A DNA stretch of 64,000 nt, from the NCBI RefSeq assembly GCF_001618955.1, contig NZ_LVYV01000054.1:186001-250000 (forward strand). Direction: 5' to 3'. Origin of the DNA: Tardiphaga robiniae. Its GTDB lineage: Bacteria; Pseudomonadota; Alphaproteobacteria; Rhizobiales; Xanthobacteraceae. Below the pieces are notes generated by a model. It did no database searches, was not told where the DNA came from, and saw nothing but the letters and a program-made list of their open reading frames with translations. This document shows, piece by piece, positions 1-64,000 of the stretch. Numbering within the stretch: position 1 is the stretch's first letter; each line of letters starts with the position of its first letter. The position numbers and the translations under genes were made by a program.

Positions 1-1991
1 ACGACGTTCATGACGGCTCCGATCGCCGTGATTGCGGCTGCTGCCCGCTCATGCCCTGTCATGGTCAGAAGATTTTGCTGCGGACCAGTAGCAGCAGCAA
101 AGATCTGTCCGACGACGAGAATTTGGGCGACCGGAGCTGTTGCAACGAATTCCTCGCCGAAAAAGCGGAGTAGCGGTACCGTCAGCAACAAAAGTGGAAG
201 TGCCAGCACGACTGTTCCAGCCAGCGACAGGACAGTTGCTCGGGCAAACAGACTCTGAAGCGCTGCCTCATTCCGATGAGCGTGAAGCTTCGAGACGTTT
301 GGCGAAAAGAACGTCCCTACTGCCATACGCGGGAGAACAAGAAAAAGAGCTAAATTCAACCCCAGTGCGAAGATGCCGGCCTCGTGGGCATCGCCGGTCC
401 AGCCGAGGATAATCACGCCGGCGCGGCTCATGAGAACCTCAACTCCAATCAAGATCATGACAGGACAGGCAAGATGCCACCAATCGCGGGGCGCATAAGC
501 CGGCACCGCCGAGCGTAGTTGTGGCGGCCAAAGCTTCCGCATGCTCAGTCCAACGATGGCCGCTGTGACGGCAGAGCTTGCCATCAAAGCGATCAAAACC
601 GTTGTCGCATCGATTGGCGTGACGTTGAGTGCCACGGCAAGCAGAAGCAGCACAACCATAAGGCCGTCCCGAACGAAGCGTTCGGGCGCAATTGCCGAAA
701 TGACGCCACCCAGCGCGCGTACCGTGGCAGAACCGAGAACGTAAAGCGCTACCAATGGGACGGTCGCCATGCCAACCGCCAGACTGACAGTCAGCTCCCG
801 ATGAAGCGTCTCCGACAGGAATAGTGCGATGGCGACTCCGCAGATCGCAATCAACATCCCAACCAACAATGATCGTCCGAATGCAAATTGAATGACTCCG
901 CGCGCCAATGGCCACTTTCCGGTCGCGCTATAGGCCGGCACATATCGCAGCAGAACCGTGTTGAACCCGAGTCCCGCGATGTAGGAGAGAAGGGTCGTCC
1001 AGGCCAGGACGTATGAGTAGATGCCGTAACTCGTCGCTCCTATCGTACGGGCAATGACAAGTTGAGCTACGCACGTCAGCCCGGCGCCGCCAACATAGAT
1101 AACGAATGCCCACAGGCTTGCGCTGGCCATGCGCCGAGCCAGCTCGGGTTGAGCCTGAGCTGTGAAAGTTCCGATCGTCTCGGGCGCCGGCAAAGGTGGC
1201 GTGAACTTCTCCGCACAGCGCTCAAAGCTGTCGTCCCCTGCCCCAGGTGACAAACCGACCGCTCCGTCGGGCCTGAACTTGCTGGAGACTTCCTCTTCGA
1301 TACGATCGAGAGCCTTGGACATCAGGCCGGGATCGAGCGAGTTGATGCAGATCATCTGTTGATGCTCGGCCGCGAGCAGCGAGCCAACGTAGTCAGTAAT
1401 CGGCTTTGCCTTGAGAAAGGTACCTACATCGGGTTCGAACCATTTCTCCATGTACGTTTTCTGGCGTACTCGCTCATGGAGGCGCTGCTCCAACAATTCC
1501 GCCGGAGCATCAAAGCGGATCAGCAGATCTGATCGCGTCCTCATACCGATTGCATGAGCGATCGTCTTCTCGTCTGCTCGGCTAAACAGAGCCAAGGTGC
1601 AAACGATCTGCACAAAGCCCTGGTCGAACAAGACGATGCGATCGGGCTTGTGCGAATCTCTCCATATGCAGGAAAACCGGACGACGTATTGGCTAAGCCT
1701 GATCCACCAGACGGGATTGCTGGGTGGCATCAGTCGGAGCAAATCCTTCGCCAGACGCAGCCCTCGGGCATTTGCGACAGGACGGCACAAGATTGCGATG
1801 GTGGCGAAGATCGCAAGAGTGACGCGCTGCAGCGCTGGAAGAAATCCACCAAAGTTTAGAAGATGATTGGATAGATGCGGCAACGTAAGTACGAGGTCGA
1901 CTTCATACCCACGGTCACGCAGGCGTTGAGCGAGTGCCTCACTAAAGGTTGTTTTGCCAGCGCCTGGTGGACCGAAAGTCTCGATAATCAT
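1..1991 (-). CDS. P-loop kinase fused to Wzx-type polysaccharide flippase (partial, 3' end outside window)
   Basis: One uninterrupted frame runs from an ATG at 1991 to the left edge, 663 codons with no stop. Residues 1-280 form a P-loop kinase-like domain with a Walker A motif near the start (GPPGAGKTT) and a segment (DRIVLFDQGF) like the Walker B of thymidylate-kinase-like proteins. From about residue 288 (in-frame ATG at 1130) the protein becomes a multi-pass membrane protein of the Wzx/polysaccharide flippase family, beginning ASLWAFVIYVGGAG, with many hydrophobic helices. The flippase would move lipid-linked repeat units across the inner membrane; the kinase substrate is unknown. It starts 7 bp after the chain-length/kinase gene, so it is the last visible gene of the exopolysaccharide operon. 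An internal start at 1130 could also give a free flippase. The family calls are firm; the fusion rests on the open frame. Confidence 0.8.
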   Translation of the reverse strand, partial: MIIETFGPPGAGKTTFSEALAQRLRDRGYEVDLVLTLPHLSNHLLNFGGFLPALQRVTLAIFATIAILCRPVANARGLRLAKDLLRLMPPSNPVWWIRLSQYVVRFSCIWRDSHKPDRIVLFDQGFVQIVCTLALFSRADEKTIAHAIGMRTRSDLLIRFDAPAELLEQRLHERVRQKTYMEKWFEPDVGTFLKAKPITDYVGSLLAAEHQQMICINSLDPGLMSKALDRIEEEVSSKFRPDGAVGLSPGAGDDSFERCAEKFTPPLPAPETIGTFTAQAQPELARRMASASLWAFVIYVGGAGLTCVAQLVIARTIGATSYGIYSYVLAWTTLLSYIAGLGFNTVLLRYVPAYSATGKWPLARGVIQFAFGRSLLVGMLIAICGVAIALFLSETLHRELTVSLAVGMATVPLVALYVLGSATVRALGGVISAIAPERFVRDGLMVVLLLLAVALNVTPIDATTVLIALMASSAVTAAIVGLSMRKLWPPQLRSAVPAYAPRDWWHLACPVMILIGVEVLMSRAGVIILGWTGDAHEAGIFALGLNLALFLVLPRMAVGTFFSPNVSKLHAHRNEAALQSLFARATVLSLAGTVVLALPLLLLTVPLLRFFGEEFVATAPVAQILVVGQIFAAATGPQQNLLTMTGHERAAAAITAIGAVMNV

Positions 1992-1998
1992 GCTGCCC

Positions 1999-3954
1999 TC
2001 AATCGCTTCTTAACCAATTGCGGGGGTTCAGTTTGGGTGATCCGGAGCGCTTCAGTTCGATTGCTTCTCCGCCCCACGTTCTCCAAGTGATTGCTCTCTT
2101 CGACCGCTGACGGACTACGCCCCAAGTCCTCTTGAACAGTTGCTGAGCGCGCTCACCGAACTGGTCCTGCTGTGGCGGTTCGACGCGAGTTAAGACCGAC
2201 GAGAATCTCGTGTTCTGGGCGGGGTTGAGATGCTCCGTCCGAACAAGTTGATGCAGCGCGGTCTGCGCCGCCTCACGATCGGTGCTTCCAGAGTGAATGG
2301 CGAGCAAAACATGGTCAGCCCAACTCGCCAGAAGTCTTGCTTCCGGGGCTTCCAGCAGCGAGGGCCCGTCGATGATCACGAAATCATAGGTGTCGCTCAG
2401 TTGTCGAAGCAACGAAGGAATCTTGGGGTCGGCGAGAATCCGAAGCCGATGTCCCCCAAACGATGTGGCGGGCAGGTAGTCAATTCCGGACTCATGGATA
2501 TGTTCGATCGCGTCTGCAAGTGGACGACCATACGCCAGTACACTGAGTAAGTTGGCGCTCTCGCCACCCGGTCGACGAGTGAATTGGCCAAAGTCAAGGA
2601 GTAGAGTGCGCCACCCGAGCCGGGCAGCGTAAAGACCAAGGCTCCATGCAAGTGTGGTCTTGCCTTCCCCACCGATGCTGGAGCTGACGAGGACAACACG
2701 CTGCGATCGTGGGGTTGCCGGGTCGGAGGCCAGTATGGATACCAGAATGGAGCGGATTGCTCTGGCATAGTGGCTCGCAGGCTCCTCCAAAACATAATGC
2801 GGCTGCTTGCCTGGCTCCAGTGGAATCGAAGGTATCAGTCCGGCGCATGGAATACGCAGAGCTTCAGCGGCGTCGGCTTCCGTGTGCAGGGTCCGATCGA
2901 AGTGATTCAATACGACTGCGAGAACACAAGCCAGCAGAGCAAAGATAATCGCTGCAGGAGGAATCATAAGTAACGGGTGTAGTGATGTCGGCCGTTCTGG
3001 CGGCGTGGCCGTGGCGAGAATACTGACATCTGATTGCGCGGTGAGGCCTTTTGCGGTTAGCTCCTGCCGTCGCCGCAGGAGCGTTTCAAACTGTTGCGCC
3101 AGCGTGGTGACCTGCCACTCCAGCGCGGCGCTCCGGGAGGGCGAGGGCTGGCCAAGACGGGAAGCTTTTAGTTCCTCCTCCGCCTTTGCAAGGTCGCGCT
3201 GAACTTTGGATGATTGTGTCGCGAGGGAGCTCAAAGCATACTCCACATCGCTTTGCTTCTGACGCGCGACCTCATCGACATACGATTGTGCCACCGTATT
3301 AGCGATTTCCGCCGCTCGTTGCGGATTGGAGGCCGTAGAAGTAACGGCGATGATTCTGGATCGCCGCTCCTGGCCAACCTTCAGGCTGCGCTTTAGCGCA
3401 GCGAGAGCCGACCCGTCATCGGGCTCGTGGTTCTTGCCAAGTAACAGCTCCTTGGTTGCTGACCATGTACGACGAAAGAACGTGCGCAAGCTTTGCATCC
3501 ACGTTAGTGACCCCGCTTCAGCACCGTGCCTCGCATCCTCGAGAGCGCGGAGCGTTGGGAGAAGTCTCCGCAGATAGGCGTCGGAAAGCAGCACCGTGAC
3601 ATGTGTGTCGATGGTGGATTCCTCGGCTGCCGGTGTAGGTGCTGCGGACGCGCCACCGGCATTCAAGGCATCGACTGCGCCGGACTGTCGGACGTCAACA
3701 GCAAGTTGTGCCGTCGCCAGATAAGAAGGAGACATAAGAAGACCGGCTACTCCAGCCAGCAAGGCGCCGATGACAATCGTCCTGACGACAAGCCGCTTGT
3801 ACTTCCGCACGCTATCCAACACCCGGTGCAAAGACTGGAGACCGTCATTTGAAGCCAGGGATTGCTCCGTCAGGCGCCGCCCAAATTCGTCCTCTGCCAT
3901 ATCCGGCGAAAGAGCCTGCAGCGGTCGAATGCGTCTTCCTACTAACGCTTCCAT
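1999..3954 (-). CDS. Wzc/ExoP-like chain-length determinant with BY-kinase-type ATPase domain
   Basis: This 651-residue inner-membrane protein should control polymer length and work with the outer-membrane export protein. It has a Wzz-like N-terminal part with a membrane segment at about residues 57-76, a periplasmic coiled-coil-rich region at about 215-300, and a second membrane segment at 330-350. The cytoplasmic ATPase domain carries Walker A at about 424-434 (SSSIGGEGKTT) and Walker B at 525-530 (FVIIDG). The Walker A' stretch is unusual (TLLLDFGQFTRRP), without the usual D-x-D. The C-terminal tail has no tyrosine cluster, which classical BY-kinases use for autophosphorylation. It lies 11 bp after asnB and 7 bp before the kinase-flippase gene, so all three are probably co-transcribed. 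Confidence 0.88.
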   Translation of the reverse strand: MEALVGRRIRPLQALSPDMAEDEFGRRLTEQSLASNDGLQSLHRVLDSVRKYKRLVVRTIVIGALLAGVAGLLMSPSYLATAQLAVDVRQSGAVDALNAGGASAAPTPAAEESTIDTHVTVLLSDAYLRRLLPTLRALEDARHGAEAGSLTWMQSLRTFFRRTWSATKELLLGKNHEPDDGSALAALKRSLKVGQERRSRIIAVTSTASNPQRAAEIANTVAQSYVDEVARQKQSDVEYALSSLATQSSKVQRDLAKAEEELKASRLGQPSPSRSAALEWQVTTLAQQFETLLRRRQELTAKGLTAQSDVSILATATPPERPTSLHPLLMIPPAAIIFALLACVLAVVLNHFDRTLHTEADAAEALRIPCAGLIPSIPLEPGKQPHYVLEEPASHYARAIRSILVSILASDPATPRSQRVVLVSSSIGGEGKTTLAWSLGLYAARLGWRTLLLDFGQFTRRPGGESANLLSVLAYGRPLADAIEHIHESGIDYLPATSFGGHRLRILADPKIPSLLRQLSDTYDFVIIDGPSLLEAPEARLLASWADHVLLAIHSGSTDREAAQTALHQLVRTEHLNPAQNTRFSSVLTRVEPPQQDQFGERAQQLFKRTWGVVRQRSKRAITWRTWGGEAIELKRSGSPKLNPRNWLRSD

Positions 3955-3965
3955 AGCTCGCTCCT

Positions 3966-5951
3966 CTACTGTGCGGGCTCGAGGGTATCTATCGATCGGG
4001 ACGTACTCTGTTCAACCACCGTTCCCAGCCATGATTGCAACATCAGGACGGCCCATAGCATTCGCGAGTGATCGCGATTGCCACTCAGATGATCCTGCCA
4101 GCAGCTCTGGACTCGTTGTACATCCAGCAAATTCTGGTGGTTAAGGCGTGATTCGGAGAGCAGGTCTGCAGCCCATGAGCGCAAGGGGCCTTTCAACCAG
4201 GCGCCAACAGGCACGTCGAATCCCTGCTTGGGTCTATCTATCAAGTGGCGTGGCAAGTAACGGCTGAGAACCTGCCGCAAGATCCACTTGCCCTGTCCAT
4301 CGCGCACCTTGGCCGTGTTCGGCAGCCGCCATGAGAATTCCACGACGCGATGGTCGAGAATTGGACAGCGCGCTTCCAGGCCTGTCGCCATGCTGGCCCG
4401 ATCGAGCTTCACTAGAATGTCGCCGGGGAGATAACCGATCATGTCCCGCACAATGAAGTCGGATAGAAGATCGTTCAGCGGCGGCACCTTAGCCGAATCG
4501 GTGACCTGCTCCGGGGTTAATTGCAGCTCAGAAAGCCGCATGACTTTCCGGTACATGTCGCCGGCGTCATTGCCTGCAAACAGTTGCGCAAGGCGGTTAA
4601 TCCGGTCGCTTCCGATCATCCGTCGCAGGCGGCCTGGAAGAGGCAGGGCGTCGGCGATGTCCTCCCGCAAACCGCGGGCGAGCAATGACACACCCATTGC
4701 CGCCGTTCGCCGAAGTGCTCGATTGGAGTTAAGGAGGGGAGCCAGACGGGCGGTCAAAAGATGCCTGGAATATCCAGCAAAACATTCGTCTCCGCCGTCA
4801 CCGGAAAGGACAACAGTTACATCCCGGCGGGCGAGGCGAGATAGCAGCAGTGTCGGAATCTGCGATTCGTCGGCGAACGGCTCGTCCCAAATACGGGGCA
4901 GTTCGGGAATGACATCCATGGCCTCCGAAGGAGTGAGACGTAGCTCCGTGTGGTCCGTGCCGAGGTGACGAGCCACGGCCGCGGCACTGGCCGCTTCGTC
5001 GAAGGCGGGCTCACCGAAACCGATAGTGAACGTGCGGACCGGCCGGGTGGATTGGGATTGCATCAGGGCGACGACAGTTGAACTGTCGATGCCACCGGAC
5101 AGGAACAGCCCGATTGGCACGTCGGCAACCATGCGCTTACTGACGGCGTCGCGAAGCAGGCCATCAAGATGCGACACGAGCTCGCCATCGTCCGCGGAAA
5201 CGGGGTTTTTTCGGCCGTGCTTTGCGATGTCGGCCAGCGACCACCAAGTGCGCGCCTTTGCCCGAAGCGCTGCAGCATCCCGAGATGCCAGAAGTTCATC
5301 GGCGCCGAAAGATAGAATGTTGCCGGGCGGAAGTTTGAAGACATCTTTCCATATACAATGTTCATCCGGTAGCCAGCCGCGGGCGAGAAACTCAGCGACC
5401 CCGCACGGATTGATCTCCGGATGGAAATCGGGGAACGCATTGATCGCCTTTAATTCTGAAGCAAAGACAGCGGCGTTTCGCGTTCTGGCGACGTACAGGG
5501 GCTTCTTTCCCATTCGATCGCGGGCCAGATGGAGAGTGCGGGTCTGACGATCCCAGAGGCCGATTGCGAACATGCCGTTGCAGCGCGCCAGGGCTGCCTC
5601 AAATCCCCGTCTCTCAATCATCGCGAGCAAGACCTCGGTATCGCTGCTGCCGATGAAGTTCTGGCCGAGGCGTTGAAGCTCCTGTCGCAACGACGGATAA
5701 TTGTAGATCTCACCATTGAATGTGATGACGAATCGGCCGCTCTCGGAAAGCATCGGTTGTCGCCCCGCGTCAGTGAGGTCGACGATGGAGAGCCGGCGAT
5801 GCCCGAATGCAATCCCGGCGTCACGATCGCACCACGAACCGTGGGCATCGGGTCCGCGATGGTGCAAACGATTCGTCATTCGGCCGATCGCATCCAGATC
5901 GGCGGATCCGGAAGCTTGTGGCATCTGAAGAATTCCGGCGATTCCACACAT
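3966..5951 (-). CDS. asnB: Asparagine synthetase (glutamine-hydrolysing), AsnB type
   Basis: This 661-residue cytoplasmic enzyme has the class II glutamine amidotransferase arrangement. The nucleophile Cys2 follows the initiator (MCGIAGI), an N-terminal hydrolase domain follows (FNGEIYNY near residue 80), and the C-terminal synthetase domain has the ATP pyrophosphatase loop SGGIDSS at 285-291. Family members make asparagine from aspartate, ATP and glutamine. Paralogues inside polysaccharide loci are thought to amidate sugar acids or other acceptors. The gene sits 3 bp after the Wzy-type gene and 11 bp before the Wzc-type gene, so it is embedded in the exopolysaccharide operon. A role in modifying the polymer is inferred from position only. 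Confidence 0.92.
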   Translation of the reverse strand: MCGIAGILQMPQASGSADLDAIGRMTNRLHHRGPDAHGSWCDRDAGIAFGHRRLSIVDLTDAGRQPMLSESGRFVITFNGEIYNYPSLRQELQRLGQNFIGSSDTEVLLAMIERRGFEAALARCNGMFAIGLWDRQTRTLHLARDRMGKKPLYVARTRNAAVFASELKAINAFPDFHPEINPCGVAEFLARGWLPDEHCIWKDVFKLPPGNILSFGADELLASRDAAALRAKARTWWSLADIAKHGRKNPVSADDGELVSHLDGLLRDAVSKRMVADVPIGLFLSGGIDSSTVVALMQSQSTRPVRTFTIGFGEPAFDEAASAAAVARHLGTDHTELRLTPSEAMDVIPELPRIWDEPFADESQIPTLLLSRLARRDVTVVLSGDGGDECFAGYSRHLLTARLAPLLNSNRALRRTAAMGVSLLARGLREDIADALPLPGRLRRMIGSDRINRLAQLFAGNDAGDMYRKVMRLSELQLTPEQVTDSAKVPPLNDLLSDFIVRDMIGYLPGDILVKLDRASMATGLEARCPILDHRVVEFSWRLPNTAKVRDGQGKWILRQVLSRYLPRHLIDRPKQGFDVPVGAWLKGPLRSWAADLLSESRLNHQNLLDVQRVQSCWQDHLSGNRDHSRMLWAVLMLQSWLGTVVEQSTSRSIDTLEPAQ

Positions 5952-5954
5952 GAT

Positions 5955-7208
5955 CTAGCTTCCGATACGCGTGTGCGGCGACGGGGTGGGCGCCGATCCG
6001 AGGATCAGGCTGAGAGCAAACGCGAACCACACGATGGGATGACGCAAGATGAAATGGCTGATGCTGAAAATGGCCAGCGCAACGAACAATGCTGCCAGGG
6101 CATCGAGCTTTGCGCGGAACATGAGCATGAACGTGCCTGCGAAGAGGCCGCAAACGGCGATCACGCCGAGCAGCCCACCTTGCGTAAACATGTCAAGCAG
6201 TGTGCTGTGGGCTTCGAAAGGAGTTGGAAGCAACTTGTTGTTGGCAACGTTCGGCTTCTCAAGATGTGGGCCTGGCCCCAGCCCCAGCGATCCGGTTTCC
6301 AGCCCTCGATGGAGCGCATCTTCCCAGAGTTGCAGTCGCAGGGACGCGGTGCGCTTCGTTGCCTCGCCGCCACGGTCCTTGGCCAAACTGATTGCCAGAC
6401 CTTCAAACTCATCGGCGGTCGCAACGGCATACGGTGCTAATGCGAGCGCCAGAGGGACGGCGGCGGCGATGACCAGAACCGCGACCACCGACCGGAAATT
6501 TAGCCTGTGCTGTGGCGAGGTCAGCCAACTGCGCAAACGCAGCACAGAAAAGATCGCGGTGGCAATCACCATCGCAACAAGAAATGTATCGCTTTTGGTC
6601 AGGCGCCCGACGGCGAAGGTTAGCAGGCAACTGAATGATCCCGCTATGCGGCCAAACCCTTTAGCCGATAGGGCAAGGCTGAGAGACAGCGGCGTCAAAA
6701 CGGCGCAATAGAGAGCGATCTGATTGGGATTCTCCGCCCAGCCTCGAAATCGATCCCAGTACCATGGATCGACCGACGGCAGGCTGATGATGGACCAGCC
6801 CGCAGCGATCTGAAGGACCAGTGCGATGTTCCAGAAAGCGATCAGGAACCATTGGGTTTGGCGTAGGGCAACGTTGGCTTCCATCGTTGCGACGATGAGG
6901 CAGGTCAAAGTTGCCACTAACAAATACGCGAAGGTGTCATGCAACATCGAAGGAAGGTCCAGCTCCTGGCTCAGATAGGCCACGCATGTCCCCACGCTCA
7001 GGGCGAGTGCAAGACAGGCCCAAAAAGCACCGATTCGGAGCAAAGCTGTCGCGTTGTAAAACTGGCCAGTAACGACGACCCGCAATGAGACGAAGGCAAG
7101 CCACAGGACGAGACAGACTTCGCCAACACCCAGCGGAATTCCGGGCAGGCGCAGCTGTGAAGCTGTCGTAAGTACGATGCCAAAAGAGAGAAGCGCATTG
7201 GCGATCAT
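5955..7208 (-). CDS. O-antigen ligase/polymerase family membrane protein (Wzy-like)
   Basis: The 417-residue product is very hydrophobic, with roughly ten to twelve predicted membrane helices, and no other domain. The C-terminal third contains a loop with the Wzy_C-like pattern HSTLLDMFTQGGLLG, after a larger periplasmic loop rich in charged residues. Proteins of this family join lipid-linked repeat units or ligate polymer to lipid A. Within this cluster, which also has a flippase, a chain-length protein and an export protein, polymerase is the likelier role. Its start overlaps the stop of the upstream glycosyltransferase by 4 bp, indicating translational coupling. Sequence alone cannot separate polymerase from ligase. 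Confidence 0.82.
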   Translation of the reverse strand: MIANALLSFGIVLTTASQLRLPGIPLGVGEVCLVLWLAFVSLRVVVTGQFYNATALLRIGAFWACLALALSVGTCVAYLSQELDLPSMLHDTFAYLLVATLTCLIVATMEANVALRQTQWFLIAFWNIALVLQIAAGWSIISLPSVDPWYWDRFRGWAENPNQIALYCAVLTPLSLSLALSAKGFGRIAGSFSCLLTFAVGRLTKSDTFLVAMVIATAIFSVLRLRSWLTSPQHRLNFRSVVAVLVIAAAVPLALALAPYAVATADEFEGLAISLAKDRGGEATKRTASLRLQLWEDALHRGLETGSLGLGPGPHLEKPNVANNKLLPTPFEAHSTLLDMFTQGGLLGVIAVCGLFAGTFMLMFRAKLDALAALFVALAIFSISHFILRHPIVWFAFALSLILGSAPTPSPHTRIGS

Positions 7209-8425
7209 GGTGATTTCCCGCCGTGCTGGCTAACCCTTCGATCTTCATGGATGTCGCGAGATAAAACAGCCGGATCTTCGCTTCGCCTCCCGGTGAGAAT
7301 CAGCTTCCTGTAAAGATCGGCGTAGCGGTCAGCCACGACGTTCAGGTCGAATTCACGGCGCACGAGTGCGATCGAGCGCTGTCCCATGCTCTTTGCGCGG
7401 GCAGGATCCTGGAGAAGATCGAGAATGGCTGCAGCGAGCGCACGCGGGTCCCGGGGCGGCACCAGATGGCCATTGCAGTTCTCCACCACAACATCGCCGC
7501 AGCCTGGCATACGCGTGGCGACAATAGGCACACCCGCCAATCCTGCTTCCAGCAGAACACGGGGAATTCCTTCGCGATACTCCGTCGGGAAGGCAAAGAC
7601 ATTCGCGATTCCGAGAAGCGCAGGAACGTCGGATCGCGCACCGAGAGCGATTACGTGTGGCGCATATCGATCAATCAAAGCCTGATCCACGGCAAAAGGA
7701 CCTTCGCTCTCCCTTGGACCGACAAGCAAGAAACGAACGCCAGGTCGCGCTTCGCGGACAATCGCCGCCGCATCCAGAAGCGTGGGTATGCCCTTTTGTA
7801 CGGTCAGTCGGCTCACAGTCATGACGACTTCGTCGTCACCGAGTCCGAGTTCTGTACGAAGTTGTGCGGTGGACGGCGCCTGAGCCCGCGCTGTGTCGAA
7901 AGCGTCGATATCGATTCCCGAACTTCCGATCAGTACAGCGGGGCTGTTGCCAAGCAGACGATAGCGGCGGAAAAAGTCGCCATCCTCCTTGTTTTGAAAT
8001 ACCGTTGCCGAGGTCCAGCAGGCAGCCAACCGCTGCAGCGCCAGGTAGGCTGGCCTGAATGCAAGAGCTTTCAGCTGCGCCGAGGAGAATACCCAACCCA
8101 TTCCGTTGATGGTGCGCACAATGGGGATTGCGCCTCTCACCGCAAGAGGGGCAAGCAGATTTGGTTTGGTATCGAACGTTTGAACAACGTCCGGTCGAAT
8201 GCCACGCACAAGCTGAGAGAGTTGGCCGACAGCTAGGCGGTCAGCAACCCGTGCGCCGAATCTATTGAAGTCATAGCGATGATACTCGATGCCGCTATTT
8301 GAGAACGGGAGTGCAGCGCCAGTACCGGCAGCGCTCACCCGAAAGCCACGACTGCGCAAAGCTGCCAGAAATGGGATCCGCAGGGCATGATCCTCGCCTC
8401 CCACACAAAGCACATGCAACGTCAT
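7205..8425 (-). CDS. Glycosyltransferase family 4 protein
   Basis: This 406-residue protein shows the GT-B two-domain layout of GT4 enzymes. An N-terminal glycine-rich acceptor domain begins MTLHVLCVGGEDH. The C-terminal donor domain carries the E-x7-E signature within EGIPRVLLEAGLAGVPIVA and the sequence VSRLTVQKGIPTLLDA. It should add one sugar from a nucleotide donor to the growing lipid-linked repeat unit at the cytoplasmic face of the inner membrane. It is the only recognisable GT4 gene in the window, so further glycosyltransferases for the repeat unit probably lie beyond the left edge or elsewhere. Donor and acceptor cannot be told from sequence. Confidence 0.88.
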   Translation of the reverse strand: MTLHVLCVGGEDHALRIPFLAALRSRGFRVSAAGTGAALPFSNSGIEYHRYDFNRFGARVADRLAVGQLSQLVRGIRPDVVQTFDTKPNLLAPLAVRGAIPIVRTINGMGWVFSSAQLKALAFRPAYLALQRLAACWTSATVFQNKEDGDFFRRYRLLGNSPAVLIGSSGIDIDAFDTARAQAPSTAQLRTELGLGDDEVVMTVSRLTVQKGIPTLLDAAAIVREARPGVRFLLVGPRESEGPFAVDQALIDRYAPHVIALGARSDVPALLGIANVFAFPTEYREGIPRVLLEAGLAGVPIVATRMPGCGDVVVENCNGHLVPPRDPRALAAAILDLLQDPARAKSMGQRSIALVRREFDLNVVADRYADLYRKLILTGRRSEDPAVLSRDIHEDRRVSQHGGKSP

Positions 8426-8795
8426 GCTAATCCTTTCGGTCGCAATCGGAATGCAGCTCAGTCGATCCGGAGAATCGGCTACAGATGAATTTCGATGTCC
8501 TCGCGTATGAGCGGACGATGTGAGCTTACGAGGCGATCACAAAGTGTCTTCATTCGTTCGAATGACGGCTGCGTCGGAAATATTCGGCGATCCTGAAGAA
8601 TTGAGACATCGACACCACGAGGATTACTCCGAAGCGCGTTTGGCATGATGTACGCAAGCTGAAGCGTCGCGTCGTCAGATCCGGACTCAGTTCAAACGTC
8701 GGAGCAAAGCGGGCCGCTCGGCGAGCCGTTTCACTTGCCGCTGTGTTTATGCCCGAATGAACAAGGAGGCTCGCCTGGGTTGCCTATCGTCAGAC
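8426..8795. other. Intergenic region upstream of the glycosyltransferase operon
   Basis: These 370 bp separate the LuxR-type regulator gene from the glycosyltransferase gene. I see no credible coding frame, RNA gene or strong hairpin. It probably contains the promoter for the minus-strand operon 8425-1, but I could not single out a convincing -35/-10 pair. Confidence 0.4.
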
Positions 8796-9494
8796 TCAAT
8801 TACCGGGAGAAGGCAGGACGGCGACACGCCCGAGTAATGCAACCAGCTCCGCCTGCCGCCGTGTCTGTGTCTTGACGAACAGGGAGGCCAGATGTGAGCG
8901 GATCGTCGTCCGGCTCAGCCGTCGGGCGCGAGCAATATCAAGTAAGTTATGGCCGCGCGCCAATTCGACTGCAAGCTGGGTTTCCGCGGCTGTGAAGCCG
9001 AACAAACACCGGAGCGCCTGGGGCGTCGGCTCTGGATGAGCGTCGAGATCGAGCAGAATGATGGTGCTGGTTTCATCCGTCCAAACATTGACCATCTGGC
9101 TTACAAGGCTGGTGACGCCCTCCTTGAAGGAAGTCGCGAGCCATGATGTCGAGCCAACAGGAATTTGGGCCCCCGCGCGGTTCACCAGCTGCTTGACGGC
9201 GCCGTAGAGTGTTTCAGGGCTGGTGGTGAGGTTGCCTTCGCGTTCCAATATCGCACGTCCGATTGCGCTCACGTCAAGCACGCAGCCACGTTTGAGTAGA
9301 ACTTGCCCGCAGCCAATACGCGCCAGAACTGCGTGTAGGACGTCACGCTGTTCGCCAAGGTCGGGCTTCTTGCCTGGATCAGCGTCTGGCCGGATAGCGG
9401 GAGCGCGATTCGAAATGTTGAAGATGGATTCCCTGCAGGGATGAAGCGATGCAATTGCGCCGGGCAATGTGGCACTCTGGTTCAAATTCAACAT
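8796..9494 (-). CDS. LuxR-family transcriptional regulator
   Basis: The product is 232 residues from the ATG at 9494, which has a Shine-Dalgarno-like GAAGGGA 8 bp upstream; a longer frame begins at 9608 but its extra residues look non-conserved. The last 65 residues form a LuxR-type helix-turn-helix (FGFTAAETQLAVELARGHN, then LSRTTIRSHLASLF). The N-terminal part has no receiver domain and no recognisable autoinducer-binding pocket. It sits between the two halves of the exopolysaccharide locus, so it may control one or both. Similar regulators with C-terminal TAAE...RQAEL helices are common in Bradyrhizobium relatives, where their signals are mostly unknown. Confidence 0.75.
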   Translation of the reverse strand: MLNLNQSATLPGAIASLHPCRESIFNISNRAPAIRPDADPGKKPDLGEQRDVLHAVLARIGCGQVLLKRGCVLDVSAIGRAILEREGNLTTSPETLYGAVKQLVNRAGAQIPVGSTSWLATSFKEGVTSLVSQMVNVWTDETSTIILLDLDAHPEPTPQALRCLFGFTAAETQLAVELARGHNLLDIARARRLSRTTIRSHLASLFVKTQTRRQAELVALLGRVAVLPSPGN

Positions 9495-9778
9495 TTCGTC
9501 ATTCCCTTCGCCTACTACTTCGATCGAATGACAAGGCTTGATCGGAGGCAAAGCATTCCAATTTCGACGAGCCATGTAAATGTTCAAATTGGGGTAACCC
9601 GACTGCACATTTGGCTGAGGCGGTCTACTGTTCGTGGGGCCTCTAGTGGTCTGAATGACATGGAGGAAATGTCGGCTGGAAAAGCGATGCGCGCCTCAGC
9701 GCGCAGTTTTGTGCAGGCATCCGGCCAGAGGTCGTTAACGCGGTATCCTTTGTGGGTACCCCCGCTTGTGCCAATGGC

Positions 9779-11053
9779 TCAATTGGATGCGCTGGCTACT
9801 CCCGAAGGGCGCAGCGAAACTTCGACCACATCTCCCGGCTCTACATCGAAATCAACTGATGCAACGATCCTGTTCCACTGCTGGCCGACCTTTCGCGCGA
9901 TCGTTACCTCTGCTCGGAGATCGCTGGTTCCGACAGGTAGTGCTCCCACACCACCGACAGGCTGCAATTTTTGACTCAACGCCTGCAATTTAACCCGTAA
10001 GTCCGCCATGCGAACGGTTGAATCCTTCAACTCGCGCAACAGATTGATGGTTCGCTGATTGGCGACCCGCTCGATCTGGCGCAAGAACTCGTCGCGCTGA
10101 CGTTGCAGCCGCATGACTTCGACCGTCGTCTGAAGACGCCTTGTCGACGACAACAGAAGAGCGCGTCGGCTTTCCGTAACACGGGGGCTTGGCAATGATC
10201 CTGCGCCAAACAACTTGGCTACCCGATCCAGCTCATCCTCATCGGCCTGAACACCCTTTTCCTCACCGTCCTGCTGCTTCCTGAGGGTTACGAGCTGGGC
10301 ATCCGATTGTCTGACTGCATCCTCCAGAAAGCTTCGTTCCTTGCGATAGTCGATTTGCGCGGTCTTTAGCGACGCCGCCTCGGATTGCATGATCGACTCG
10401 ATGACGGAGGCCGGCAAAGATACTTCGCTGGGTATCTTCTGATCGAAGCTATCATTTCCCTGGAGTTCCGCATTGGTGCGGATCACGTGGATATACTCTT
10501 TGATGTACTCGGTCGACAAGGATTGGTAATCGCGCAACAGATCCGCCGGATCGATGGCACCGATCTGACCGCGAGAACGCAACAGGCTAAAGCCACCGGC
10601 GACCGCAACGGCTTGGCGTACAGTCATGGACGCGCGATACACCAACTGTCCGGGCGTGAGAACATCGCCAGTGACGTAGATCGGTCGATATTCCACGACG
10701 CTCGTGATCACGTCCCCAGGCTTGATGACGAGCGCCTGCTCGCGCCCATCCGGTGAGCGCTGACGCAGAATCCTGGACTGCAGCAGCGTCTCCATGCGGG
10801 TCTGAAGTTCCGACGGGGTCAGACCAGCAACCGGCACCGTACCGACCCCGGGAAGAGCAATGGTGCCGTCAATCTGGATCTGAGCTCTATTGCGCTGTTC
10901 AGGCGCTCCACCGACCGATACCTCGACAGTATCGCCGGGCGCGAGGCTGTATTGAGCTCCAAGGCAACCGTCGCTGCCTGCCAAGACAATGATCCCTGCC
11001 CAGACGCTAATGGGGACATAGCTGAAAGTCTTACTGCGCCTGTTGCCCTTCAT
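9779..11053 (-). CDS. Polysaccharide export protein, ExoF/Wza-like
   Basis: This 424-residue secreted protein begins with a hydrophobic export signal (residues 10-33). It then carries a Poly_export domain (YSLAPGDTVEVSVGG), an SLBB-like segment (PIYVTGDVLTPGQLVY), and a long central coiled coil at about 215-350 ending with a second beta-rich stretch (FDVEPGDVVEVSL). This layout resembles rhizobial ExoF more than lipoprotein Wza, and I see no lipobox. It should form or contact the periplasmic/outer-membrane exit channel for the polymer. The start at 11053 is supported by AAGGAG 6 bp upstream. It overlaps the preceding beta-propeller gene by 23 bp, so the two are translationally linked. Confidence 0.85.
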   Translation of the reverse strand: MKGNRRSKTFSYVPISVWAGIIVLAGSDGCLGAQYSLAPGDTVEVSVGGAPEQRNRAQIQIDGTIALPGVGTVPVAGLTPSELQTRMETLLQSRILRQRSPDGREQALVIKPGDVITSVVEYRPIYVTGDVLTPGQLVYRASMTVRQAVAVAGGFSLLRSRGQIGAIDPADLLRDYQSLSTEYIKEYIHVIRTNAELQGNDSFDQKIPSEVSLPASVIESIMQSEAASLKTAQIDYRKERSFLEDAVRQSDAQLVTLRKQQDGEEKGVQADEDELDRVAKLFGAGSLPSPRVTESRRALLLSSTRRLQTTVEVMRLQRQRDEFLRQIERVANQRTINLLRELKDSTVRMADLRVKLQALSQKLQPVGGVGALPVGTSDLRAEVTIARKVGQQWNRIVASVDFDVEPGDVVEVSLRPSGVASASN

Positions 11054-12323
11054 GACGATCTCCTTGCGCTAAGTCGTTTCCGCTGTCTCGATCAGCCCAG
11101 TCGATGCGGGAAACAAAATCAAACACCGGCCCGCCTCGTTGCCCCCAGTTGCTCGACCAGATGACTTGCGATCCATCAGGAGAAGGTGAGCCGTGCGTTT
11201 CGCTCCAATAGTCATACGGAGCATTGCGCGTATGCGCGATACGTCGAAATTCGCCACTGCCATCGATTTTAAGTGCAATAACTTCCTGAGCGAACGGGGC
11301 CACTTTCTTACCGCCGGCGGGAGCGAGCGCGGCGCCGGCATAACTCATGAAGACCCAGCCGGGACGGCGTATCGCTCGCATCGATGCATGCTGAGCTTCT
11401 CCATAGGGAGCGAGCGCCGTGACCTGTCCGTCCTGGAGTCTCCGTTTGATGACCTGATACTTGTCGGGCGCCGACTTGCTGATACCTACATAAACTTCAT
11501 AGCCATCGTTATCGACGGTCATGTCGCCGTGGCCGGGCCGGTGATGCTCGGTCCAGCTCTGCAGGAGATCGCCCTCAATGCTGAAGACAAATGCTTGATC
11601 TGTGAAGTCAATGAGAGATTGCTGGCAGAATATGTACTTGCCCAGCGGCGAAATTCCGCAATAACTGTTTTTGCCGGGAATTCGCGCCAGCTCAATGTCG
11701 GGAAATTTCCGGCGATCCGAAAGATCCATCGCAAATGCGACAAGCGTGCCCTGCTGGCTGATGGCGCGCACCACGATACGGTTGCCGTCCCATGAGGGAT
11801 TGCCCTTGTAGGGGCCGAATTGAAGCTCGCGATATGCTTCAGTCTCAAGAATTACATCTTCGGCGTTGCTTCGCGGCGCCCATAGCGAAATGCGACGCCC
11901 GGCGACACAAATCATGAGCTCTGGATCTTGTGGATGCCATTCGCATTCACCCCCGCGCTGTCGCCGGAACAGTGGGGCATAGGCGTGCCCATCAAGAAAG
12001 CACAGGCCATTGCAGCCGTTGACAATCAAAAGCAGGCTCTGGTCGGCGTTCCACGCCTGCGCGCTCGAATAGCGATGGGTGCAATAGGAACGCTTGCAAA
12101 CCATGCCGTTTCCCATCGGACTTTCAGGCGTGGTCACACGTACAAAGGTCGTCCCGAGGGACGCGTCGGCGGCTGGCGCGAGATAGCCAGGCAAATCCAT
12201 GGCGGGCGCCGGGAGGAATTGGGCGTTTGCGAGCGATTCCGTTGAGGCGGGTCTCGAGGATGCGAGCAAGACAAGGGCGCCACAGCACAGGAGAGCTCGG
12301 GCGTAACCCAGCGGGGCCATCAT
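11031..12323 (-). CDS. Secreted beta-propeller protein of the exopolysaccharide locus
   Basis: The start is taken at 12323, where ATGA overlaps the stop of the upstream dehydratase gene; a second ATG follows at once. The 430-residue product opens with a signal peptide (GYARALLCCGALVLLASS) and continues as repeated beta-strand blocks with blade-like motifs such as SPDGSQVIWSSN and NPSWDGNRIVV. Several cysteines in the first third (KRSYCTH, NGCNGLCFLDG) suggest disulphides and a periplasmic or extracellular location. The fold resembles TolB/WD40-like propellers and polysaccharide-lyase propellers. I do not recognise catalytic residues, so its job (polymer binding, trimming or secretion) is unknown. 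Confidence 0.65.
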   Translation of the reverse strand: MMAPLGYARALLCCGALVLLASSRPASTESLANAQFLPAPAMDLPGYLAPAADASLGTTFVRVTTPESPMGNGMVCKRSYCTHRYSSAQAWNADQSLLLIVNGCNGLCFLDGHAYAPLFRRQRGGECEWHPQDPELMICVAGRRISLWAPRSNAEDVILETEAYRELQFGPYKGNPSWDGNRIVVRAISQQGTLVAFAMDLSDRRKFPDIELARIPGKNSYCGISPLGKYIFCQQSLIDFTDQAFVFSIEGDLLQSWTEHHRPGHGDMTVDNDGYEVYVGISKSAPDKYQVIKRRLQDGQVTALAPYGEAQHASMRAIRRPGWVFMSYAGAALAPAGGKKVAPFAQEVIALKIDGSGEFRRIAHTRNAPYDYWSETHGSPSPDGSQVIWSSNWGQRGGPVFDFVSRIDWADRDSGNDLAQGDRHEGQQAQ

Positions 12324-13336
12324 GTGATGAAATCCCTCTGCCGCCGGACTTGCTTTCCCGAAAGGCGATGACGCCACCAGTCAACTGTCCGTTCCAGCCC
12401 TTCCCGCAGCGTGACCTGCGGTGACCATCCCGTTGCATGGACGAAGCGGGTGCAATCAGCGAGCAACGCTCGCACTTCCGAATTTGTCGGTCGCAGACGC
12501 TTTTCATCCTGAAGCACAGGCTTGTCGCTGGAAGTAAGGTCGACGATGACGTCAATCAGGTCGCGGATCATGATCGCCCGCTGACTACCTGCGTTATATG
12601 GTTGGCCGTATTCGATGCCCTCGGCCAGCCCGGCAGCCATGAACGCGGCTGCCGTATCTGCAACGAATGTAAGGTCGCGCACGGTCGTTGCGTCCCCGAT
12701 CATGATCGCGGGGCAAGAGGGATCGAGCGCTTGCCGTATAATGGCGGCGATGATCGCCCTTTCGCTCTGTCGTGGCCCAAACGTATTGAATGGTCTGAGG
12801 ACGACGACCGGTACGCCGAACGACTTCGCAAAGGCCCCTGCCATCATGTCCGCGGCTATTTTAGAAGCTGAATACGGCGATTGTCCCTGCAGCGGATGAG
12901 TTTCATCGATCGGCATTGTTATGGCCGTGCCATAGACCTCGCTGGTCGACGTGTGAATGACCCGCTCGGTGCCGTACTGCCGCGCGGCTTCGAGCACATT
13001 CAAGGTGCCGAGCACGTTCGTTTCGACGTAGGATTGCGCAGCGACGTAGGAATAGGGGATCGCGATCAGTGCCGCGAGATGAAAGACGATTTCGTGGCCG
13101 GGTACGAGGCGACCAACGAAAGCCGCATCGCGGATGTCGCCGCGAACGAGATTGACTTTCTTTCGAGTCGAATCCGGCAGATCGTCCAGCCAACCATGGC
13201 TATCGAAGGAATTGTACTGGGCAAGAGCGGTAACGTTGGCTCCTGCCGAAACAAGCGCTTCAGTCAGGTGCGAACCAATGAAACCGTCGGCTCCCGTGAC
13301 GAGAATTCTGGCACCAAGGTAATTCATGGCCGTCAA
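12320..13336 (-). CDS. NAD-dependent sugar 4,6-dehydratase/epimerase, LegB-like
   Basis: This 338-residue extended short-chain dehydrogenase has the NAD-binding motif TGADGFIGS at residues 14-22 and the catalytic YSASK at 155-159. An upstream TSTSEVYG is also typical. The sequence just after the first strand-helix unit (ALAQYNSFDSHGWLDD) matches a pattern I associate with LegB-type nucleotide-GlcNAc 4,6-dehydratases. The product would be a 4-keto-6-deoxy nucleotide sugar, the natural substrate for the DegT aminotransferase encoded two genes upstream. Its start overlaps the phosphoglycosyltransferase gene by 4 bp and its stop overlaps the beta-propeller start by 4 bp. The exact substrate is uncertain; an epimerase role is possible. 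Confidence 0.8.
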   Translation of the reverse strand: MTAMNYLGARILVTGADGFIGSHLTEALVSAGANVTALAQYNSFDSHGWLDDLPDSTRKKVNLVRGDIRDAAFVGRLVPGHEIVFHLAALIAIPYSYVAAQSYVETNVLGTLNVLEAARQYGTERVIHTSTSEVYGTAITMPIDETHPLQGQSPYSASKIAADMMAGAFAKSFGVPVVVLRPFNTFGPRQSERAIIAAIIRQALDPSCPAIMIGDATTVRDLTFVADTAAAFMAAGLAEGIEYGQPYNAGSQRAIMIRDLIDVIVDLTSSDKPVLQDEKRLRPTNSEVRALLADCTRFVHATGWSPQVTLREGLERTVDWWRHRLSGKQVRRQRDFIT

Positions 13337-14037
13337 TGTCCGGTTTGTTGTTCAGAGTCTTTCGGTTGATTCTTCGGCGTGCATTCGGTCCACGATCCCA
13401 CCGCGATTGCCCAGGCCGCACGAACAATCCAGCCGAGATCAGAAGCCAGTGTTCGGCGCGGGAAATAGGCGAGATCGATTTTCGCCTTGGTCGGGAACAG
13501 AACTTGTCGATAGAAATCCACAGCCGCAACGTCAGCGGGATACAGCTTGCTTTCATGTCGAAACATGACCTGGCACGGACCAACAAGACCGGGCTTGTGG
13601 TCGAGAAGCTTCTCGAACCCACCGTGAAAGCAATCGAAGAATGCGAGCGATTCAGGCCGCGGTCCCACGAGCGCCATGTCGCCGCGCAAAACGTTCCATA
13701 GTTGCGGTAACTCGTCCAGCTTGCTCGCGGCAAGGATGCGGCCAATCCTAGTCAGGCGGCCGTCTCCCTCCATTGTGAGCGGACATCCATGCCGGTCGCA
13801 ATCCGGCCTGAACTTGCGAAATTTGTACATGCGGAATGGTCGTCCATTTTGCCCGAGACGAAGTTGCGAGAACAAAATCGGCCTTCCTCCTTCGATCCAG
13901 ATAGCAAGTGCTACGATCAGGAAGAGAGGAGCGAGAGCGACTGTCGCAGCACCGGCAAACAGAATATCAAGGGCGCGCCGCAAGCCCACCTGCGTAACAG
14001 GAGTTGACGCCAGGAGCTGGTTCGCTGTCCCGCGCAT
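13333..14037 (-). CDS. Initiating phosphoglycosyltransferase (bacterial sugar transferase, PglC/WcaJ type)
   Basis: This 234-residue membrane-associated enzyme should transfer a sugar-1-phosphate to undecaprenyl phosphate, starting the repeat unit. It has one hydrophobic helix near residues 27-48 and then the family signature region. The Asp-Glu pair is at 108-109 within SKLDELPQLWNVLRGDM, followed by LVGPRPES. It lacks the extra N-terminal membrane helices of long WcaJ-type enzymes, so it belongs to the small, PglC-like class. The start overlaps nothing (2 bp from the aminotransferase stop), and the stop overlaps the dehydratase start by 4 bp. With its neighbours it suggests a locally made amino-dideoxy sugar as the first residue. 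Confidence 0.9.
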   Translation of the reverse strand: MRGTANQLLASTPVTQVGLRRALDILFAGAATVALAPLFLIVALAIWIEGGRPILFSQLRLGQNGRPFRMYKFRKFRPDCDRHGCPLTMEGDGRLTRIGRILAASKLDELPQLWNVLRGDMALVGPRPESLAFFDCFHGGFEKLLDHKPGLVGPCQVMFRHESKLYPADVAAVDFYRQVLFPTKAKIDLAYFPRRTLASDLGWIVRAAWAIAVGSWTECTPKNQPKDSEQQTGH

Positions 14038-14039
14038 GG

Positions 14040-15176
14040 CTACGCGATTGCCCCTAATGGAAACTCCGTGCCAAGTGCGGCCGCAAGGGAATTCACTACC
14101 TGTTCCACGTCAGCCGGGTTCATCCGGGGGTGCAGCGGCAGCGTGAGCTCCCGTTGGGCAAATTCCTCGGTGCGCGGCAAGAATGTATCGGGATAGAGTT
14201 CTCTGTAGAATGTCAGGTGGTGGACGGCGGGATAGTGAATGGTAGTCTGTATGCCACGCTTGCGTAGCCGATCGATCACGGGCTGCCGATCGGTTGCCGT
14301 CGGCAGGACGACTGGCATCAGATGATGCGCCGATGGCCATGGATTCGCGAAGGGTATCATCACCGCTGGGCAATGCTCCGCCATCAACTGACGATAGCAC
14401 AGTGACAGGCGTCGCCTGGTGTCATTCCATTCCGGAAGTTTCTTGAGTTGGGCAAGGCCAACGGCAGCGCGCAAATCGTCCATACGATAGTTGAATCCGA
14501 GGATCGTGACATCGTAATCGGGACGACGACTGGTGAGGCGCTGTCGCGTACTGCTTGTCATGCCATGAGACCGTGCTCGCCTGATGGTTTCCCTCAAAGC
14601 GCGACTGCGGGCGATAATGGCGCCCCCCTCGGCGGTCGTCATGTTCTTGTTGCCGTAGAAGCTGAATGCTGCCGCCTCGCCAAAGGTCCCCACTGCGGGC
14701 AGTCCGGGCGCATGAGCTGCATCCTCGATCAGGAGCAGGCCCTTGCGACGAGCGAAGGACTGCCAGGTGTCGCGATGTGCGAGGTAGCCGGCGAAATGGA
14801 CGAGAATAATTGCTTTGGTTCTCGATGTGCATTTGGCTTCAGCATCATCCAGCGACATCAACGGAATTTCGGCTGAATCGATATCGACGAAGACGGGGCG
14901 CGCTCCCACATAGAGAACGCTATTGGCCGTGGCGACGAAGGTCAGCGATGGAACGAGAACTTCGTCGCCCGGTCCAATGCCAAGCGCGTGCAGGATGAGG
15001 TGAAGGGCTGCCGTGCACGAGCCGACGGCGATCGAATCCTCGGCCTCATGAAGATGGGCGAACGCTTGTTCGAACTCCCGGACCCGGTCTCCCATCGTGA
15101 CCCAGCCGCTCTCGATGACAGAGGCTAGGGCTGTTTGCTCGTCCGGACCCAGGACTGGCTCTGATACCAATAGCAT
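14040..15176 (-). CDS. DegT/DnrJ/EryC1-family PLP sugar aminotransferase
   Basis: From the ATG at 15176, supported by GGAG 8 bp upstream, the protein has 378 residues; the frame is open back to 15305 but would then overlap the upstream gene. The PLP lysine is Lys177 in FSFYGNKNMTTAEGG, and the preceding EDAAHAPG is the usual cofactor-contact strand. Members transfer an amino group from glutamate to a keto-sugar nucleotide; close relatives such as PglE, LegC and PseC make 4-amino-4,6-dideoxy sugars. Standing beside a 4,6-dehydratase and a nucleotidyltransferase, it probably catalyses the second modification step of the same sugar. Regiochemistry cannot be read from sequence. Confidence 0.88.
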   Translation of the reverse strand: MLLVSEPVLGPDEQTALASVIESGWVTMGDRVREFEQAFAHLHEAEDSIAVGSCTAALHLILHALGIGPGDEVLVPSLTFVATANSVLYVGARPVFVDIDSAEIPLMSLDDAEAKCTSRTKAIILVHFAGYLAHRDTWQSFARRKGLLLIEDAAHAPGLPAVGTFGEAAAFSFYGNKNMTTAEGGAIIARSRALRETIRRARSHGMTSSTRQRLTSRRPDYDVTILGFNYRMDDLRAAVGLAQLKKLPEWNDTRRRLSLCYRQLMAEHCPAVMIPFANPWPSAHHLMPVVLPTATDRQPVIDRLRKRGIQTTIHYPAVHHLTFYRELYPDTFLPRTEEFAQRELTLPLHPRMNPADVEQVVNSLAAALGTEFPLGAIA

Positions 15177-15252
15177 GTGTTCATCTCCAATCCCGGATTC
15201 AGCGATACGTTTGAGATTGCACGAGCAGCAGCCGTGACATGCAGCGTCTTCG

Positions 15253-15975
15253 TCAGGCCGCGACGGTTGCCACGAATGCCGGGGGCGATTGCTCGTCCCA
15301 TGCAATGTCCTGAGCCTTGAGGAAGTCGTCCACCCGCCCGATATCGAGCCACATGCCGTAGTGCTTGAATACGTTCACGGGTATTTCCTCTTCGAGCATC
15401 TGGGCCATCAGATCATCGAAGCCGAATGGAACACCTGACGGAATGCGATCCAGTACTGAGGGATCCATGCAATAGATGCCCATGCTCACGAGATGCGACA
15501 GTTCAGGCTTCTCGCGGAATCCGGTGACGCAACCGCCCGTCTCGTCGATCACGCCAAAGTCCATCTTGGTAGGACGTGTGGCGGTGGCGATGGTGAGGGG
15601 ACCTTGGTGTCGTCGATGACAGCTCACGAACTGACTGAGGTTCAGGTCCGTGAGCACATCGCCGTTGAGGACCAGAAACGGCGTGTCGAGTTGTTCTCGC
15701 AGAAGTGACAGCGGGCCGATCGTTCCAAGCGGCTCCACTTCCTGCGTGTAAACGATCTGCATGTTCCACTGATTGCCGTCGCCGCAAACGCTGCGAATAA
15801 GGTGGCCCAGATATCCAGTCGTGATGAAGACTTCTCTGATCCCGTTTCGTCTAAGCCATTTGAGCAGGAGTTCGAGTACGGGCCGCGATCCGATCGGCAT
15901 AAGCGGTTTCGGCAAGATGGATGTATGCGGACGCAAGCGCATTCCCTTTCCGCCGCATTGGATGACAGCCTTCAT
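15253..15975 (-). CDS. Sugar-1-phosphate nucleotidyltransferase
   Basis: The ATG at 15975 has a strong Shine-Dalgarno (GAGGAGG) 5 bp upstream and gives 240 residues; an ATG at 16005 would add ten unlikely residues. The nucleotide-binding signature is at the start (MKAVIQCGGKGMRLRPHT), followed by PKPLMPIGSRPVLE and the metal-site aspartate in LVLNGDVLTDLN. The enzyme joins a sugar-1-phosphate to an NTP, giving the activated sugar that the dehydratase and aminotransferase encoded downstream would process. It is the first gene of the minus-strand run down to 9779, so its promoter should lie in 15976-16524. Confidence 0.88.
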   Translation of the reverse strand: MKAVIQCGGKGMRLRPHTSILPKPLMPIGSRPVLELLLKWLRRNGIREVFITTGYLGHLIRSVCGDGNQWNMQIVYTQEVEPLGTIGPLSLLREQLDTPFLVLNGDVLTDLNLSQFVSCHRRHQGPLTIATATRPTKMDFGVIDETGGCVTGFREKPELSHLVSMGIYCMDPSVLDRIPSGVPFGFDDLMAQMLEEEIPVNVFKHYGMWLDIGRVDDFLKAQDIAWDEQSPPAFVATVAA

Positions 15976-16524
15976 ATTATCCTCCTCTGTTGCTCGAGCG
16001 CGCAATCGCTCATCATATCAACGCGACGGCCCGACCTAGCGCTGATGGCCGAACCGCAATGGCATTGACGAGAAAACTAGACGCTGACTATCCACACGTC
16101 TTCGTGCGTTTGCATGAGATGTCGGAAGGATAGTTGGATTGCACGCGAGCACACGTACTGCAGCGGCAATGCCGCAGTTAGCAATAGCGCATGATGGGAT
16201 GGGATAGACCGGACCTGACTTCGGCTGCATCGCTGGCGTGTGATATCGCGAGGCGCGATTGACATCTCTGCGATTGGAAGGACGACGACGGCCGCAACGA
16301 GCCGACTTTTCAGCAAGCCTGTTAGAAACTGACGCCCGGCATTCGTCACGCGCGCAAGCGACATTGCACTAACCGTCGCCGAAGATCGGTGGAATAATTT
16401 ATGGAATCGCATCACGACAGCACGCGCGATCGTCAGTGCCCCACGCACCTATGCCGATCGTTCACCGGCGAGAGCGCTACCGTCCGACAACCATCGAGCG
16501 CTCGCCTACGCCAACAATCGCTGA
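15976..16524. other. Long intergenic region, probable promoter of the exopolysaccharide precursor operon
   Basis: These 549 bp lie between the stop of the atypical response-regulator gene and the nucleotidyltransferase start. Minus-strand frames of up to 123 codons are present, but their composition (mixed, arginine- and serine-rich, no motif, no ribosome site) does not look coding. The stretch is long enough for a promoter, a leader and regulator sites for the operon 15975-9779; no specific site can be named. Confidence 0.4.
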
Positions 16525-17442
16525 CTATTTGCCGATTCGTGCCGTGCCGCAGATCTTTCCGTTGATGCCCTTACGGATCAGACCGTCGATGCGCGAGACC
16601 TCAATATGATTTGGCTCGTGGTTGCTCACACCCAGTGGCACTGGCGTCTCGTTTTTCTTGATCTCAGAGATCATCGCAACGGGATTTGAAAGCCGACCTT
16701 TCGAATCGCCAGCTAAAGGCGGGGAGTTGCTGTTCGCTGGCTCGGCCAGCGATCCGTTGTTCATCCCCCAAATCGCGGCCTGTGTCCGATTCTGGACTCG
16801 GAGCTTGCGAAGGATCGCCTTGACGTGGACTTTTACAGTTGCCTCGGCGATATGGATCGTTCGCGCGATGCTTTTGTTGGAGGCGCCTTCAATCAGGCAG
16901 TGCAAAATTGATTTTTCCCGCGGAGACAGCTGCGGCGTGGTCATATCTTCTGTCGCGATAAGAATCGCCTGCGTCTTGTTTTGGTCGCGCGACCCCGTCT
17001 CGCCTGAGTGACTGCCTTCGGGAGCAAGAACAGATGATAGAAATTCCGGAGGAAAAATCGTTTCACCCATCATTATCAGTTCGATGGATTTTATGAATAC
17101 ATCGCAGGTCATAACGTTGACAAAGTAGCCGTTGGCACCTGCCCGAAACGCCGAAGCCAGTTCGTCCATTCGATAATGATCGGCGACGATCGCAATGCGC
17201 CCGCCCGGATGATAGTCCCTGAAAAGTTCGATTTGTTCAATCGCGGCGTCAAAATCATCGCCGGTGTGAGCAATAAGAAGCAGAGGCTGGTGTGCTTGCG
17301 GTTGACCCGGGAGCAAATCATCCACGCTTGATACTGAGGCTAGGATACGAAAATTTGCTGAGCGTAAAATCCTGGCAAGACCTTCTCTGAGTAAAGTATT
17401 TTTCCCAACGAGAATTGTAAAAAAAGATTGTTGCCTCCGCAT
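16525..17442 (-). CDS. LuxR/NarL-family response regulator with degenerate receiver domain
   Basis: The ATG at 17442, preceded by GGGAGGG, gives 305 residues. A receiver-like domain occupies about 1-130 and a LuxR helix-turn-helix about 180-245 (LSPREKSILHCLIEGASNK, then AEATVKVHVKAILRKL). The receiver has lost its key residues: the usual acidic pair is replaced in TILVGKN, the phosphoacceptor position reads LLLIAHTG, and the conserved lysine position reads GYFVNVMT. It therefore probably works without phosphorylation. About 60 further residues of no known domain follow the DNA-binding part. It is divergently arranged with the canonical regulator at 17970 and lies just upstream of the exopolysaccharide precursor operon, so a role in its control is likely. 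Confidence 0.82.
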   Translation of the reverse strand: MRRQQSFFTILVGKNTLLREGLARILRSANFRILASVSSVDDLLPGQPQAHQPLLLIAHTGDDFDAAIEQIELFRDYHPGGRIAIVADHYRMDELASAFRAGANGYFVNVMTCDVFIKSIELIMMGETIFPPEFLSSVLAPEGSHSGETGSRDQNKTQAILIATEDMTTPQLSPREKSILHCLIEGASNKSIARTIHIAEATVKVHVKAILRKLRVQNRTQAAIWGMNNGSLAEPANSNSPPLAGDSKGRLSNPVAMISEIKKNETPVPLGVSNHEPNHIEVSRIDGLIRKGINGKICGTARIGK

Positions 17443-17969
17443 CGCGACCCTCCCAACCATACGCAAACTGATTTAAAAAAAACGGAGCGATTGAAATTCA
17501 GCTCATTCTTGGTGATCTGTCGGCGGTTAAGCCCCGCTTCTTCGGCAGAAATTTTGGCATTGGAATATTTTCAGTCGGCAAGAAACTATGTCTTTGTAGA
17601 AGCGTTTCGTCGTCGAATTGAAGAAGCCTCCCTTCTCGTTTGCGACGATTTTATGAATGTTAGATGCGAATTCTCGATCTCCCTATATACCTTTAGTTAT
17701 AGGCGATGGGCCGGTACTGAGGGATGTCGTTCATAATAGTAAACGGGGTAATCACTGCAGACTCCGTAGTGGGAGTGCGTGCTTCGTCATATAGGTCATC
17801 TATCCTTGAGTGATAGTTTAAGACACGTCCACCCAAAGTTGTGACGCGTTTTCGTTGTTGCGTTGCGATGTAGCGTAACGAATTTGAGCCTCCAGAAAAT
17901 TAGGTTAAGAAGGGAATATCGGGGGTAGCGTGGAGTTTAACTTTTGGGGGGCTAGGCTGAGGACCGCCC
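17443..17969. promoter_or_regulatory. AT-rich divergent promoter region between two response-regulator genes
   Basis: These 527 bp separate two head-to-head LuxR-family regulator genes and are clearly AT-richer than the flanks, with runs such as TTTAAAAAAAA just upstream of the left gene and CTATATACCTTTAGTTATA in the middle. No convincing coding frame is present. It must hold both promoters and probably autoregulatory sites; I could not define exact -35/-10 boxes. Confidence 0.5.
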
Positions 17970-18653
17970 ATGCGTTGCACCAGTGTGGTGATCGCAGACC
18001 GCCATCCTGTGGTTCTGCAAGGTTTGACGAGCGTGCTTGAAGCGCAAAACGGCTTCAAGGTTGTCGCATGCTGTAGCAATGGCATGAGCTGTATCGAAGC
18101 GATCCGAAATTTAACGCCGGACATCGCCGTTATCGACATCGCAATGCCGGGCCTGACCGGGCTGGAAATCATTACCATCGCCAATTCCGAGGGGCTTTCA
18201 ACGCGGGTCGTCTTTTTCAGCGCCATGGTTGAAGATCGCCAACTGGCTTTATCGGCCGCGGCTGGCGCCTACGGTGTCATCCTGAAGGATGTGCCTCTCG
18301 AAACCCTGGTGCAATCCTTGCGGGAGATCGCGACTGGCCAAAGGCTATTGCCGCTCCCCTCGGTCAATCACGTTATATCTTCCGAGCAAAAGAATATCGC
18401 GATCGCGGAGAGTGTCCTGACGGTGCTGACAGAGCGCGAGCGTCAAATCATGCGCCTGGTCTCTGAAGGGTTGTCGAACAAGCAAATTGGGCGACGGCTG
18501 AATATTGCTGATGGCACCATCAAGCAGCATCTCCATCACATCTATCAGAAGCTTGAAATCAACAACCGGACAGTGCTTGCGGCGCTTGCTATATCCCACA
18601 ATGAACGTGGGGGCTTTCTTGAGGATCGGGCTCTGTCGGTTCATTGTGATTGA
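17970..18653 (+). CDS. LuxR/NarL-family response regulator
   Basis: This 227-residue cytoplasmic regulator has a complete receiver domain. The N-terminal acidic site is in VVIADRH, the phosphoacceptor is Asp56 in IAVIDIAMPG, the switch serine is in VVFFSAM, and the conserved lysine is in GVILKD. A C-terminal LuxR helix-turn-helix spans about 150-210 (LTERERQIMRLVSEGLSNK, then DGTIKQHLHHIYQKL). It needs a partner histidine kinase, but none is encoded in the window. It faces the degenerate regulator at 16525 across a shared promoter region, and may cooperate or compete with it. Confidence 0.9.
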   Translation: MRCTSVVIADRHPVVLQGLTSVLEAQNGFKVVACCSNGMSCIEAIRNLTPDIAVIDIAMPGLTGLEIITIANSEGLSTRVVFFSAMVEDRQLALSAAAGAYGVILKDVPLETLVQSLREIATGQRLLPLPSVNHVISSEQKNIAIAESVLTVLTERERQIMRLVSEGLSNKQIGRRLNIADGTIKQHLHHIYQKLEINNRTVLAALAISHNERGGFLEDRALSVHCD

Positions 18654-18889
18654 GCGTCTGCAGTCGCGCGCTGACCCGTGTGCCACTTCCACGCTGATGC
18701 GGGCACTGATCGGCACACAAGCCTGGTCGACTACATCCATCATGCCTCCAGCCCGGAGGTCGAAAGGACGATTCCCCGCGGCCTGACTTGCATCCCTCTG
18801 CTATGCTTCGGAAATTATAGCGATGCATGCAGCCGTGCATGCGCCGACGTAGGCGCATGAGGTCGTGACCACCGCCGAATTTGTTGCCA

Positions 18890-19320
18890 CCATCAAGAGC
18901 GAAGCGAGATAGGCTTGGGCGTGTCGCCGTCCTTGCCATGTCGATGGCCGAGCCGACGCTGAAATAGTACGGTATGACCTCTCCCAGACAGCGGTCGAGA
19001 TAGATCATCTTCGGCGCGTCCGGCCATGCGAACGGGTCGCCAACCGCTGTAACTGTTCGTGGGCAACGGGCAGAACTTTCATGTTGCTCAGTAGCGAAAA
19101 AACCAGCGTCAGAATGCGCGGACGCAACTGATATTTGCCACTGACGGGTTCGTAATCGAGGTAACTCGCGTCCACCAAGGCTCGGGTTAGCCGGGACACG
19201 GTCGGCCTCGGAAGGTACTCGACGAGATTCCCAAGACAATCTCGGAGAAGCCTATCGAATGCGCTTGTATCGACCGATTGCGCCGAGACGGGACAATCCC
19301 ATAGGGCGGAAACCCTCGCG
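18890..19320 (-). pseudogene. Decayed IclR-family transcriptional regulator
   Basis: Three minus-strand frames together spell an IclR protein. The first (about 19320-19025) gives the winged helix and linker (TVSRLTRALVDASYLDYEPV, then LRPRILTLVFSLL). A second frame (about 19040-18910) continues with WPDAPKMIYLDRCLGE and VIPYYFSVGSAIDMARTAT. A third continues with HAQAYLASL near 18900, where similarity stops. At least two frameshifts and loss of the C-terminal ligand-binding part make it nonfunctional. It lies at the junction between the exopolysaccharide and sarcosine blocks, and IclR genes often sit beside catabolic operons, so it may once have belonged to one. Confidence 0.7.
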
Positions 19321-19592
19321 GTCGTTGCGTGGACGCGCTACGAGGCCCACCATGAAATGTTAGATTCCAATCATGGTTCTACGCGGAATACTCATACGGC
19401 AAGCCGCCCCTGGCGGCGCAGACCCACGATCATTCGCGCGATAACTCACGGCGACCCAAATGCGGCAGCACCTAACGAGGCAGCGGCACCGCTGCCGGAG
19501 GCCTCTCGTCTACTGCAACTTTCTGAATGCTTAGCCGATCTGATTGCCCTAGCCAGGCTAGGCGCGTCTCAATACCGTTGCAGACGGATTTC

Positions 19593-19613
19593 GCCGGCTC
19601 AAATTAAGCCGGC
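19593..19613 (-). terminator. Possible weak terminator hairpin at the end of the sarcosine-side operon
   Basis: A 7-bp perfect inverted repeat (GCCGGCT / AGCCGGC) with a 7-nt loop overlaps the TAA stop of the gene ending at 19604. No clear T-run follows on the minus strand, so termination here is only a suggestion. Confidence 0.3.
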
Positions 19614-20131
19614 TCGACCTTGAACAGACAATGATCGTACACGCCTTCAGCCTCGCAATAGACCTCCTGCGCCCGCAACCTGACGTCACGACCGGCACTT
19701 GCGGCAACATATTCGAGCGAGCCTTCGAGCCAGGACGCAAACATGTAACACACCTTGCGACCACTGTTGCGGCGCTCGCCATCAACCATTGCCGAATTAC
19801 GCAAGCGCACTGTCGCCGTCCCTGCTTCCGGCGATACGTCGAGCACGTCAAACTGGCCCCATCCGCGCTGCGTGATGCGGCGCATATAGTGGCGGAACAC
19901 ATCGACGCCGGACATGCCGTGGAATTCGGCTTCCTTTTCGCACCAGTAATAGGCCGAGCGATGGCCGGCCGGCCGCAGAATGCGCTCCAGCTCCGCAGCT
20001 CCTACCGCCGCCTCGATGGCGAAGTGGTTGTTCATATAGAAATGCTGCGGCACCAAGATCATATTGGTCGCGTCGACCGACCAACGCCCGGTCTGGTCAT
20101 CGACATTGATGTCAACCTGCGGCTTACCCAT
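19604..20131 (-). CDS. DUF5943/V4R-like protein of betaine catabolism loci
   Basis: This 175-residue cytoplasmic protein has no signal or membrane segment. Its C-terminal half (GWGQFDVLDVSPEAGTATV, then RAQEVYCEAEG near the end) resembles the small 4-vinyl-reductase-like domain found in proteins encoded beside the dimethylglycine demethylase genes of Pseudomonas, where a homologous gene sits next to a dipeptidase-like gene. The same pairing occurs here: it follows the M19 dipeptidase-like gene by 1 bp. The V4R fold binds small hydrophobic ligands, and the conserved cysteine in EVYCEAEG could bind metal. The biochemical function is unknown. It is the last gene of the long minus-strand run. Confidence 0.6.
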   Translation of the reverse strand: MGKPQVDINVDDQTGRWSVDATNMILVPQHFYMNNHFAIEAAVGAAELERILRPAGHRSAYYWCEKEAEFHGMSGVDVFRHYMRRITQRGWGQFDVLDVSPEAGTATVRLRNSAMVDGERRNSGRKVCYMFASWLEGSLEYVAASAGRDVRLRAQEVYCEAEGVYDHCLFKVEPA

Positions 20132-20132
20132 C

Positions 20133-21110
20133 TCAGGCCCCCCAGACAGTCTTCAGGAGATTGATCCAGTTCTTGCCAATGACGGCCTCGATGCGTGAGG
20201 CCTTCCAGCCGCGTTTCTCCATGGCGGCGGTGAGATTCGGCCATTCGCCGATAGTCTTGATGCCTTCGGGATTGATGACGTCGCCGAAATTGGTGAGGCG
20301 GCGGCCATACCCCTTGTCATGGGTGATCCAGTCGAAGAATTCCTGGCCATAGCCCTGCGTGAAGTCGGTGCCTATGCCGACGCTGTTCTCGCCGCAGATA
20401 TCGATGACGTATTCTATTGCCTCGACATAATCGTCCACAGTCGATGCCGGACCGCGCTTCAGGAAAGGCGGGAACATGGTGACGCCCACAAAGCCGCCGT
20501 GATCGACGATGAAGCGCAGTTGCTCGTCGGACTTGTTGCGCGGATGCTCCTTCAAGCCGGCTGGCAGGCAGTGCGAATAGGCAACCGGCTGCTTGGAGGC
20601 GAGGATGACGTCTTCGCTGGTCTTCGATCCGACATGCGACAGGTCGCAGAGGATGCCGAGGCGGTTCATCTCGGCGACGACCTCGCGGCCGAAGTCGGAC
20701 AGGCCACCGTCCTTGGACTCGTAGCAGCCGGTGCCGACCAGGTTCTGCGTGTTATAGGCCATCTGGATGATACCGACGCCGAGCTCCTTGAACAGGCCGA
20801 GATAGCCGATCTGATCCTCGATACCGGTGACGTTCTGCCAGCCCAGGATGATGCCGGTCTTGCCTTCCTCTTTGGCCTTCAGGATGTCAGCGGTGGTGTA
20901 AACTTGCTTGAGGATGTCGTCGTTGTCTGCGAACCAGCGCTTCCACTTGACCACATTGCGCATGGTGGCTTCGAAGCCTTCCCAGACGCAGCAGGTGCAG
21001 TTGGCGGCGGTCAGTCCGCCCTTGCGCATGTCCTCGAAGACCGGACGCCCGAAGTCCGAGATGATCAATCCATCGACGACGATGGCGTTTTCATGAATGG
21101 TTGAGGACAT
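20133..21110 (-). CDS. Peptidase M19 (renal dipeptidase)-like protein with altered metal site
   Basis: The 325-residue protein aligns with M19 membrane dipeptidases over its whole length, with LCDLSHVGSKT, PVAYSHC and VGIGTDF keeping the usual His, His and Asp ligands. However, the N-terminal H-x-D motif is replaced (VVDGLIISDF) and the bridging glutamate position reads ILGWQN, so the binuclear zinc centre appears incomplete. Homologues stand beside dimethylglycine demethylase genes in Pseudomonas. In this cluster it may act on an N-methylated dipeptide or a betaine derivative, or may not be a peptidase. AAAGGAAA lies 6 bp before the ATG. It follows livF by 76 bp. Confidence 0.75.
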   Translation of the reverse strand: MSSTIHENAIVVDGLIISDFGRPVFEDMRKGGLTAANCTCCVWEGFEATMRNVVKWKRWFADNDDILKQVYTTADILKAKEEGKTGIILGWQNVTGIEDQIGYLGLFKELGVGIIQMAYNTQNLVGTGCYESKDGGLSDFGREVVAEMNRLGILCDLSHVGSKTSEDVILASKQPVAYSHCLPAGLKEHPRNKSDEQLRFIVDHGGFVGVTMFPPFLKRGPASTVDDYVEAIEYVIDICGENSVGIGTDFTQGYGQEFFDWITHDKGYGRRLTNFGDVINPEGIKTIGEWPNLTAAMEKRGWKASRIEAVIGKNWINLLKTVWGA

Positions 21111-21186
21111 GACGTTTCCTTTCAGATGATAGTCTGACTTTTCGTTGTGATGCGGCAGCCATCAGCTAGCGCGACGTTCTTTCTGA

Positions 21187-21906
21187 TCAGTGCGCTCCAC
21201 CGAAGTAAGCGCTTTGGACTTCCTCGTTCTTTGCCAGCATCTCGGAGTCGCCCTGGACAATGATCCTGCCTTGCGACAGCACATAGCCGTAATGGGCGAT
21301 GGCGAGGGTCTGGTTGACGTTCTGCTCGACCAGGAGAACCGTCACGCCGGTTTCGTTGAGCCGGCGCACGATGTTGAAGTTCTCCTGCACGAACAGCGGA
21401 GACAGGCCCAACGATGGCTCGTCGATGATCAAAAGCTTGGGATCCGTCATCATTCCGCGGCCGATCGACACCATCGCCTGCTCGCCGCCGGACATGGTGC
21501 CGGCAAGCTGCTTGGCGCGCTCTTTCAGGCGCGGAAACACCTCATACACCTTGCCAAGGCGCGCTTTGACCGTCTTCTCCGCATTGACGAGATAGGCGCC
21601 GACCCGAAGATTCTCTTCGACTGTCATCTTCGCGAAGATCCGACGCCCTTCGGGAATGCAGGCAATCCTGAGACCGACGATCTCATGGGTCGCCATCTGA
21701 TCGAGCGTCTTGCCTTCGAAAGCGATGGAGCCGGCACGCGGCGGCGTCAGCCGCAGAATCGAGCGGATCAGCGTCGATTTTCCGGCGCCATTGGAGCCCA
21801 GAATACAGGTGATCTTGCCCGGCTGCACGTCGATCGAAATGCCGGACAGCACGTCGGCCCGGTCATAAGCGGTGAAGATGTTCTCGACAGTGAGATGACC
21901 GCTCAT
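21187..21906 (-). CDS. livF: Branched-chain-type ABC transporter ATP-binding protein LivF
   Basis: The 239-residue ATPase has Walker A (GSNGAGKST), the ABC signature (MSGGEQAM) and Walker B (LLIIDEPSLGLSP). It is the second of two ATPases that power an importer of the hydrophobic/branched-chain amino acid family, with LivG, LivH, LivM and a periplasmic binding protein, all encoded in order on this strand. Its ATG overlaps the livG stop by 4 bp. Given the sox genes around it, the imported compound is more likely an N-methylated amino acid or betaine than leucine; this is inference from position. Confidence 0.9.
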   Translation of the reverse strand: MSGHLTVENIFTAYDRADVLSGISIDVQPGKITCILGSNGAGKSTLIRSILRLTPPRAGSIAFEGKTLDQMATHEIVGLRIACIPEGRRIFAKMTVEENLRVGAYLVNAEKTVKARLGKVYEVFPRLKERAKQLAGTMSGGEQAMVSIGRGMMTDPKLLIIDEPSLGLSPLFVQENFNIVRRLNETGVTVLLVEQNVNQTLAIAHYGYVLSQGRIIVQGDSEMLAKNEEVQSAYFGGAH

Positions 21907-22691
21907 GCTTGCCCCAGATAGGCTTCGCGGACCACAGGATCGGCCGCGACATCACGGAATTTGCCTTCACAGATCTTCTTGCCGTAGTTCAGCACGACGC
22001 AGCGATCGGTGACGCGTTCGATCAAGCCCATCTCGTGCTCAACAATGATGATCGTGAGCCCGCCGAGCGATTTGCGGATGCCGAGAATTTCATCTACCAC
22101 CTGATCCGTCTCGTCATGGGTCATGCCGGCAGACGGTTCATCGAGCAGCACAAGCTTTGGCTTGCCTATCAATGCGCGGCAGATCTCAACCCTGCGCCGA
22201 TCAATCATACCGAGCGATATCGCCGGATCGAACAGTTTGTCCGGCAACGCGGTATTGAAGACCCCCAGCAGTTCGCGAGCTTCCTCCGCGATCTTCCGCG
22301 CTTCCGCAGCGAATGCTTTCCGCTGCACGACATTGTGCCAAAGGCCATTGTTCAGCGTTCGCTGCGCACCCAGCGCAATATTGTCGAACACCGACAGCGA
22401 CAAACACAGGCGCGATCGCTGGAACGTGCGCGACAGTCCATAGGACGAGATATTGTGAGCCTTCTCGCGGGTGATGTCGATGCCACCCAGCGAGATCTTG
22501 CCGGCACTAGCGGAATAGACGCCGCTGATCACATTGAGAAACGTGGTCTTACCCGAGCCGTTCGGCCCGATCAGTCCGAGCACTTCGCCATTGCGGACGT
22601 CAATGTTCAGCTCATTAAGTGCGAACAGGCCGCCGAAACGAACCGTCAAGCCGCGGCTCTCGAGCAGCACGTCGTTGGACAAGCTCGTCAT
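21903..22691 (-). CDS. livG: Branched-chain-type ABC transporter ATP-binding protein LivG
   Basis: The true start is the ATG at 22691, which overlaps the livM stop by 4 bp; the frame stays open upstream only because it runs out of frame inside livM. The 262-residue ATPase has Walker A (GPNGSGKTT) and Walker B (LVLLDEPSAGM). Its signature region reads ISLGMIDRRRVEICRAL, a clear departure from the usual LSYGQQRRLEIARAL pattern of LivG proteins. It pairs with LivF to energise uptake. The odd signature could mark a specialised subfamily. Confidence 0.88.
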   Translation of the reverse strand: MTSLSNDVLLESRGLTVRFGGLFALNELNIDVRNGEVLGLIGPNGSGKTTFLNVISGVYSASAGKISLGGIDITREKAHNISSYGLSRTFQRSRLCLSLSVFDNIALGAQRTLNNGLWHNVVQRKAFAAEARKIAEEARELLGVFNTALPDKLFDPAISLGMIDRRRVEICRALIGKPKLVLLDEPSAGMTHDETDQVVDEILGIRKSLGGLTIIIVEHEMGLIERVTDRCVVLNYGKKICEGKFRDVAADPVVREAYLGQA

Positions 22692-23854
22692 GCGCTTGCC
22701 TCCGTGTGCAGTTTCCGGACCCGGCGCGCCACGAGGCCGTCCGGGCGCATGGTCAGGATCGCAATGACCAGGACGGCATAGAAGATGAGCCGGTATTCCT
22801 GGATGAACTGGAGCTTTTCGGGCAGTAGGACGACGATCAGCGCCGCCGGCAACACGCCCCAGCGATTGCCGATGCCGCCCAGGATGACGATGGACACCAT
22901 CACCAGCGAGTCGCCGAATGTGAAATTCGCGGGCGCGATGAACCCCGTCATTTTCGCATAGACCGCCCCCATCAGGCCGGCCAGGAAGTTGCCGAGCGTG
23001 AATGCCAGCACTTTCCAGTAAGCGATCTTCAGTCCGAAAACGGATGCCGCGGTCTCGTCGAGGCGCACGACATCGAACCAGACACCGACCCATGAGCGAT
23101 CCAGCAGTCCGACAAAGATCATCGCCAGCGCCGTCAGAATACCGGTCAGGATCACGTAGTTCACATAGGACGACAGCACGAGGCCGAAGATGTGGATGTC
23201 ATTGGTGAAATCCCAGCCGAACAGATTGATGCCGGGAAGCTTCAGGCCTTGCGGACCGCCAAAGAAGTCATTCGCGTCGAGAAAGACGTTAAACATCACG
23301 CCGAACGCCATGGTCGTCAGCGCGCCGTAATGTCCGCGGGTGCGCAGCACCGGGAGGATGAGCAGTGAGCCGATGAAGACCGCGACCAAGCCGCCGCAGA
23401 CCAGAACCAGCGCATCGGGCAGACCGCCCTGCTGCCCCAGCATCGCCGCGGTATATCCGCCGGTGCCGGCGAAAGCTGCGGCTGCAAAGTTGGTCAGGCC
23501 AGCATAGCCCATCTGCACAGTGAGGCCGAGGCAGATGGTCGCGTAGATCAGCACCGTTGCCAGCATCAGCAGGCCGAAATTGTCGTCGCGCAGCACGAAG
23601 ATGACGGCAAGCGAGGCCAACGTGAGCAGGCCGCGCAGCAGCCAGGGATTTTCGGAAGCGGCGACTTCCGTCGCGGCGACGCCTCCGAACCGAGCGGCGC
23701 AGAAGCAGACCGCAGCCGTGATCGCCAATGCGGCACCGAGCAATTTCTGGTTTTCGATCAGGACCAGCGCCGTGAGCGCCACTGCAGCGAAGGCCACAGC
23801 GACAAACAGTGGCCACACCGGCCCCCGTGCAAGCGTCCGAGAGGTCGGCGTCAT
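22688..23854 (-). CDS. livM: Branched-chain-type ABC transporter permease LivM
   Basis: The 388-residue inner-membrane permease has around ten hydrophobic helices. The LivM hallmark region is GYAGLTNFAAAAFAGTGGYT, and the cytoplasmic coupling region follows RTRGHYGALTTMAFGVMFN. An N-terminal extension of three or four helices precedes the core, as is usual for this family. It overlaps livH by 4 bp and livG by 4 bp. The substrate is unknown; see the binding protein at 24785. Confidence 0.88.
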   Translation of the reverse strand: MTPTSRTLARGPVWPLFVAVAFAAVALTALVLIENQKLLGAALAITAAVCFCAARFGGVAATEVAASENPWLLRGLLTLASLAVIFVLRDDNFGLLMLATVLIYATICLGLTVQMGYAGLTNFAAAAFAGTGGYTAAMLGQQGGLPDALVLVCGGLVAVFIGSLLILPVLRTRGHYGALTTMAFGVMFNVFLDANDFFGGPQGLKLPGINLFGWDFTNDIHIFGLVLSSYVNYVILTGILTALAMIFVGLLDRSWVGVWFDVVRLDETAASVFGLKIAYWKVLAFTLGNFLAGLMGAVYAKMTGFIAPANFTFGDSLVMVSIVILGGIGNRWGVLPAALIVVLLPEKLQFIQEYRLIFYAVLVIAILTMRPDGLVARRVRKLHTEASA

Positions 23855-24762
23855 ACCCGCTCGCTCCCGCGTTCGGCGAGAAGCCCGGTCGGTCGCCAGG
23901 TGATGAGGACGATGATCAGCACGAAAGCAAACACGTTCTTGTAGTCGCTCATCGACGGCATCGCGGCGACGACGAAAGTCTGCAGCCCCGCAAACAGATA
24001 GCCGCCGATGATCGCGCCCCAGATATTGCCGAGACCGCCGACGATCGCAGCCGTGAAGCCGATCACGGCCAGCAGCAGGCCCATGCTATAATTGATCTCG
24101 CTGTAATACAGCGCATAGATCATGCCGGCGAAGCCTGCGGTGATGGAGCCCAATGCAAAGGTCAGCGGGATGATGCGACCGAAATTGATCCCCATCACAC
24201 GTGCCGTTTCGGTGTCTTCGGCCACCGCCCGCATCGCGAGGCCGAATTTGGAGTGGTTGATGATCCAGTAAACGGCACCGATCGAGGCGGCGCCGGCAAT
24301 GATCAGAATAATAGCGTCCGTGCGGAAGAACGACGGACCGATATTGAAGCCTCCGGCCGGCAGCAGCTCCGGAAAGCGCTGCGGATTGGTGCCGTTCGGA
24401 AAGAACAGCCGGATGGCTTCGCGGATGGCCGTACCGACCATCATCGTCATCAGCAGCATGTTGAGCGGCGGCGCATTGCGCAGCGGCATGATGAGGAAAT
24501 GCGAAATGCCGGCGCCGACCACCGCGGTCAGTGCCATTGCCACGCACAGCGCGACAATGAACTGCAGCGGCACCGACAGTCCCAGTGCGTTCGCCGCCCA
24601 GACGGCGACGAGGCCTCCGAAGGCGCCGAGCGTGAGCACGTCCCCGTGCGAGAACTTGATCACGTTCATGACGCCGAAGAAGATGGTGAACCCCATGGCG
24701 ACGAGGCCATAGATCGTTCCTTGCATCAAGCCGTTCAGCAGGTGTTGACCGATCATACCCAT
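23851..24762 (-). CDS. livH: Branched-chain-type ABC transporter permease LivH
   Basis: The start is placed at 24762 (MGMIGQ), 22 bp after the binding-protein stop; a second ATG at 24756 is equally possible, and the frame's more upstream ATG lies inside the previous gene. The 303-residue permease shows the LivH opening pattern LNGLMQGTIYGLVAMGFTI and FGVMNVIKFSHGD, and has about eight membrane helices. It forms the membrane pore with LivM. It overlaps livM by 4 bp, so the transporter subunits are translationally coupled. Confidence 0.88.
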   Translation of the reverse strand: MGMIGQHLLNGLMQGTIYGLVAMGFTIFFGVMNVIKFSHGDVLTLGAFGGLVAVWAANALGLSVPLQFIVALCVAMALTAVVGAGISHFLIMPLRNAPPLNMLLMTMMVGTAIREAIRLFFPNGTNPQRFPELLPAGGFNIGPSFFRTDAIILIIAGAASIGAVYWIINHSKFGLAMRAVAEDTETARVMGINFGRIIPLTFALGSITAGFAGMIYALYYSEINYSMGLLLAVIGFTAAIVGGLGNIWGAIIGGYLFAGLQTFVVAAMPSMSDYKNVFAFVLIIVLITWRPTGLLAERGSERV

Positions 24763-24784
24763 GGGATGTCCCGACGATCCGCGC

Positions 24785-25969
24785 TTACGGCAGGTTCTTG
24801 AGCTTGCGCTTGCCGGACACGTATTCGCTTTCTTCCCAGACCACCCACTTGCCGTCCTGGACGACATAACTCGTGGTCAGCGGCGTGATGTTCTGGCCAT
24901 GGTCGTCGAAGGTGACCGGACCGACGATGGACGGACGGTCCTTCACATCGCCAAGGTCGGTGGTGACCTTGGCGCGATCCGGCCCGACCTTCTCGATGGT
25001 CTCCATGACCAGACGGGTGGCGACATAGGCGAACGGTCCATAAGCTTCCGGCGGTTCGGAATAGCCGGCAGCCTTGTAGGCATCCGCAAACATCTTGCCG
25101 CCCGGCATCTTGGACAGCGGCGGGCTGTCGAAGAAGGTCAGCGTGCCTTCGGCGAGCTCCGGACCAGCGGCGTTGACGAAGGCATCGCCCATGATGCCGG
25201 AATTGCCCTCCAACTGCGCGTTGATGCCGAACTTGGCCATCTGCGTGCGGAGGCGCGCGCCGAGCGGCGTCAGGCCACCAAAATAGATGACCTCCGGATT
25301 GAGCTCCTTGATCTTGGTCAGCTCGGCCGACAGATCCTGCTGATCCGGCGGGACCGAGAAGCTGCCCAGGATTTCATTACCGTTCTCGAGCGTGAACTGG
25401 GTGAAGTACTTGTTCATCGACTTGCCGTAGTCCGTGGAGTCGGCGAATGACACGAACTTCTTGTAGCCGCGCGCCTTCATGAACTGCGCGCCGATGCGGT
25501 TCTGGCCGATCAGGATGCCGCTGACGCGGTGCACTTCAGGATATTTCTTGGCATAGGTAATTTCGGGCAGCACTGCCGCCCACACGACCATCGGCATCTT
25601 GAAGCGATTGAAGATATCGACGGTGGCAATCGCGGTAGCGGAACAGTAATGCGGGATCGCGGCAATGATCGAACGATCGGACGCGATCTTGGTGACGACC
25701 TGCACGCCCACGTTGGGCTTGCACTCGTCGTCAAGCACGACGAGCTCGTACTCATATTTGGTGTTGGGCTCGGCATTCATCAGCTTCACGGCCAGTTCGG
25801 CCGAGTTGCGTCCGCCAATACCGTGAGGCGAAATAGCGCCGGTCAGCGGACCCACGAAAGCGATCTTCACCTTGTCCTTGGCGAAGGCCGCGCTGAAACT
25901 GCCAAAGGCCAGTGGCAACACGCTCGCAACGGCCAATGCGGCCAAACCACGCTTGCTAATCGTCCCCAT
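24785..25969 (-). CDS. Periplasmic substrate-binding protein of a branched-chain-type ABC transporter
   Basis: The 394-residue protein begins with a signal peptide (GLAALAVASVLPLAFGSFSA, ending AAFA) and matches the Leu/Ile/Val-binding family (type I periplasmic fold), starting KIAFVGPLTGAISPHGIGG. It captures the ligand for LivHMGF, whose genes follow. The 267 bp upstream separate it from purU, so it may have its own promoter as well as read-through. Ligand type cannot be read from sequence; position suggests an N-methylated amino acid or betaine. Confidence 0.88.
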   Translation of the reverse strand: MGTISKRGLAALAVASVLPLAFGSFSAAFAKDKVKIAFVGPLTGAISPHGIGGRNSAELAVKLMNAEPNTKYEYELVVLDDECKPNVGVQVVTKIASDRSIIAAIPHYCSATAIATVDIFNRFKMPMVVWAAVLPEITYAKKYPEVHRVSGILIGQNRIGAQFMKARGYKKFVSFADSTDYGKSMNKYFTQFTLENGNEILGSFSVPPDQQDLSAELTKIKELNPEVIYFGGLTPLGARLRTQMAKFGINAQLEGNSGIMGDAFVNAAGPELAEGTLTFFDSPPLSKMPGGKMFADAYKAAGYSEPPEAYGPFAYVATRLVMETIEKVGPDRAKVTTDLGDVKDRPSIVGPVTFDDHGQNITPLTTSYVVQDGKWVVWEESEYVSGKRKLKNLP

Positions 25970-26236
25970 CGCTGATCCTTCCAGGTTGATCCAGCCTGCA
26001 ACGCTAGTGGTCCGCGAATACGGCAGATAGGATGCACGCGCGCTGTTGCTTGTAGAATTGCGTCATAACTACCGAATATCGACTGCCTGTTCTTGGTTGG
26101 CGCGCCGCGCTGCTCGTCGAGACTGTTTTGCGTAGCAAACACAATGATTTCCGCTGCGCTGCAAAATTCATCCCGAAGATTAAATCTTGGCCTGTCTATG
26201 CTTTTCAAACGAGCATTCGTCGTCGCCTTCCGGGCG

Positions 26237-27088
26237 CTAGAACACCACCGTCCTGCGTCCATTCAAAAGGACACGACGCTCGAGATGAAGCCGCACCGCG
26301 CGCGCCAGAACTCGCGACTCGATGTCGCGCCCAACGGCGACAAGATCGTCCGAGGACGACGCGTGCGTCACCCGTTCGGTTTCCTGTTCGATGATCGGGC
26401 CCTCATCGAGATCCGGCGTCGCGTAATGCGCGGTAGCGCCGATGATCTTGACGCCCCTGTCGTGAGCCTGGTGATAGGGCCGCGCGCCCTTGAAGCTCGG
26501 CAGGAAGGAATGGTGGATGTTGATGACGTGACCATAGAGCTTGCTCGACAGGTCGTCCGACAGGATCTGCATGTAACGTGCAAGGATGACCAGATCGGCG
26601 CCTTCCTTCAAATACAGCTCGTAGAGTTGCCGCTCTTGCTCTGCTTTGGTCTCGTTGCTGACGGGCCAGTGGTAGTACGGAATCCCCGCCTTCTCGGCGA
26701 TCGGTTCGCAGTCACGGTGGTTTGACACGATCGCGACGACCTCGGCTTTCAGCCGGCCGACTTTAACCTGATACAGCAGCTGCTCGAGACAATGGTCCGA
26801 CTTGGAGACCATGATGATCACCCGGGGACGCGACGCTGCATCGACCAGAACGGCGTTCATCTCGAATCGCGACAACACCGGCTTGAGCACCGATTCCAGT
26901 GTCCTTCGACTGACCGCATCCGGCGTCTCAAAAGCAATCCGCATGAACAGGCGGTTGGTCGTCCGGTCCCAGAACTGCGCGCTTTCCAGGATGTTGCTAT
27001 CGACATCGGAAATCGCCGTCGCGACGCTCGACACGATGCGCGGGCGATCCTGGCAATAGAAGGTGAGTATCCAGTTCTTCTTCGTCAT
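26237..27088 (-). CDS. purU: Formyltetrahydrofolate deformylase
   Basis: The start at 27088 (MTKKNWIL) fits the family; an ATG at 27148 would add 20 poorly conserved residues. The 283-residue enzyme has an N-terminal ACT domain (about 5-80) and a formyltransferase-like catalytic domain with the active-site Asn-His in VINIHHSFLPSF and Asp in ATPDLDEGPI. It hydrolyses 10-formyl-THF to formate and THF. In sarcosine catabolism it frees tetrahydrofolate for the folate-dependent demethylation step, which explains its place beside glyA and the sox genes. Confidence 0.92.
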   Translation of the reverse strand: MTKKNWILTFYCQDRPRIVSSVATAISDVDSNILESAQFWDRTTNRLFMRIAFETPDAVSRRTLESVLKPVLSRFEMNAVLVDAASRPRVIIMVSKSDHCLEQLLYQVKVGRLKAEVVAIVSNHRDCEPIAEKAGIPYYHWPVSNETKAEQERQLYELYLKEGADLVILARYMQILSDDLSSKLYGHVINIHHSFLPSFKGARPYHQAHDRGVKIIGATAHYATPDLDEGPIIEQETERVTHASSSDDLVAVGRDIESRVLARAVRLHLERRVLLNGRRTVVF

Positions 27089-27190
27089 CTTGCTTGTCTC
27101 GGTGGTGGGATCAATCGCGTGGCTGCGATCGCTATGAGGTGAAAACATGTTGGTGTGGCTGCCGCGCAGCGGGATCCGCGGACGCCTGCA

Positions 27191-27383
27191 TCACGCGGTC
27201 CGACGATGCCTGTCGGCGCGATATCGCTTCAGCCTTATGCCGACGTCTTCGAAGATCGCCGTGATCGGCGCCTGCGGCTTGTGGACGGTGACGCGCACGG
27301 CGCTGGCGCGCGTGAACATTCAGCCCTTGGATGAATATCCCGTCCGCCTGCCCCTCTCCGACACGCTCCATCAAGCGGCCTGA
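27191..27383 (-). pseudogene. Dihydroneopterin aldolase (FolB)-like remnant
   Basis: Between glyA and purU, two minus-strand frames together resemble the C-terminal half of FolB. One contains IFIQGLNVHARQR, and a shifted frame contains VRVTVHKPQAPITAIFEDVG. The last stretch matches the FolB ending V-x-V-x-KP...VGV. About 64 codons remain, the N-terminal half is missing and a frameshift separates the parts, so no enzyme can be made. FolB-like genes occur in sarcosine loci of other proteobacteria (recollection, not checked), which makes a vestige here sensible. Confidence 0.5.
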
Positions 27384-28673
27384 TCAGGACCGATAGATCG
27401 GGAACGACGCAACCAGCTCGGCGACGCGGCCACGTGCCTTTGCCTCGACCTCCGGTGCTCCCTGGTCTGGGGCGCCGGAATTCGCATCCAGGACGGCGGC
27501 AATGAGCTTGCCGACTTCTTCGAATTCACCGACGCCAAAGCCGCGCGACGTCGCGGCCGGCGAGCCGAGCCGGATGCCCGACGTGATGGTCGGCTTCTCC
27601 GGATCGAACGGGATACCGTTCTTGTTGCAGGTGATGTTCGCCCGCCCGAGCGCCGCCTCGGCGAGCTTGCCGTTCAGGTTCTTTGGCCGGACATCAACCA
27701 GCATCAGGTGGTTGTCGGTGCCGCCGGTGACGATCGGATAGCCGGCCTTTGAGAGCGTGTCCGCCAGCGTGCGCGCATTGGCGACGACGTCGGCCGCATA
27801 TTGACGGAACGAGGGTTGCAGCGCTTCGCCGAACGACACGGCCTTGGCGGCGATGACATGCATCAGCGGCCCGCCCTGCAGTCCCGGAAAAATCGCCGAA
27901 TTGATCTTCTTGGCGAGGTCTTCGTCATTGGTCAGGATCAATCCACCGCGCGGTCCGCGTAGCGTCTTGTGGGTGGTCGAGGTCACCACATGCGCATGCG
28001 GGAACGGCGACGGATGAGCGCCGCCGGCGACGAGACCAGCGAAATGCGCCATATCGACGAACAGATAGGCTCCGACCGCATCCGCGATGCGGCGGAACGC
28101 AGCAAAATCCCAGAACCGCGAATAGGCCGAGCCACCGGCGATGATCACCTTCGGCTTGTGCTCCACTGCCAGCTTCTCAAGCTGCTCCATGTCGATGGTG
28201 CAGTCGTCGCGGCGAACGCCATAGCTGACGACGTTGAACCACTTGCCCGACATGTTCGGCTTGGCGCCATGGGTGAGATGACCGCCTGCCGCAAGATCGA
28301 GGCCCATGAAGGTGTCGCCAGGCTTCATCAGCGCCATGAAGACGGCCTGGTTGGCCTGGCTCCCGGAATTCGGCTGCACATTGGCATAGCTGCAGCCGAA
28401 CAGCGTCTTGGCGCGCTCGATCGCCACCTCCTCGACTTCGTCAGCGAAGTGACAGCCGCCATAGTAGCGTCGGCCGGGATAGCCTTCGGCATATTTGTTG
28501 GTCAGCACCGAGCCCTGCGCCTGCAGCACTGCACGCGAGACGATGTTCTCGGATGCGATCAGTTCGATCTCGTCACGCTGCCTGCCGAGTTCTCCGGCCA
28601 GCGACGACGAGATGGTCGGGTCCGCTTGGGCGAGATCGGTTGTGAAGAATGCCTCGCGTTCGGCTTTGGTCAT
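27384..28673 (-). CDS. glyA: Serine hydroxymethyltransferase
   Basis: The 429-residue PLP enzyme interconverts glycine plus 5,10-methylene-THF and serine. The PLP lysine lies in [16 protein letters not shown], the cofactor region in [14 protein letters not shown], and the N-terminal fold in [15 protein letters not shown]. Length and motifs are normal. Here it uses the glycine and methylene-THF that sarcosine oxidase makes, turning them into serine for the serine ammonia-lyase encoded immediately upstream in the same operon (9 bp apart). A housekeeping copy may exist elsewhere in the genome. Confidence 0.95.
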
Positions 28674-28682
28674 GGTCTTCCC

Positions 28683-30056
28683 TCAACATTCTGCCAGATT
28701 GACAGCGAGACCTCCCAACGAGGTCTCCTTGTATTTCGATTGCATGTCGCGCCCGGTCTCGCGCATCGTCGCGATCACCTTGTCGAGCGGCACCACATGG
28801 GTGCCGTCGCCCTGCAATGCGAGCGACGCCGCATTGATCGCCTTCACCGCGCCGAACGCATTACGCTCAATGCATGGCACCTGCACCAGCCCGCCAATCG
28901 GATCGCAGGTCATGCCGAGGTGGTGTTCCATACCGATCTCGGCGGCGTTCTCGATCTGCTCATTGGTGCCGCCGAGCACGGCCGCCAGCCCCGCCGCCGC
29001 CATCGAACAGGCCGAGCCGACCTCGCCCTGGCAGCCGACTTCCGCGCCGGAAATCGACGCATTCATTTTGAACAGCGCGCCGATAGCGGCGGCTGTCAGC
29101 AGGAACACGCGCATGTTTTCAGGTGACGCCTCGCGGCAATGGTCGCGGAAATAGCGAAGCGTGGCCGGGATGATGCCGGCCGCGCCATTGGTCGGTGCCG
29201 TCACCACCTTGCTGCCCGCCGCATTCTCCTCGTTGACCGCGATCGCATACAGGCTGACCCAATCCATCACCTCATGCTGGGCGCGGCTGTTCGAGCTTGC
29301 AGCGGCGACAAGGCGCCGATGCAGTGAGGGCGCGCGGCGCTTGACGTTCAGCCCGCCCGGCAGCTGCCCCTCTTTGGTCATGCCGCGATCGATGCAGTCC
29401 ATCATCACCTGGATGATGCGATCGAGCCGCTGCTCGATCTCCTCCGGCGGGAGCGACGACATCTCGTTGGCCATGACGATCTGCGCAATCGACAGACCGG
29501 TTTTCGCACCGATCTCGAGCAGCTGCTTGCCCGACCTGAAAGGATGCGGGACGGGAACGTCCTCGACGATCCCGTCGACGCCGACCTGCGCTTCCGGAAC
29601 GACAAAGCCGCCGCCGACGGAGCACCAGCGTTCACCGTGAAGGACATGACCGGCCGCATCGAAGGCGGAAAGTGCCAGCGTATTCGGATGGTTTGGCGGC
29701 TCGGTCACGCCGTCGAAAACGATGTCATTGGCGAAATCGAACGGGACATTGCGCCGCTCGGCCACCCGCAGCGTGCCCGCCGCGCGGGCGCCATCGACCA
29801 GCGTCTCCGCGTCTTCGGGATCGATCGTTTCCGGAAACTTGCCGGCAAGACCGAGAACAACCGCCTTGTCGGTGCCATGACCGCGACCGGTCCAGGCCAG
29901 CGAGCCGAACAGCTCGACCTTCACGCGCGCGAGATCCTTCAGCAGACCGCGCTCCGCAAGCTGGCTGGCAAACAGCGCCGCGGCCTTCATCGGTCCCATC
30001 GTATGCGATGACGACGGCCCGATGCCTATCTTGAAGAGATCGAACGTTCCAATCAT
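28683..30056 (-). CDS. sdaA: L-serine ammonia-lyase, iron-sulfur dependent
   Basis: The start is taken at 30056 with GGAG in CTGGAGACC upstream; the frame stays open to 30146 without conserved sequence. The 457-residue single-chain enzyme opens with [15 protein letters not shown] and has the serine-binding and [4Fe-4S] cysteines in [16 protein letters not shown] and in MTCDPIGG...[10 protein letters not shown]. It deaminates serine to pyruvate and ammonia. In this operon it drains the serine made by GlyA, so that carbon from sarcosine enters central metabolism. It lies 29 bp after soxG. Confidence 0.94.
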
Positions 30057-30085
30057 CGCACGGTCTCCAGGGCGCAGCCGGGCTG

Positions 30086-30655
30086 CTAGGACAGGCTTCG
30101 CGCTTCGTCGAGGAACTGCCAGACATAGGGCGCAAACGAACGCCATACATCCACGTGGAACACGTGCTCTTCAGAACGTGACAGCAGAAGTGATGCCTTG
30201 CCCAGCACCGTGCGCGTGCACATCCCGACCGGGAACGCCTTGAGGGACAGATCCAGCGGGCAGCCATGGTTCAGCACCAGCGCCGCCGTTGGACCCGCAA
30301 CCGCGATGCCATCCGAACGATGGCTGACATCCACGAGCGAGCAGGCCTGTGCCTGCAGCGCTACCGACATCCCGCCAAATACCTCGATCGGATCCTCGTT
30401 CACCGCCTGGAAGAGCCACTCGTCCGGCCCCAACCAATAGACCGACCGGCCGCCAACCGCCGCGAAACGACAGGCCTCAAGACTCGGCTTGACGCCGAAA
30501 TGCGCCCCGGCCGCCTCGATCGCCTCGGTCTTGCCGCGAAATACCAGCTTCGCCGCATCGGGAAGAATCGAGAGCGTTGTGGCGGACGCAGCAGTGGTGC
30601 CGGATGACCGCATTGGGGACAACGCGTTCGAACGCATGATCGCGGGACTAAGCAT
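30086..30655 (-). CDS. soxG: Sarcosine oxidase, gamma subunit
   Basis: The 189-residue protein has the SoxG pattern: a glycine-cleavage-T-like fold with LGPDEWLFQA, VDVSHRSDGIAVAGP and LNHGCPLDLS. It is a structural subunit of the heterotetrameric sarcosine oxidase and binds no cofactor alone. Its ATG overlaps the soxA stop by 8 bp, so translation is coupled. Length is normal for the family. Confidence 0.9.
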   Translation of the reverse strand: MLSPAIMRSNALSPMRSSGTTAASATTLSILPDAAKLVFRGKTEAIEAAGAHFGVKPSLEACRFAAVGGRSVYWLGPDEWLFQAVNEDPIEVFGGMSVALQAQACSLVDVSHRSDGIAVAGPTAALVLNHGCPLDLSLKAFPVGMCTRTVLGKASLLLSRSEEHVFHVDVWRSFAPYVWQFLDEARSLS

Positions 30656-33638
30656 TCAAACGTTCCCCTTTCGGATCGAACAATATCGAGTCGACGACTT
30701 TCGCCTTGATCACGCCGTCCGGCATCGGGATCGAGAGCTCCTCCCCCATCCGCGAGCGACCACCGCGAACGAGTGCCAGCGCGATCGAGCGGTTCAGCGT
30801 CGCGCTCCAGTAGGCGGAGGTGACATGTCCGATCATCGGCACCGGGATCGGATGGGTCGGATCGAGCACGATCTGGGCGCCCTCTTCGAGAACCGCCTTG
30901 GGGTCCGTCGTCAGCAACCCGACCAGTTGCTTGCGGTCTTCCCTGACCAGCGCCGGCCGCGACAGCGAGCGCTTGCCGACGAAATCCCGCTTCGCCTTGC
31001 CGACAGCCCAGCCGAGGCCGGCGTCATCGGGCGTCACCGTGCCGTCGGTTTCCTGACCGACAATGATATAGCCCTTCTCCGCGCGCAGCACATGCATGGT
31101 CTCGGTGCCGTAGGGCGTGATCCCGTAGGACTTGCCCGCAGCGAAAATCGCTTCCCAGACCGCCCGGCCATAACCGGCGGGGACGTTGACCTCGAAGCCC
31201 AGTTCGCCAGTGAACGACACCCGGAACAGCCGCGTCGGCACGCCGCAGATACGTCCTTGGCGGACGCTCATATGCGGCATGGCATCGGCCGACAGATCGA
31301 TGCCCTCGACCAGCGGCTCCAGCACCCTGCGCGCATTCGGTCCCTGCAAGGCAATGACCGACCACTGCTCGGTGGTCGAGGTGAGCCACACTTCGAGGTC
31401 CGGCCATTCGGTCTGGAGGTAGTCCTCCATCATGGACAGCACGCGGGCCGCGCCGCCGGTGGTCGTGGTGACGTGGAAACGATCCGTCGCCATGCGGCCG
31501 ACGACGCCGTCATCCATGATGAAGCCGTCTTCGCGCAGCATCACGCCATAGCGCAGCCGGCCGGGCTCCAGCTTGGTCCAGGCATTGGTGTACATGCGAT
31601 TCATAAATTCGGCGGCGTCCTTGCCGACGATCTCGATCTTGCCGAGCGTTGAGGCATCGAAGATGCCGACCGACTCGCGCGTCGCCTTGCATTCGCGCGC
31701 GACGGCGGCATGCATGTCCTCGCCCACCTGCGGGAAATACCAGGCACGCTTCCAGACGCCGACATCCTCGAACTGTGCGCCCTGGGCTTCGGCCCATGGA
31801 TGGATGCTGGTCTTGCGCACGGGATCGAACAGATCACCACGCGATTGGCCGGCAAAGGATCCAAAGGTCGTCGGCGTATACGGCGGCCGGAACGTGGTCA
31901 GGCCGACCTTCGGCACCGCGACATCGATCTGCTTCGACACCACACCGAGGGCGTTCATGTTGGACAGCTTGCCCTGGTCGGTGGCCATGCCGGTGGTCGT
32001 ATAGCGCTTGACGTGCTCGATCGACCGGAACCCTTCGCGGGTCGCGAGCCGGACATCCTTGGCCGTCACGTCATTCTGGAAATCGACCCAGGCTCGCTTT
32101 TCCGCCTGATGATCGGCCATCACGGAGCCGATGAACGCATCGGCACCCACCGACCGCGCGGAGACCGTATAGCTGCGCTCGCCGCGCGGGGGGAAGCCGG
32201 CCTTGGCCGCAGCGTCCCGGCCACCCTTGGCGCCGCTTTCGATGACGCTGTCGAGCGCGAACAGTCCCTTGCACGCCCCGACCGACCGCTCACGCTCGAC
32301 AGACTCGCCAGGCACATAGGCACGCAGCTCTTCGCTATAGCTGAGCTTGCCGCGGCTCTGCGAGAACAGATGCACAGACGGCGTGAACCCGGCTGACATC
32401 AGGATAAGATCGCAAGCCACCGTCTCGGCATCGCCGCCCTGCGCGTTGGAGATCTGCGCCGACTTTACCCGCAACCGGCCCGACGTGCCGCGAACGATGC
32501 TGTCGGAGCGAACCTTGATGCCTTCGGCGCGTGCCTTGTCGACCCAATGGCCCGACGCGCTCTTGCGCAGATCCACGATCACCTGGATCTTGGCACCGGC
32601 TGCCTTGAGGTCCAGCGCCGCGCGATAGGCGCTGTCGCAGGCGGTGAACACGACCACCTGCTTGCCCGGCACCACGCCGTACCGATTCACATAGGTCCGG
32701 GCAGCATCGGCCAGCATGATGCCCGGCCGGTCATTGTCGGTGAAGACGAGCGGCCGCTCGATCGCGCCAGCCGCCAGCACGACTTCCTTTGCCCTGACCT
32801 GCCAGAGCCGCTCACGCGGCTGGTTCGCCGCGGGATTGGCCAGATGATCGGTGACGCGCTCGTTGAGACCGACGAAATTGTGCGGGTACCAGCCGAACGC
32901 CGTCGTACGCGACATCAGCTTCACGTTGGGGCGCTTGCGCAATTCATCAAGCGCCGCGCGCGCCCAGTCGGCGGCCTGCATGCCGTCGATCGATGCCGAA
33001 CGATCAGACAGTAGCGAGCCGCCCATCTCTGCCTGCTCGTCGCACAGGATCACGGTGGCATCGCTGTTGCTGGCTTCGAGCGCTGCGGCAAGACCCGCAG
33101 GTCCGGCGCCGACGATCAGCACGTCGCAATGCGCAAACACCTGCGTATAGCGATCGGCATCCGGCTCGGCTGGCGCTCTGCCGAGACCCGCCATCCGCCG
33201 GATCACCGGCTCATACAGCTTCTTCCAGGCCATGCGCGGCCACATGAAGGTCTTGTAGTAGAAACCCGCCGGCAGGAAGGCCGAGAAATATTCGTTGAGG
33301 AAGCCGGCATCGGTCTCGAGCGACGGCCACCGATTCTGGCTTTCGGCCACCAGCCCTTCATAGATCTCGACCTGGGTCGCGAGCAGGTTCGGCGTATAGC
33401 GCGATTGGGTCGCGCCGACACCGACCAGCGCATTTGGCTCTTCCGAGCCGGCGGAGACGAAGCCGCGCGGCCGGTGATACTTGAACGAACGGCCGACCAG
33501 ATGCACGCCATTGGCGATCAACGCGGAGGCCAGCGTGTCGCCGGCCAGACCCTGATACGACTTTCCCTCGAACGTGAAATGAACTGCGTTGCGACTTTCA
33601 GCGCCGTCGCCGCGCCGCACGCGATACGTATCCGTCAT
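30648..33638 (-). CDS. soxA: Sarcosine oxidase, alpha subunit
   Basis: The 996-residue subunit has an N-terminal 2Fe-2S-like domain without the cluster cysteines (about 1-100), an NAD-binding domain (DVLIVGAGPAGLAAALEA near 173), and a C-terminal folate-binding GcvT-type domain (about 600-990). The complex oxidises sarcosine to glycine, with the methyl group captured as methylene-THF and hydrogen peroxide released. The gene overlaps soxD by 4 bp and soxG by 8 bp. Domain order and length match known heterotetrameric enzymes. Confidence 0.94.
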   Translation of the reverse strand: MTDTYRVRRGDGAESRNAVHFTFEGKSYQGLAGDTLASALIANGVHLVGRSFKYHRPRGFVSAGSEEPNALVGVGATQSRYTPNLLATQVEIYEGLVAESQNRWPSLETDAGFLNEYFSAFLPAGFYYKTFMWPRMAWKKLYEPVIRRMAGLGRAPAEPDADRYTQVFAHCDVLIVGAGPAGLAAALEASNSDATVILCDEQAEMGGSLLSDRSASIDGMQAADWARAALDELRKRPNVKLMSRTTAFGWYPHNFVGLNERVTDHLANPAANQPRERLWQVRAKEVVLAAGAIERPLVFTDNDRPGIMLADAARTYVNRYGVVPGKQVVVFTACDSAYRAALDLKAAGAKIQVIVDLRKSASGHWVDKARAEGIKVRSDSIVRGTSGRLRVKSAQISNAQGGDAETVACDLILMSAGFTPSVHLFSQSRGKLSYSEELRAYVPGESVERERSVGACKGLFALDSVIESGAKGGRDAAAKAGFPPRGERSYTVSARSVGADAFIGSVMADHQAEKRAWVDFQNDVTAKDVRLATREGFRSIEHVKRYTTTGMATDQGKLSNMNALGVVSKQIDVAVPKVGLTTFRPPYTPTTFGSFAGQSRGDLFDPVRKTSIHPWAEAQGAQFEDVGVWKRAWYFPQVGEDMHAAVARECKATRESVGIFDASTLGKIEIVGKDAAEFMNRMYTNAWTKLEPGRLRYGVMLREDGFIMDDGVVGRMATDRFHVTTTTGGAARVLSMMEDYLQTEWPDLEVWLTSTTEQWSVIALQGPNARRVLEPLVEGIDLSADAMPHMSVRQGRICGVPTRLFRVSFTGELGFEVNVPAGYGRAVWEAIFAAGKSYGITPYGTETMHVLRAEKGYIIVGQETDGTVTPDDAGLGWAVGKAKRDFVGKRSLSRPALVREDRKQLVGLLTTDPKAVLEEGAQIVLDPTHPIPVPMIGHVTSAYWSATLNRSIALALVRGGRSRMGEELSIPMPDGVIKAKVVDSILFDPKGERLNA

Positions 33639-33928
33639 GGCTTGGCACCCTGATGTTCGGCTTCGGGGCGCTCGCCCATGCGATAGGTGCGCTTGATGAC
33701 GTCCGTGGTCGTGTCACGGCTGGCATTGAAGAAACGGCCGCAGCCATTGGCGTGTCGCCAACGCTCGTGATGCAGCCCCTTGGTGTTGTCGCGCATATAG
33801 AGATAGGCGGCCCACTCGTCGTCAGTGAGGCTCATCGGGTCGGCCGGGCGGGCGATATGCGCCTGCCCGCCATTGGCGAATTCGGCCTCCGGGCGCGGCC
33901 CGCAATAGGGGCAATTGATCAAGAGCAT
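33635..33928 (-). CDS. soxD: Sarcosine oxidase, delta subunit
   Basis: The 97-residue subunit carries the zinc-binding pattern: CPYC at residues 6-9 and a second pair in HANGCGRFF at about 59-63. It is the small structural subunit of heterotetrameric sarcosine oxidase. It overlaps soxA by 4 bp and follows soxB by 16 bp. Length and motifs are as expected. Confidence 0.93.
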   Translation of the reverse strand: MLLINCPYCGPRPEAEFANGGQAHIARPADPMSLTDDEWAAYLYMRDNTKGLHHERWRHANGCGRFFNASRDTTTDVIKRTYRMGERPEAEHQGAKP

Positions 33929-33944
33929 CTCGTTTTCCCCGCTA

Positions 33945-35198
33945 TCAATGCGCCACGGCGGCCGCAGCCGCTTCGTCGATCACGGCGCCATCGCGGAATC
34001 GCTCGATGGTGAACGGCGCATTGATCTTGTTCGGCTCATCCTTGGCGATCGTGCTGGCGAACACCTCGCCCGATCCCGGCGTCGCCTTGAAGCCGCCGGT
34101 GCCCCAGCCGCAATTGACGTACAGCCCGGATACCGGCGTCTTCGCCACGATCGGCGAGCGATCCGGCGTGACATCGACGAGGCCGCCCCAGTTGCGCAGC
34201 ATGCGCAGGCGCCGGAACGCCGGCACCAGTTCGCAGATCGCATCCAGCGTATGATTGACGATATGCAGGCCGCCACGCTGCGTATAGGACGTGTAGACGT
34301 CCGTTCCCGCGCCGATCACCATCTCGCCTTTGTCCGACTGCGATATATAGGCGTGGATCGTGTTCGACATCACCACGCAGGGGAAGATCGGCTTGACCGG
34401 CTCGCTGACCAGCGCCTGCAGCGGGAAGCTTTCCAGCGGCAGACGCACGCCGGCCATGTTCATCACCGTGCTGGTATTGCCGGCCGCGACGACGCCGATG
34501 CGCTTTGCATTGATGCTGCCGCGCGTCGTATCGACGCCGACCACCTCGCCAGTCGGCGCGCGGCGGATGCCGGTGACTTCGCAATTCTCGATAATATCCA
34601 CGCCGAGCGCGTCAGCAGCGCGGGCATAGCCCCAGGCCACAGCGTCGTGGCGCGCCGTGCCGCCGCGGCGCTGCAGCGCGCCGCCGAGGATCGGATAGCG
34701 CATGGACCCACCGACGTTCAGCGGCGGACAGAATTCTTTGCATTCCTCCGGCGACAGCCATTCATTGTCGATGCCGTTGAGACGGTTGGCATGAACGTGT
34801 CGCTTGAAGCTCTGCACATCGTGAATGTTGTGCGCCAGCATCAAGACGCCGCGTGGTGAATACATGACGTTGTAGTTCAGTTCCTGCGACAGCCCTTCCC
34901 ACAGTTTGAGCGCGTGCTCGTAGATCCCGGCGCTTTCGTCGAACAGATAGTTCGAGCGAATGATCGTGGTGTTACGGCCGGTATTGCCGCCGCCGATCCA
35001 GCCCTTTTCGAGAACGGCAACGTTTTTGACGCCGTAGCGGCTGGCCAGATAGTAGGCCGTTGCAAGCCCGTGGCCACCACCACCGACGATGATGACGTCA
35101 TAGCCCGGCTTCGGTTCAGGCGAACGCCACTGTCGCTGCCAGCCGACATGACCGGTCAGCCCTGCCCGTAGTAATGAAAGCGCTGAAAATTTCTGCAT
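33945..35198 (-). CDS. soxB: Sarcosine oxidase, beta subunit
   Basis: The start at 35198 ([13 protein letters not shown]) gives 417 residues, the usual SoxB length; the longer upstream frame is non-conserved. The FAD-binding motif is [19 protein letters not shown]. The histidine that binds FMN covalently in this family is expected in [11 protein letters not shown], which is intact. This subunit carries the amine-oxidising site. It is the first gene of the soxB-D-A-G-sdaA-glyA run, so the operon promoter should lie in 35199-35476. Confidence 0.93.
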
Positions 35199-35476
35199 GG
35201 CTGTCCACGTTGTGATTGGACGGAGCCTACAACTCGCTGCCGCTTCGCGGCCAGCATCAGCCCGCCAATCATGTTGGATCAGAGCGACATCGGGACGCCG
35301 CAGGTTTGCAAAGCCCCGACACGAAACACGTAGATTTGCGACAAGCCGTCCGGCTTCGCTCGCCGGGGTCTCGAATTCGCGACGTATCCATGCGACACGG
35401 ATCGCTGCCATGTAGACAGGACCGCCTGCCCCGGGCGCACGCAGTCCCGCCACCGAGACGATCAAGGACACGCAGA
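35199..35476. promoter_or_regulatory. Divergent promoter region upstream of soxB and a ProX-like gene
   Basis: These 278 bp lie between the soxB start (minus) and the deacylase gene (plus). They should contain the promoter of the sox operon. A GbdR-like activator gene lies about 0.8 kb to the right and would be expected to bind here; I could not identify a defined operator by eye. Confidence 0.45.
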
Positions 35477-35992
35477 ATGAGCATCGAACGCAGCGACGAG
35501 ATTCTTCAGTACCTCAAAGACAAGTCGATCGTGGTGGAGACGTTCGAACACCCGCCCGTGCATACGGTGGAAGAGTCGCGTGCACTGCGCGGCGACATTC
35601 CCGGCATTCACACCAAGAACCTGTTCCTCCGCGACGGCAAGAAGCGGTTCTTCCTGTTCGTCACCGACGAAGCCGCGACCGTTCAGCTGAAGTCGCTGGC
35701 AAAGACGATCGGCGCCAAGGGCGGGCTGTCATTTGGAAGCGCGGAGGCCCTGAAGGAATTGCTCGGGATCGAACCGGGATCGGTCTCGATTCTGGCGCTC
35801 TATAACGATGCCAACCAAGCGGTCACCCCCATCATCGATGCGCGCTTGCGGTCGGCGGAGCGCATCAATTGCCACCCCGTCATCAACAGCCGCACGACAT
35901 CGCTGTCGGTCGGCGCGCTCGACGCATTTCTTGCTGCGATCGGCCGCGAAGCGCAGTTCGCGACGCCAGAAGAGCCGCCGTCCGCCAGCTGA
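35477..35992 (+). CDS. YbaK/EbsC-family aminoacyl-tRNA deacylase, ProX/PrdX-like
   Basis: The start at 35477 ([10 protein letters not shown]) gives 171 residues; an earlier ATG in the same frame precedes non-conserved sequence. The protein matches the prolyl-tRNA synthetase-like editing domain: [14 protein letters not shown], then [17 protein letters not shown], and the conserved lysine in [10 protein letters not shown]. Free-standing members hydrolyse mis-charged tRNA, for example Ala-tRNA(Pro). It has no clear link to the sox genes, although it sits divergent to them. Family assignment is strong; exact substrate is inferred. Confidence 0.85.
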
Positions 35993-36264
35993 CCCTCCTG
36001 CGCCGCACCGGCCAACCTGATCTGGCCGCAACAACCAGGGGCTTCCGGGTTCCCAGCAGACGCCCCGAACGTCGCGCGCCAGGCGAGGCGCTTCGCCGCT
36101 CTTGCGCGCGCGGCAATGTATTTTTAGGATCAGCCCGTCGTAAATGCCTGCCGCTGCGCGTTGGAGGTATGTAATGATGCGACATGGGTCCGTTTTGGAG
36201 CATCGTCTCGCGGCGATCACCCGGATTGCCATTCGACCATATGGTGAATGCGAAGGCAGGGGTG

Positions 36265-37287
36265 ATGCAACCAAAGGTCCGTCCGCTGCGCGTTGGCTTC
36301 ATTCTGACCAAGAATTTCACGCTGACTGCGTTGGCCAGCTTCGTAGACGTGCTGCGTCTCGCCGCCGACGAGGGCGACAACAGTCGGCCTATCCGCTGCC
36401 AGTGGCACATCATGGCCGACACCGACGAGCCGATCCGTGCGAGTTGCGGTCTGCTGATGTATCCGAATTCCCGGTTCCTCGATCCGCGCGAGCTCGATTA
36501 TGTCGTCGTCGTGGGCGGCCTGCTGCATCAGGGCCCGCAGATCGATGACAAGATCAAGCGCTATCTGCTGGAGGCTGCGAACACCAAGGTCGATCTGATC
36601 GGCGTCTGCACCGGCAGTTTTGTGCTGTGGCGTCTCGGCCTTCTCAACCAGAAAAAGTGTTGCATCAGCTGGTACCACTATCGCGATTTCCTGGAGGAAT
36701 TCGGCGAGACGCTGCCGGTGGCCGACCAGCTCTTCGTCATCGACGGTAACCGCATCACCTGTTCGGGCGGCATGGGCGTTGCCTACCTCGCCGCCCATAT
36801 CGTGGAACAACGCATGGGCCTGTCGAGTGCGCAGAAGGCGCTCCACATCATGCTGATCGATCGCATGAAACCCGGGTCGTCGGCTCAATCGGCGCCGCCG
36901 ACCGAATTTTCCGAGACCGACGGACGGATCTCGCGCGCGCTGTTAATGATGGAGCAGAACCTGTCAGCGCCGCTGTCTGTCGCGCGACTGGCCGGCAAGG
37001 TCAATCTGAGCACGCGGCAACTGGAGCGCCTTTTCAAAGAGGAAACCGGACAGGCGCCGCAGGCGACATATCTGCGGCTGCGCCTGAAACATGCACGGTG
37101 GATGTTGAAGACCGACCTATCGCTGGCCGCAATCGCCGCCGAAACCGGCTTCGTCGACGGCTCGCATCTCAGCAAGGCGTTCAAGGCCGCATTCAATACC
37201 AACCCGTCCGAGGAACGGCGCAGAATAATCGGGCAGTCCCACGGACAAGATGCCGGCGAAGGTCGGCGTATATTCAGTCTGGCTTAG
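36265..37287 (+). CDS. gbdR: GlxA/GbdR-like AraC-family transcriptional activator
   Basis: The start at 36265 has GCAGGGG just upstream; ATGs at 36184 and 36241 would add non-conserved residues. The 340-residue protein has an N-terminal DJ-1/PfpI-like domain with a Cys nucleophile-elbow (VCTGSFVLW near residue 115), and a C-terminal two-helix-turn-helix AraC domain (SVARLAGKVNLSTRQLERLF, then LAAIAAETGFVDGSHLSKAF). In Pseudomonas, GbdR of this architecture senses glycine betaine and dimethylglycine and activates sox, glyA and purU genes. Its position beside the sox operon supports the same role here. The symbol is by analogy. Confidence 0.78.
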   Translation: MQPKVRPLRVGFILTKNFTLTALASFVDVLRLAADEGDNSRPIRCQWHIMADTDEPIRASCGLLMYPNSRFLDPRELDYVVVVGGLLHQGPQIDDKIKRYLLEAANTKVDLIGVCTGSFVLWRLGLLNQKKCCISWYHYRDFLEEFGETLPVADQLFVIDGNRITCSGGMGVAYLAAHIVEQRMGLSSAQKALHIMLIDRMKPGSSAQSAPPTEFSETDGRISRALLMMEQNLSAPLSVARLAGKVNLSTRQLERLFKEETGQAPQATYLRLRLKHARWMLKTDLSLAAIAAETGFVDGSHLSKAFKAAFNTNPSEERRRIIGQSHGQDAGEGRRIFSLA

Positions 37288-37299
37288 GCGGCACTTTTT

Positions 37300-37812
37300 A
37301 TGGTCATGCACTCCGACGACCTGATCATTCGCCCGGCTGAGCCGGCAGACCGGACAGACATCTGGTCGGTCATCGAGCCGACCATCCGTGCAGGCACTAC
37401 CTACGCCCTGGACCCCCTGATGACGAAGGACGATGCTTTGTCCTACTGGCACGGTCCGGATAAACGAACCTTCGTTGCCGTGCGCCAAGGTCAGATCGTG
37501 GGATCTTATTATGTGCGCGCCAACCATGACGGCGGCGGCAGCCATGTGGCAAATTGCGGTTACATGACGTTGGCGCGAGCACAGGGCAGCGGCGTAGCTC
37601 GATACATGTGCCTGCACTCACTCGAATATGCCAGAAATGCTGGATTTCGCGCCATGCAATTCAACTGCGTCGTGAGCAGCAATACACGTGCGGTGAAACT
37701 CTGGACTACGCTTGGTTTTGAGATCGTCGGGCGGCTGCCTGAGGCTTTTCGGCTTCCGACTGGCGAATATGTTGATGCGCTCGTGATGTTTCGTAAGCTT
37801 GACGCTCAATGA
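37300..37812 (+). CDS. GNAT-family N-acetyltransferase
   Basis: The 170-residue enzyme has the GNAT acetyl-CoA-binding region (AQGSGVARYMCLHSLEYARN) after a central strand (ANCGYMTLA), and the usual C-terminal strand-helix (NTRAVKLWTTLGFEIVGRLP). It starts 12 bp after the GbdR-like gene and may be co-transcribed with it. The acceptor substrate cannot be predicted. Confidence 0.85.
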   Translation: MVMHSDDLIIRPAEPADRTDIWSVIEPTIRAGTTYALDPLMTKDDALSYWHGPDKRTFVAVRQGQIVGSYYVRANHDGGGSHVANCGYMTLARAQGSGVARYMCLHSLEYARNAGFRAMQFNCVVSSNTRAVKLWTTLGFEIVGRLPEAFRLPTGEYVDALVMFRKLDAQ

Positions 37813-37874
37813 CGGCATCGCGAGGCGCGGTGTGCGCCGCTCCATAATTTTTGCTGATCTGGTTCGGTATCACC

Positions 37875-37949
37875 ATGGCCGAGCACTATGACTGGATCAT
37901 CGGCGGCGGCGGGCCCGCGGGCCTGATGGAGGCGAGCGGGCGCCGGCTT
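37875..37949 (+). pseudogene. Very short remnant of a GMC-type flavoprotein start
   Basis: An ATG at 37875 opens a short stretch (MAEHYDWIIGGGGPAG) resembling the FAD-binding start of GMC oxidoreductases. Similarity stops after about 16 residues and the frame then changes character. It is probably a fragment left at an insertion or deletion boundary beside the integrase remnant. Chance resemblance is possible. Confidence 0.3.
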
Positions 37950-37972
37950 TGCCGGAGGTTCGACAACGCTCT

Positions 37973-38161
37973 TCAAATCTCGACAAGTTTCAAGGCGTGG
38001 AGTCGCTTTGCCTCGACTGGATCTCGGGTACCGAGGCTAAGCCGCCCTTCGCGTTTGCCGACAAACTCGCGGAGATCGTCCGGCACGCCTCGCCGGAACC
38101 AATAGTCGCTGCTGTCGGGATGCTTCCAAGGACGAGACATAGATAGAGCCATGTGTACCAC
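37973..38161 (-). pseudogene. Truncated tyrosine-recombinase (integrase) N-terminal fragment
   Basis: The first 55 residues, from MSRPWKHPDSSDYWFRRGVP to SLGTRDPVEAKRLHALK, match the N-terminal domain of phage-type integrases with the opening SRPWKHP-x-YWFR. The frame then stops, and no catalytic domain follows. It starts 76 bp past the 3' end of tRNA-Ser on the same strand, the usual place for an integrase of an element that used the tRNA as its attachment site. The element itself appears lost. Confidence 0.65.
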
Positions 38162-38236
38162 CCGAGTGTACCAATCGGGTGCAAAAAGCCTATTGCTTTC
38201 AATGGTCTATTGATTTGGTTGCGATTTTCATCTGGC

Positions 38237-38326
38237 TGGCGGAGAGGGGGGGATTCGAACCCCCGATGGGCTTGCACCCATGCCGCATTTCGAGTGCGGT
38301 ACAATCAACCACTCTGCCACCTCTCC
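38237..38326 (-). tRNA. tRNA-Ser (anticodon CGA)
   Basis: The minus strand folds as a class II tRNA with acceptor GGAGAGG pairing with CCTCTCC, a discriminator G and an encoded CCA. The anticodon loop is CTCGAAA with anticodon CGA, and a long variable arm (GGCATGGGTGCAAGCCC) and T loop (GGTTCGAATCC) follow. Serine tRNAs are common integration sites; an integrase remnant follows its 3' end here. Confidence 0.95.
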
Positions 38327-38890
38327 AAGGCGCCAAGACCCGCGGTCGCCCGTGGGTGGTTGCGCGGAGTTCTAGGCGAGGATGGCGGGCCAGACAAGAC
38401 GGGCAGAGCGGAAAATCCGCACCCAATCGCCCGCAGAGCCGCAAAAGCTGGCTTGAGCGGGCGCGTCGACCAGAAGGCTCCCCTTTTCGTTACAGATTCG
38501 CAGCTGCAACGGACGCGATGGTCGTGTCTGCCGCATAATGAGCCGCGGAGGCGCCAGGATGATTCGCTGACAGATGTCCGCCTCGGCCATTGGCCGAGGC
38601 GGCACCGGGACCACCTGGCCTCCGCGCACTCAGCCACCCGCAGCACCGATGCAAAAGATGACGATGAAAGTGCCCGGGACAAACCGGCATGGCGCGAGCA
38701 CATCCATGATGCGAGCACTCCGCGCAATTACACCGCGACCAGAAGTCGGGCACCACCGACTGGCTCGATCCGAAAGCGTCGCGCGATGGTGCGCATCATT
38801 CCGCCGCCGCGAAGGCCGGCAAGCGCCGGAAACTGAAGAACTGAAAGTCATGACGCCGGATCGCTGTGGCGGGCGCGGCAATTGTCCAAC
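38327..38890. other. Intergenic region between tRNA-Ser and the ROK kinase gene
   Basis: These 564 bp show overlapping frames on both strands but none with convincing composition, motifs or a ribosome site. The only clear structure is a 25-nt perfect palindrome at 38578-38602, annotated separately. The stretch follows a probable integration site and may be degraded element sequence. Confidence 0.4.
38578..38602. repeat. Perfect 12-bp inverted repeat with 1-nt centre
   Basis: The arms CCGCCTCGGCCA and TGGCCGAGGCGG are exactly complementary around a single T. No T-run follows, so it does not look like a classical terminator. It could be an operator, a recombination site or a bidirectional hairpin. 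Confidence 0.8.
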
Positions 38891-39985
38891 TCAATCCTTG
38901 TCCTTCTTCGCTTTCTTGTCGTCCTTCTCTTTCTTGCGGTTGGTGAAGCGGGCATTGCCCAGCCCCGTTCCGATCGTCAGCACGCCCCATCGTTCGAAGT
39001 CCTGCATGAAAGGGACTTCACTGAGGCCTTGGACAACGCCGTCATTGTGCATGAGCACCGCAGTATCGTGATCCCCGATTGTGGGAATGCCTTCGGCGAG
39101 CAAGGCCGGCAGGTTGAACTTGCTGCTTTCCCAATTACCCGGAAGATTCTGCGCTCCCTTCGCGATGGTGCCGTCTTCGTTGATCACCCCCGGGCACGAG
39201 ATGCCGATGAACGGCGCCAGCTTGAAGCCTTCCTTGTCGGCGGCGCTGGTCAAGTCCTTCAGCATCTTCACCAGGCGCTTGACGGCGCCTTCGCGCGTCG
39301 GCTCGTCATTGGCATGTTTCCAGAGATCGGATTTCCACACCGCGGCCCTAGAGAGATCCTTCGATTTCTTCCATGCGGTTTCAACCACGCCGCAACGGAT
39401 GTTGGTGCCGCCGATGTCGACCGCGAGAATGCTGTCGTAACCTTCGAAAATCCACGACGGCGCCAGATGCAGGCAGCCGATCAAACCGGCTTCATCGGGA
39501 TGAAAACGGATCGGCACCAGATCTACCTTCAAGCCTTCCGCCTTGAGGATGATATCGGCACGCGCAATCGCGAGCTCGCCGACGCGACTTTGCCGGAAGC
39601 CGCCGCCAACCACGATACATTCGGTATCGGCCCAGGATTTGGTCTTGAAGAAGCGCCGGACGACGTAAGCCAATTCCTGGGCGAACTCCTCGATCGCGCC
39701 ATGCACCAGCGCTGCTGCCGGCACATCGTCGCCGAGCAAAATCTCATCAAGGCTGGATTTGCTGATCTCGTTGGCGACTTTCTCGCCGAGCGGATCCTCG
39801 CCGTTTTTCTTCAGCGGCTTGCGCAGATCGTCCAGAATTTTTTGAAATGCGCCCTTGCTGGCCCGGTCGCCGAGAAAGCCGTCATCGTCCTTCAACTCGA
39901 TGTTGAACGTGTCCACGTCAACGGATGGCAGCCGCTTGGCACCGTGATTGCCGATGCCGACGGTCGTCATTGTTTCTTCAGCCAT
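38891..39985 (-). CDS. ROK-family sugar kinase with apparently permuted domain order
   Basis: The 364-residue protein contains all ROK/hexokinase-like motifs but in unusual order. The nucleotide-phosphate motif DIGGTN is at 190-195, the catalytic GDHD at 304-307, and the second phosphate motif IGTGLGNARF at 338-347, close to the C-terminus. The adenosine-side elements that normally come last are in the N-terminal half: IVVGGGFRQSR at 124-134 and DEAGLIGCLHLAP at 164-176. The zinc motif of classical ROK proteins is absent. It ends with a lysine-rich tail. It should phosphorylate a hexose or similar sugar with ATP in the cytoplasm. Nothing adjacent shows which sugar. Confidence 0.78.
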   Translation of the reverse strand: MAEETMTTVGIGNHGAKRLPSVDVDTFNIELKDDDGFLGDRASKGAFQKILDDLRKPLKKNGEDPLGEKVANEISKSSLDEILLGDDVPAAALVHGAIEEFAQELAYVVRRFFKTKSWADTECIVVGGGFRQSRVGELAIARADIILKAEGLKVDLVPIRFHPDEAGLIGCLHLAPSWIFEGYDSILAVDIGGTNIRCGVVETAWKKSKDLSRAAVWKSDLWKHANDEPTREGAVKRLVKMLKDLTSAADKEGFKLAPFIGISCPGVINEDGTIAKGAQNLPGNWESSKFNLPALLAEGIPTIGDHDTAVLMHNDGVVQGLSEVPFMQDFERWGVLTIGTGLGNARFTNRKKEKDDKKAKKDKD

Positions 39986-40082
39986 ATTGCCCCTGCCAGA
40001 CTAGAACCGCATGATAATGCCCGGGGAACCCATTGGTTTCATCGCCGGAGCAACTGCGTTACGCTGAGTGGTAAATACGGCG

Positions 40083-40985
40083 TCAGGGCCTTGGCTGTTT
40101 CATGCTCTCCTTCAGGCTTTCCAGCAGCAATTGCGCCGGTCGACTCAAGCCCTTGTCGCGCACGGCGACGACGAATTGCCGCTTCGCCCAGTCATTGCTG
40201 AGCGGAATGACTTTCAGCCCCAGTGTCTGCTGGATGGTGGACGCTTTTTCCTGCGGGATGATCGCGACAGCCAGTTGCGCCGCGACGATGCGATAGGCGG
40301 CGTCCACGGTGGAGACCTGAATGCGATAGCGCATCTGCTTGCCAGCCGCCGCCGCGACACTGCGCTGCATGGTCTGCATGATACTCCGCGCGACGATGTC
40401 GACATGCTCGAAGTCGATCGTGTCCTCGAACGATACTGACGTGCGTTTCGCAAGCGGATGATCGGGGTGCACCACCACCGCGAGCTGATCGCGGTGATAG
40501 GGAAACGTCTTGAGGCCGCGCAGGTCGACGGCATCCCAGCACACGCCGATATCGGCGCGCCCTTCCTCGACACCGCGCACGACTTCCCAGATCTCGCGCT
40601 CTTCCAGACTGACGCGCACGTCGCGATAGCGCTTGGCGAACAGGCTGATGTCTTCCGGCAGTACCTGGGCCACCGCTGACTTCGAGGCAAACACCCGTAC
40701 GTGGCCCTGCACGCCATCGGCAAAGGCGCCGAGTTCGGCCTGCATCCGGTCGAGCAACTGCAGCGACTCCCGTGCGTAGCGACATAGCGCTTCACCGGCA
40801 GCCGTCACCGTGACGCCGCGACGACCGCGTTCGAGCAACTGCACGCCTGCTTCGTCTTCCATCTGGCTGATGCGCTTGCTGACCGCCGAAGGCACGATGG
40901 CCTCGCGCTTGGCAGCATTGGCGATATTGCGCTCCTCGCAGACGGCGATGAACAGGCGGAGCGACACGGGATCAAAGCTGCGCAT
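40083..40985 (-). CDS. LysR-family transcriptional regulator of tarD
   Basis: The start at 40985 (MRSFDPVSLR) has GGAG 6 bp upstream; the frame is open to 41045 but overlaps the operator region. The 300-residue protein has the LysR helix-turn-helix at about 5-60 (LFIAVCEERNIANAAKREAI, then SAVSKRISQME) and a periplasmic-binding-like effector domain (VRVFASKSAVAQVLPEDISL, then QLAVVVHPDHPL). It is divergent from tarD with 154 bp between starts, the classical LysR arrangement, so it probably activates tarD with tartrate or a related acid as effector and represses itself. Confidence 0.88.
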   Translation of the reverse strand: MRSFDPVSLRLFIAVCEERNIANAAKREAIVPSAVSKRISQMEDEAGVQLLERGRRGVTVTAAGEALCRYARESLQLLDRMQAELGAFADGVQGHVRVFASKSAVAQVLPEDISLFAKRYRDVRVSLEEREIWEVVRGVEEGRADIGVCWDAVDLRGLKTFPYHRDQLAVVVHPDHPLAKRTSVSFEDTIDFEHVDIVARSIMQTMQRSVAAAAGKQMRYRIQVSTVDAAYRIVAAQLAVAIIPQEKASTIQQTLGLKVIPLSNDWAKRQFVVAVRDKGLSRPAQLLLESLKESMKQPRP

Positions 40986-40995
40986 AGAATCTCCG

Positions 40996-41079
40996 GATGG
41001 CTTTAGCCATCTTATATTGGAACCTAAAAGATGAATATTGACCATTTCAGAGATGGCTTATTTTGGCGTATGCCATCTC
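40996..41079. promoter_or_regulatory. Two inverted repeats, candidate LysR operators between the regulator and tarD
   Basis: The first is GATGGCT-TT-AGCCATC at 40996-41011, perfect 7-bp arms, next to the LysR start. The second is GAGATGGC-N14-GCCATCTC at 41050-41079, perfect 8-bp arms, upstream of tarD. Both share the GATGGC/GCCATC core, as expected for recognition and activation sites of one LysR protein. Confidence 0.6.
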
Positions 41080-41139
41080 GAGCTGGCTGCAAGTCGGCCT
41101 CGAGCATCTGAAGACCGCCTCAGGAAAGTCACAGGATCC

Positions 41140-42303
41140 ATGCGCATCGTCGACATCCGGGAGCGCACCGCTCCGATCGCCTCCCCCATCGCTAACGCCT
41201 TCATCGACTTCAGCAAAATGACCTTGAGCCTGGTCGCCGTGGTTACCGACGTGATCCGCGACAGGAAACCCGTAATCGGCTACGGCTTCAATTCGAACGG
41301 CCGCTACGGCCAGGGCGGCCTGATCCGCGAGCGCTTCGCGCCGCGCATTTTGGAAGCCAAGCCCGACAGCCTGATCGACGCCACCGGCGACAACATCGAC
41401 CCGCACAAGGTGTGGGCGACGATGTTCACCAATGAGAAGCCCGGCGGTCACGGCGAGCGCTCGGTCGCCATCGGGACCATCGACATGGCGGTCTGGGATG
41501 CGGTCGCCAAGATCGCGGGCAAGCCGCTGTTTCGCCTGCTCGCCGAACGCTACGGCACCACGGCCGATCCCCGGGTATTCGTCTATGCCGCTGGCGGTTA
41601 CTACTATCCCGGCAAGGGTCTCGAAGGCCTTGCCTCGGAAATGAAGGGCTATCTCGATCGCGGCTACAATGTCGTGAAGATGAAGATCGGCGGCGCGCCG
41701 CTGGCCGACGACTGCAAGCGTATCGAACATGTGCTGAAACTGCTTCCGGCAGGGGCCAAGCTTGCTGTCGACGCCAACGGCCGCTTCGATCTCGACACGG
41801 CCGTCGCCTATGCCAAGGCGCTGCGCGAATACGACCTGTTCTGGTATGAGGAAGCCGGCGATCCGCTCGATTACGAGCTGCAGGCAAAGCTCGCCGAGCA
41901 TTATCCCGGCCCGATGGCCACCGGCGAGAACCTGTTCTCGATGCAGGACGCGCGCAACCTGATCCGTTACGGCGGCATGCGCTCGGACCGCGACTGGCTG
42001 CAATTCGACTGCGCGCTGTCTTACGGCCTCGTCGAGTATCTCCGCACGCTCGACATGCTGAAGAGCTACGGCTGGTCATGGCGCCGCTGCATCCCGCATG
42101 GCGGTCACCAGATGTCGCTGAACATCGCGGCCGGCCTCGGTCTTGGCGGCAACGAGTCCTACCCTGACCTGTTCCAGCCCTATGGCGGGTTCCCTGACGG
42201 CGTGAAGGTCGAGAACGGCCATATCGTGATGCCGGAACTCCCGGGCATCGGCTTCGAGGGCAAGTCCGACCTGATCAAGGAAATGCGCAGCTTGGCGTCG
42301 TGA
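41140..42303 (+). CDS. tarD: D-tartrate dehydratase (enolase superfamily)
   Basis: The start at 41140 (MRIVDIRERT) gives 387 residues; earlier ATGs in frame lie in the operator region. The residues of the Bradyrhizobium japonicum D-tartrate dehydratase (K184, D213, E239, E265, H322 as I recall them) line up with K182, D211, E237, E263 and H320 here at a constant offset of two. They lie in VVKMKIGG, AVDANGRF, FWYEEAGDP, ATGENLF and IPHGGHQ. It dehydrates D-tartrate to oxaloacetate using Mg2+. The divergent LysR regulator probably controls it. The sequence also closely follows the family over its C-terminal half. Confidence 0.92.
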   Translation: MRIVDIRERTAPIASPIANAFIDFSKMTLSLVAVVTDVIRDRKPVIGYGFNSNGRYGQGGLIRERFAPRILEAKPDSLIDATGDNIDPHKVWATMFTNEKPGGHGERSVAIGTIDMAVWDAVAKIAGKPLFRLLAERYGTTADPRVFVYAAGGYYYPGKGLEGLASEMKGYLDRGYNVVKMKIGGAPLADDCKRIEHVLKLLPAGAKLAVDANGRFDLDTAVAYAKALREYDLFWYEEAGDPLDYELQAKLAEHYPGPMATGENLFSMQDARNLIRYGGMRSDRDWLQFDCALSYGLVEYLRTLDMLKSYGWSWRRCIPHGGHQMSLNIAAGLGLGGNESYPDLFQPYGGFPDGVKVENGHIVMPELPGIGFEGKSDLIKEMRSLAS

Positions 42304-42438
42304 GGATGATGCGCCACTAAGGTACTGGCAGAAAACGTAAAACACCGTCATGGCCGGGCCTGACGTCCGAGGGGACAGCGCGTCCGTTAAAGCGGGCGCA
42401 AATACCGGTAGCCGCCAAGCGGCCCAAGACCCTGTTTT

Positions 42439-42459
42439 GGCCGGTTTTCCGGCCGTTTT
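42439..42459 (+). terminator. Rho-independent terminator after tarD
   Basis: The stem GGCCGG/CCGGCC with a TTTT loop is followed by GTTTT. It lies about 135 bp after the tarD stop and just before the rplU promoter, so it would separate the two units. The stem is short but GC-only. Confidence 0.6.
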
Positions 42460-42461
42460 CC

Positions 42462-42489
42462 TTGACTCATCGCCGTCGCGCTCTATAAA
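42462..42489 (+). promoter_or_regulatory. Housekeeping-type promoter of rplU-rpmA
   Basis: A TTGACT box at 42462-42467 and a TATAAA box at 42484-42489 are separated by 16 bp, close to the sigma-70 consensus. Transcription would begin near 42497, leaving a leader of about 175 nt before rplU. No conserved leader structure could be named. Confidence 0.65.
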
Positions 42490-42672
42490 GCACCCTTCGG
42501 CGCAGGTTTTTCCTCGCGCCGATTGTTTTTGCACGGCCCGCAGCAACGTCTACGAGCCAACCAAAAACTTCGCAGTCTCCTTCGGGAAGTCCGCGGTGAA
42601 CCCTTATCGACTGAACAAGAAGCCGTCCCGGATCTGATCCGAGGATGGGATCGAACACGAAGGAATATAACG

Positions 42673-43167
42673 ATGTTCGCAGTCATCAAAACCGGCGGCC
42701 GGCAATACCGCGTCGTTCCGGATGATGTGCTCGAGATTGGCAAGATCGCCGGCGATGTCGGAACGATCGTGCAGCTTGGTGAAGTTCTCGTGCTGGGCGG
42801 TGATACGCCTGTGCTCGGCCTGCCTTTGGTGGCTGGTGCGTCGGTTGCGGCCGAAGTGCTCGATCACAAGCGCGGCCCCAAGGTCATCTCTTTCAAGAAG
42901 CGCCGCCGCAAGAATTCGAAGCGCAAGCGTGGCTACCGTGACGAGCTCACGATGATCCGCATCACCGAGATCCTGGCCGACGGCAAGGCGCCGACGATCG
43001 GACCTCGCCCGAAGCGTGAGAAGCCGGTCGTGGCCGCTCCGGTTGATGGCGACGAAGCTCCTGCCAAGAAGGCGCCGGCGAAGAAGGCCGCTGCTCCGAA
43101 GGCAGCCGCCGCCAAGCCTGCTGCAGCCAAGAAGCCGGCTGCGAAGAAAAAGCCCGCCGCGGAATAA
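42673..43167 (+). CDS. rplU: 50S ribosomal protein L21 with long basic C-terminal tail
   Basis: From the ATG at 42673 (AAGGAAT upstream) the protein has 164 residues. The first 103 form normal L21 (MFAVIKTGGRQYRV, then FKKRRRKNSKRKRGYRDEL), and the last 60 form an alanine-, lysine- and proline-rich extension with repeated PAKK and AAKP units. Such tails occur in alphaproteobacterial L21 but vary in length. The protein binds 23S rRNA in the large subunit. It is followed by rpmA, the usual partner. Confidence 0.95.
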   Translation: MFAVIKTGGRQYRVVPDDVLEIGKIAGDVGTIVQLGEVLVLGGDTPVLGLPLVAGASVAAEVLDHKRGPKVISFKKRRRKNSKRKRGYRDELTMIRITEILADGKAPTIGPRPKREKPVVAAPVDGDEAPAKKAPAKKAAAPKAAAAKPAAAKKPAAKKKPAAE

Positions 43168-43247
43168 GCCGCTGCGAAAAGTTGAGAATCTGTGAGACAA
43201 TTCCTTCAAGGAATTGATCTAGAACTTATCGAGATCGGAGACGGGCT

Positions 43248-43520
43248 ATGGCTCATAAAAAAGCAGGCGGTTCATCGCGCAACGGCCGCGATTCGGCTGG
43301 CAAGCGCCTCGGCGTGAAGGCGTTCGGCGGCGAACGCGTGATTCCCGGTAACATCATTGCGCGTCAGCGCGGCACCACCTGGCACCCCGGCCTTAATGTC
43401 GGCATGGGCACAGACCATACCCTGTTCGCCAAGGTCGAAGGCCACGTAGAGTTTCGCGCCAAATCGAACGGCCGCACCTTCGTATCGGTACTCCCGATTA
43501 CCGAAGCCGCGGCCGAATAA
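43248..43520 (+). CDS. rpmA: 50S ribosomal protein L27
   Basis: The 90-residue protein begins [15 protein letters not shown], the strongly conserved L27 start, and continues [20 protein letters not shown]. It helps position tRNA at the peptidyl-transferase centre. It lies 80 bp after rplU, and a terminator follows at 43585. Confidence 0.97.
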
Positions 43521-43584
43521 ACGGTGGACACATTGGAGTCCGCCGGGTCCTGTTGAACCGGCGGAGCGCCAGAATTGGGCTCCA

Positions 43585-43613
43585 GGGGAGGCGGGAAACC
43601 GGCCTCCCCTTTT
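43585..43613 (+). terminator. Rho-independent terminator after rpmA
   Basis: The stem GGGGAGGC/GCCTCCCC with a 9-nt loop is followed by TTTT. It ends the rplU-rpmA unit; the acetyltransferase gene begins 40 bp later. Confidence 0.8.
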
Positions 43614-43653
43614 CGTTTGGTGCGTCGCTTCGGGGCGCACACAGGAGCCCGAG

Positions 43654-44244
43654 ATGTTGCAGGATATTCCGACCCCGACGTTGAGAGAAACCAGAGGCTG
43701 CGTCCTCGAGACCGAACGGCTGGCCTTGCGCAAGCCGACACTCGCGGACGTAAAAGCCATCGCGCTTCTCGCCAATGATCGCCGCATCGCCGAGATGACG
43801 CGTCGTCTGCCCTTCCCGTATCAGCAGGATCACGCGGTCGATTTCGTCAATTCATTGAGCGGAACGGCAAGCGACAGCGTGTTCCTGATCGAACTCGATC
43901 GTCGCCCTATCGGCATGGTCGGGATCGACTGGCGCGAAGTCGAATCGCCGGAGCTCGGCTACTGGCTCGGCGTCGATCACTGGGGCCAGGGTTTCGCGAC
44001 TGAAGCTGCGCGCGCCGCGATCGATTACGCATTCGACGAATTCGACATCGAGCACCTGATCTCGGGTGCGCGCGTTGCCAATCCGTCGTCGCGCAACATC
44101 CTGGAGAAGTGCGGCTTCCAGTGGAGCGGCGTGCAACTGCACCGCTTCGAGGCCATCGGCTCATCGACGCCGGTGGATTGCTTCCGCCTCACCCGCGGCG
44201 TGTGGTCGTCGCTGAAGAACTGGGGAACGTCGACGAGACGATAG
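43654..44244 (+). CDS. GNAT-family acetyltransferase, RimJ/RimL-like
   Basis: The 196-residue enzyme has the ribosomal-protein-acetyltransferase pattern: ETERLALRKPTLAD near the start, ELGYWLGVDHWGQGFATEAA at the acetyl-CoA site, and VANPSSRNILEKCGF near the end. It probably acetylates a protein N-terminus or a small amine. It sits directly after rpmA in the order seen in many alphaproteobacteria; co-regulation is uncertain because a terminator lies between them. Confidence 0.88.
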   Translation: MLQDIPTPTLRETRGCVLETERLALRKPTLADVKAIALLANDRRIAEMTRRLPFPYQQDHAVDFVNSLSGTASDSVFLIELDRRPIGMVGIDWREVESPELGYWLGVDHWGQGFATEAARAAIDYAFDEFDIEHLISGARVANPSSRNILEKCGFQWSGVQLHRFEAIGSSTPVDCFRLTRGVWSSLKNWGTSTRR

Positions 44245-44252
44245 GTCTTTCC

Positions 44253-44326
44253 CTCTCCCGCCTTCGCTACGCTCAGGCACCCTCTCCCACGGCGCGCAGC
44301 TTCGCTGCGCTGGGGAGAGGGGAAGA
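44253..44326. repeat. Palindromic intergenic repeat (CCTCTCCC type)
   Basis: The segment starts CCCTCTCCCGCCTTCGCTACG and ends GCGCTGGGGAGAGGGG, so its outer arms can pair, with GCTTCGCTGCGC and GCGCGCAGC in the centre. A related element lies at 46508. Such elements are typical of Bradyrhizobium-type intergenic regions. It may also terminate the convergent genes on both sides. Confidence 0.65.
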
Positions 44327-44331
44327 AAGCA

Positions 44332-45243
44332 TCACACCGCCGGCGGTACTTCGTCAGCGATCTTTCCGAGCTGCTGCTCGCGCAGGAAGATATAGAGCCC
44401 AGCCGCGATGATGACCGCAGCGCCGATCAGCGTCGCCCATGACGGCAACTCACCGAAGACGAGATAGCCGAAGATCACCGCCCAGATGATCATCGAATAC
44501 TGATACGGCACCACGGTGCTGGCCGGCGCCAGCTTCAGCGAGCGATTGACGCAGAGCAGCGCACAGACCGAGACGATGCCTGCCAGAAAGAACAGGCCGA
44601 GATCGCGCAGATCTGGCGTTACCCAGCCGAACGCCGTGAATACCGCGCCGAAAGTGAAAGTGCCGATGAACTGCGTCGTCGCCAGCACAACATCCGGTGC
44701 GGAACGCAGCGAGCGGGTGATCAGCATCAGCGCGGCGAAGGACAGGCTGCCGCCGAGCGCGATCAGCGCTGGCCACGTCACCGTTTGCGCCGAGGGCTGC
44801 AGCGCGATCAGCACGCCGCAAAAGCCGACAAAGATCGCGCTCCAGCGCCGCCAGCCGACGGATTCGCGCAGAAAGATCGCGGAGCCCGCGGTGACGAAGA
44901 TCGGACAGGCGAGATAATAGGTGATGACATCCGCCAGCGGCAGATAGGCCGCCGCCCAGAAGAACGCTGCGACTTCCAACGTCGACAGCACCACACGAAT
45001 GAGCTGCAGACCCGGTCGGTCGAGTTGCAGGAAGTCCGCACGATGCCGCCAGATCGACGGCGCCAGCAGCGCCAGCGCCGCGCAGGCGCGCAGCAGCATC
45101 AACTGCCCGACCGAATAGGTGCCGACCAGGAATTTGCCGATCGCATCGCCGCAGGAGAACATGCTGATGCCCAGGAGCATCAGGCCGATACCGGCCAGCC
45201 GGGCGGCACGATTGTCGGCTGCGGTCGAAATGGTCGCAAACAT
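44332..45243 (-). CDS. EamA/DMT-family transporter
   Basis: The start is placed at 45243 (MFATISTAAD); an ATG at 45297 would add 18 residues. The 303-residue inner-membrane protein has ten predicted helices in two EamA repeats, with RLAGIGLMLLGISMFSCGD at the start and VPYQYSMIIWAVIFGYLVFG in the second repeat. Relatives export amino acids, nucleosides or other metabolites. The substrate is unknown. It converges with the acetyltransferase gene across a palindromic repeat. Confidence 0.85.
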   Translation of the reverse strand: MFATISTAADNRAARLAGIGLMLLGISMFSCGDAIGKFLVGTYSVGQLMLLRACAALALLAPSIWRHRADFLQLDRPGLQLIRVVLSTLEVAAFFWAAAYLPLADVITYYLACPIFVTAGSAIFLRESVGWRRWSAIFVGFCGVLIALQPSAQTVTWPALIALGGSLSFAALMLITRSLRSAPDVVLATTQFIGTFTFGAVFTAFGWVTPDLRDLGLFFLAGIVSVCALLCVNRSLKLAPASTVVPYQYSMIIWAVIFGYLVFGELPSWATLIGAAVIIAAGLYIFLREQQLGKIADEVPPAV

Positions 45244-45323
45244 GCCTATATGAGCCTGTAGGAAAGTCGCGGAATGCGCACGCTTGGTTAACGGCAAGAT
45301 GAGTCGTTTAGGACGTCACCTGA

Positions 45324-46463
<1,140 letters not shown>

Positions 46464-46507
46464 AGCTTTTTGATGCATGAGGTATCAAACCCCGCGCTGG
46501 GACTTAA

Positions 46508-46650
46508 CCTCTCCCCGCTCTGCGCGGGGAGAGGTCTTCGCGGCGGGTGAGGGGCGGATCTCCACACTCACCTCATCTCCTGCATTCACGGATCGAAGAG
46601 CCCCTCACCCCACCCCTCTCCCCGCAAGAGCGGGGCGAGGGAGCCCACTG
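46508..46650. repeat. Palindromic intergenic repeat pair between obgE and proB
   Basis: A hairpin at 46508-46534 has perfect 11-bp arms (CCTCTCCCCGC/GCGGGGAGAGG) around a 5-nt loop. A second similar hairpin (CTCTCCCCGC, AAGA, GCGGGGCGAG) stands near 46615-46640. The pair is related to the element at 44253. It lies between co-directional genes, so it may attenuate or stabilise their transcript. Confidence 0.7.
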
Positions 46651-46702
46651 CCACCGTCGCGTTGCTAGCCCACTATCAACTTCCGATTCAGAAGCCCACA
46701 TC

Positions 46703-47833
46703 ATGTCGCGCCCCGAGCTGAAGAACTTTCGCCGTATCGTCGTCAAGGTCGGCTCGTCGCTGCTGATCGATTCCACGGCCGGCGAAGTCAGGGCCAAGTG
46801 GCTCGCGGCGCTTGCCGCCGATATCGCCAAGCTGCATGCCGATGGTCGCGACGTCCTCGTGGTCTCATCCGGCTCGATCGCGCTCGGCCGCAGTCGTCTC
46901 AAATTGCCGCGCGGTCCGCTGAAACTCGAAGAGAGCCAGGCCGCCGCTGCCGTCGGACAGATCGCGCTCGCACGCATCTGGTCGGAAGTGCTGGGGCATC
47001 ACGGCATCGGCGCCGGGCAGATTCTCGTGACGCTGCAGGACACGGAAGAACGGCGTCGTTACCTCAATGCGCGCTCGACCATCGGCAAACTGCTGGAATG
47101 GCGCGCGGTGCCGGTCATCAACGAGAACGACACGGTGGCGACCAACGAGATCCGCTATGGCGACAATGATCGCCTCGCGGCGCGCGTCGCGACCATGGCA
47201 TCCGCCGATCTGCTGGTGCTGCTGTCGGACATCGACGGGCTCTACACTGCACCACCCGGCGCCAATCCCGATGCGAAGCTGATTCCCATCGTCGACAGCG
47301 TCACTGCCGAGATCGAAGGCATGGCGGGCGCTGCCGAGAGCGAATTGTCGCGCGGCGGCATGTACACCAAGATCGAAGCTGCCAAGATCGCGACCACCGC
47401 GGGCACGCATATGATCATCGCGTCCGGCAAGGTCGAGCATCCACTGCAGAAGATCGCCGATGGCGGCCTGTGTACCTGGTTCCTGACTCCTGCAAATCCC
47501 GTCACTGCGCGCAAACGCTGGATTGCGGGATCGCTGGAACCGAAAGGCACGCTGACCATTGATGCAGGTGCGGTCGCCGCACTCCGTGCCGGCAAGAGTC
47601 TGCTGCCTGCCGGCGTCATCAAGGTGGAAGGTGACTTCGCACGCGGCGACGCCGTTATCGTGCGTGGACCGGACACGCACGAAATTGGCCGCGGCCTCGT
47701 GGCCTATGACGCAGACAATGCTGAGAAGATCAAAGGCCGCTCATCTCCGGACGTGATGATTATTCTTGGGATCAGCGGCCGCGCCGAAATGATCCATCGC
47801 GACGATCTCGTGATTTCGGGATCACGCAGTTAA
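46703..47833 (+). CDS. proB: Glutamate 5-kinase
   Basis: The start at 46703 ([12 protein letters not shown]) gives 376 residues; an ATG at 46547 lies in the repeat. The amino acid kinase domain has [20 protein letters not shown] and [11 protein letters not shown], and a C-terminal PUA domain covers about 280-370 ([20 protein letters not shown]). It catalyses the first step of proline synthesis, making glutamyl-5-phosphate. It follows obgE, and proA usually comes next in relatives but is not here. Confidence 0.95.
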
Positions 47834-47970
47834 GCAGCGACGCTTCGCCTGAATGACGTAACGCGCAATCCGTAAACTTGGCGCCGGACGCTCGCCATCA
47901 TTGCGCCATTCCCGCGTACTTCGTTGCGCGCCATAGAATCAGATAGCCAATTTTTAGGGAGGCCCATTTC

Positions 47971-48192
47971 ATGACCCGACTTTTGATCATCCCGTTCCTG
48001 CTGATCGCAACGTCCGCTTTCGCGCAGGGCGGCAACACATCAGCCAATCAGTCGGCCTGCTCACGCGACGTCTCGCGCTTCTGCCGTGCCAAGATGAATG
48101 ATGGCGACATGGTCGTGCTCAGCTGCCTCAAGGAAAATCGTTCGAAGCTCAGCAAGGCCTGCGCGAAGGTTCTCGCCGAGAATAATCAGTAA
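47971..48192 (+). CDS. Small secreted cysteine-rich-repeat protein
   Basis: The 73-residue protein has a signal peptide (LLIIPFLLIATSAFA, cleaved before QGG) and then four cysteines in the pattern ACSRDVSRFC...VLSCLKENRSKLSKACAKVL. This matches the cysteine-rich repeat first described in a Golgi protein and seen in many short rhizobial proteins. The mature part of about 55 residues is probably periplasmic and disulphide-bonded. Its function is unknown. Confidence 0.8.
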   Translation: MTRLLIIPFLLIATSAFAQGGNTSANQSACSRDVSRFCRAKMNDGDMVVLSCLKENRSKLSKACAKVLAENNQ

Positions 48193-48243
48193 GACACAGC
48201 CCGGTTTGCAGCATCAATCCGGGCGACGTGCTATCCCCATGTC

Positions 48244-48363
48244 GTCCCGGCGAACGCCGGGACGCATACGCGCCAGCAAGATAGCTGAAACGCCGTGATC
48301 ACGGCCTTTCTGTTTCAACCACACTGACCGTGGTTATGGGTCCCGGCATTCGCCGGGACGACA
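48244..48363. repeat. Pair of short palindromic elements (GTCCCGGCG type)
   Basis: Hairpin-forming copies stand at 48244-48263 (GTCCCGGCG-AA-CGCCGGGAC) and at 48340-48359 (GTCCCGGC...CGCCGGGAC). They are about 75 bp apart, with another weak inverted repeat AACCAC...GTGGTT in between. They lie between convergent genes and look like the small mobile palindromes common in this family. Confidence 0.65.
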
Positions 48364-48381
48364 GGGATTGCCGGGCAACCT

Positions 48382-50070
48382 TCAGCCGCTGCTGCCGGCC
48401 GGCGTTGCGACGGGCAGCACCTCGGTCGCCGCGCGATCGGGCGTATCGTCCTTCCAGCGCACCGAACCGAACGGCCGCTCCAGCATGCGCCGCACACGGA
48501 CCGGATCCGGCCCCAGATGATAATCCGCCGCGCGCTGATACAAAGCGCGCTCGGATTGCGTGGCGCGATTGCGCTGGCGCAGGAAGTCGAGCCAGGTCGG
48601 GCAGTGATAGCGCTCGGTCCATAGTTCGGGATCGGCGATATCGCGCGCGATGGACCACCCATAGGCGCCGTTGCGCTGGCGCGAGAGCTGCACGTCCTGC
48701 ATCACGCCGTGGAACGCCCGCGCGCTTTCCTGATCCACGCGATATTCGATCTCCACCACCAGCGGACCACTGCGCGCGGTCAATTGCAGCTGCACTTCGG
48801 GATCTTCAAGACGCTCCGCATCCTCGTCGCGCGCGCCGGTCGGCGGCATCCGTAGGAACAGGCCAAACAGCGGCGAGAGAAACATCGCTCCGCCCGACAC
48901 CAGCAATGCCGCTTCGACGCCGACCACGTCCGTGAGATGCCCCCAACCCCAGCTGCCAATCGCGATGCCGCCGGCAATCGCAGCTTGAAAGGCGGCGAGC
49001 GAACGTCCTGCGACCCAGCGCGGCGCCGAGAGCTGTACGCCGATATTGAACAGCGCGACCGCCAGCATCCAGACCGAGCCGGCCACCACCAGCGCCGCCG
49101 CAGTGATGACCGGCTCGCTGCTGACCGCGACGACGGCAATCGCGACGCCCATGATCAGCGCACAGGCCCGGATCGAACTTTCGCCGCTCAGATGCTTGCG
49201 GACATGCCCAATATTCATTGCGCCGATCACCGCACCCATGCCGAAGGCGCCGAGCATGATTCCGTAGGTCTGCGCGCCGCCATGCAGCAGGTCGCGCGCA
49301 ACCAGCGGCATCAGCGCCGAGACCGAACCACCGCAGATGCCAGTGATCAGCGTGCGCGTCAGCACGATCTTGATCGACGGCGAATTAGCGATGTAGCGCA
49401 CGCCGGACACGATGGCCCGGCTCAGCCGCTCACGCGGCAGCCTGGAAACATCGACCTTGCGACGCCACAGGAACAGCACCACCAACAACGGGATGTACAG
49501 CACCGCATTGGCCGCGAAGGCTGCGACGGCACCGGCGGTGGCGACCACGATGCCGCCGATCGCCGGGCCGAAACTGCGCGCGATATTGTAACTGATGCCG
49601 TTCAGCGCCACGGCGGATGGCAGTACCTCCGGCGGCACCTGCTCGCCCACCGAGGATTGCCAGGCCGGTCCGAACAGCGCCATGCCGCTGCCGATGATGA
49701 AGCAGAAGGCGAGCAGGATGTTCGGGGTGATGTGACCGGTCCAGTCCAGCATCGTCAGTACGCAGGCGCCGACCAGCGACAGCACCAGCGAAGCCAGCGA
49801 CACGACACGGCGGTCATACATGTCGGCCACGGCGCCCGCCGGCATCGAGATCAGCATGATCGGCAGCATCAAGGCGGTCTGTACCAACGCCACCTTGTCA
49901 GCCGACGCGGTCATCTGCGTCATCGCCCAGGCGGCGCCCACGCTCTGGATCATCAGGCCGAGATTCGACAACAGGCTGGCCAGCCAGATCCGCCGGAACA
50001 CCGCAAACCGCAGCGGGGCGGCGATGCCGTCGGAGGGAAGAACCACTGGTTTCGCTGCTTCGGCCATCAT
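48382..50070 (-). CDS. MFS exporter with C-terminal monooxygenase-like domain (MFS_3 family)
   Basis: The start at 50070 (MMAEAAKPVV) gives 562 residues; ATGs at 50109 and 50139 are also in frame. Residues 20-400 form a 12-helix transporter like the enterobactin exporter EntS (LASLLSNLGLMIQSVGAAWA, then GPAWQSSVGEQVPPE). The last 130 residues form a soluble domain of the antibiotic-biosynthesis-monooxygenase-like fold with ERYHCPTWLDFLRQRNR, as in other MFS_3 proteins. The substrate is unknown. It is divergent from the esterase gene with about 150 bp between the starts. Confidence 0.85.
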   Translation of the reverse strand: MMAEAAKPVVLPSDGIAAPLRFAVFRRIWLASLLSNLGLMIQSVGAAWAMTQMTASADKVALVQTALMLPIMLISMPAGAVADMYDRRVVSLASLVLSLVGACVLTMLDWTGHITPNILLAFCFIIGSGMALFGPAWQSSVGEQVPPEVLPSAVALNGISYNIARSFGPAIGGIVVATAGAVAAFAANAVLYIPLLVVLFLWRRKVDVSRLPRERLSRAIVSGVRYIANSPSIKIVLTRTLITGICGGSVSALMPLVARDLLHGGAQTYGIMLGAFGMGAVIGAMNIGHVRKHLSGESSIRACALIMGVAIAVVAVSSEPVITAAALVVAGSVWMLAVALFNIGVQLSAPRWVAGRSLAAFQAAIAGGIAIGSWGWGHLTDVVGVEAALLVSGGAMFLSPLFGLFLRMPPTGARDEDAERLEDPEVQLQLTARSGPLVVEIEYRVDQESARAFHGVMQDVQLSRQRNGAYGWSIARDIADPELWTERYHCPTWLDFLRQRNRATQSERALYQRAADYHLGPDPVRVRRMLERPFGSVRWKDDTPDRAATEVLPVATPAGSSG

Positions 50071-50222
50071 CGTCCCGTCGTCTGCTGCAGATAGCGACTG
50101 CAGGGCCATGCGGGGCCTGATTCCCCGCGGGCAGATCAAGGTGATGCCTGCGAAACGCGTTGTCTGTCCAGTGCCTGCACAGCGGCAAGCGCCGGACGTG
50201 CGGAGATAGAGGGAGACCAGCC

Positions 50223-51599
50223 ATGGTGCTGTCGCGACGAACCATTCTCACAGGCGCAGCGATGCTGCCGCTGGCCGCCCATGCGTTCCGTTTCGAGGCG
50301 GCTGCACAGACAGGCACTGGCACGACTGCGGGTTCCGACATTCCCCCGATCCTGTTCGTCCACGGCAATGGCGACCACGCGGCGCTCTGGATGACGCAGA
50401 TCTGGCGGATGGAATCCAACGGCATCCCGCGCAACCGGCTGATGGCACTCAATTTCACCGATCCGCTGGCGCGCAGTGACGATGCTGTGGCGCAGCAGGG
50501 CCGCTCCTCCACCGAGGATCAGCGCCGCGGACTCGGCGAAGCCATTGCCGAGCTGAAGAAGCGCACCGGTGCTGCGAAAGTGGCGCTGGTGGCCAACTCG
50601 CGCGGCGGCTATGCGGTGCGCAATTACATCAAGAACGGCGGCAGCGCCGATGTCAGCCATGCCGTCCTGTGCGGCACCCCCAATCACGGCGTGTTCGACG
50701 GAACCGACAGCCCAGGCAGCGAATTCAATGGCCGCAGCCCGTTCCTCAAGAGCCTCAATCCCGGCGAGGGCCCTGAGGTGACCGAAGGCACCGCCTTCCT
50801 GACCCTCCGCAGCGATGGCATCGACAAATATGCGCAGCCCGATGGCCGTCTGCTCGGCAAGCCGGGCGTGGCCACCGGCATCACCTCCGATGGTCCGGCG
50901 CTGCGCGGCGCCACCAATCTGATCCTCGGCGCCATCGATCATCGCGAGACAGGCTTTCATCCTCGCGCCTTCCGCGAGATCTACAAATTCATCGCGGGCC
51001 ACGAACCCGTCCGGATCGATATCGCGCCGGAAGCTGACGTGAAAATCAGCGGTCTCGTCACCGGCACGCCCGGCGGCGTGCCCACCAACCGGCCGGTCGC
51101 GGATGCCCTGGTCGAGGTGTACCGCGTGGCGCCGGACACGGGCGAGCGGATCGGGGCAGCGCTCCATTCGGCCCGCACATCCGCCGATGGCCGCTGGGGT
51201 CCCGTTCAGGTCGATCCGGCCTGGCCTGTCGAGATCGCCCTGACATCGGCCGGAGCGCCGATCACGCATTCCTATCGCTCGCCATTCCCCCGCTCCTCCG
51301 ACGTCGTGCATCTTCGCGCCGGCCGCGCACTGGGTCCCGCCGATGCCACCGTCGGCGCTGTGATCTCGATGTCGCGCGTCCGCGGCTATTTCGGATTACC
51401 GCGCGATGTCGTGCTGCTCGACGGCAAGGAACCGGCCGACGTGAAAGCCGGCGTGCCCACGGATTCGCTCTCGACTATCCGCCTTCCGGCCACGGATATC
51501 GGACGGCCGGTGGCAGCGCTGTTCAATCAGGAGCGGATCGTGGCGCGCGCCTGGCCGGCGTCGGAAAACCGGATCACGGTGGCGGAATTCACCGAGTAG
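50223..51599 (+). CDS. Tat-exported alpha/beta-hydrolase (esterase/lipase-like)
   Basis: The ATG at 50223 has GGGAG in AGAGGGAGACC upstream and gives 458 residues. A twin-arginine signal (LSRRTILTGAAML) is followed by an alpha/beta-hydrolase core with ILFVHGNGDH and the nucleophile elbow ANSRGG. A C-terminal beta-rich region of about 170 residues follows, of immunoglobulin-like character (ISGLVTGTPGGVPTNRPVAD). It is therefore probably folded in the cytoplasm and released to the periplasm or outside. The substrate is unknown; depolymerase or lipase activity is possible. Confidence 0.8.
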   Translation: MVLSRRTILTGAAMLPLAAHAFRFEAAAQTGTGTTAGSDIPPILFVHGNGDHAALWMTQIWRMESNGIPRNRLMALNFTDPLARSDDAVAQQGRSSTEDQRRGLGEAIAELKKRTGAAKVALVANSRGGYAVRNYIKNGGSADVSHAVLCGTPNHGVFDGTDSPGSEFNGRSPFLKSLNPGEGPEVTEGTAFLTLRSDGIDKYAQPDGRLLGKPGVATGITSDGPALRGATNLILGAIDHRETGFHPRAFREIYKFIAGHEPVRIDIAPEADVKISGLVTGTPGGVPTNRPVADALVEVYRVAPDTGERIGAALHSARTSADGRWGPVQVDPAWPVEIALTSAGAPITHSYRSPFPRSSDVVHLRAGRALGPADATVGAVISMSRVRGYFGLPRDVVLLDGKEPADVKAGVPTDSLSTIRLPATDIGRPVAALFNQERIVARAWPASENRITVAEFTE

Positions 51600-51694
51600 C
51601 CGGCGAGACTGCCTCTCGCCTTCATGGCGCCCGGATTTGCAACTGCTATAGTGAGGCTACACTCAGCGCCGCATTCCAGGTTGCGAGGTCCATC

Positions 51695-53080
51695 GTGAGC
51701 ATTGCCGAAGTCTATGACTTTCGCGCTCCGCGGCAGCCCTTGGTGCCGCCGAGCCCGCCACGTGCGCCCGAGAACATGGGTGCACTGGGGCGTATGTCGG
51801 CAATGCGCCGCAGCGCCATCGAGACCTGGGGTCAGCGCGCCTATGAGGATGACATCATCAAGGGCCGCTTCTTCGGCCATGCGAGCTTTATCCTCAACGA
51901 TCCCGATGCGATCCGCCATGTGCTGGTGGACAATTACGAGAACTATACCCGCACGCCCGCTGCATTCCGCGTACTGCGGCCGATGCTCGGCGAGGGCCTG
52001 CTGCTCGCCGAAGGCCGCACCTGGAAGCACCAGCGCCGCACCCTGGCGCCGGCTTTCACGCCGCGCGCGGTGAACACGTTGGTGCCGCACATGATCTCGG
52101 CGGTCGACGATACGCTCGCCGATTTACAGCGCGCCGAGGGCAAGCCGGTCAATCTGCGCGAGATCATGCAGCGGATGACGCTGGAGATCGCCGGCCGCAC
52201 CATGTTCTCGTTCGGCATGGCCGAGCATGGCGCGAAGCTGCGCGACTTCGTGATGGAATACGGCATGAACCTGGCACGGCCGCATTTCCTCGATCTGCTG
52301 CTGCCGCTGGGTTGGCCGACGCCGCAGGATATCTCGCGCGCCTTCTTCCGCAGACGCTGGACGGCATTCGTCGGCGAGCTGATGACCGCACGTCGCGCCG
52401 CCGGCAAGAACGACGACGAGCCGCGCGATCTGTTCGACCTGATGGTGGCCGCGCGCGATCCGGAAACCGGCGCATCCTTCACCGATGGGCAGCTCGGCGA
52501 TCAGGTGGCGACGATGATCCTCGCCGGCCATGAGACCACGGCAACGGCGCTGTTCTGGGCGCTCTATATGCTGACGCTCGATCCGGCGACTCAGGAGCAG
52601 GTCGCGGCCGAAGCCCGCGCCGCCAGTGCGAGTGGCACGTTCGATATCGAACATCTGAAATTCACCCGCGCAGTGATCGATGAGACCATGCGGCTCTATC
52701 CGCCCGCCTTCCTGATCGCACGCGCCGCCGCGGGCCCTGACCGTCTGGCTGGCCAGTCCGTCGCCAGCAAGGACGTGATCCTGATCGCGCCCTGGCTGCT
52801 GCATCGGCACGAGAAATTGTGGCACGAGCCCAACGCCTTCATGCCGTCCCGTTTCATGCCCGGCGCGACGTCGCCGGACCGTTTTGCCTATCTGCCTTTC
52901 GGCGTCGGTGCCCGGGTCTGCATCGGCGCGCATTTCGCGCTTGTCGAGGCCACATTGGCACTGGCGAAAATCATCGGTGCGTTCCGCGTCGAGCTGCCGG
53001 ATAAAGCACCCGTCATGCCGATCGGCGTGGTGACAACGCAACCGGATCGCTCGCCACAGTTCTGGATTGAGCGGCGCTGA
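51695..53080 (+). CDS. Cytochrome P450
   Basis: The 461-residue soluble haem protein has the oxygen-binding I-helix motif AGHETTA, the ExxR helix ETMRLYP, and the haem-binding cysteine in PFGVGARVCIGAHFAL. It needs separate redox partners, none of which are encoded here. Family resemblance is to bacterial fatty-acid or terpene hydroxylases, but the substrate cannot be stated. The ATG at 51695 could be one of several possible starts; the next in-frame Met is about 27 residues later. Confidence 0.92.
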   Translation: MSIAEVYDFRAPRQPLVPPSPPRAPENMGALGRMSAMRRSAIETWGQRAYEDDIIKGRFFGHASFILNDPDAIRHVLVDNYENYTRTPAAFRVLRPMLGEGLLLAEGRTWKHQRRTLAPAFTPRAVNTLVPHMISAVDDTLADLQRAEGKPVNLREIMQRMTLEIAGRTMFSFGMAEHGAKLRDFVMEYGMNLARPHFLDLLLPLGWPTPQDISRAFFRRRWTAFVGELMTARRAAGKNDDEPRDLFDLMVAARDPETGASFTDGQLGDQVATMILAGHETTATALFWALYMLTLDPATQEQVAAEARAASASGTFDIEHLKFTRAVIDETMRLYPPAFLIARAAAGPDRLAGQSVASKDVILIAPWLLHRHEKLWHEPNAFMPSRFMPGATSPDRFAYLPFGVGARVCIGAHFALVEATLALAKIIGAFRVELPDKAPVMPIGVVTTQPDRSPQFWIERR

Positions 53081-53218
53081 CGTTATTTCAGCACGCCCTC
53101 TCCTCACGTCTTCCCCGCCCCCGCGCGCGCTCATGGCACGTTAGGCGGAACGACAAGTTGAAGCGCTGCGGCAAAGCCCTGTCTTGGACGTAGCGACTAT
53201 TTGGCCTAAACTGATGCC

Positions 53219-54628
53219 ATGAGTGATGTTCAGGCACTATTCGCGACATTGAACCAGGCGACCGATCCGGCCGTAGCGGATGCCATTGCACAACTGATCC
53301 GCGACGGCGCGGACCACGAACTCAATCGTATCAACGTGCTGGATTTTGCGGCACGCCACGGCCTGAACGAAGAGCGCGTCATTTCCGGCTTCCTGCATGC
53401 CTCCCGCCTCGGCCTGTTCGACTTGACCTGGAATGTGCTGTGCCCGGGCTGCAGCGGCGTCCTCGACGCCCACAGCACGCTGAAATCGCTGCGCCATGAC
53501 GACTACCATTGCGGACTCTGCGCCTGCGGCTATGAAGCGTCAGTTGACGAGCAGGTCGAAGTGGCGTTCACGGTCGCGCCGCGGGTCCGGCGCATCGCTG
53601 CACACGACCCCAATACGCTGCCGCTCTGGGAATATTTCAAGCAGGTGTTCTGGAGCTCCGGCGTCGATCTCAACCAGGAATCGTTCGCGTCACTCACCGA
53701 TGAAGTGACGCTCGACGCAATGGAATTGCCGGCGCATGAAAAAGCGGTGATGTCGCTGCACCTGCCGTCGGAGTTCGTCATCGTGTTCGAGCCGGTAACC
53801 CATGCCGCGCAGTTCATTGATGTGCAGGGTGAACCGACCAAGGAACGTCAGCATCTGTCGCTGATCTACAACCGGCAGCATACACCGACGGGCACCATCA
53901 CACTGCAACCCGGACCGCTGCGGTTGTCTCTCGAAAACCAGACCGAGGTGCGCGTGCTGCCGTCGGTATTTGTCGCGGCCGAGGGCCTCCATCACCTGAT
54001 CGGCAAGCGCAAGCCGTTCCTCACGGCCAAGCGGATACTCACCAACCAGACCTTTCGCGATGTCTACAAGGCCGACAACCTCAATATCGATCAGCGACTG
54101 AAGATCACCTCGCTGACTTTCCTGTTCACCGACCTCAAGGGCTCGACCGCCTTGTACGAGCGCGTCGGCGATCTCGCGGCCTTCGATCTGGTACGCGCGC
54201 ATTTCCACGCACTGCTGGAAATCATTGCGTCGGAAGCCGGCGCCGTCGTGAAGACCATCGGGGATGCCGTCATGGCGACCTTTACGCGGCCCGAACAGGC
54301 GCTGGCCGCGGGTCTGCGCATGCGCGCCGCGATGGAGCGATTGAACGAGGAGCGCGGCACCAAAGACCTCGTGGTCAAAATCGGCATCCATGAGGGGCCC
54401 TGCCTTGCTGTGATGCTGAACGAGCGGCAGGATTACTTTGGCCAGACCGTCAATATCGCTGCCAGGGTGCAGGGCCTATCAACGTCGCAGGCGATCCACG
54501 TCACCAGCCCGGTGATATCGGCACTAGCCGTGGAAGCCATCCTGCGGAAGGCCGAAATCACGCCGATCCAGAAGCACGCCGCCTTGCGCGGCATCGCCGA
54601 CAAGATCGTGGTCTATGAGATTCCGTGA
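53219..54628 (+). CDS. Class III adenylate/guanylate cyclase with zinc-ribbon-like N-terminal domain
   Basis: The 469-residue protein has a C-terminal cyclase homology domain at about 297-465. The first metal aspartate is Asp305 in FLFTDLKGST, the second is in VVKTIGDAVMATF, and the transition-state residues fall in YFGQTVNIAARVQ. The N-terminal 290 residues resemble the DUF5939 domain; CPGC at 75-78 and CGLCAC at 98-103 could bind a metal. No membrane segment is present, so it is a soluble sensor-cyclase. Confidence 0.88.
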   Translation: MSDVQALFATLNQATDPAVADAIAQLIRDGADHELNRINVLDFAARHGLNEERVISGFLHASRLGLFDLTWNVLCPGCSGVLDAHSTLKSLRHDDYHCGLCACGYEASVDEQVEVAFTVAPRVRRIAAHDPNTLPLWEYFKQVFWSSGVDLNQESFASLTDEVTLDAMELPAHEKAVMSLHLPSEFVIVFEPVTHAAQFIDVQGEPTKERQHLSLIYNRQHTPTGTITLQPGPLRLSLENQTEVRVLPSVFVAAEGLHHLIGKRKPFLTAKRILTNQTFRDVYKADNLNIDQRLKITSLTFLFTDLKGSTALYERVGDLAAFDLVRAHFHALLEIIASEAGAVVKTIGDAVMATFTRPEQALAAGLRMRAAMERLNEERGTKDLVVKIGIHEGPCLAVMLNERQDYFGQTVNIAARVQGLSTSQAIHVTSPVISALAVEAILRKAEITPIQKHAALRGIADKIVVYEIP

Positions 54629-54785
54629 CACGAGATCCCGTAAACTACCGATCGTATCAATTGTTACTTAACTGTCATCAGCGCTTCGGGAACCCGGCTG
54701 GATTGCGCGCGTTCCATTTTCGCGCCACAAAGCACGAGCGCTTTCGCCGCATGGCAGCCCGCTCGATCATCTGGTTCAAGGAATA

Positions 54786-55265
54786 ATGCTCGAAAAACTG
54801 CGCCAATTCATTGCCGACGTGGTGTCCTCCGATGCGCACGAAAATCAGGCATTCGACGATACCGGTTTCCGCCTCGCCGCCACGGCACTGATGCTTCACG
54901 TCATCTCGCTCGACGGTGAGCCCTCAGCTATCGAGAGAGCCAAGTTGCACAGCCTGATCGAGTCGCGTTTCGAGCTCGATCCCGGCACGGCTGACAGGCT
55001 CATCTCGGCTGCCACCCTCGTCGAAGGCGAGGCCGTCGATCTCTATCACTTTACAAGCGTCATCATGCGCGTGGTCGACGAGCCCGGTCGTGTCCGTCTC
55101 GTCGAGATGATGTGGCAGCTGGTCTATGCTGACGGCCGCGTCAGTGAATTCGAGGAAAATGTGGTCTGGCGCGCAGCCGACCTGCTCGCAGTTTCATCAC
55201 GTGACCGCATGGAGCTCAAGCGACGCGTTGCGGGCGGTACAGCCACAACGGATACAACTGTCTGA
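54786..55265 (+). CDS. TerB-family tellurite resistance-like protein
   Basis: The 159-residue, all-helical cytoplasmic protein shows the TerB pattern: RLAATALMLHVISLDGEPSA near the start and MMWQLVYADGRVSEFEEN with metal-binding acidic residues (DGRVSEFEE) near the end. TerB-like proteins bind calcium or other metals and act in stress responses; single-gene copies like this are widespread and poorly understood. Confidence 0.85.
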   Translation: MLEKLRQFIADVVSSDAHENQAFDDTGFRLAATALMLHVISLDGEPSAIERAKLHSLIESRFELDPGTADRLISAATLVEGEAVDLYHFTSVIMRVVDEPGRVRLVEMMWQLVYADGRVSEFEENVVWRAADLLAVSSRDRMELKRRVAGGTATTDTTV

Positions 55266-55475
55266 GCAGGCGCAGCCTGACCGGAAAATGACAGTACTAC
55301 GACGCATAACCAAAGTTTAATGCGCGGCCCCCGATAATTCATGCCACTCCTACGCATTCGGGAACTGAAGGCCTGCGGTATTCCGGTGGTCATTCCGACT
55401 TGCACATCACGGGTATCCCTATTACGCCTGTAGATGCATGCAAATCGTCCTCACGTATTTCAAGAGTACCTTATT

Positions 55476-56255
55476 GTGACTGAGCGCGTGACGTTGATAA
55501 CCGGAGCCTCGGCCGGAATTGGCGCCGAGTTCGCGCGCATCTTCGCTGCGAACAAGCATCGCGTCGCTCTGGTTGCACGCCGTGCCGAGCGTCTGAATGC
55601 GCTGGCCGCTGAAATCACTGCTGCGGGCGGTGCTGCGCCCATCATCATTCCCTGCGATCTCGAACAGCGCGACGCCTGCGACCAGATCGCCGCCGCACTC
55701 GCTGCTGCCGATGTCGAAGTTGAGTATGTGGTCAACAATGCCGGCTTCGGCATGTTCGGCCGCGCCATCGAGATGGACCGCGACCGACAGCTCGGCATGC
55801 TCGAGGTTAATATTCGCGCGCTGACGGATCTGTCGTTGCGCTTTTCCGACAGCCTGATCCGCAACAAGGGCGGCATTCTCAATCTCAGCTCGATCGCGGG
55901 TTTTCTGCCGGGTCCCGGAATGGCCGTGTACTACGCCAGCAAGGCGTATGTGCTGTCCTTCACCGAAGCACTGCGTCAGGAGCTCGGCTCAAAGGGCGTG
56001 CGCGTCACCGCATTGTGCCCCGGTCCGGTGCCGTCGGAATTCCAGGCGCGCGCCGGGTTCACGCCGGGCCTCGACTCGGCGATCCTCAATGTCTCGGCCG
56101 CTGACGTCGCCCTGCTGGGTTATCAGGGCCTGATGGCCAACAAACGCACGGTTTTCCCCGGCCTCGGCATCAAGATCGTGCCGCTACTACTGCGGCTTTT
56201 TCCGCGCGGCTTCATCGCGGGGGCGGTGGCAAGGTTGCAGTTGAGGCGGGTGTGA
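55476..56255 (+). CDS. Short-chain dehydrogenase/reductase
   Basis: The start is taken as the GTG at 55476 (read as M, then TERVTLITGAS), which begins just before the fold; an ATG at 55434 would add 14 residues, and neither has a strong ribosome site. The product of about 259 residues has the NAD(P) motif TGASAGIG, the NNAG strand (YVVNNAGFGMFG), and the catalytic YYASK. It resembles DltE/YqjQ-type reductases. The substrate is unknown. Confidence 0.88.
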   Translation: MTERVTLITGASAGIGAEFARIFAANKHRVALVARRAERLNALAAEITAAGGAAPIIIPCDLEQRDACDQIAAALAAADVEVEYVVNNAGFGMFGRAIEMDRDRQLGMLEVNIRALTDLSLRFSDSLIRNKGGILNLSSIAGFLPGPGMAVYYASKAYVLSFTEALRQELGSKGVRVTALCPGPVPSEFQARAGFTPGLDSAILNVSAADVALLGYQGLMANKRTVFPGLGIKIVPLLLRLFPRGFIAGAVARLQLRRV

Positions 56256-56343
56256 CGGAAACGAGCGCCGTCGTTCGGCGTGTGGCGGTGTAAGTTTAAA
56301 TTTTGGAGTTTCAGTCCGTCTTCGCCCTTTGGGCTTCGCCGGA

Positions 56344-56369
56344 CACCACGCGTAGCCGCAGGCGAAGCG

Positions 56370-56374
<5 letters not shown>
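56344..56374. repeat. Inverted repeat touching the 3' end of tRNA-Ala
   Basis: Perfect 8-bp arms (CACCACGC/GCGTGGTG) flank GTAGCCGCAGGCGAA. The right arm overlaps the encoded CCA of the tRNA, so the repeat may be a mobile palindrome that inserted beside the gene. It may also help transcript ending. Confidence 0.6.
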
Positions 56375-56445
<71 letters not shown>

Positions 56446-56637
56446 GATACGTACCGGCCGCGAACGGCCGGCCAGCAATCGGCGCCATTTACAATCCCTG
56501 TTAACGGCAAGTCAAGAACGTCACAAAAGCGCGGTTTTCCGGCACTTTTCGCCCGGAACTTCCCTTGTTAGAGGGGGGCTGAACCGATATTTAGCGGACA
56601 GTCGAATCCGCGACCTAACCCGCGAGCCATCCCCGCC

Positions 56638-56928
56638 ATGCGCGCCGTTCTCGATATCGTGCTGATCATTCTCGATCTCTATGTCTGGCTGCTGATCGCC
56701 TCGGCGATCCTGTCCTGGCTGATCGCCTTCAACGTGGTCAATACCCGCAACCAGTTCGTCTCCGCGATCGCCGAATTCCTGTTCCGGATCACCGAGCCGG
56801 TGCTGGCCCCGATCCGCAGGATGTTGCCGAGCCTCGGCGGTCTTGATATCTCGCCGATCATCCTGATCCTGATCATCATGTTCCTGCAGCGGGTGATCAC
56901 CTACTACATCTATCCCAGCGTCTTCTGA
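56638..56928 (+). CDS. YggT-family membrane protein
   Basis: The 96-residue protein has two membrane segments with the YggT pattern: DLYVWLLIASAILSWLIAF, then RITEPVLAPIRRMLPSLGG and IILIIMFLQRVI. Members are linked to cell-division or osmotic stress in other bacteria. It precedes the YggU homologue by 15 bp, the usual order. Confidence 0.9.
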   Translation: MRAVLDIVLIILDLYVWLLIASAILSWLIAFNVVNTRNQFVSAIAEFLFRITEPVLAPIRRMLPSLGGLDISPIILILIIMFLQRVITYYIYPSVF

Positions 56929-56943
56929 TCGGCCGCCGGGTTC

Positions 56944-57291
56944 GTGGCAGATCCCTGGCGCTACGCGACTGACGGTGTCAGCATCGCCGTGCGCGTGATG
57001 CCACGCGGCGGACGCGACGACATTGACGGAATCGAGACCATGGCCAATGGCCGCTCGGTGGTGAAGGTGCGGGTTCGCGCCATCGCCGAGGGCGGCGAAG
57101 CCAACCGCGCCGTGACCGAACTGCTCGCCAAGCGGCTTGGCGTGCCCAAGCGCGATGTACGCGTGCTGTCCGGCACCACATCGCGCGTCAAACAGATCGC
57201 GGTCGACGGCGACCCGGCGAAACTGGGCACCATGCTGCGCAGTATCACTGCAACAATGCCCGACGACACAGACGACAGGAGCGACACATGA
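56944..57291 (+). CDS. DUF167/YggU-family protein
   Basis: The start codon is GTG at 56944. The 115-residue protein shows the family core [17 protein letters not shown] and [14 protein letters not shown]. Its function is unknown. It lies between yggT and folD and overlaps folD by 4 bp, so these three genes are one unit. Confidence 0.88.
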
Positions 57292-58172
57292 CCGCCAGCA
57301 TCATCGATGGAAAGATCATTGCCGCTGAATTGCGTGGCCGCGTCGCCGCCGAAGTCGCGCGCGTGAAGAGCGAACATGGCGTGACGCCCGGCCTTGCCGT
57401 GGTGCTGGTCGGCAGCGATCCCGCCAGCGAGGTCTATGTGCGCAGCAAGCACAAGCAGACCCAGGAAGCCGGCATGGCCTCCTTCGAGCACAAGCTGCCG
57501 GCTGATGTCGCGCAGGCCGATCTGATCGCGCTGGTGCAGAAGCTGAACACAGATCCCACCGTGCACGGCATTCTCGTGCAGCTGCCGCTGCCGAAGGGGC
57601 TGGATACCGACGCTGTCGTCAACGCCATCGATCCCGCCAAGGACGTCGATGGCCTCCACCCGACCAATGCTGGACGTCTCGCCAGTGGCATGCCCGCGCT
57701 CTCGCCCTGCACGCCGCTCGGCTGCATCATCCTGACCAAGAGCGTCCACAAGTCGCTCGAAGGCATGAATGCCATCGTGATCGGCCGCTCAAATCTGGTC
57801 GGTCGACCGCTGGTGCAATTGTTGCTCAATGAAAACGCCACCGTGACCATCGCACATTCGAAGTCGCGCGATCTCGCCAAGCTCTGCGCACAGGCCGATC
57901 TGGTCTATGCCGCCGTCGGCCGCCCTGAAATGGTGCGCGGCGACTGGATCAAGCCCGGCGCGACCGTGATCGATGTCGGCATCAATCGGCTGCCCGGTGC
58001 CGAAGGCAAGACGCGCCTCGTCGGCGACGTCGCCTATCAGGAAGCGTTGAAGACCGCCGGCGCGATCACCCCGGTCCCCGGCGGCGTCGGCCAGATGACC
58101 GTAGCGTGCCTGCTCGTCAACACGCTGCGTGCGGCATGTGCGATTCACAAGCTCGCAGCGCCGGCGGTTTAG
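57288..58172 (+). CDS. folD: Methylenetetrahydrofolate dehydrogenase/cyclohydrolase
   Basis: The 294-residue bifunctional enzyme converts 5,10-methylene-THF to 10-formyl-THF. Signature elements are the catalytic lysine in [24 protein letters not shown], the NADP site GRSNLVGRP, and [10 protein letters not shown]. It makes the 10-formyl-THF that PurU hydrolyses, although the two genes are 30 kb apart. It converges with and overlaps the M20 peptidase gene by 4 bp. Confidence 0.95.
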
Positions 58173-59650
58173 TTCGCCGTATTCTCGATCAGCCGTCGAT
58201 AGAACCTGATCATATCCGCGTAATTCGCGACGCTCAGTCGTTCGTTGGTGCCGTGGAAGCGCTTGAGGTCTTCCGACGTCGCGCGCACCGGCGAGAAGCG
58301 GAAGATGTTGTCGGTGACATCCGTGTAGTGCCGCGAATCCGTTGCCGCCACCATCAGGCCCGGCGCCACCAGTGCATCCGGGAAGATCTCGCGAATGGTC
58401 TGGTTGAGCGCGCGATAGGACGTGCTGGCTGTGCCGGTTACGGGCGGCGGATCGGTATTGCCGGGAAACGGCGCGATGGAAATCCTGTCGTTGCTGACCG
58501 CGCTGCGCACATGCTCGGTGACGCTGGCCTGGGTATCGCCAGGCAACAGCCGGAAATTCACCGTGGCCTCGGCATTGCCCGGCAGCACATTGTCCTGCTC
58601 GCCGGCCTTGAAGATCGTCAGCGCCGTGGTCGTGCGCACCGTCGCCTCGGTCGGACCGCTCTTCTCAAATTCGCGCAGCAATAGCGGCTTGAACAGCCAG
58701 AGATTTGACAGCACCACGCGGTTGAAGCCGCTCATCTCCGGCGCGATGGTGTCGAACATCTCGCCGACGGTGCCGCGGATCTGCATCGGCAACCGCTTGT
58801 TTTCAAGCTGAGTCAGCGCCGCACTCATCATGCCGATGGCGGTTTCGCGCGGCGGCATCGACGAGTGACCAGGCGTCCCGTGGGCGGTCAACACCAATGT
58901 GGCATAGCCCTTCTCGGCCACGCCGATCAGCGCCATCGGTCTGTCCAGCCCCTTGAGGATGCCCTCGGTGATCAGCAAGCCTTCATCGAGCACGAAGTCG
59001 AGCTTGACGCCGCGCGACGTCAGCAGCGCTGCAATCGCCTTGGCGCCGCGCGTGCCGGAGACTTCCTCGTCATGGCCGAAAGCGAAATAGATCGTGCGCT
59101 TCGGCTTGAAGCCTGCTTTCGCCATGGCTTCGGCCGCTTCAAGGATTGAATACAGGTTGCCCTTGTCGTCCCACGAACCGCGGCCCCAGATGAAACCGTC
59201 GGCGACGACGCCCTTGAATGGCGGCTGCTGCCAGTCCTTCTCGGTGCCCGGTGCGACAGGCACGACGTCCTGATGCGCCAGCAGCGCGATCGGCTTCAAA
59301 GCGGGATCGCTGCCTTCCCACGTGTAGAGCAGACTGTAATTGCCGACGAGTTCGCGCTTCGCCGCGGCATGGAACGCCGGGAAGCTCGCCACCAGATGCG
59401 CCTGCATCGCGCGCAGCGGCTCGGCCGCCTGATCGGGATTGAGAAAACTGGAGATGGTCGGAAAGCGGATCGCTTCCGCTAGTCTCAGTGCCGCTGCCTG
59501 CTCATCGACCGGCGCCTTTGCCGCTGCGGTCACCTGAAGCTGCCGCGATCCCCCGCTGAATGTCTTGACGAGAACAATGCCTGCAAGCAGCAGAACGGCC
59601 GCGATGACGATCAGCGCGGCCGTTCGGAACAGTTTGATCCATCGGCGCAT
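58169..59650 (-). CDS. M20-family metallopeptidase, carboxypeptidase S-like
   Basis: The 493-residue protein has an N-terminal membrane anchor ([16 protein letters not shown]). The catalytic domain keeps the dinuclear zinc ligands: [29 protein letters not shown] and ATDSRHYTD. The pattern GRGSWDDKG and overall length match carboxypeptidase S and N-acyl amino acid hydrolases. The domain probably faces the periplasm. The exact substrate is unknown. Confidence 0.88.
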
Positions 59651-59681
59651 CGGAAGTCCCCTTCTGCTACGCCGGTCTCTG

Positions 59682-60239
59682 TTACTTGGTCTTGGCAGCC
59701 GATTCTTTTGCAGATTTGGCGCGCTCGATCCCTTCGAGGATCAGGCGCTGCGCGTCGGCGGCATCGCCCCAGCGCACCACCTTGACCCACTTGCCGGGCT
59801 CGAGATCCTTGTAGTGCTCGAAGAAATGCTGGATCTGCTGCAGCGTGATCTCGGGCAGATCGCTGTAGTTCTTCACCTTGTCGTAGCGCTGGGTCAACTT
59901 CGAGGTCGGCACCGCGATGATCTTCTCGTCGAGGCCGGCTTCGTCTTCCATCAGCAGCACGCCGACCGGGCGGCAGCTCATCACGGCGCCCGGCACGATG
60001 GCGCGGGTGTTGGCGATCAACACGTCGCAGGGATCGCCATCGCCGGACAGCGTGTGCGGGATGAAGCCGTAGTTCCCGGGATAGCGCATCGGCGTGTAAA
60101 GGAACCGATCGACGAACAGTGCGCCGGATTCCTTGTCCATCTCGTATTTGATAGGCTCGCCGCCCACCTGGACCTCGATGACGACGTTCACTTCATGCGG
60201 CGCCTTGGCGCCGAGCGGGATTGCGTCAAGACGCATCAA
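59682..60239 (-). CDS. ppa: Inorganic pyrophosphatase
   Basis: The 185-residue family I enzyme hydrolyses pyrophosphate. The signature [11 protein letters not shown] holds the metal-binding aspartates, and [19 protein letters not shown] precedes it. A second ATG at 60236 gives nearly the same protein. It is a housekeeping gene. Confidence 0.95.
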
Positions 60240-60339
60240 ACACTCCAGATTTCATAGGACAGGTTGCGACAGGCGTAGCCGAGCGGGAGCCCGGATTCAA
60301 CGCCTGCGAGACCAGAAAATCATGAACCGGCTTAATGGC

Positions 60340-60849
60340 TTAATTCGTCCAGGCGAATGCCACTTTATCGAGCGATTTTGCGCCGAAACGCTCCGAGGAG
60401 CGGGCCACCATGCGGCCGCCCAGAGCGCGGTAGAACTCCGTCGCGCCCTCATTGTCCGACAGCGCCCAGATCACCATGCTCTTCAGCCCGCTCTGCACGA
60501 GGTCGCGCTTGGCGGAGGCGAACAGCCGGCGGCCGAAGCCGAGACCCTGGAATTCCGGACGCAGGTAAAGTTCGTAGATCTCGCCTTCGAACTGCAGGCT
60601 GCGGGCGCGGTTGCGACCGTAATTGGCATAGCCGGCGACCTTGTCACCGAAGCACAAAACGCTGACGCGGCTGCCCTTGCGGATCGCCGAATCCCACCAG
60701 CCGGGACCGCGGCGATTGATCAGCTTTTCCAATTCGGGGCCCGGGATGAGGCCTTGATAGGCCGCGCGCCAGGCTTCGTCATGGGTGGACGCCACCGCGG
60801 CTGCATCCGCAGCTTTGGCCGGCCGAACCTCGATCAGGGTTGTGCTCAT
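60340..60849 (-). CDS. GNAT-family N-acetyltransferase
   Basis: The start at 60849 (MSTTLIEVRPA) gives 169 residues; an ATG at 60885 adds 12. The acetyl-CoA motif is RPEFQGLGFGRRLFASAKRD, followed by VIWALSDNEGATEFYRALGG. The acceptor is unknown. Confidence 0.87.
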   Translation of the reverse strand: MSTTLIEVRPAKAADAAAVASTHDEAWRAAYQGLIPGPELEKLINRRGPGWWDSAIRKGSRVSVLCFGDKVAGYANYGRNRARSLQFEGEIYELYLRPEFQGLGFGRRLFASAKRDLVQSGLKSMVIWALSDNEGATEFYRALGGRMVARSSERFGAKSLDKVAFAWTN

Positions 60850-61129
60850 GGAGGGGATCAAAGCAAGTCGGCGGGCGCTCTTCAAGGTCCATCGTTAATT
60901 ATCGGTTAACGTGTGGATTTTCAGCATCAGTTTACCGAAAGAGTTGTATCGAAAAAGGACAGAGCTGCATCCCATGCGCGCCGAGCGCCATGTTTTCCAC
61001 TGCTGGCACGCATCGCGCGAGTCATGTCGCAGTTGCACACGCGCCTCAACGTGCACAACTGCACCGATGTGATTCGCGGCGTGTAGAGTGCGACAGGCAT
61101 CGCGTCCGCACGAAAGTCCCTGAGCGCTC

Positions 61130-62014
61130 ATGAAACACGTCCAAGCGCTTTGCCTGCTGACTGCATTGCTCGGAAGCGCCGCTACCGCCGCGGCCCAGAC
61201 ATCAGGCGCGCAGGGCCCGGAAGAAGCGCCGCATCGCCGGCAGCTCTGGTCGGTGCCGTCGCCCGATCCAAATACCAGTTCCCGCGCCGTGCTGTTTCGC
61301 CCGCCGGGCAACGGTCCGTTTCCGCTCGCGATCATCGCACACGCCACCACGCAGAACGCGTTGCGCCGCGCGCAGATGCCGCAACTGGAGTATCGCGCAC
61401 TCGCCTCCTGGTTCGTCAGGCGCGGCTACGCCGTGCTGGTCCCTGAACGCCCGGGCCATGGCGCGACCGGCGGGCGCTATCTGGAAGACCAGGGCGGCTG
61501 CGACGATGCCGACTATCTGCGCGCCGGCCGCGCCACGGCGGATAGTATCGCTGTGGCGATGAGCGACATCCGCAAGCAACCGTTCATACGCCACGACGGC
61601 ACGATCGTCGTCGGCCATTCCGCGGGCGGCTGGGGCGCACTAGCGTTGGCGGGCGCCAATCCGCCGGGCGTGACAGCAGTCGTCGCCTTTGCGCCCGGGC
61701 GCGGCGGCCATGCCAATGACAGGCCGAACGACGTCTGCGCGCCGCAGCGCCTGATCGCCGCTGCCGCGACCTTCGGACAGACGGCGCATGTGCCCGTGAT
61801 CTGGCTCGTCGCCCGCAATGACAGCTATTTTTCGCCGGCCTTCTCGCGCCAGCTCGCCGATGCATTTGGCAAGGGCGGTGCCAAGGTCGATGTCCGCGAA
61901 CTGCCGGACTTCCGAAGCGAAGGCCACTGGCTTGCGGAAAGCGACAGCGGTGACGACATCTATGGTGCCGCGCTGGACAAGACGTTGAAGGCAATCACGG
62001 CGAGGAAGCGATGA
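61130..62014 (+). CDS. Secreted alpha/beta-hydrolase, dienelactone-hydrolase-like
   Basis: The 294-residue protein has a signal peptide (LCLLTALLGSAATAAA). The hydrolase core has PLAIIAHATT, the nucleophile in VVGHSAGGWGAL, the acid in VIWLVARND, and the histidine in RSEGHWLAE. It is probably periplasmic. Its substrate is unknown. Confidence 0.85.
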   Translation: MKHVQALCLLTALLGSAATAAAQTSGAQGPEEAPHRRQLWSVPSPDPNTSSRAVLFRPPGNGPFPLAIIAHATTQNALRRAQMPQLEYRALASWFVRRGYAVLVPERPGHGATGGRYLEDQGGCDDADYLRAGRATADSIAVAMSDIRKQPFIRHDGTIVVGHSAGGWGALALAGANPPGVTAVVAFAPGRGGHANDRPNDVCAPQRLIAAAATFGQTAHVPVIWLVARNDSYFSPAFSRQLADAFGKGGAKVDVRELPDFRSEGHWLAESDSGDDIYGAALDKTLKAITARKR

Positions 62015-62036
62015 CGCGCAAGCCCGCGCAACTGGA

Positions 62037-62459
62037 GTGCACACCGCAGTGACCGAGCCTTGGCCCGATGACGACGTCATCCTCTATGACGGCGTCTGTA
62101 TCTTCTGCTCGCGCTGGATCCAGTTCGTCGCCAAGCGCGACACAGATCATCGCTTTCGCTTCACCCCGATCCAGTCCGACTATGGCAGCCGCCTCGCCCG
62201 CCATTTCGGCATCGACCCTGCCGATCCCGACACCAACGCCGTGATCCATGGCGGCGTGGCTTACGTCAGATCAGATGCGGCGCTGACGGTGCTGTCGACC
62301 CTGCCCGGCTGGCAATGGGTGCGCGTGCTGTTCGCTATGCCGAAGGCGTTGCGCAATCCCGTCTATAGCCTGATTGCAACGAACCGCTATCGGATTTTCG
62401 GGAAGGCTGAGGCTTGTATCGTGCCGGACGCGGGGATGCGGGCACGGGTGATTGAGTAA
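62037..62459 (+). CDS. DCC-family thiol-disulfide oxidoreductase-like protein
   Basis: The frame opens with GTG at 62037; a second GTG at 62049 is possible. The roughly 140-residue protein shows the DCC signature YDGVCIFCSRWI and a later HGGVAYVRSDAAL. It is related to thioredoxin-like DUF393 proteins of uncertain role. It starts 22 bp after the hydrolase gene. Its 3' end is overlapped on the other strand by the truncated methyltransferase frame. Confidence 0.85.
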   Translation: MHTAVTEPWPDDDVILYDGVCIFCSRWIQFVAKRDTDHRFRFTPIQSDYGSRLARHFGIDPADPDTNAVIHGGVAYVRSDAALTVLSTLPGWQWVRVLFAMPKALRNPVYSLIATNRYRIFGKAEACIVPDAGMRARVIE

Positions 62460-62794
62460 GCGGCGAACTCCCGATACGTCGCCTGGCTGTACTTGTCCCA
62501 TTCGGACGTAAAGACGCATTTGCCGCCGATGGCATCGAAGCCAACCCGAAGTCCGCCGATTCCAGCAAAGAGATCGATAAACCGGAATGCGGCCCTGGCA
62601 GGCTTCTGCTCGCGCGATTTGGCCAGGTGCTCCTGAAGCAATTTGATTGCTGGCGGGGACGCTCGCGATTCACCCGTCTCGTAACGGATAATAGTACGGA
62701 CGTTCAGACCGGTCAGTTCCGCGGTTTCCTCTCGCGAGAGCCCTGTTTTCAGACGAAGATTCTCGAATTCGACAGAGTGGTACGGGCGGGACAT
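62387..62794 (-). pseudogene. Truncated HTH-cytosine-5 DNA methyltransferase
   Basis: The 135-codon frame has an N-terminal helix-turn-helix of XRE type (FENLRLKTGLSREETAELTG, then RTIIRYETGESRASP). It continues directly into motif I and motif II of C5 methyltransferases (FRFIDLFAGIGGLRVGFDAI, then FTSEWDKYSQATYREF). After about residue 110 the similarity ends and the last 25 codons are read antisense through the DCC gene. The PCQ, ENV and target-recognition motifs are missing, so it cannot methylate DNA. Methyltransferases with such an HTH often regulate their own and partner genes. No restriction gene is seen nearby. Confidence 0.75.
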
Positions 62795-62886
62795 AGGACA
62801 CCTTCGGCGGGACGTAATTTGACAAAGTTGTCACTGATTTGTCCCAGAAACCCTAATTGTTCACTGTATGTTCTGTCAATACGCAG

Positions 62887-64000
62887 CTACTGAATCCCCA
62901 TCACTTCCTTCGCCGCCCTCTCGCCGCTCTCCCGCGCTCCATGGGCTGTCGAGAAGAAGTTCGGCGACGTCGCTTCGCCGGCGAAGAACAACCTGCCATC
63001 CACGGGCACAGCTAGCACGGCGCGCGCTTCGGCATGGCCGGGTTTCGCCGCCGAATAGGCGCCCTGCGCGAAGCGGTCGTGGCACCAGCGGGTTTCCGCG
63101 AGCGGCGTGAGCTTGCTGCGGATATCCGAACCGAGTAGCGCCACGATCTCGTCGATGCTCTGCGCAGCGAGTGCGCCGTCGCCGGCGTCTTCCAGCTCGC
63201 GTGCGAAACTTCCGCCGAAGAAGCCGGCGATGCAGGGGCGACCGGACGGGCGCAGGTGAAAACTGCCGACACCCGTGCGCAGGGCGGCGCCGCGCAACCC
63301 GATATCCGACGGCCACTTCTCGGCATCGGCGAGCGCAAGCATTACCTTGTTGTCGGCGCCGAGCGGCAGGCCCACGGCGGCCTCGACCTTGCTGCGCAAC
63401 GGCGGCGTGAAGCGGATATTTTCATTGGCGATGAGATTGGTCGGCACGCAGACGATGACTTTCGCCGCGCTAAGCGTGCCGCGCGACGTCTCGATGCGGA
63501 TGCGCGCACCGGAATGATCGATAACAGTGACTTCGGTATTCAGCGCCACCGGACACGGCGCGCCATAAGCCGCAACCAGCGCGCCATAGCCATCGGGCAG
63601 GCGCCAGTTGGTGTCAGTGTCCTCATAGGCATCCATGTCGTGCAGCGACACATCCTTGAGCTCGAAGCCGTTGATATAGGTGGAGATCGCATCGATCATC
63701 GGATTCCATGGATTGCCGGGCTCAAGGCACGTCGCGGCCGGCGCGTCGATCTCGTTTTCCGCGGCCTCCTCAGCGCGCTCATAGAACGCGTCGATCGCGG
63801 CGAAGAACTCATCGCGCTTCGCCTTTGAGAAGGCGGCGTCATAGGCCTGATCGCGCCACGGCGGGCGCGACTTGTCGACGGCGAAGCCGAGATCCTTCGC
63901 GATGCCGACGAAATCGTTCCTGTCGGCGGAGTGCAGCCATTCACAGCCCAGGTCGAAGGGAATGCCGGGGGCCGCCATGATCGTGTGGGCGCGGCCACCG
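62887..64000 (-). CDS. Flavin amine oxidase-family protein (partial, 5' end outside window)
   Basis: The frame is open to the right edge. In-frame codons before the internal ATG at 63978 read GGRAHTI, the conserved stretch that follows the FAD-binding Rossmann motif in amine oxidases, so the true start lies beyond 64000. The visible 370 residues include FDLGCEWLHS, VIVCVPTNLI and the C-terminal FAD contact GRLFFAGEATS followed by GTAHGARESGE-type sequence. The substrate, possibly a polyamine or amino acid, is unknown. Confidence 0.88.
   Translation of the reverse strand, partial: GGRAHTIMAAPGIPFDLGCEWLHSADRNDFVGIAKDLGFAVDKSRPPWRDQAYDAAFSKAKRDEFFAAIDAFYERAEEAAENEIDAPAATCLEPGNPWNPMIDAISTYINGFELKDVSLHDMDAYEDTDTNWRLPDGYGALVAAYGAPCPVALNTEVTVIDHSGARIRIETSRGTLSAAKVIVCVPTNLIANENIRFTPPLRSKVEAAVGLPLGADNKVMLALADAEKWPSDIGLRGAALRTGVGSFHLRPSGRPCIAGFFGGSFARELEDAGDGALAAQSIDEIVALLGSDIRSKLTPLAETRWCHDRFAQGAYSAAKPGHAEARAVLAVPVDGRLFFAGEATSPNFFSTAHGARESGERAAKEVMGIQ

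Follow-up and report, generated by a model that had tools for sequence, protein, structure and literature searches.

Natural circular permutations that affect a whole enzyme are uncommon. The kinases of the ROK family (PF00480), among them N-acetylmannosamine kinase, glucokinase and beta-glucoside kinase, carry their motifs in the linear order phosphate-1, ND, phosphate-2, ExGH/zinc segment and GGG. Other described systems relevant here are the N-acetylmannosamine kinase domain of human GNE (2yhw), which keeps the canonical order, the polyphosphate glucokinase/glucomannokinase (1woq, NF045942), the duplicated, unpermuted human hexokinase II (2nzt) and the ROK repressors such as Mlc and Lmo0178. 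Searches of the open-access literature found no account of circular permutation in a ROK protein, a glucokinase, another sugar kinase or an ASKHA protein, in agreement with the original prediction, which knew of no described case in the family.

The protein presented here is encoded in a stretch of 64,000 nucleotides of Tardiphaga robiniae (the window) and, after rotation, is homologous to ROK kinases over nearly its full length. The two-lobe fold (as predicted), the phosphate-1, phosphate-2 and adenosine motifs and the catalytic Asp are common to both, whereas the protein has swapped halves and lacks the ExGH and CxCGxxGCxE motifs. Its reading frame starts with ATG and coincides in position with the gene for which the original prediction had proposed a ROK kinase with circularly permuted halves (Table 1). 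The swapped order is borne out, since IVVGGGFRQ (residues 124-132) and DEAGLIGCLHLA (164-175) lie in the N-terminal half, and DIGGTN and GTGLG in the C-terminal half, so that the motifs run GGG, phosphate-1, ND, phosphate-2; a second ROK motif set, an outcome that would have spoken against permutation, was found nowhere in the 364-residue chain. One of the motifs originally named, GDHD (residues 304-307), is not catalytic and varies among relatives; H313-N314-D315 takes its place. An open frame of 439 codons runs antisense to the gene (38882-40201, plus strand), probably a side effect of high G+C codon usage, and a tRNA-Ser(CGA) gene lies downstream (38237-38326, minus strand). The Lys/Asp-rich C-terminal tail is absent from distant relatives.

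Table 1. Features of the permuted ROK-type gene and its upstream region (window positions)
Feature	Position	Strand	Basis
Complete permuted ROK-type gene, 364 aa	38891..39985	-	ORF
Residues 14-174, equivalent to ROK C-terminal half (remaining domain II and closing helix)	39464..39946	-	hhalign, N-half model
Residues 175-184, linker from old C-terminus to old N-terminus	39434..39463	-	P176 kept in at least 99%
Residues 185-350, equivalent to ROK N-terminal half (domain I and first hairpin of domain II)	38936..39433	-	Pfam, VIA
Phosphate-1 motif DIGGTN, residues 190-195	39401..39418	-	D190, G192, G193, N195 invariant
Catalytic HND motif, residues 313-315, with D315 as predicted base	39041..39049	-	Invariant in 147 sequences, aligned to ROK ND
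Phosphate-2 motif GTGLG, residues 339-343, close to new C-terminus	38957..38971	-	Invariant
Adenosine motif GGG, residues 127-129	39599..39607	-	Invariant
GFLGD, residues 36-40, without cysteines, where ROK has the zinc/substrate motif	39866..39880	-	Alignment, conservation
Lys/Asp-rich C-terminal tail, residues 351-364	38894..38935	-	Mostly pLDDT <50
Upstream element GAAACCAATGGGTTCCCCGGGCATTATC, conserved; resembles an ECF promoter in relatives, -10 degenerate in the window copy	40013..40040	-	Upstream comparison

The Pfam ROK model matches residues 187-349 of the window protein with its positions 2-141 of 294, and the score (26.8 bits) lies above the gathering score (22.9), yet across half of the model only; at E-values up to 1 the same model matches 20 of 21 permuted members. 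The other end of ROK proteins is found earlier in the chain, as positions 218-286 of 288 of the NCBIfam NanK model match residues 102-175, and by phmmer residues 221-286 of E. coli NanK (2aa4) align weakly with 108-175 (E 0.052). An hhalign comparison between a 21-relative profile (A2) and 43 canonical ROK proteins from other genomes yielded two blocks in swapped order, residues 187-343 on ROK 6-138 (E 5.5e-12) and residues 66-177 on ROK 197-301 (E 5.9e-7), half-matches that, judged by these profile scores, far exceed chance. Rotation of the family at residue 183 joined them into one 289-column block (E 1.6e-17). Across 48 cut points the score, 88.8 without rotation, had a single peak at residue 183 (126.0), with lower values on either side, next to the rotation at residue 185 that the original prediction had proposed; in a control scan of canonical ROKs against each other the unrotated sequences scored best. 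After rotation of single sequences, positions 2-290 of 294 of the Pfam ROK model match one divergent relative and positions 3-283 of 291 of the BglK model another member; the window protein and the consensus gain little against Pfam alone, full-length matches being confined to divergent members. A rotation scan by hmmsearch with a narrow canonical ROK HMM (25 close sequences) gave scores that were too weak, and this model was replaced by the 43-sequence profile and hhalign.

AlphaFold2 run on A2 gave a confident single fold (mean pLDDT 88.5, pTM 0.87) with the two lobes of ROK proteins. Sequential structural alignment against ROK proteins covers only residues 182-350, placed on the ROK N-terminal half; the best match of the C-terminal half is the GNE domain (182-350 on 405-554 of 2yhw, Z 14.0, 1.9 A, 147 residues), and residues 184-350 of the full model align with 0-145 of 3r8e (Z 10.7, 143 residues). 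The N-terminal half modelled alone, with moderate confidence (pLDDT 78.5), aligns through residues 21-174 with 144-297 of 3r8e (141 residues) at a Z of 8.9, which is barely above the background level quoted for the tool, and also with the C-terminal halves of 3vgk (141-310) and 6q26 (143-280); in Foldseek its matches were weak, the best (E 0.05) being a ROK glucokinase. Because the two halves match complementary parts of 3r8e, they tile one ROK chain. On hexokinase II the model (32-350) aligns with residues 288-690 across the repeat junction, as expected of a permuted unit, with an rmsd of 33 A because the repeats are arranged unlike the permutant.

Profile scan, rotated sequences and structure together thus uphold the circular permutation. 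The protein is very probably a natural circular permutant of the ROK fold in which a linker joins the old termini, and which would act as an ATP-dependent kinase with a zinc-free, remodelled substrate site. In the proposed architecture, the old N- and C-termini, adjacent in domain I, would be connected by the linker of about 10 residues, and the first beta-hairpin of domain II, directly past the phosphate-2 loop, would hold the new termini, so that both lobes and the interdomain cleft could form again. ATP would be bound through DIGGTN, GTGLG and GGG, and D315 would serve as the base, activating the sugar hydroxyl that receives the phosphoryl group. The cut lies beside the lost ExGH/zinc-finger segment, and substrate recognition would have been remodelled there without zinc.

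The loss of this segment is, together with the size of the family, what the analysis adds to the original prediction. The zinc motif CxCGxxGCxE occurs in none of 20 permuted proteins as against 35 of 43 canonical ROKs, a canonical rate that is inflated since 25 of the 43 were selected by this motif, and ExGH in 0 of 20 as against 37 of 43. The ROK signature PROSITE PS01125, in what we take to be its correct form, matches 0 of 20 permuted and 31 of 43 canonical proteins; the permuted chain is opened within the signature, so that a full match is impossible. As the new termini fall in the hairpin after phosphate-2, beside the ExGH/zinc segment, cut and loss coincide. At this place the family instead conserves H14, L19, D25, E30, F37, G39 and D40 (147 sequences). 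The permuted protein is therefore a ROK-derived variant, placed outside the canonical ROK members because of its motif order and the missing ExGH and zinc site.

The permuted form is represented by 147 distinct sequences from Bradyrhizobium and relatives, rhizobia, Methylobacterium and a second proteobacterial class. All 17 other genomes of the genus examined carry it in collinear form (some matches partial or split), as do other families. Within the class, 17 of 385 genomes gave a match, which in one case was only a weak canonical-ROK match; the permuted form was also detected on 207 plasmid records, rhizobial and related, and in genomes from a further class of the phylum. Of 567 candidate loci confirmed in a scan of GTDB genomes, the best 80 are nearly all labelled Bradyrhizobium, Rhodopseudomonas, Nitrobacter, Tardiphaga, Afipia or unclassified relatives. 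Two genomes of the same family (G618, G634) carry the permuted gene twice. Residues conserved in at least 99% of the 147 sequences comprise D190, G192, G193, N195, R197, C264-P265-G266, Q279-N-L-P-G283, W285, H313-N-D315, G339-T-G-L-G-N-A345 and G127-G-G129. A simple count for congeneric pairs puts dN/dS within the genus at about 0.07-0.1, leaving out one pair (L009) that was out of register, and the family is under purifying selection. A clean E-value gap separates it (<1e-100) from canonical ROKs (about 1e-6). A search of 289 genomes of the class with the rotated profile found no unpermuted sister; all matches were either permuted members, which appeared as two half-matches in swapped order, or weak canonical ROKs. 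The permuted form is thus an old, well-kept family of rhizobia and other Proteobacteria and not a one-off.

The upstream regions of many members carry promoter-like elements. The EcfG motif of R. etli is GGAAC-N16-CGTT (PMC3892343), and the permuted gene is not named in the main text of that paper. An EcfG-type promoter, GGAAC-N16/17-[CG]GTT, is present upstream in 14 of 28 distant homologues (0.12 expected from shuffles) and in 19 of 49 members of a second set, which was collected later and is partly redundant. Of 102 upstream regions from the Bradyrhizobium clade, 1 has the strict motif and 89 have the form G[ACG]AAC-N16/17-NGTT (1.74 expected), mostly 53-70 bp ahead of the start, counts that are not independent events as these regions are mutually related. 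The window copy deviates from this form at the -10 (CATTAT). In the same clade the spacer often carries a AACCNNNNGGTT-like palindrome, perhaps a regulator site. These elements suggest stress control in many relatives. As for the neighbourhood, otsB (trehalose-phosphatase) is divergent and adjoins the permuted gene on Rhizobium/Shinella plasmids (L042, L203, L205, L207, L208, L210), and in Sinorhizobium meliloti a neighbouring peptidase gene carries an annotation for the NAGGN osmoprotectant system. The rplU gene is nearby in 75 of 80 related Bradyrhizobiaceae-type loci; in the window LysR and enolase-superfamily genes (40083-43167) separate the permuted gene from rplU, likewise in a close relative (L043).

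Alternatives concern both the origin of the chain and its activity. Pfam labels residues 187-349 only and the N-terminal half lacks ROK signatures, so an unrelated domain might be fused to a truncated ROK N-terminal half, with the C-half motifs coincidental, the outcome that the original prediction had named as fatal to it. We consider this extremely improbable, as the N-terminal half corresponds by profile (E 5.9e-7) and by structure to the ROK C-terminal half, and the rotation score peaks at residue 183. As the route to the present order, the fusion of two separate half-ROK genes, in place of duplication and trimming of a tandem ROK pair, is rather unlikely; the genomes sampled speak on both sides, as they hold no tandem ROK fusion or other intermediate and no split ROK genes either.

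Regarding activity, the missing sugar-contact ExGH and zinc segment, and upstream elements that suggest stress regulation and not a sugar operon, would suit a catalytically dead or regulatory derivative in which the permuted fold senses a sugar or nucleotide, like the ROK repressors, with which it has a kinase-like fold in common. Against this improbable reading, the 147 sequences show little or no variation in D315, DIGGTN, GTGLG and GGG, and Pfam found no HTH family in the window protein, where the repressors have a winged-helix DNA-binding domain; a single relative gave a weak TetR C-terminal match (E 0.099). It is just as improbable that the protein is a permuted polyphosphate-dependent glucokinase (PPGK-like) drawing on polyphosphate under stress. 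Polyphosphate glucose phosphotransferase is the top NCBIfam model (25 bits for the unrotated window protein, 30.1 for the rotated consensus), the rotated profile matches 1woq among other PDB entries and relatives have stress-type promoters, but these scores are about one tenth of the curated cut-off of 250 bits, and other ROK models score similarly, BglK even higher for one member.

Most likely, then, the permuted protein is an active sugar kinase that uses ATP and lacks zinc, and the conserved nucleotide and catalytic residues argue for its activity; of the permuted ROK kinase originally proposed, the permuted fold stands and the activity is predicted from these residues. A hexose is the candidate substrate, glucose being the first guess because no other ROK and no Glk glucokinase (PF02685) was matched in its own genome, in which zwf is present; in the search of this genome for hexokinase (PF00349) the controls gave no match. 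The protein is possibly the only glucokinase-type enzyme of the genome and may supply glucose-6-phosphate, and it could be used under stress. On the other side, some genomes with the permuted gene also carry a canonical ROK (G343), and the target could be other than a hexose, as the substrate residues are not conserved. A wider reading, which we regard as tentative and somewhat doubtful, is that an ancient permutation gave rise to a zinc-free sugar-kinase family spanning at least two proteobacterial classes, under ECF (general stress response) control and with an unrecognised substrate, e.g., in trehalose or compatible-solute metabolism.

A conserved and widespread permutant is a natural test of the tolerance of the actin-like kinase fold to rewiring, with the termini relocated into the lobe that bears the substrate and zinc site. 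For annotation, the database label "ROK family protein" masks the fact that zinc and substrate residues cannot validly be transferred to these proteins by signature. In genomes like that of T. robiniae, the permuted protein may be the missing glucokinase.
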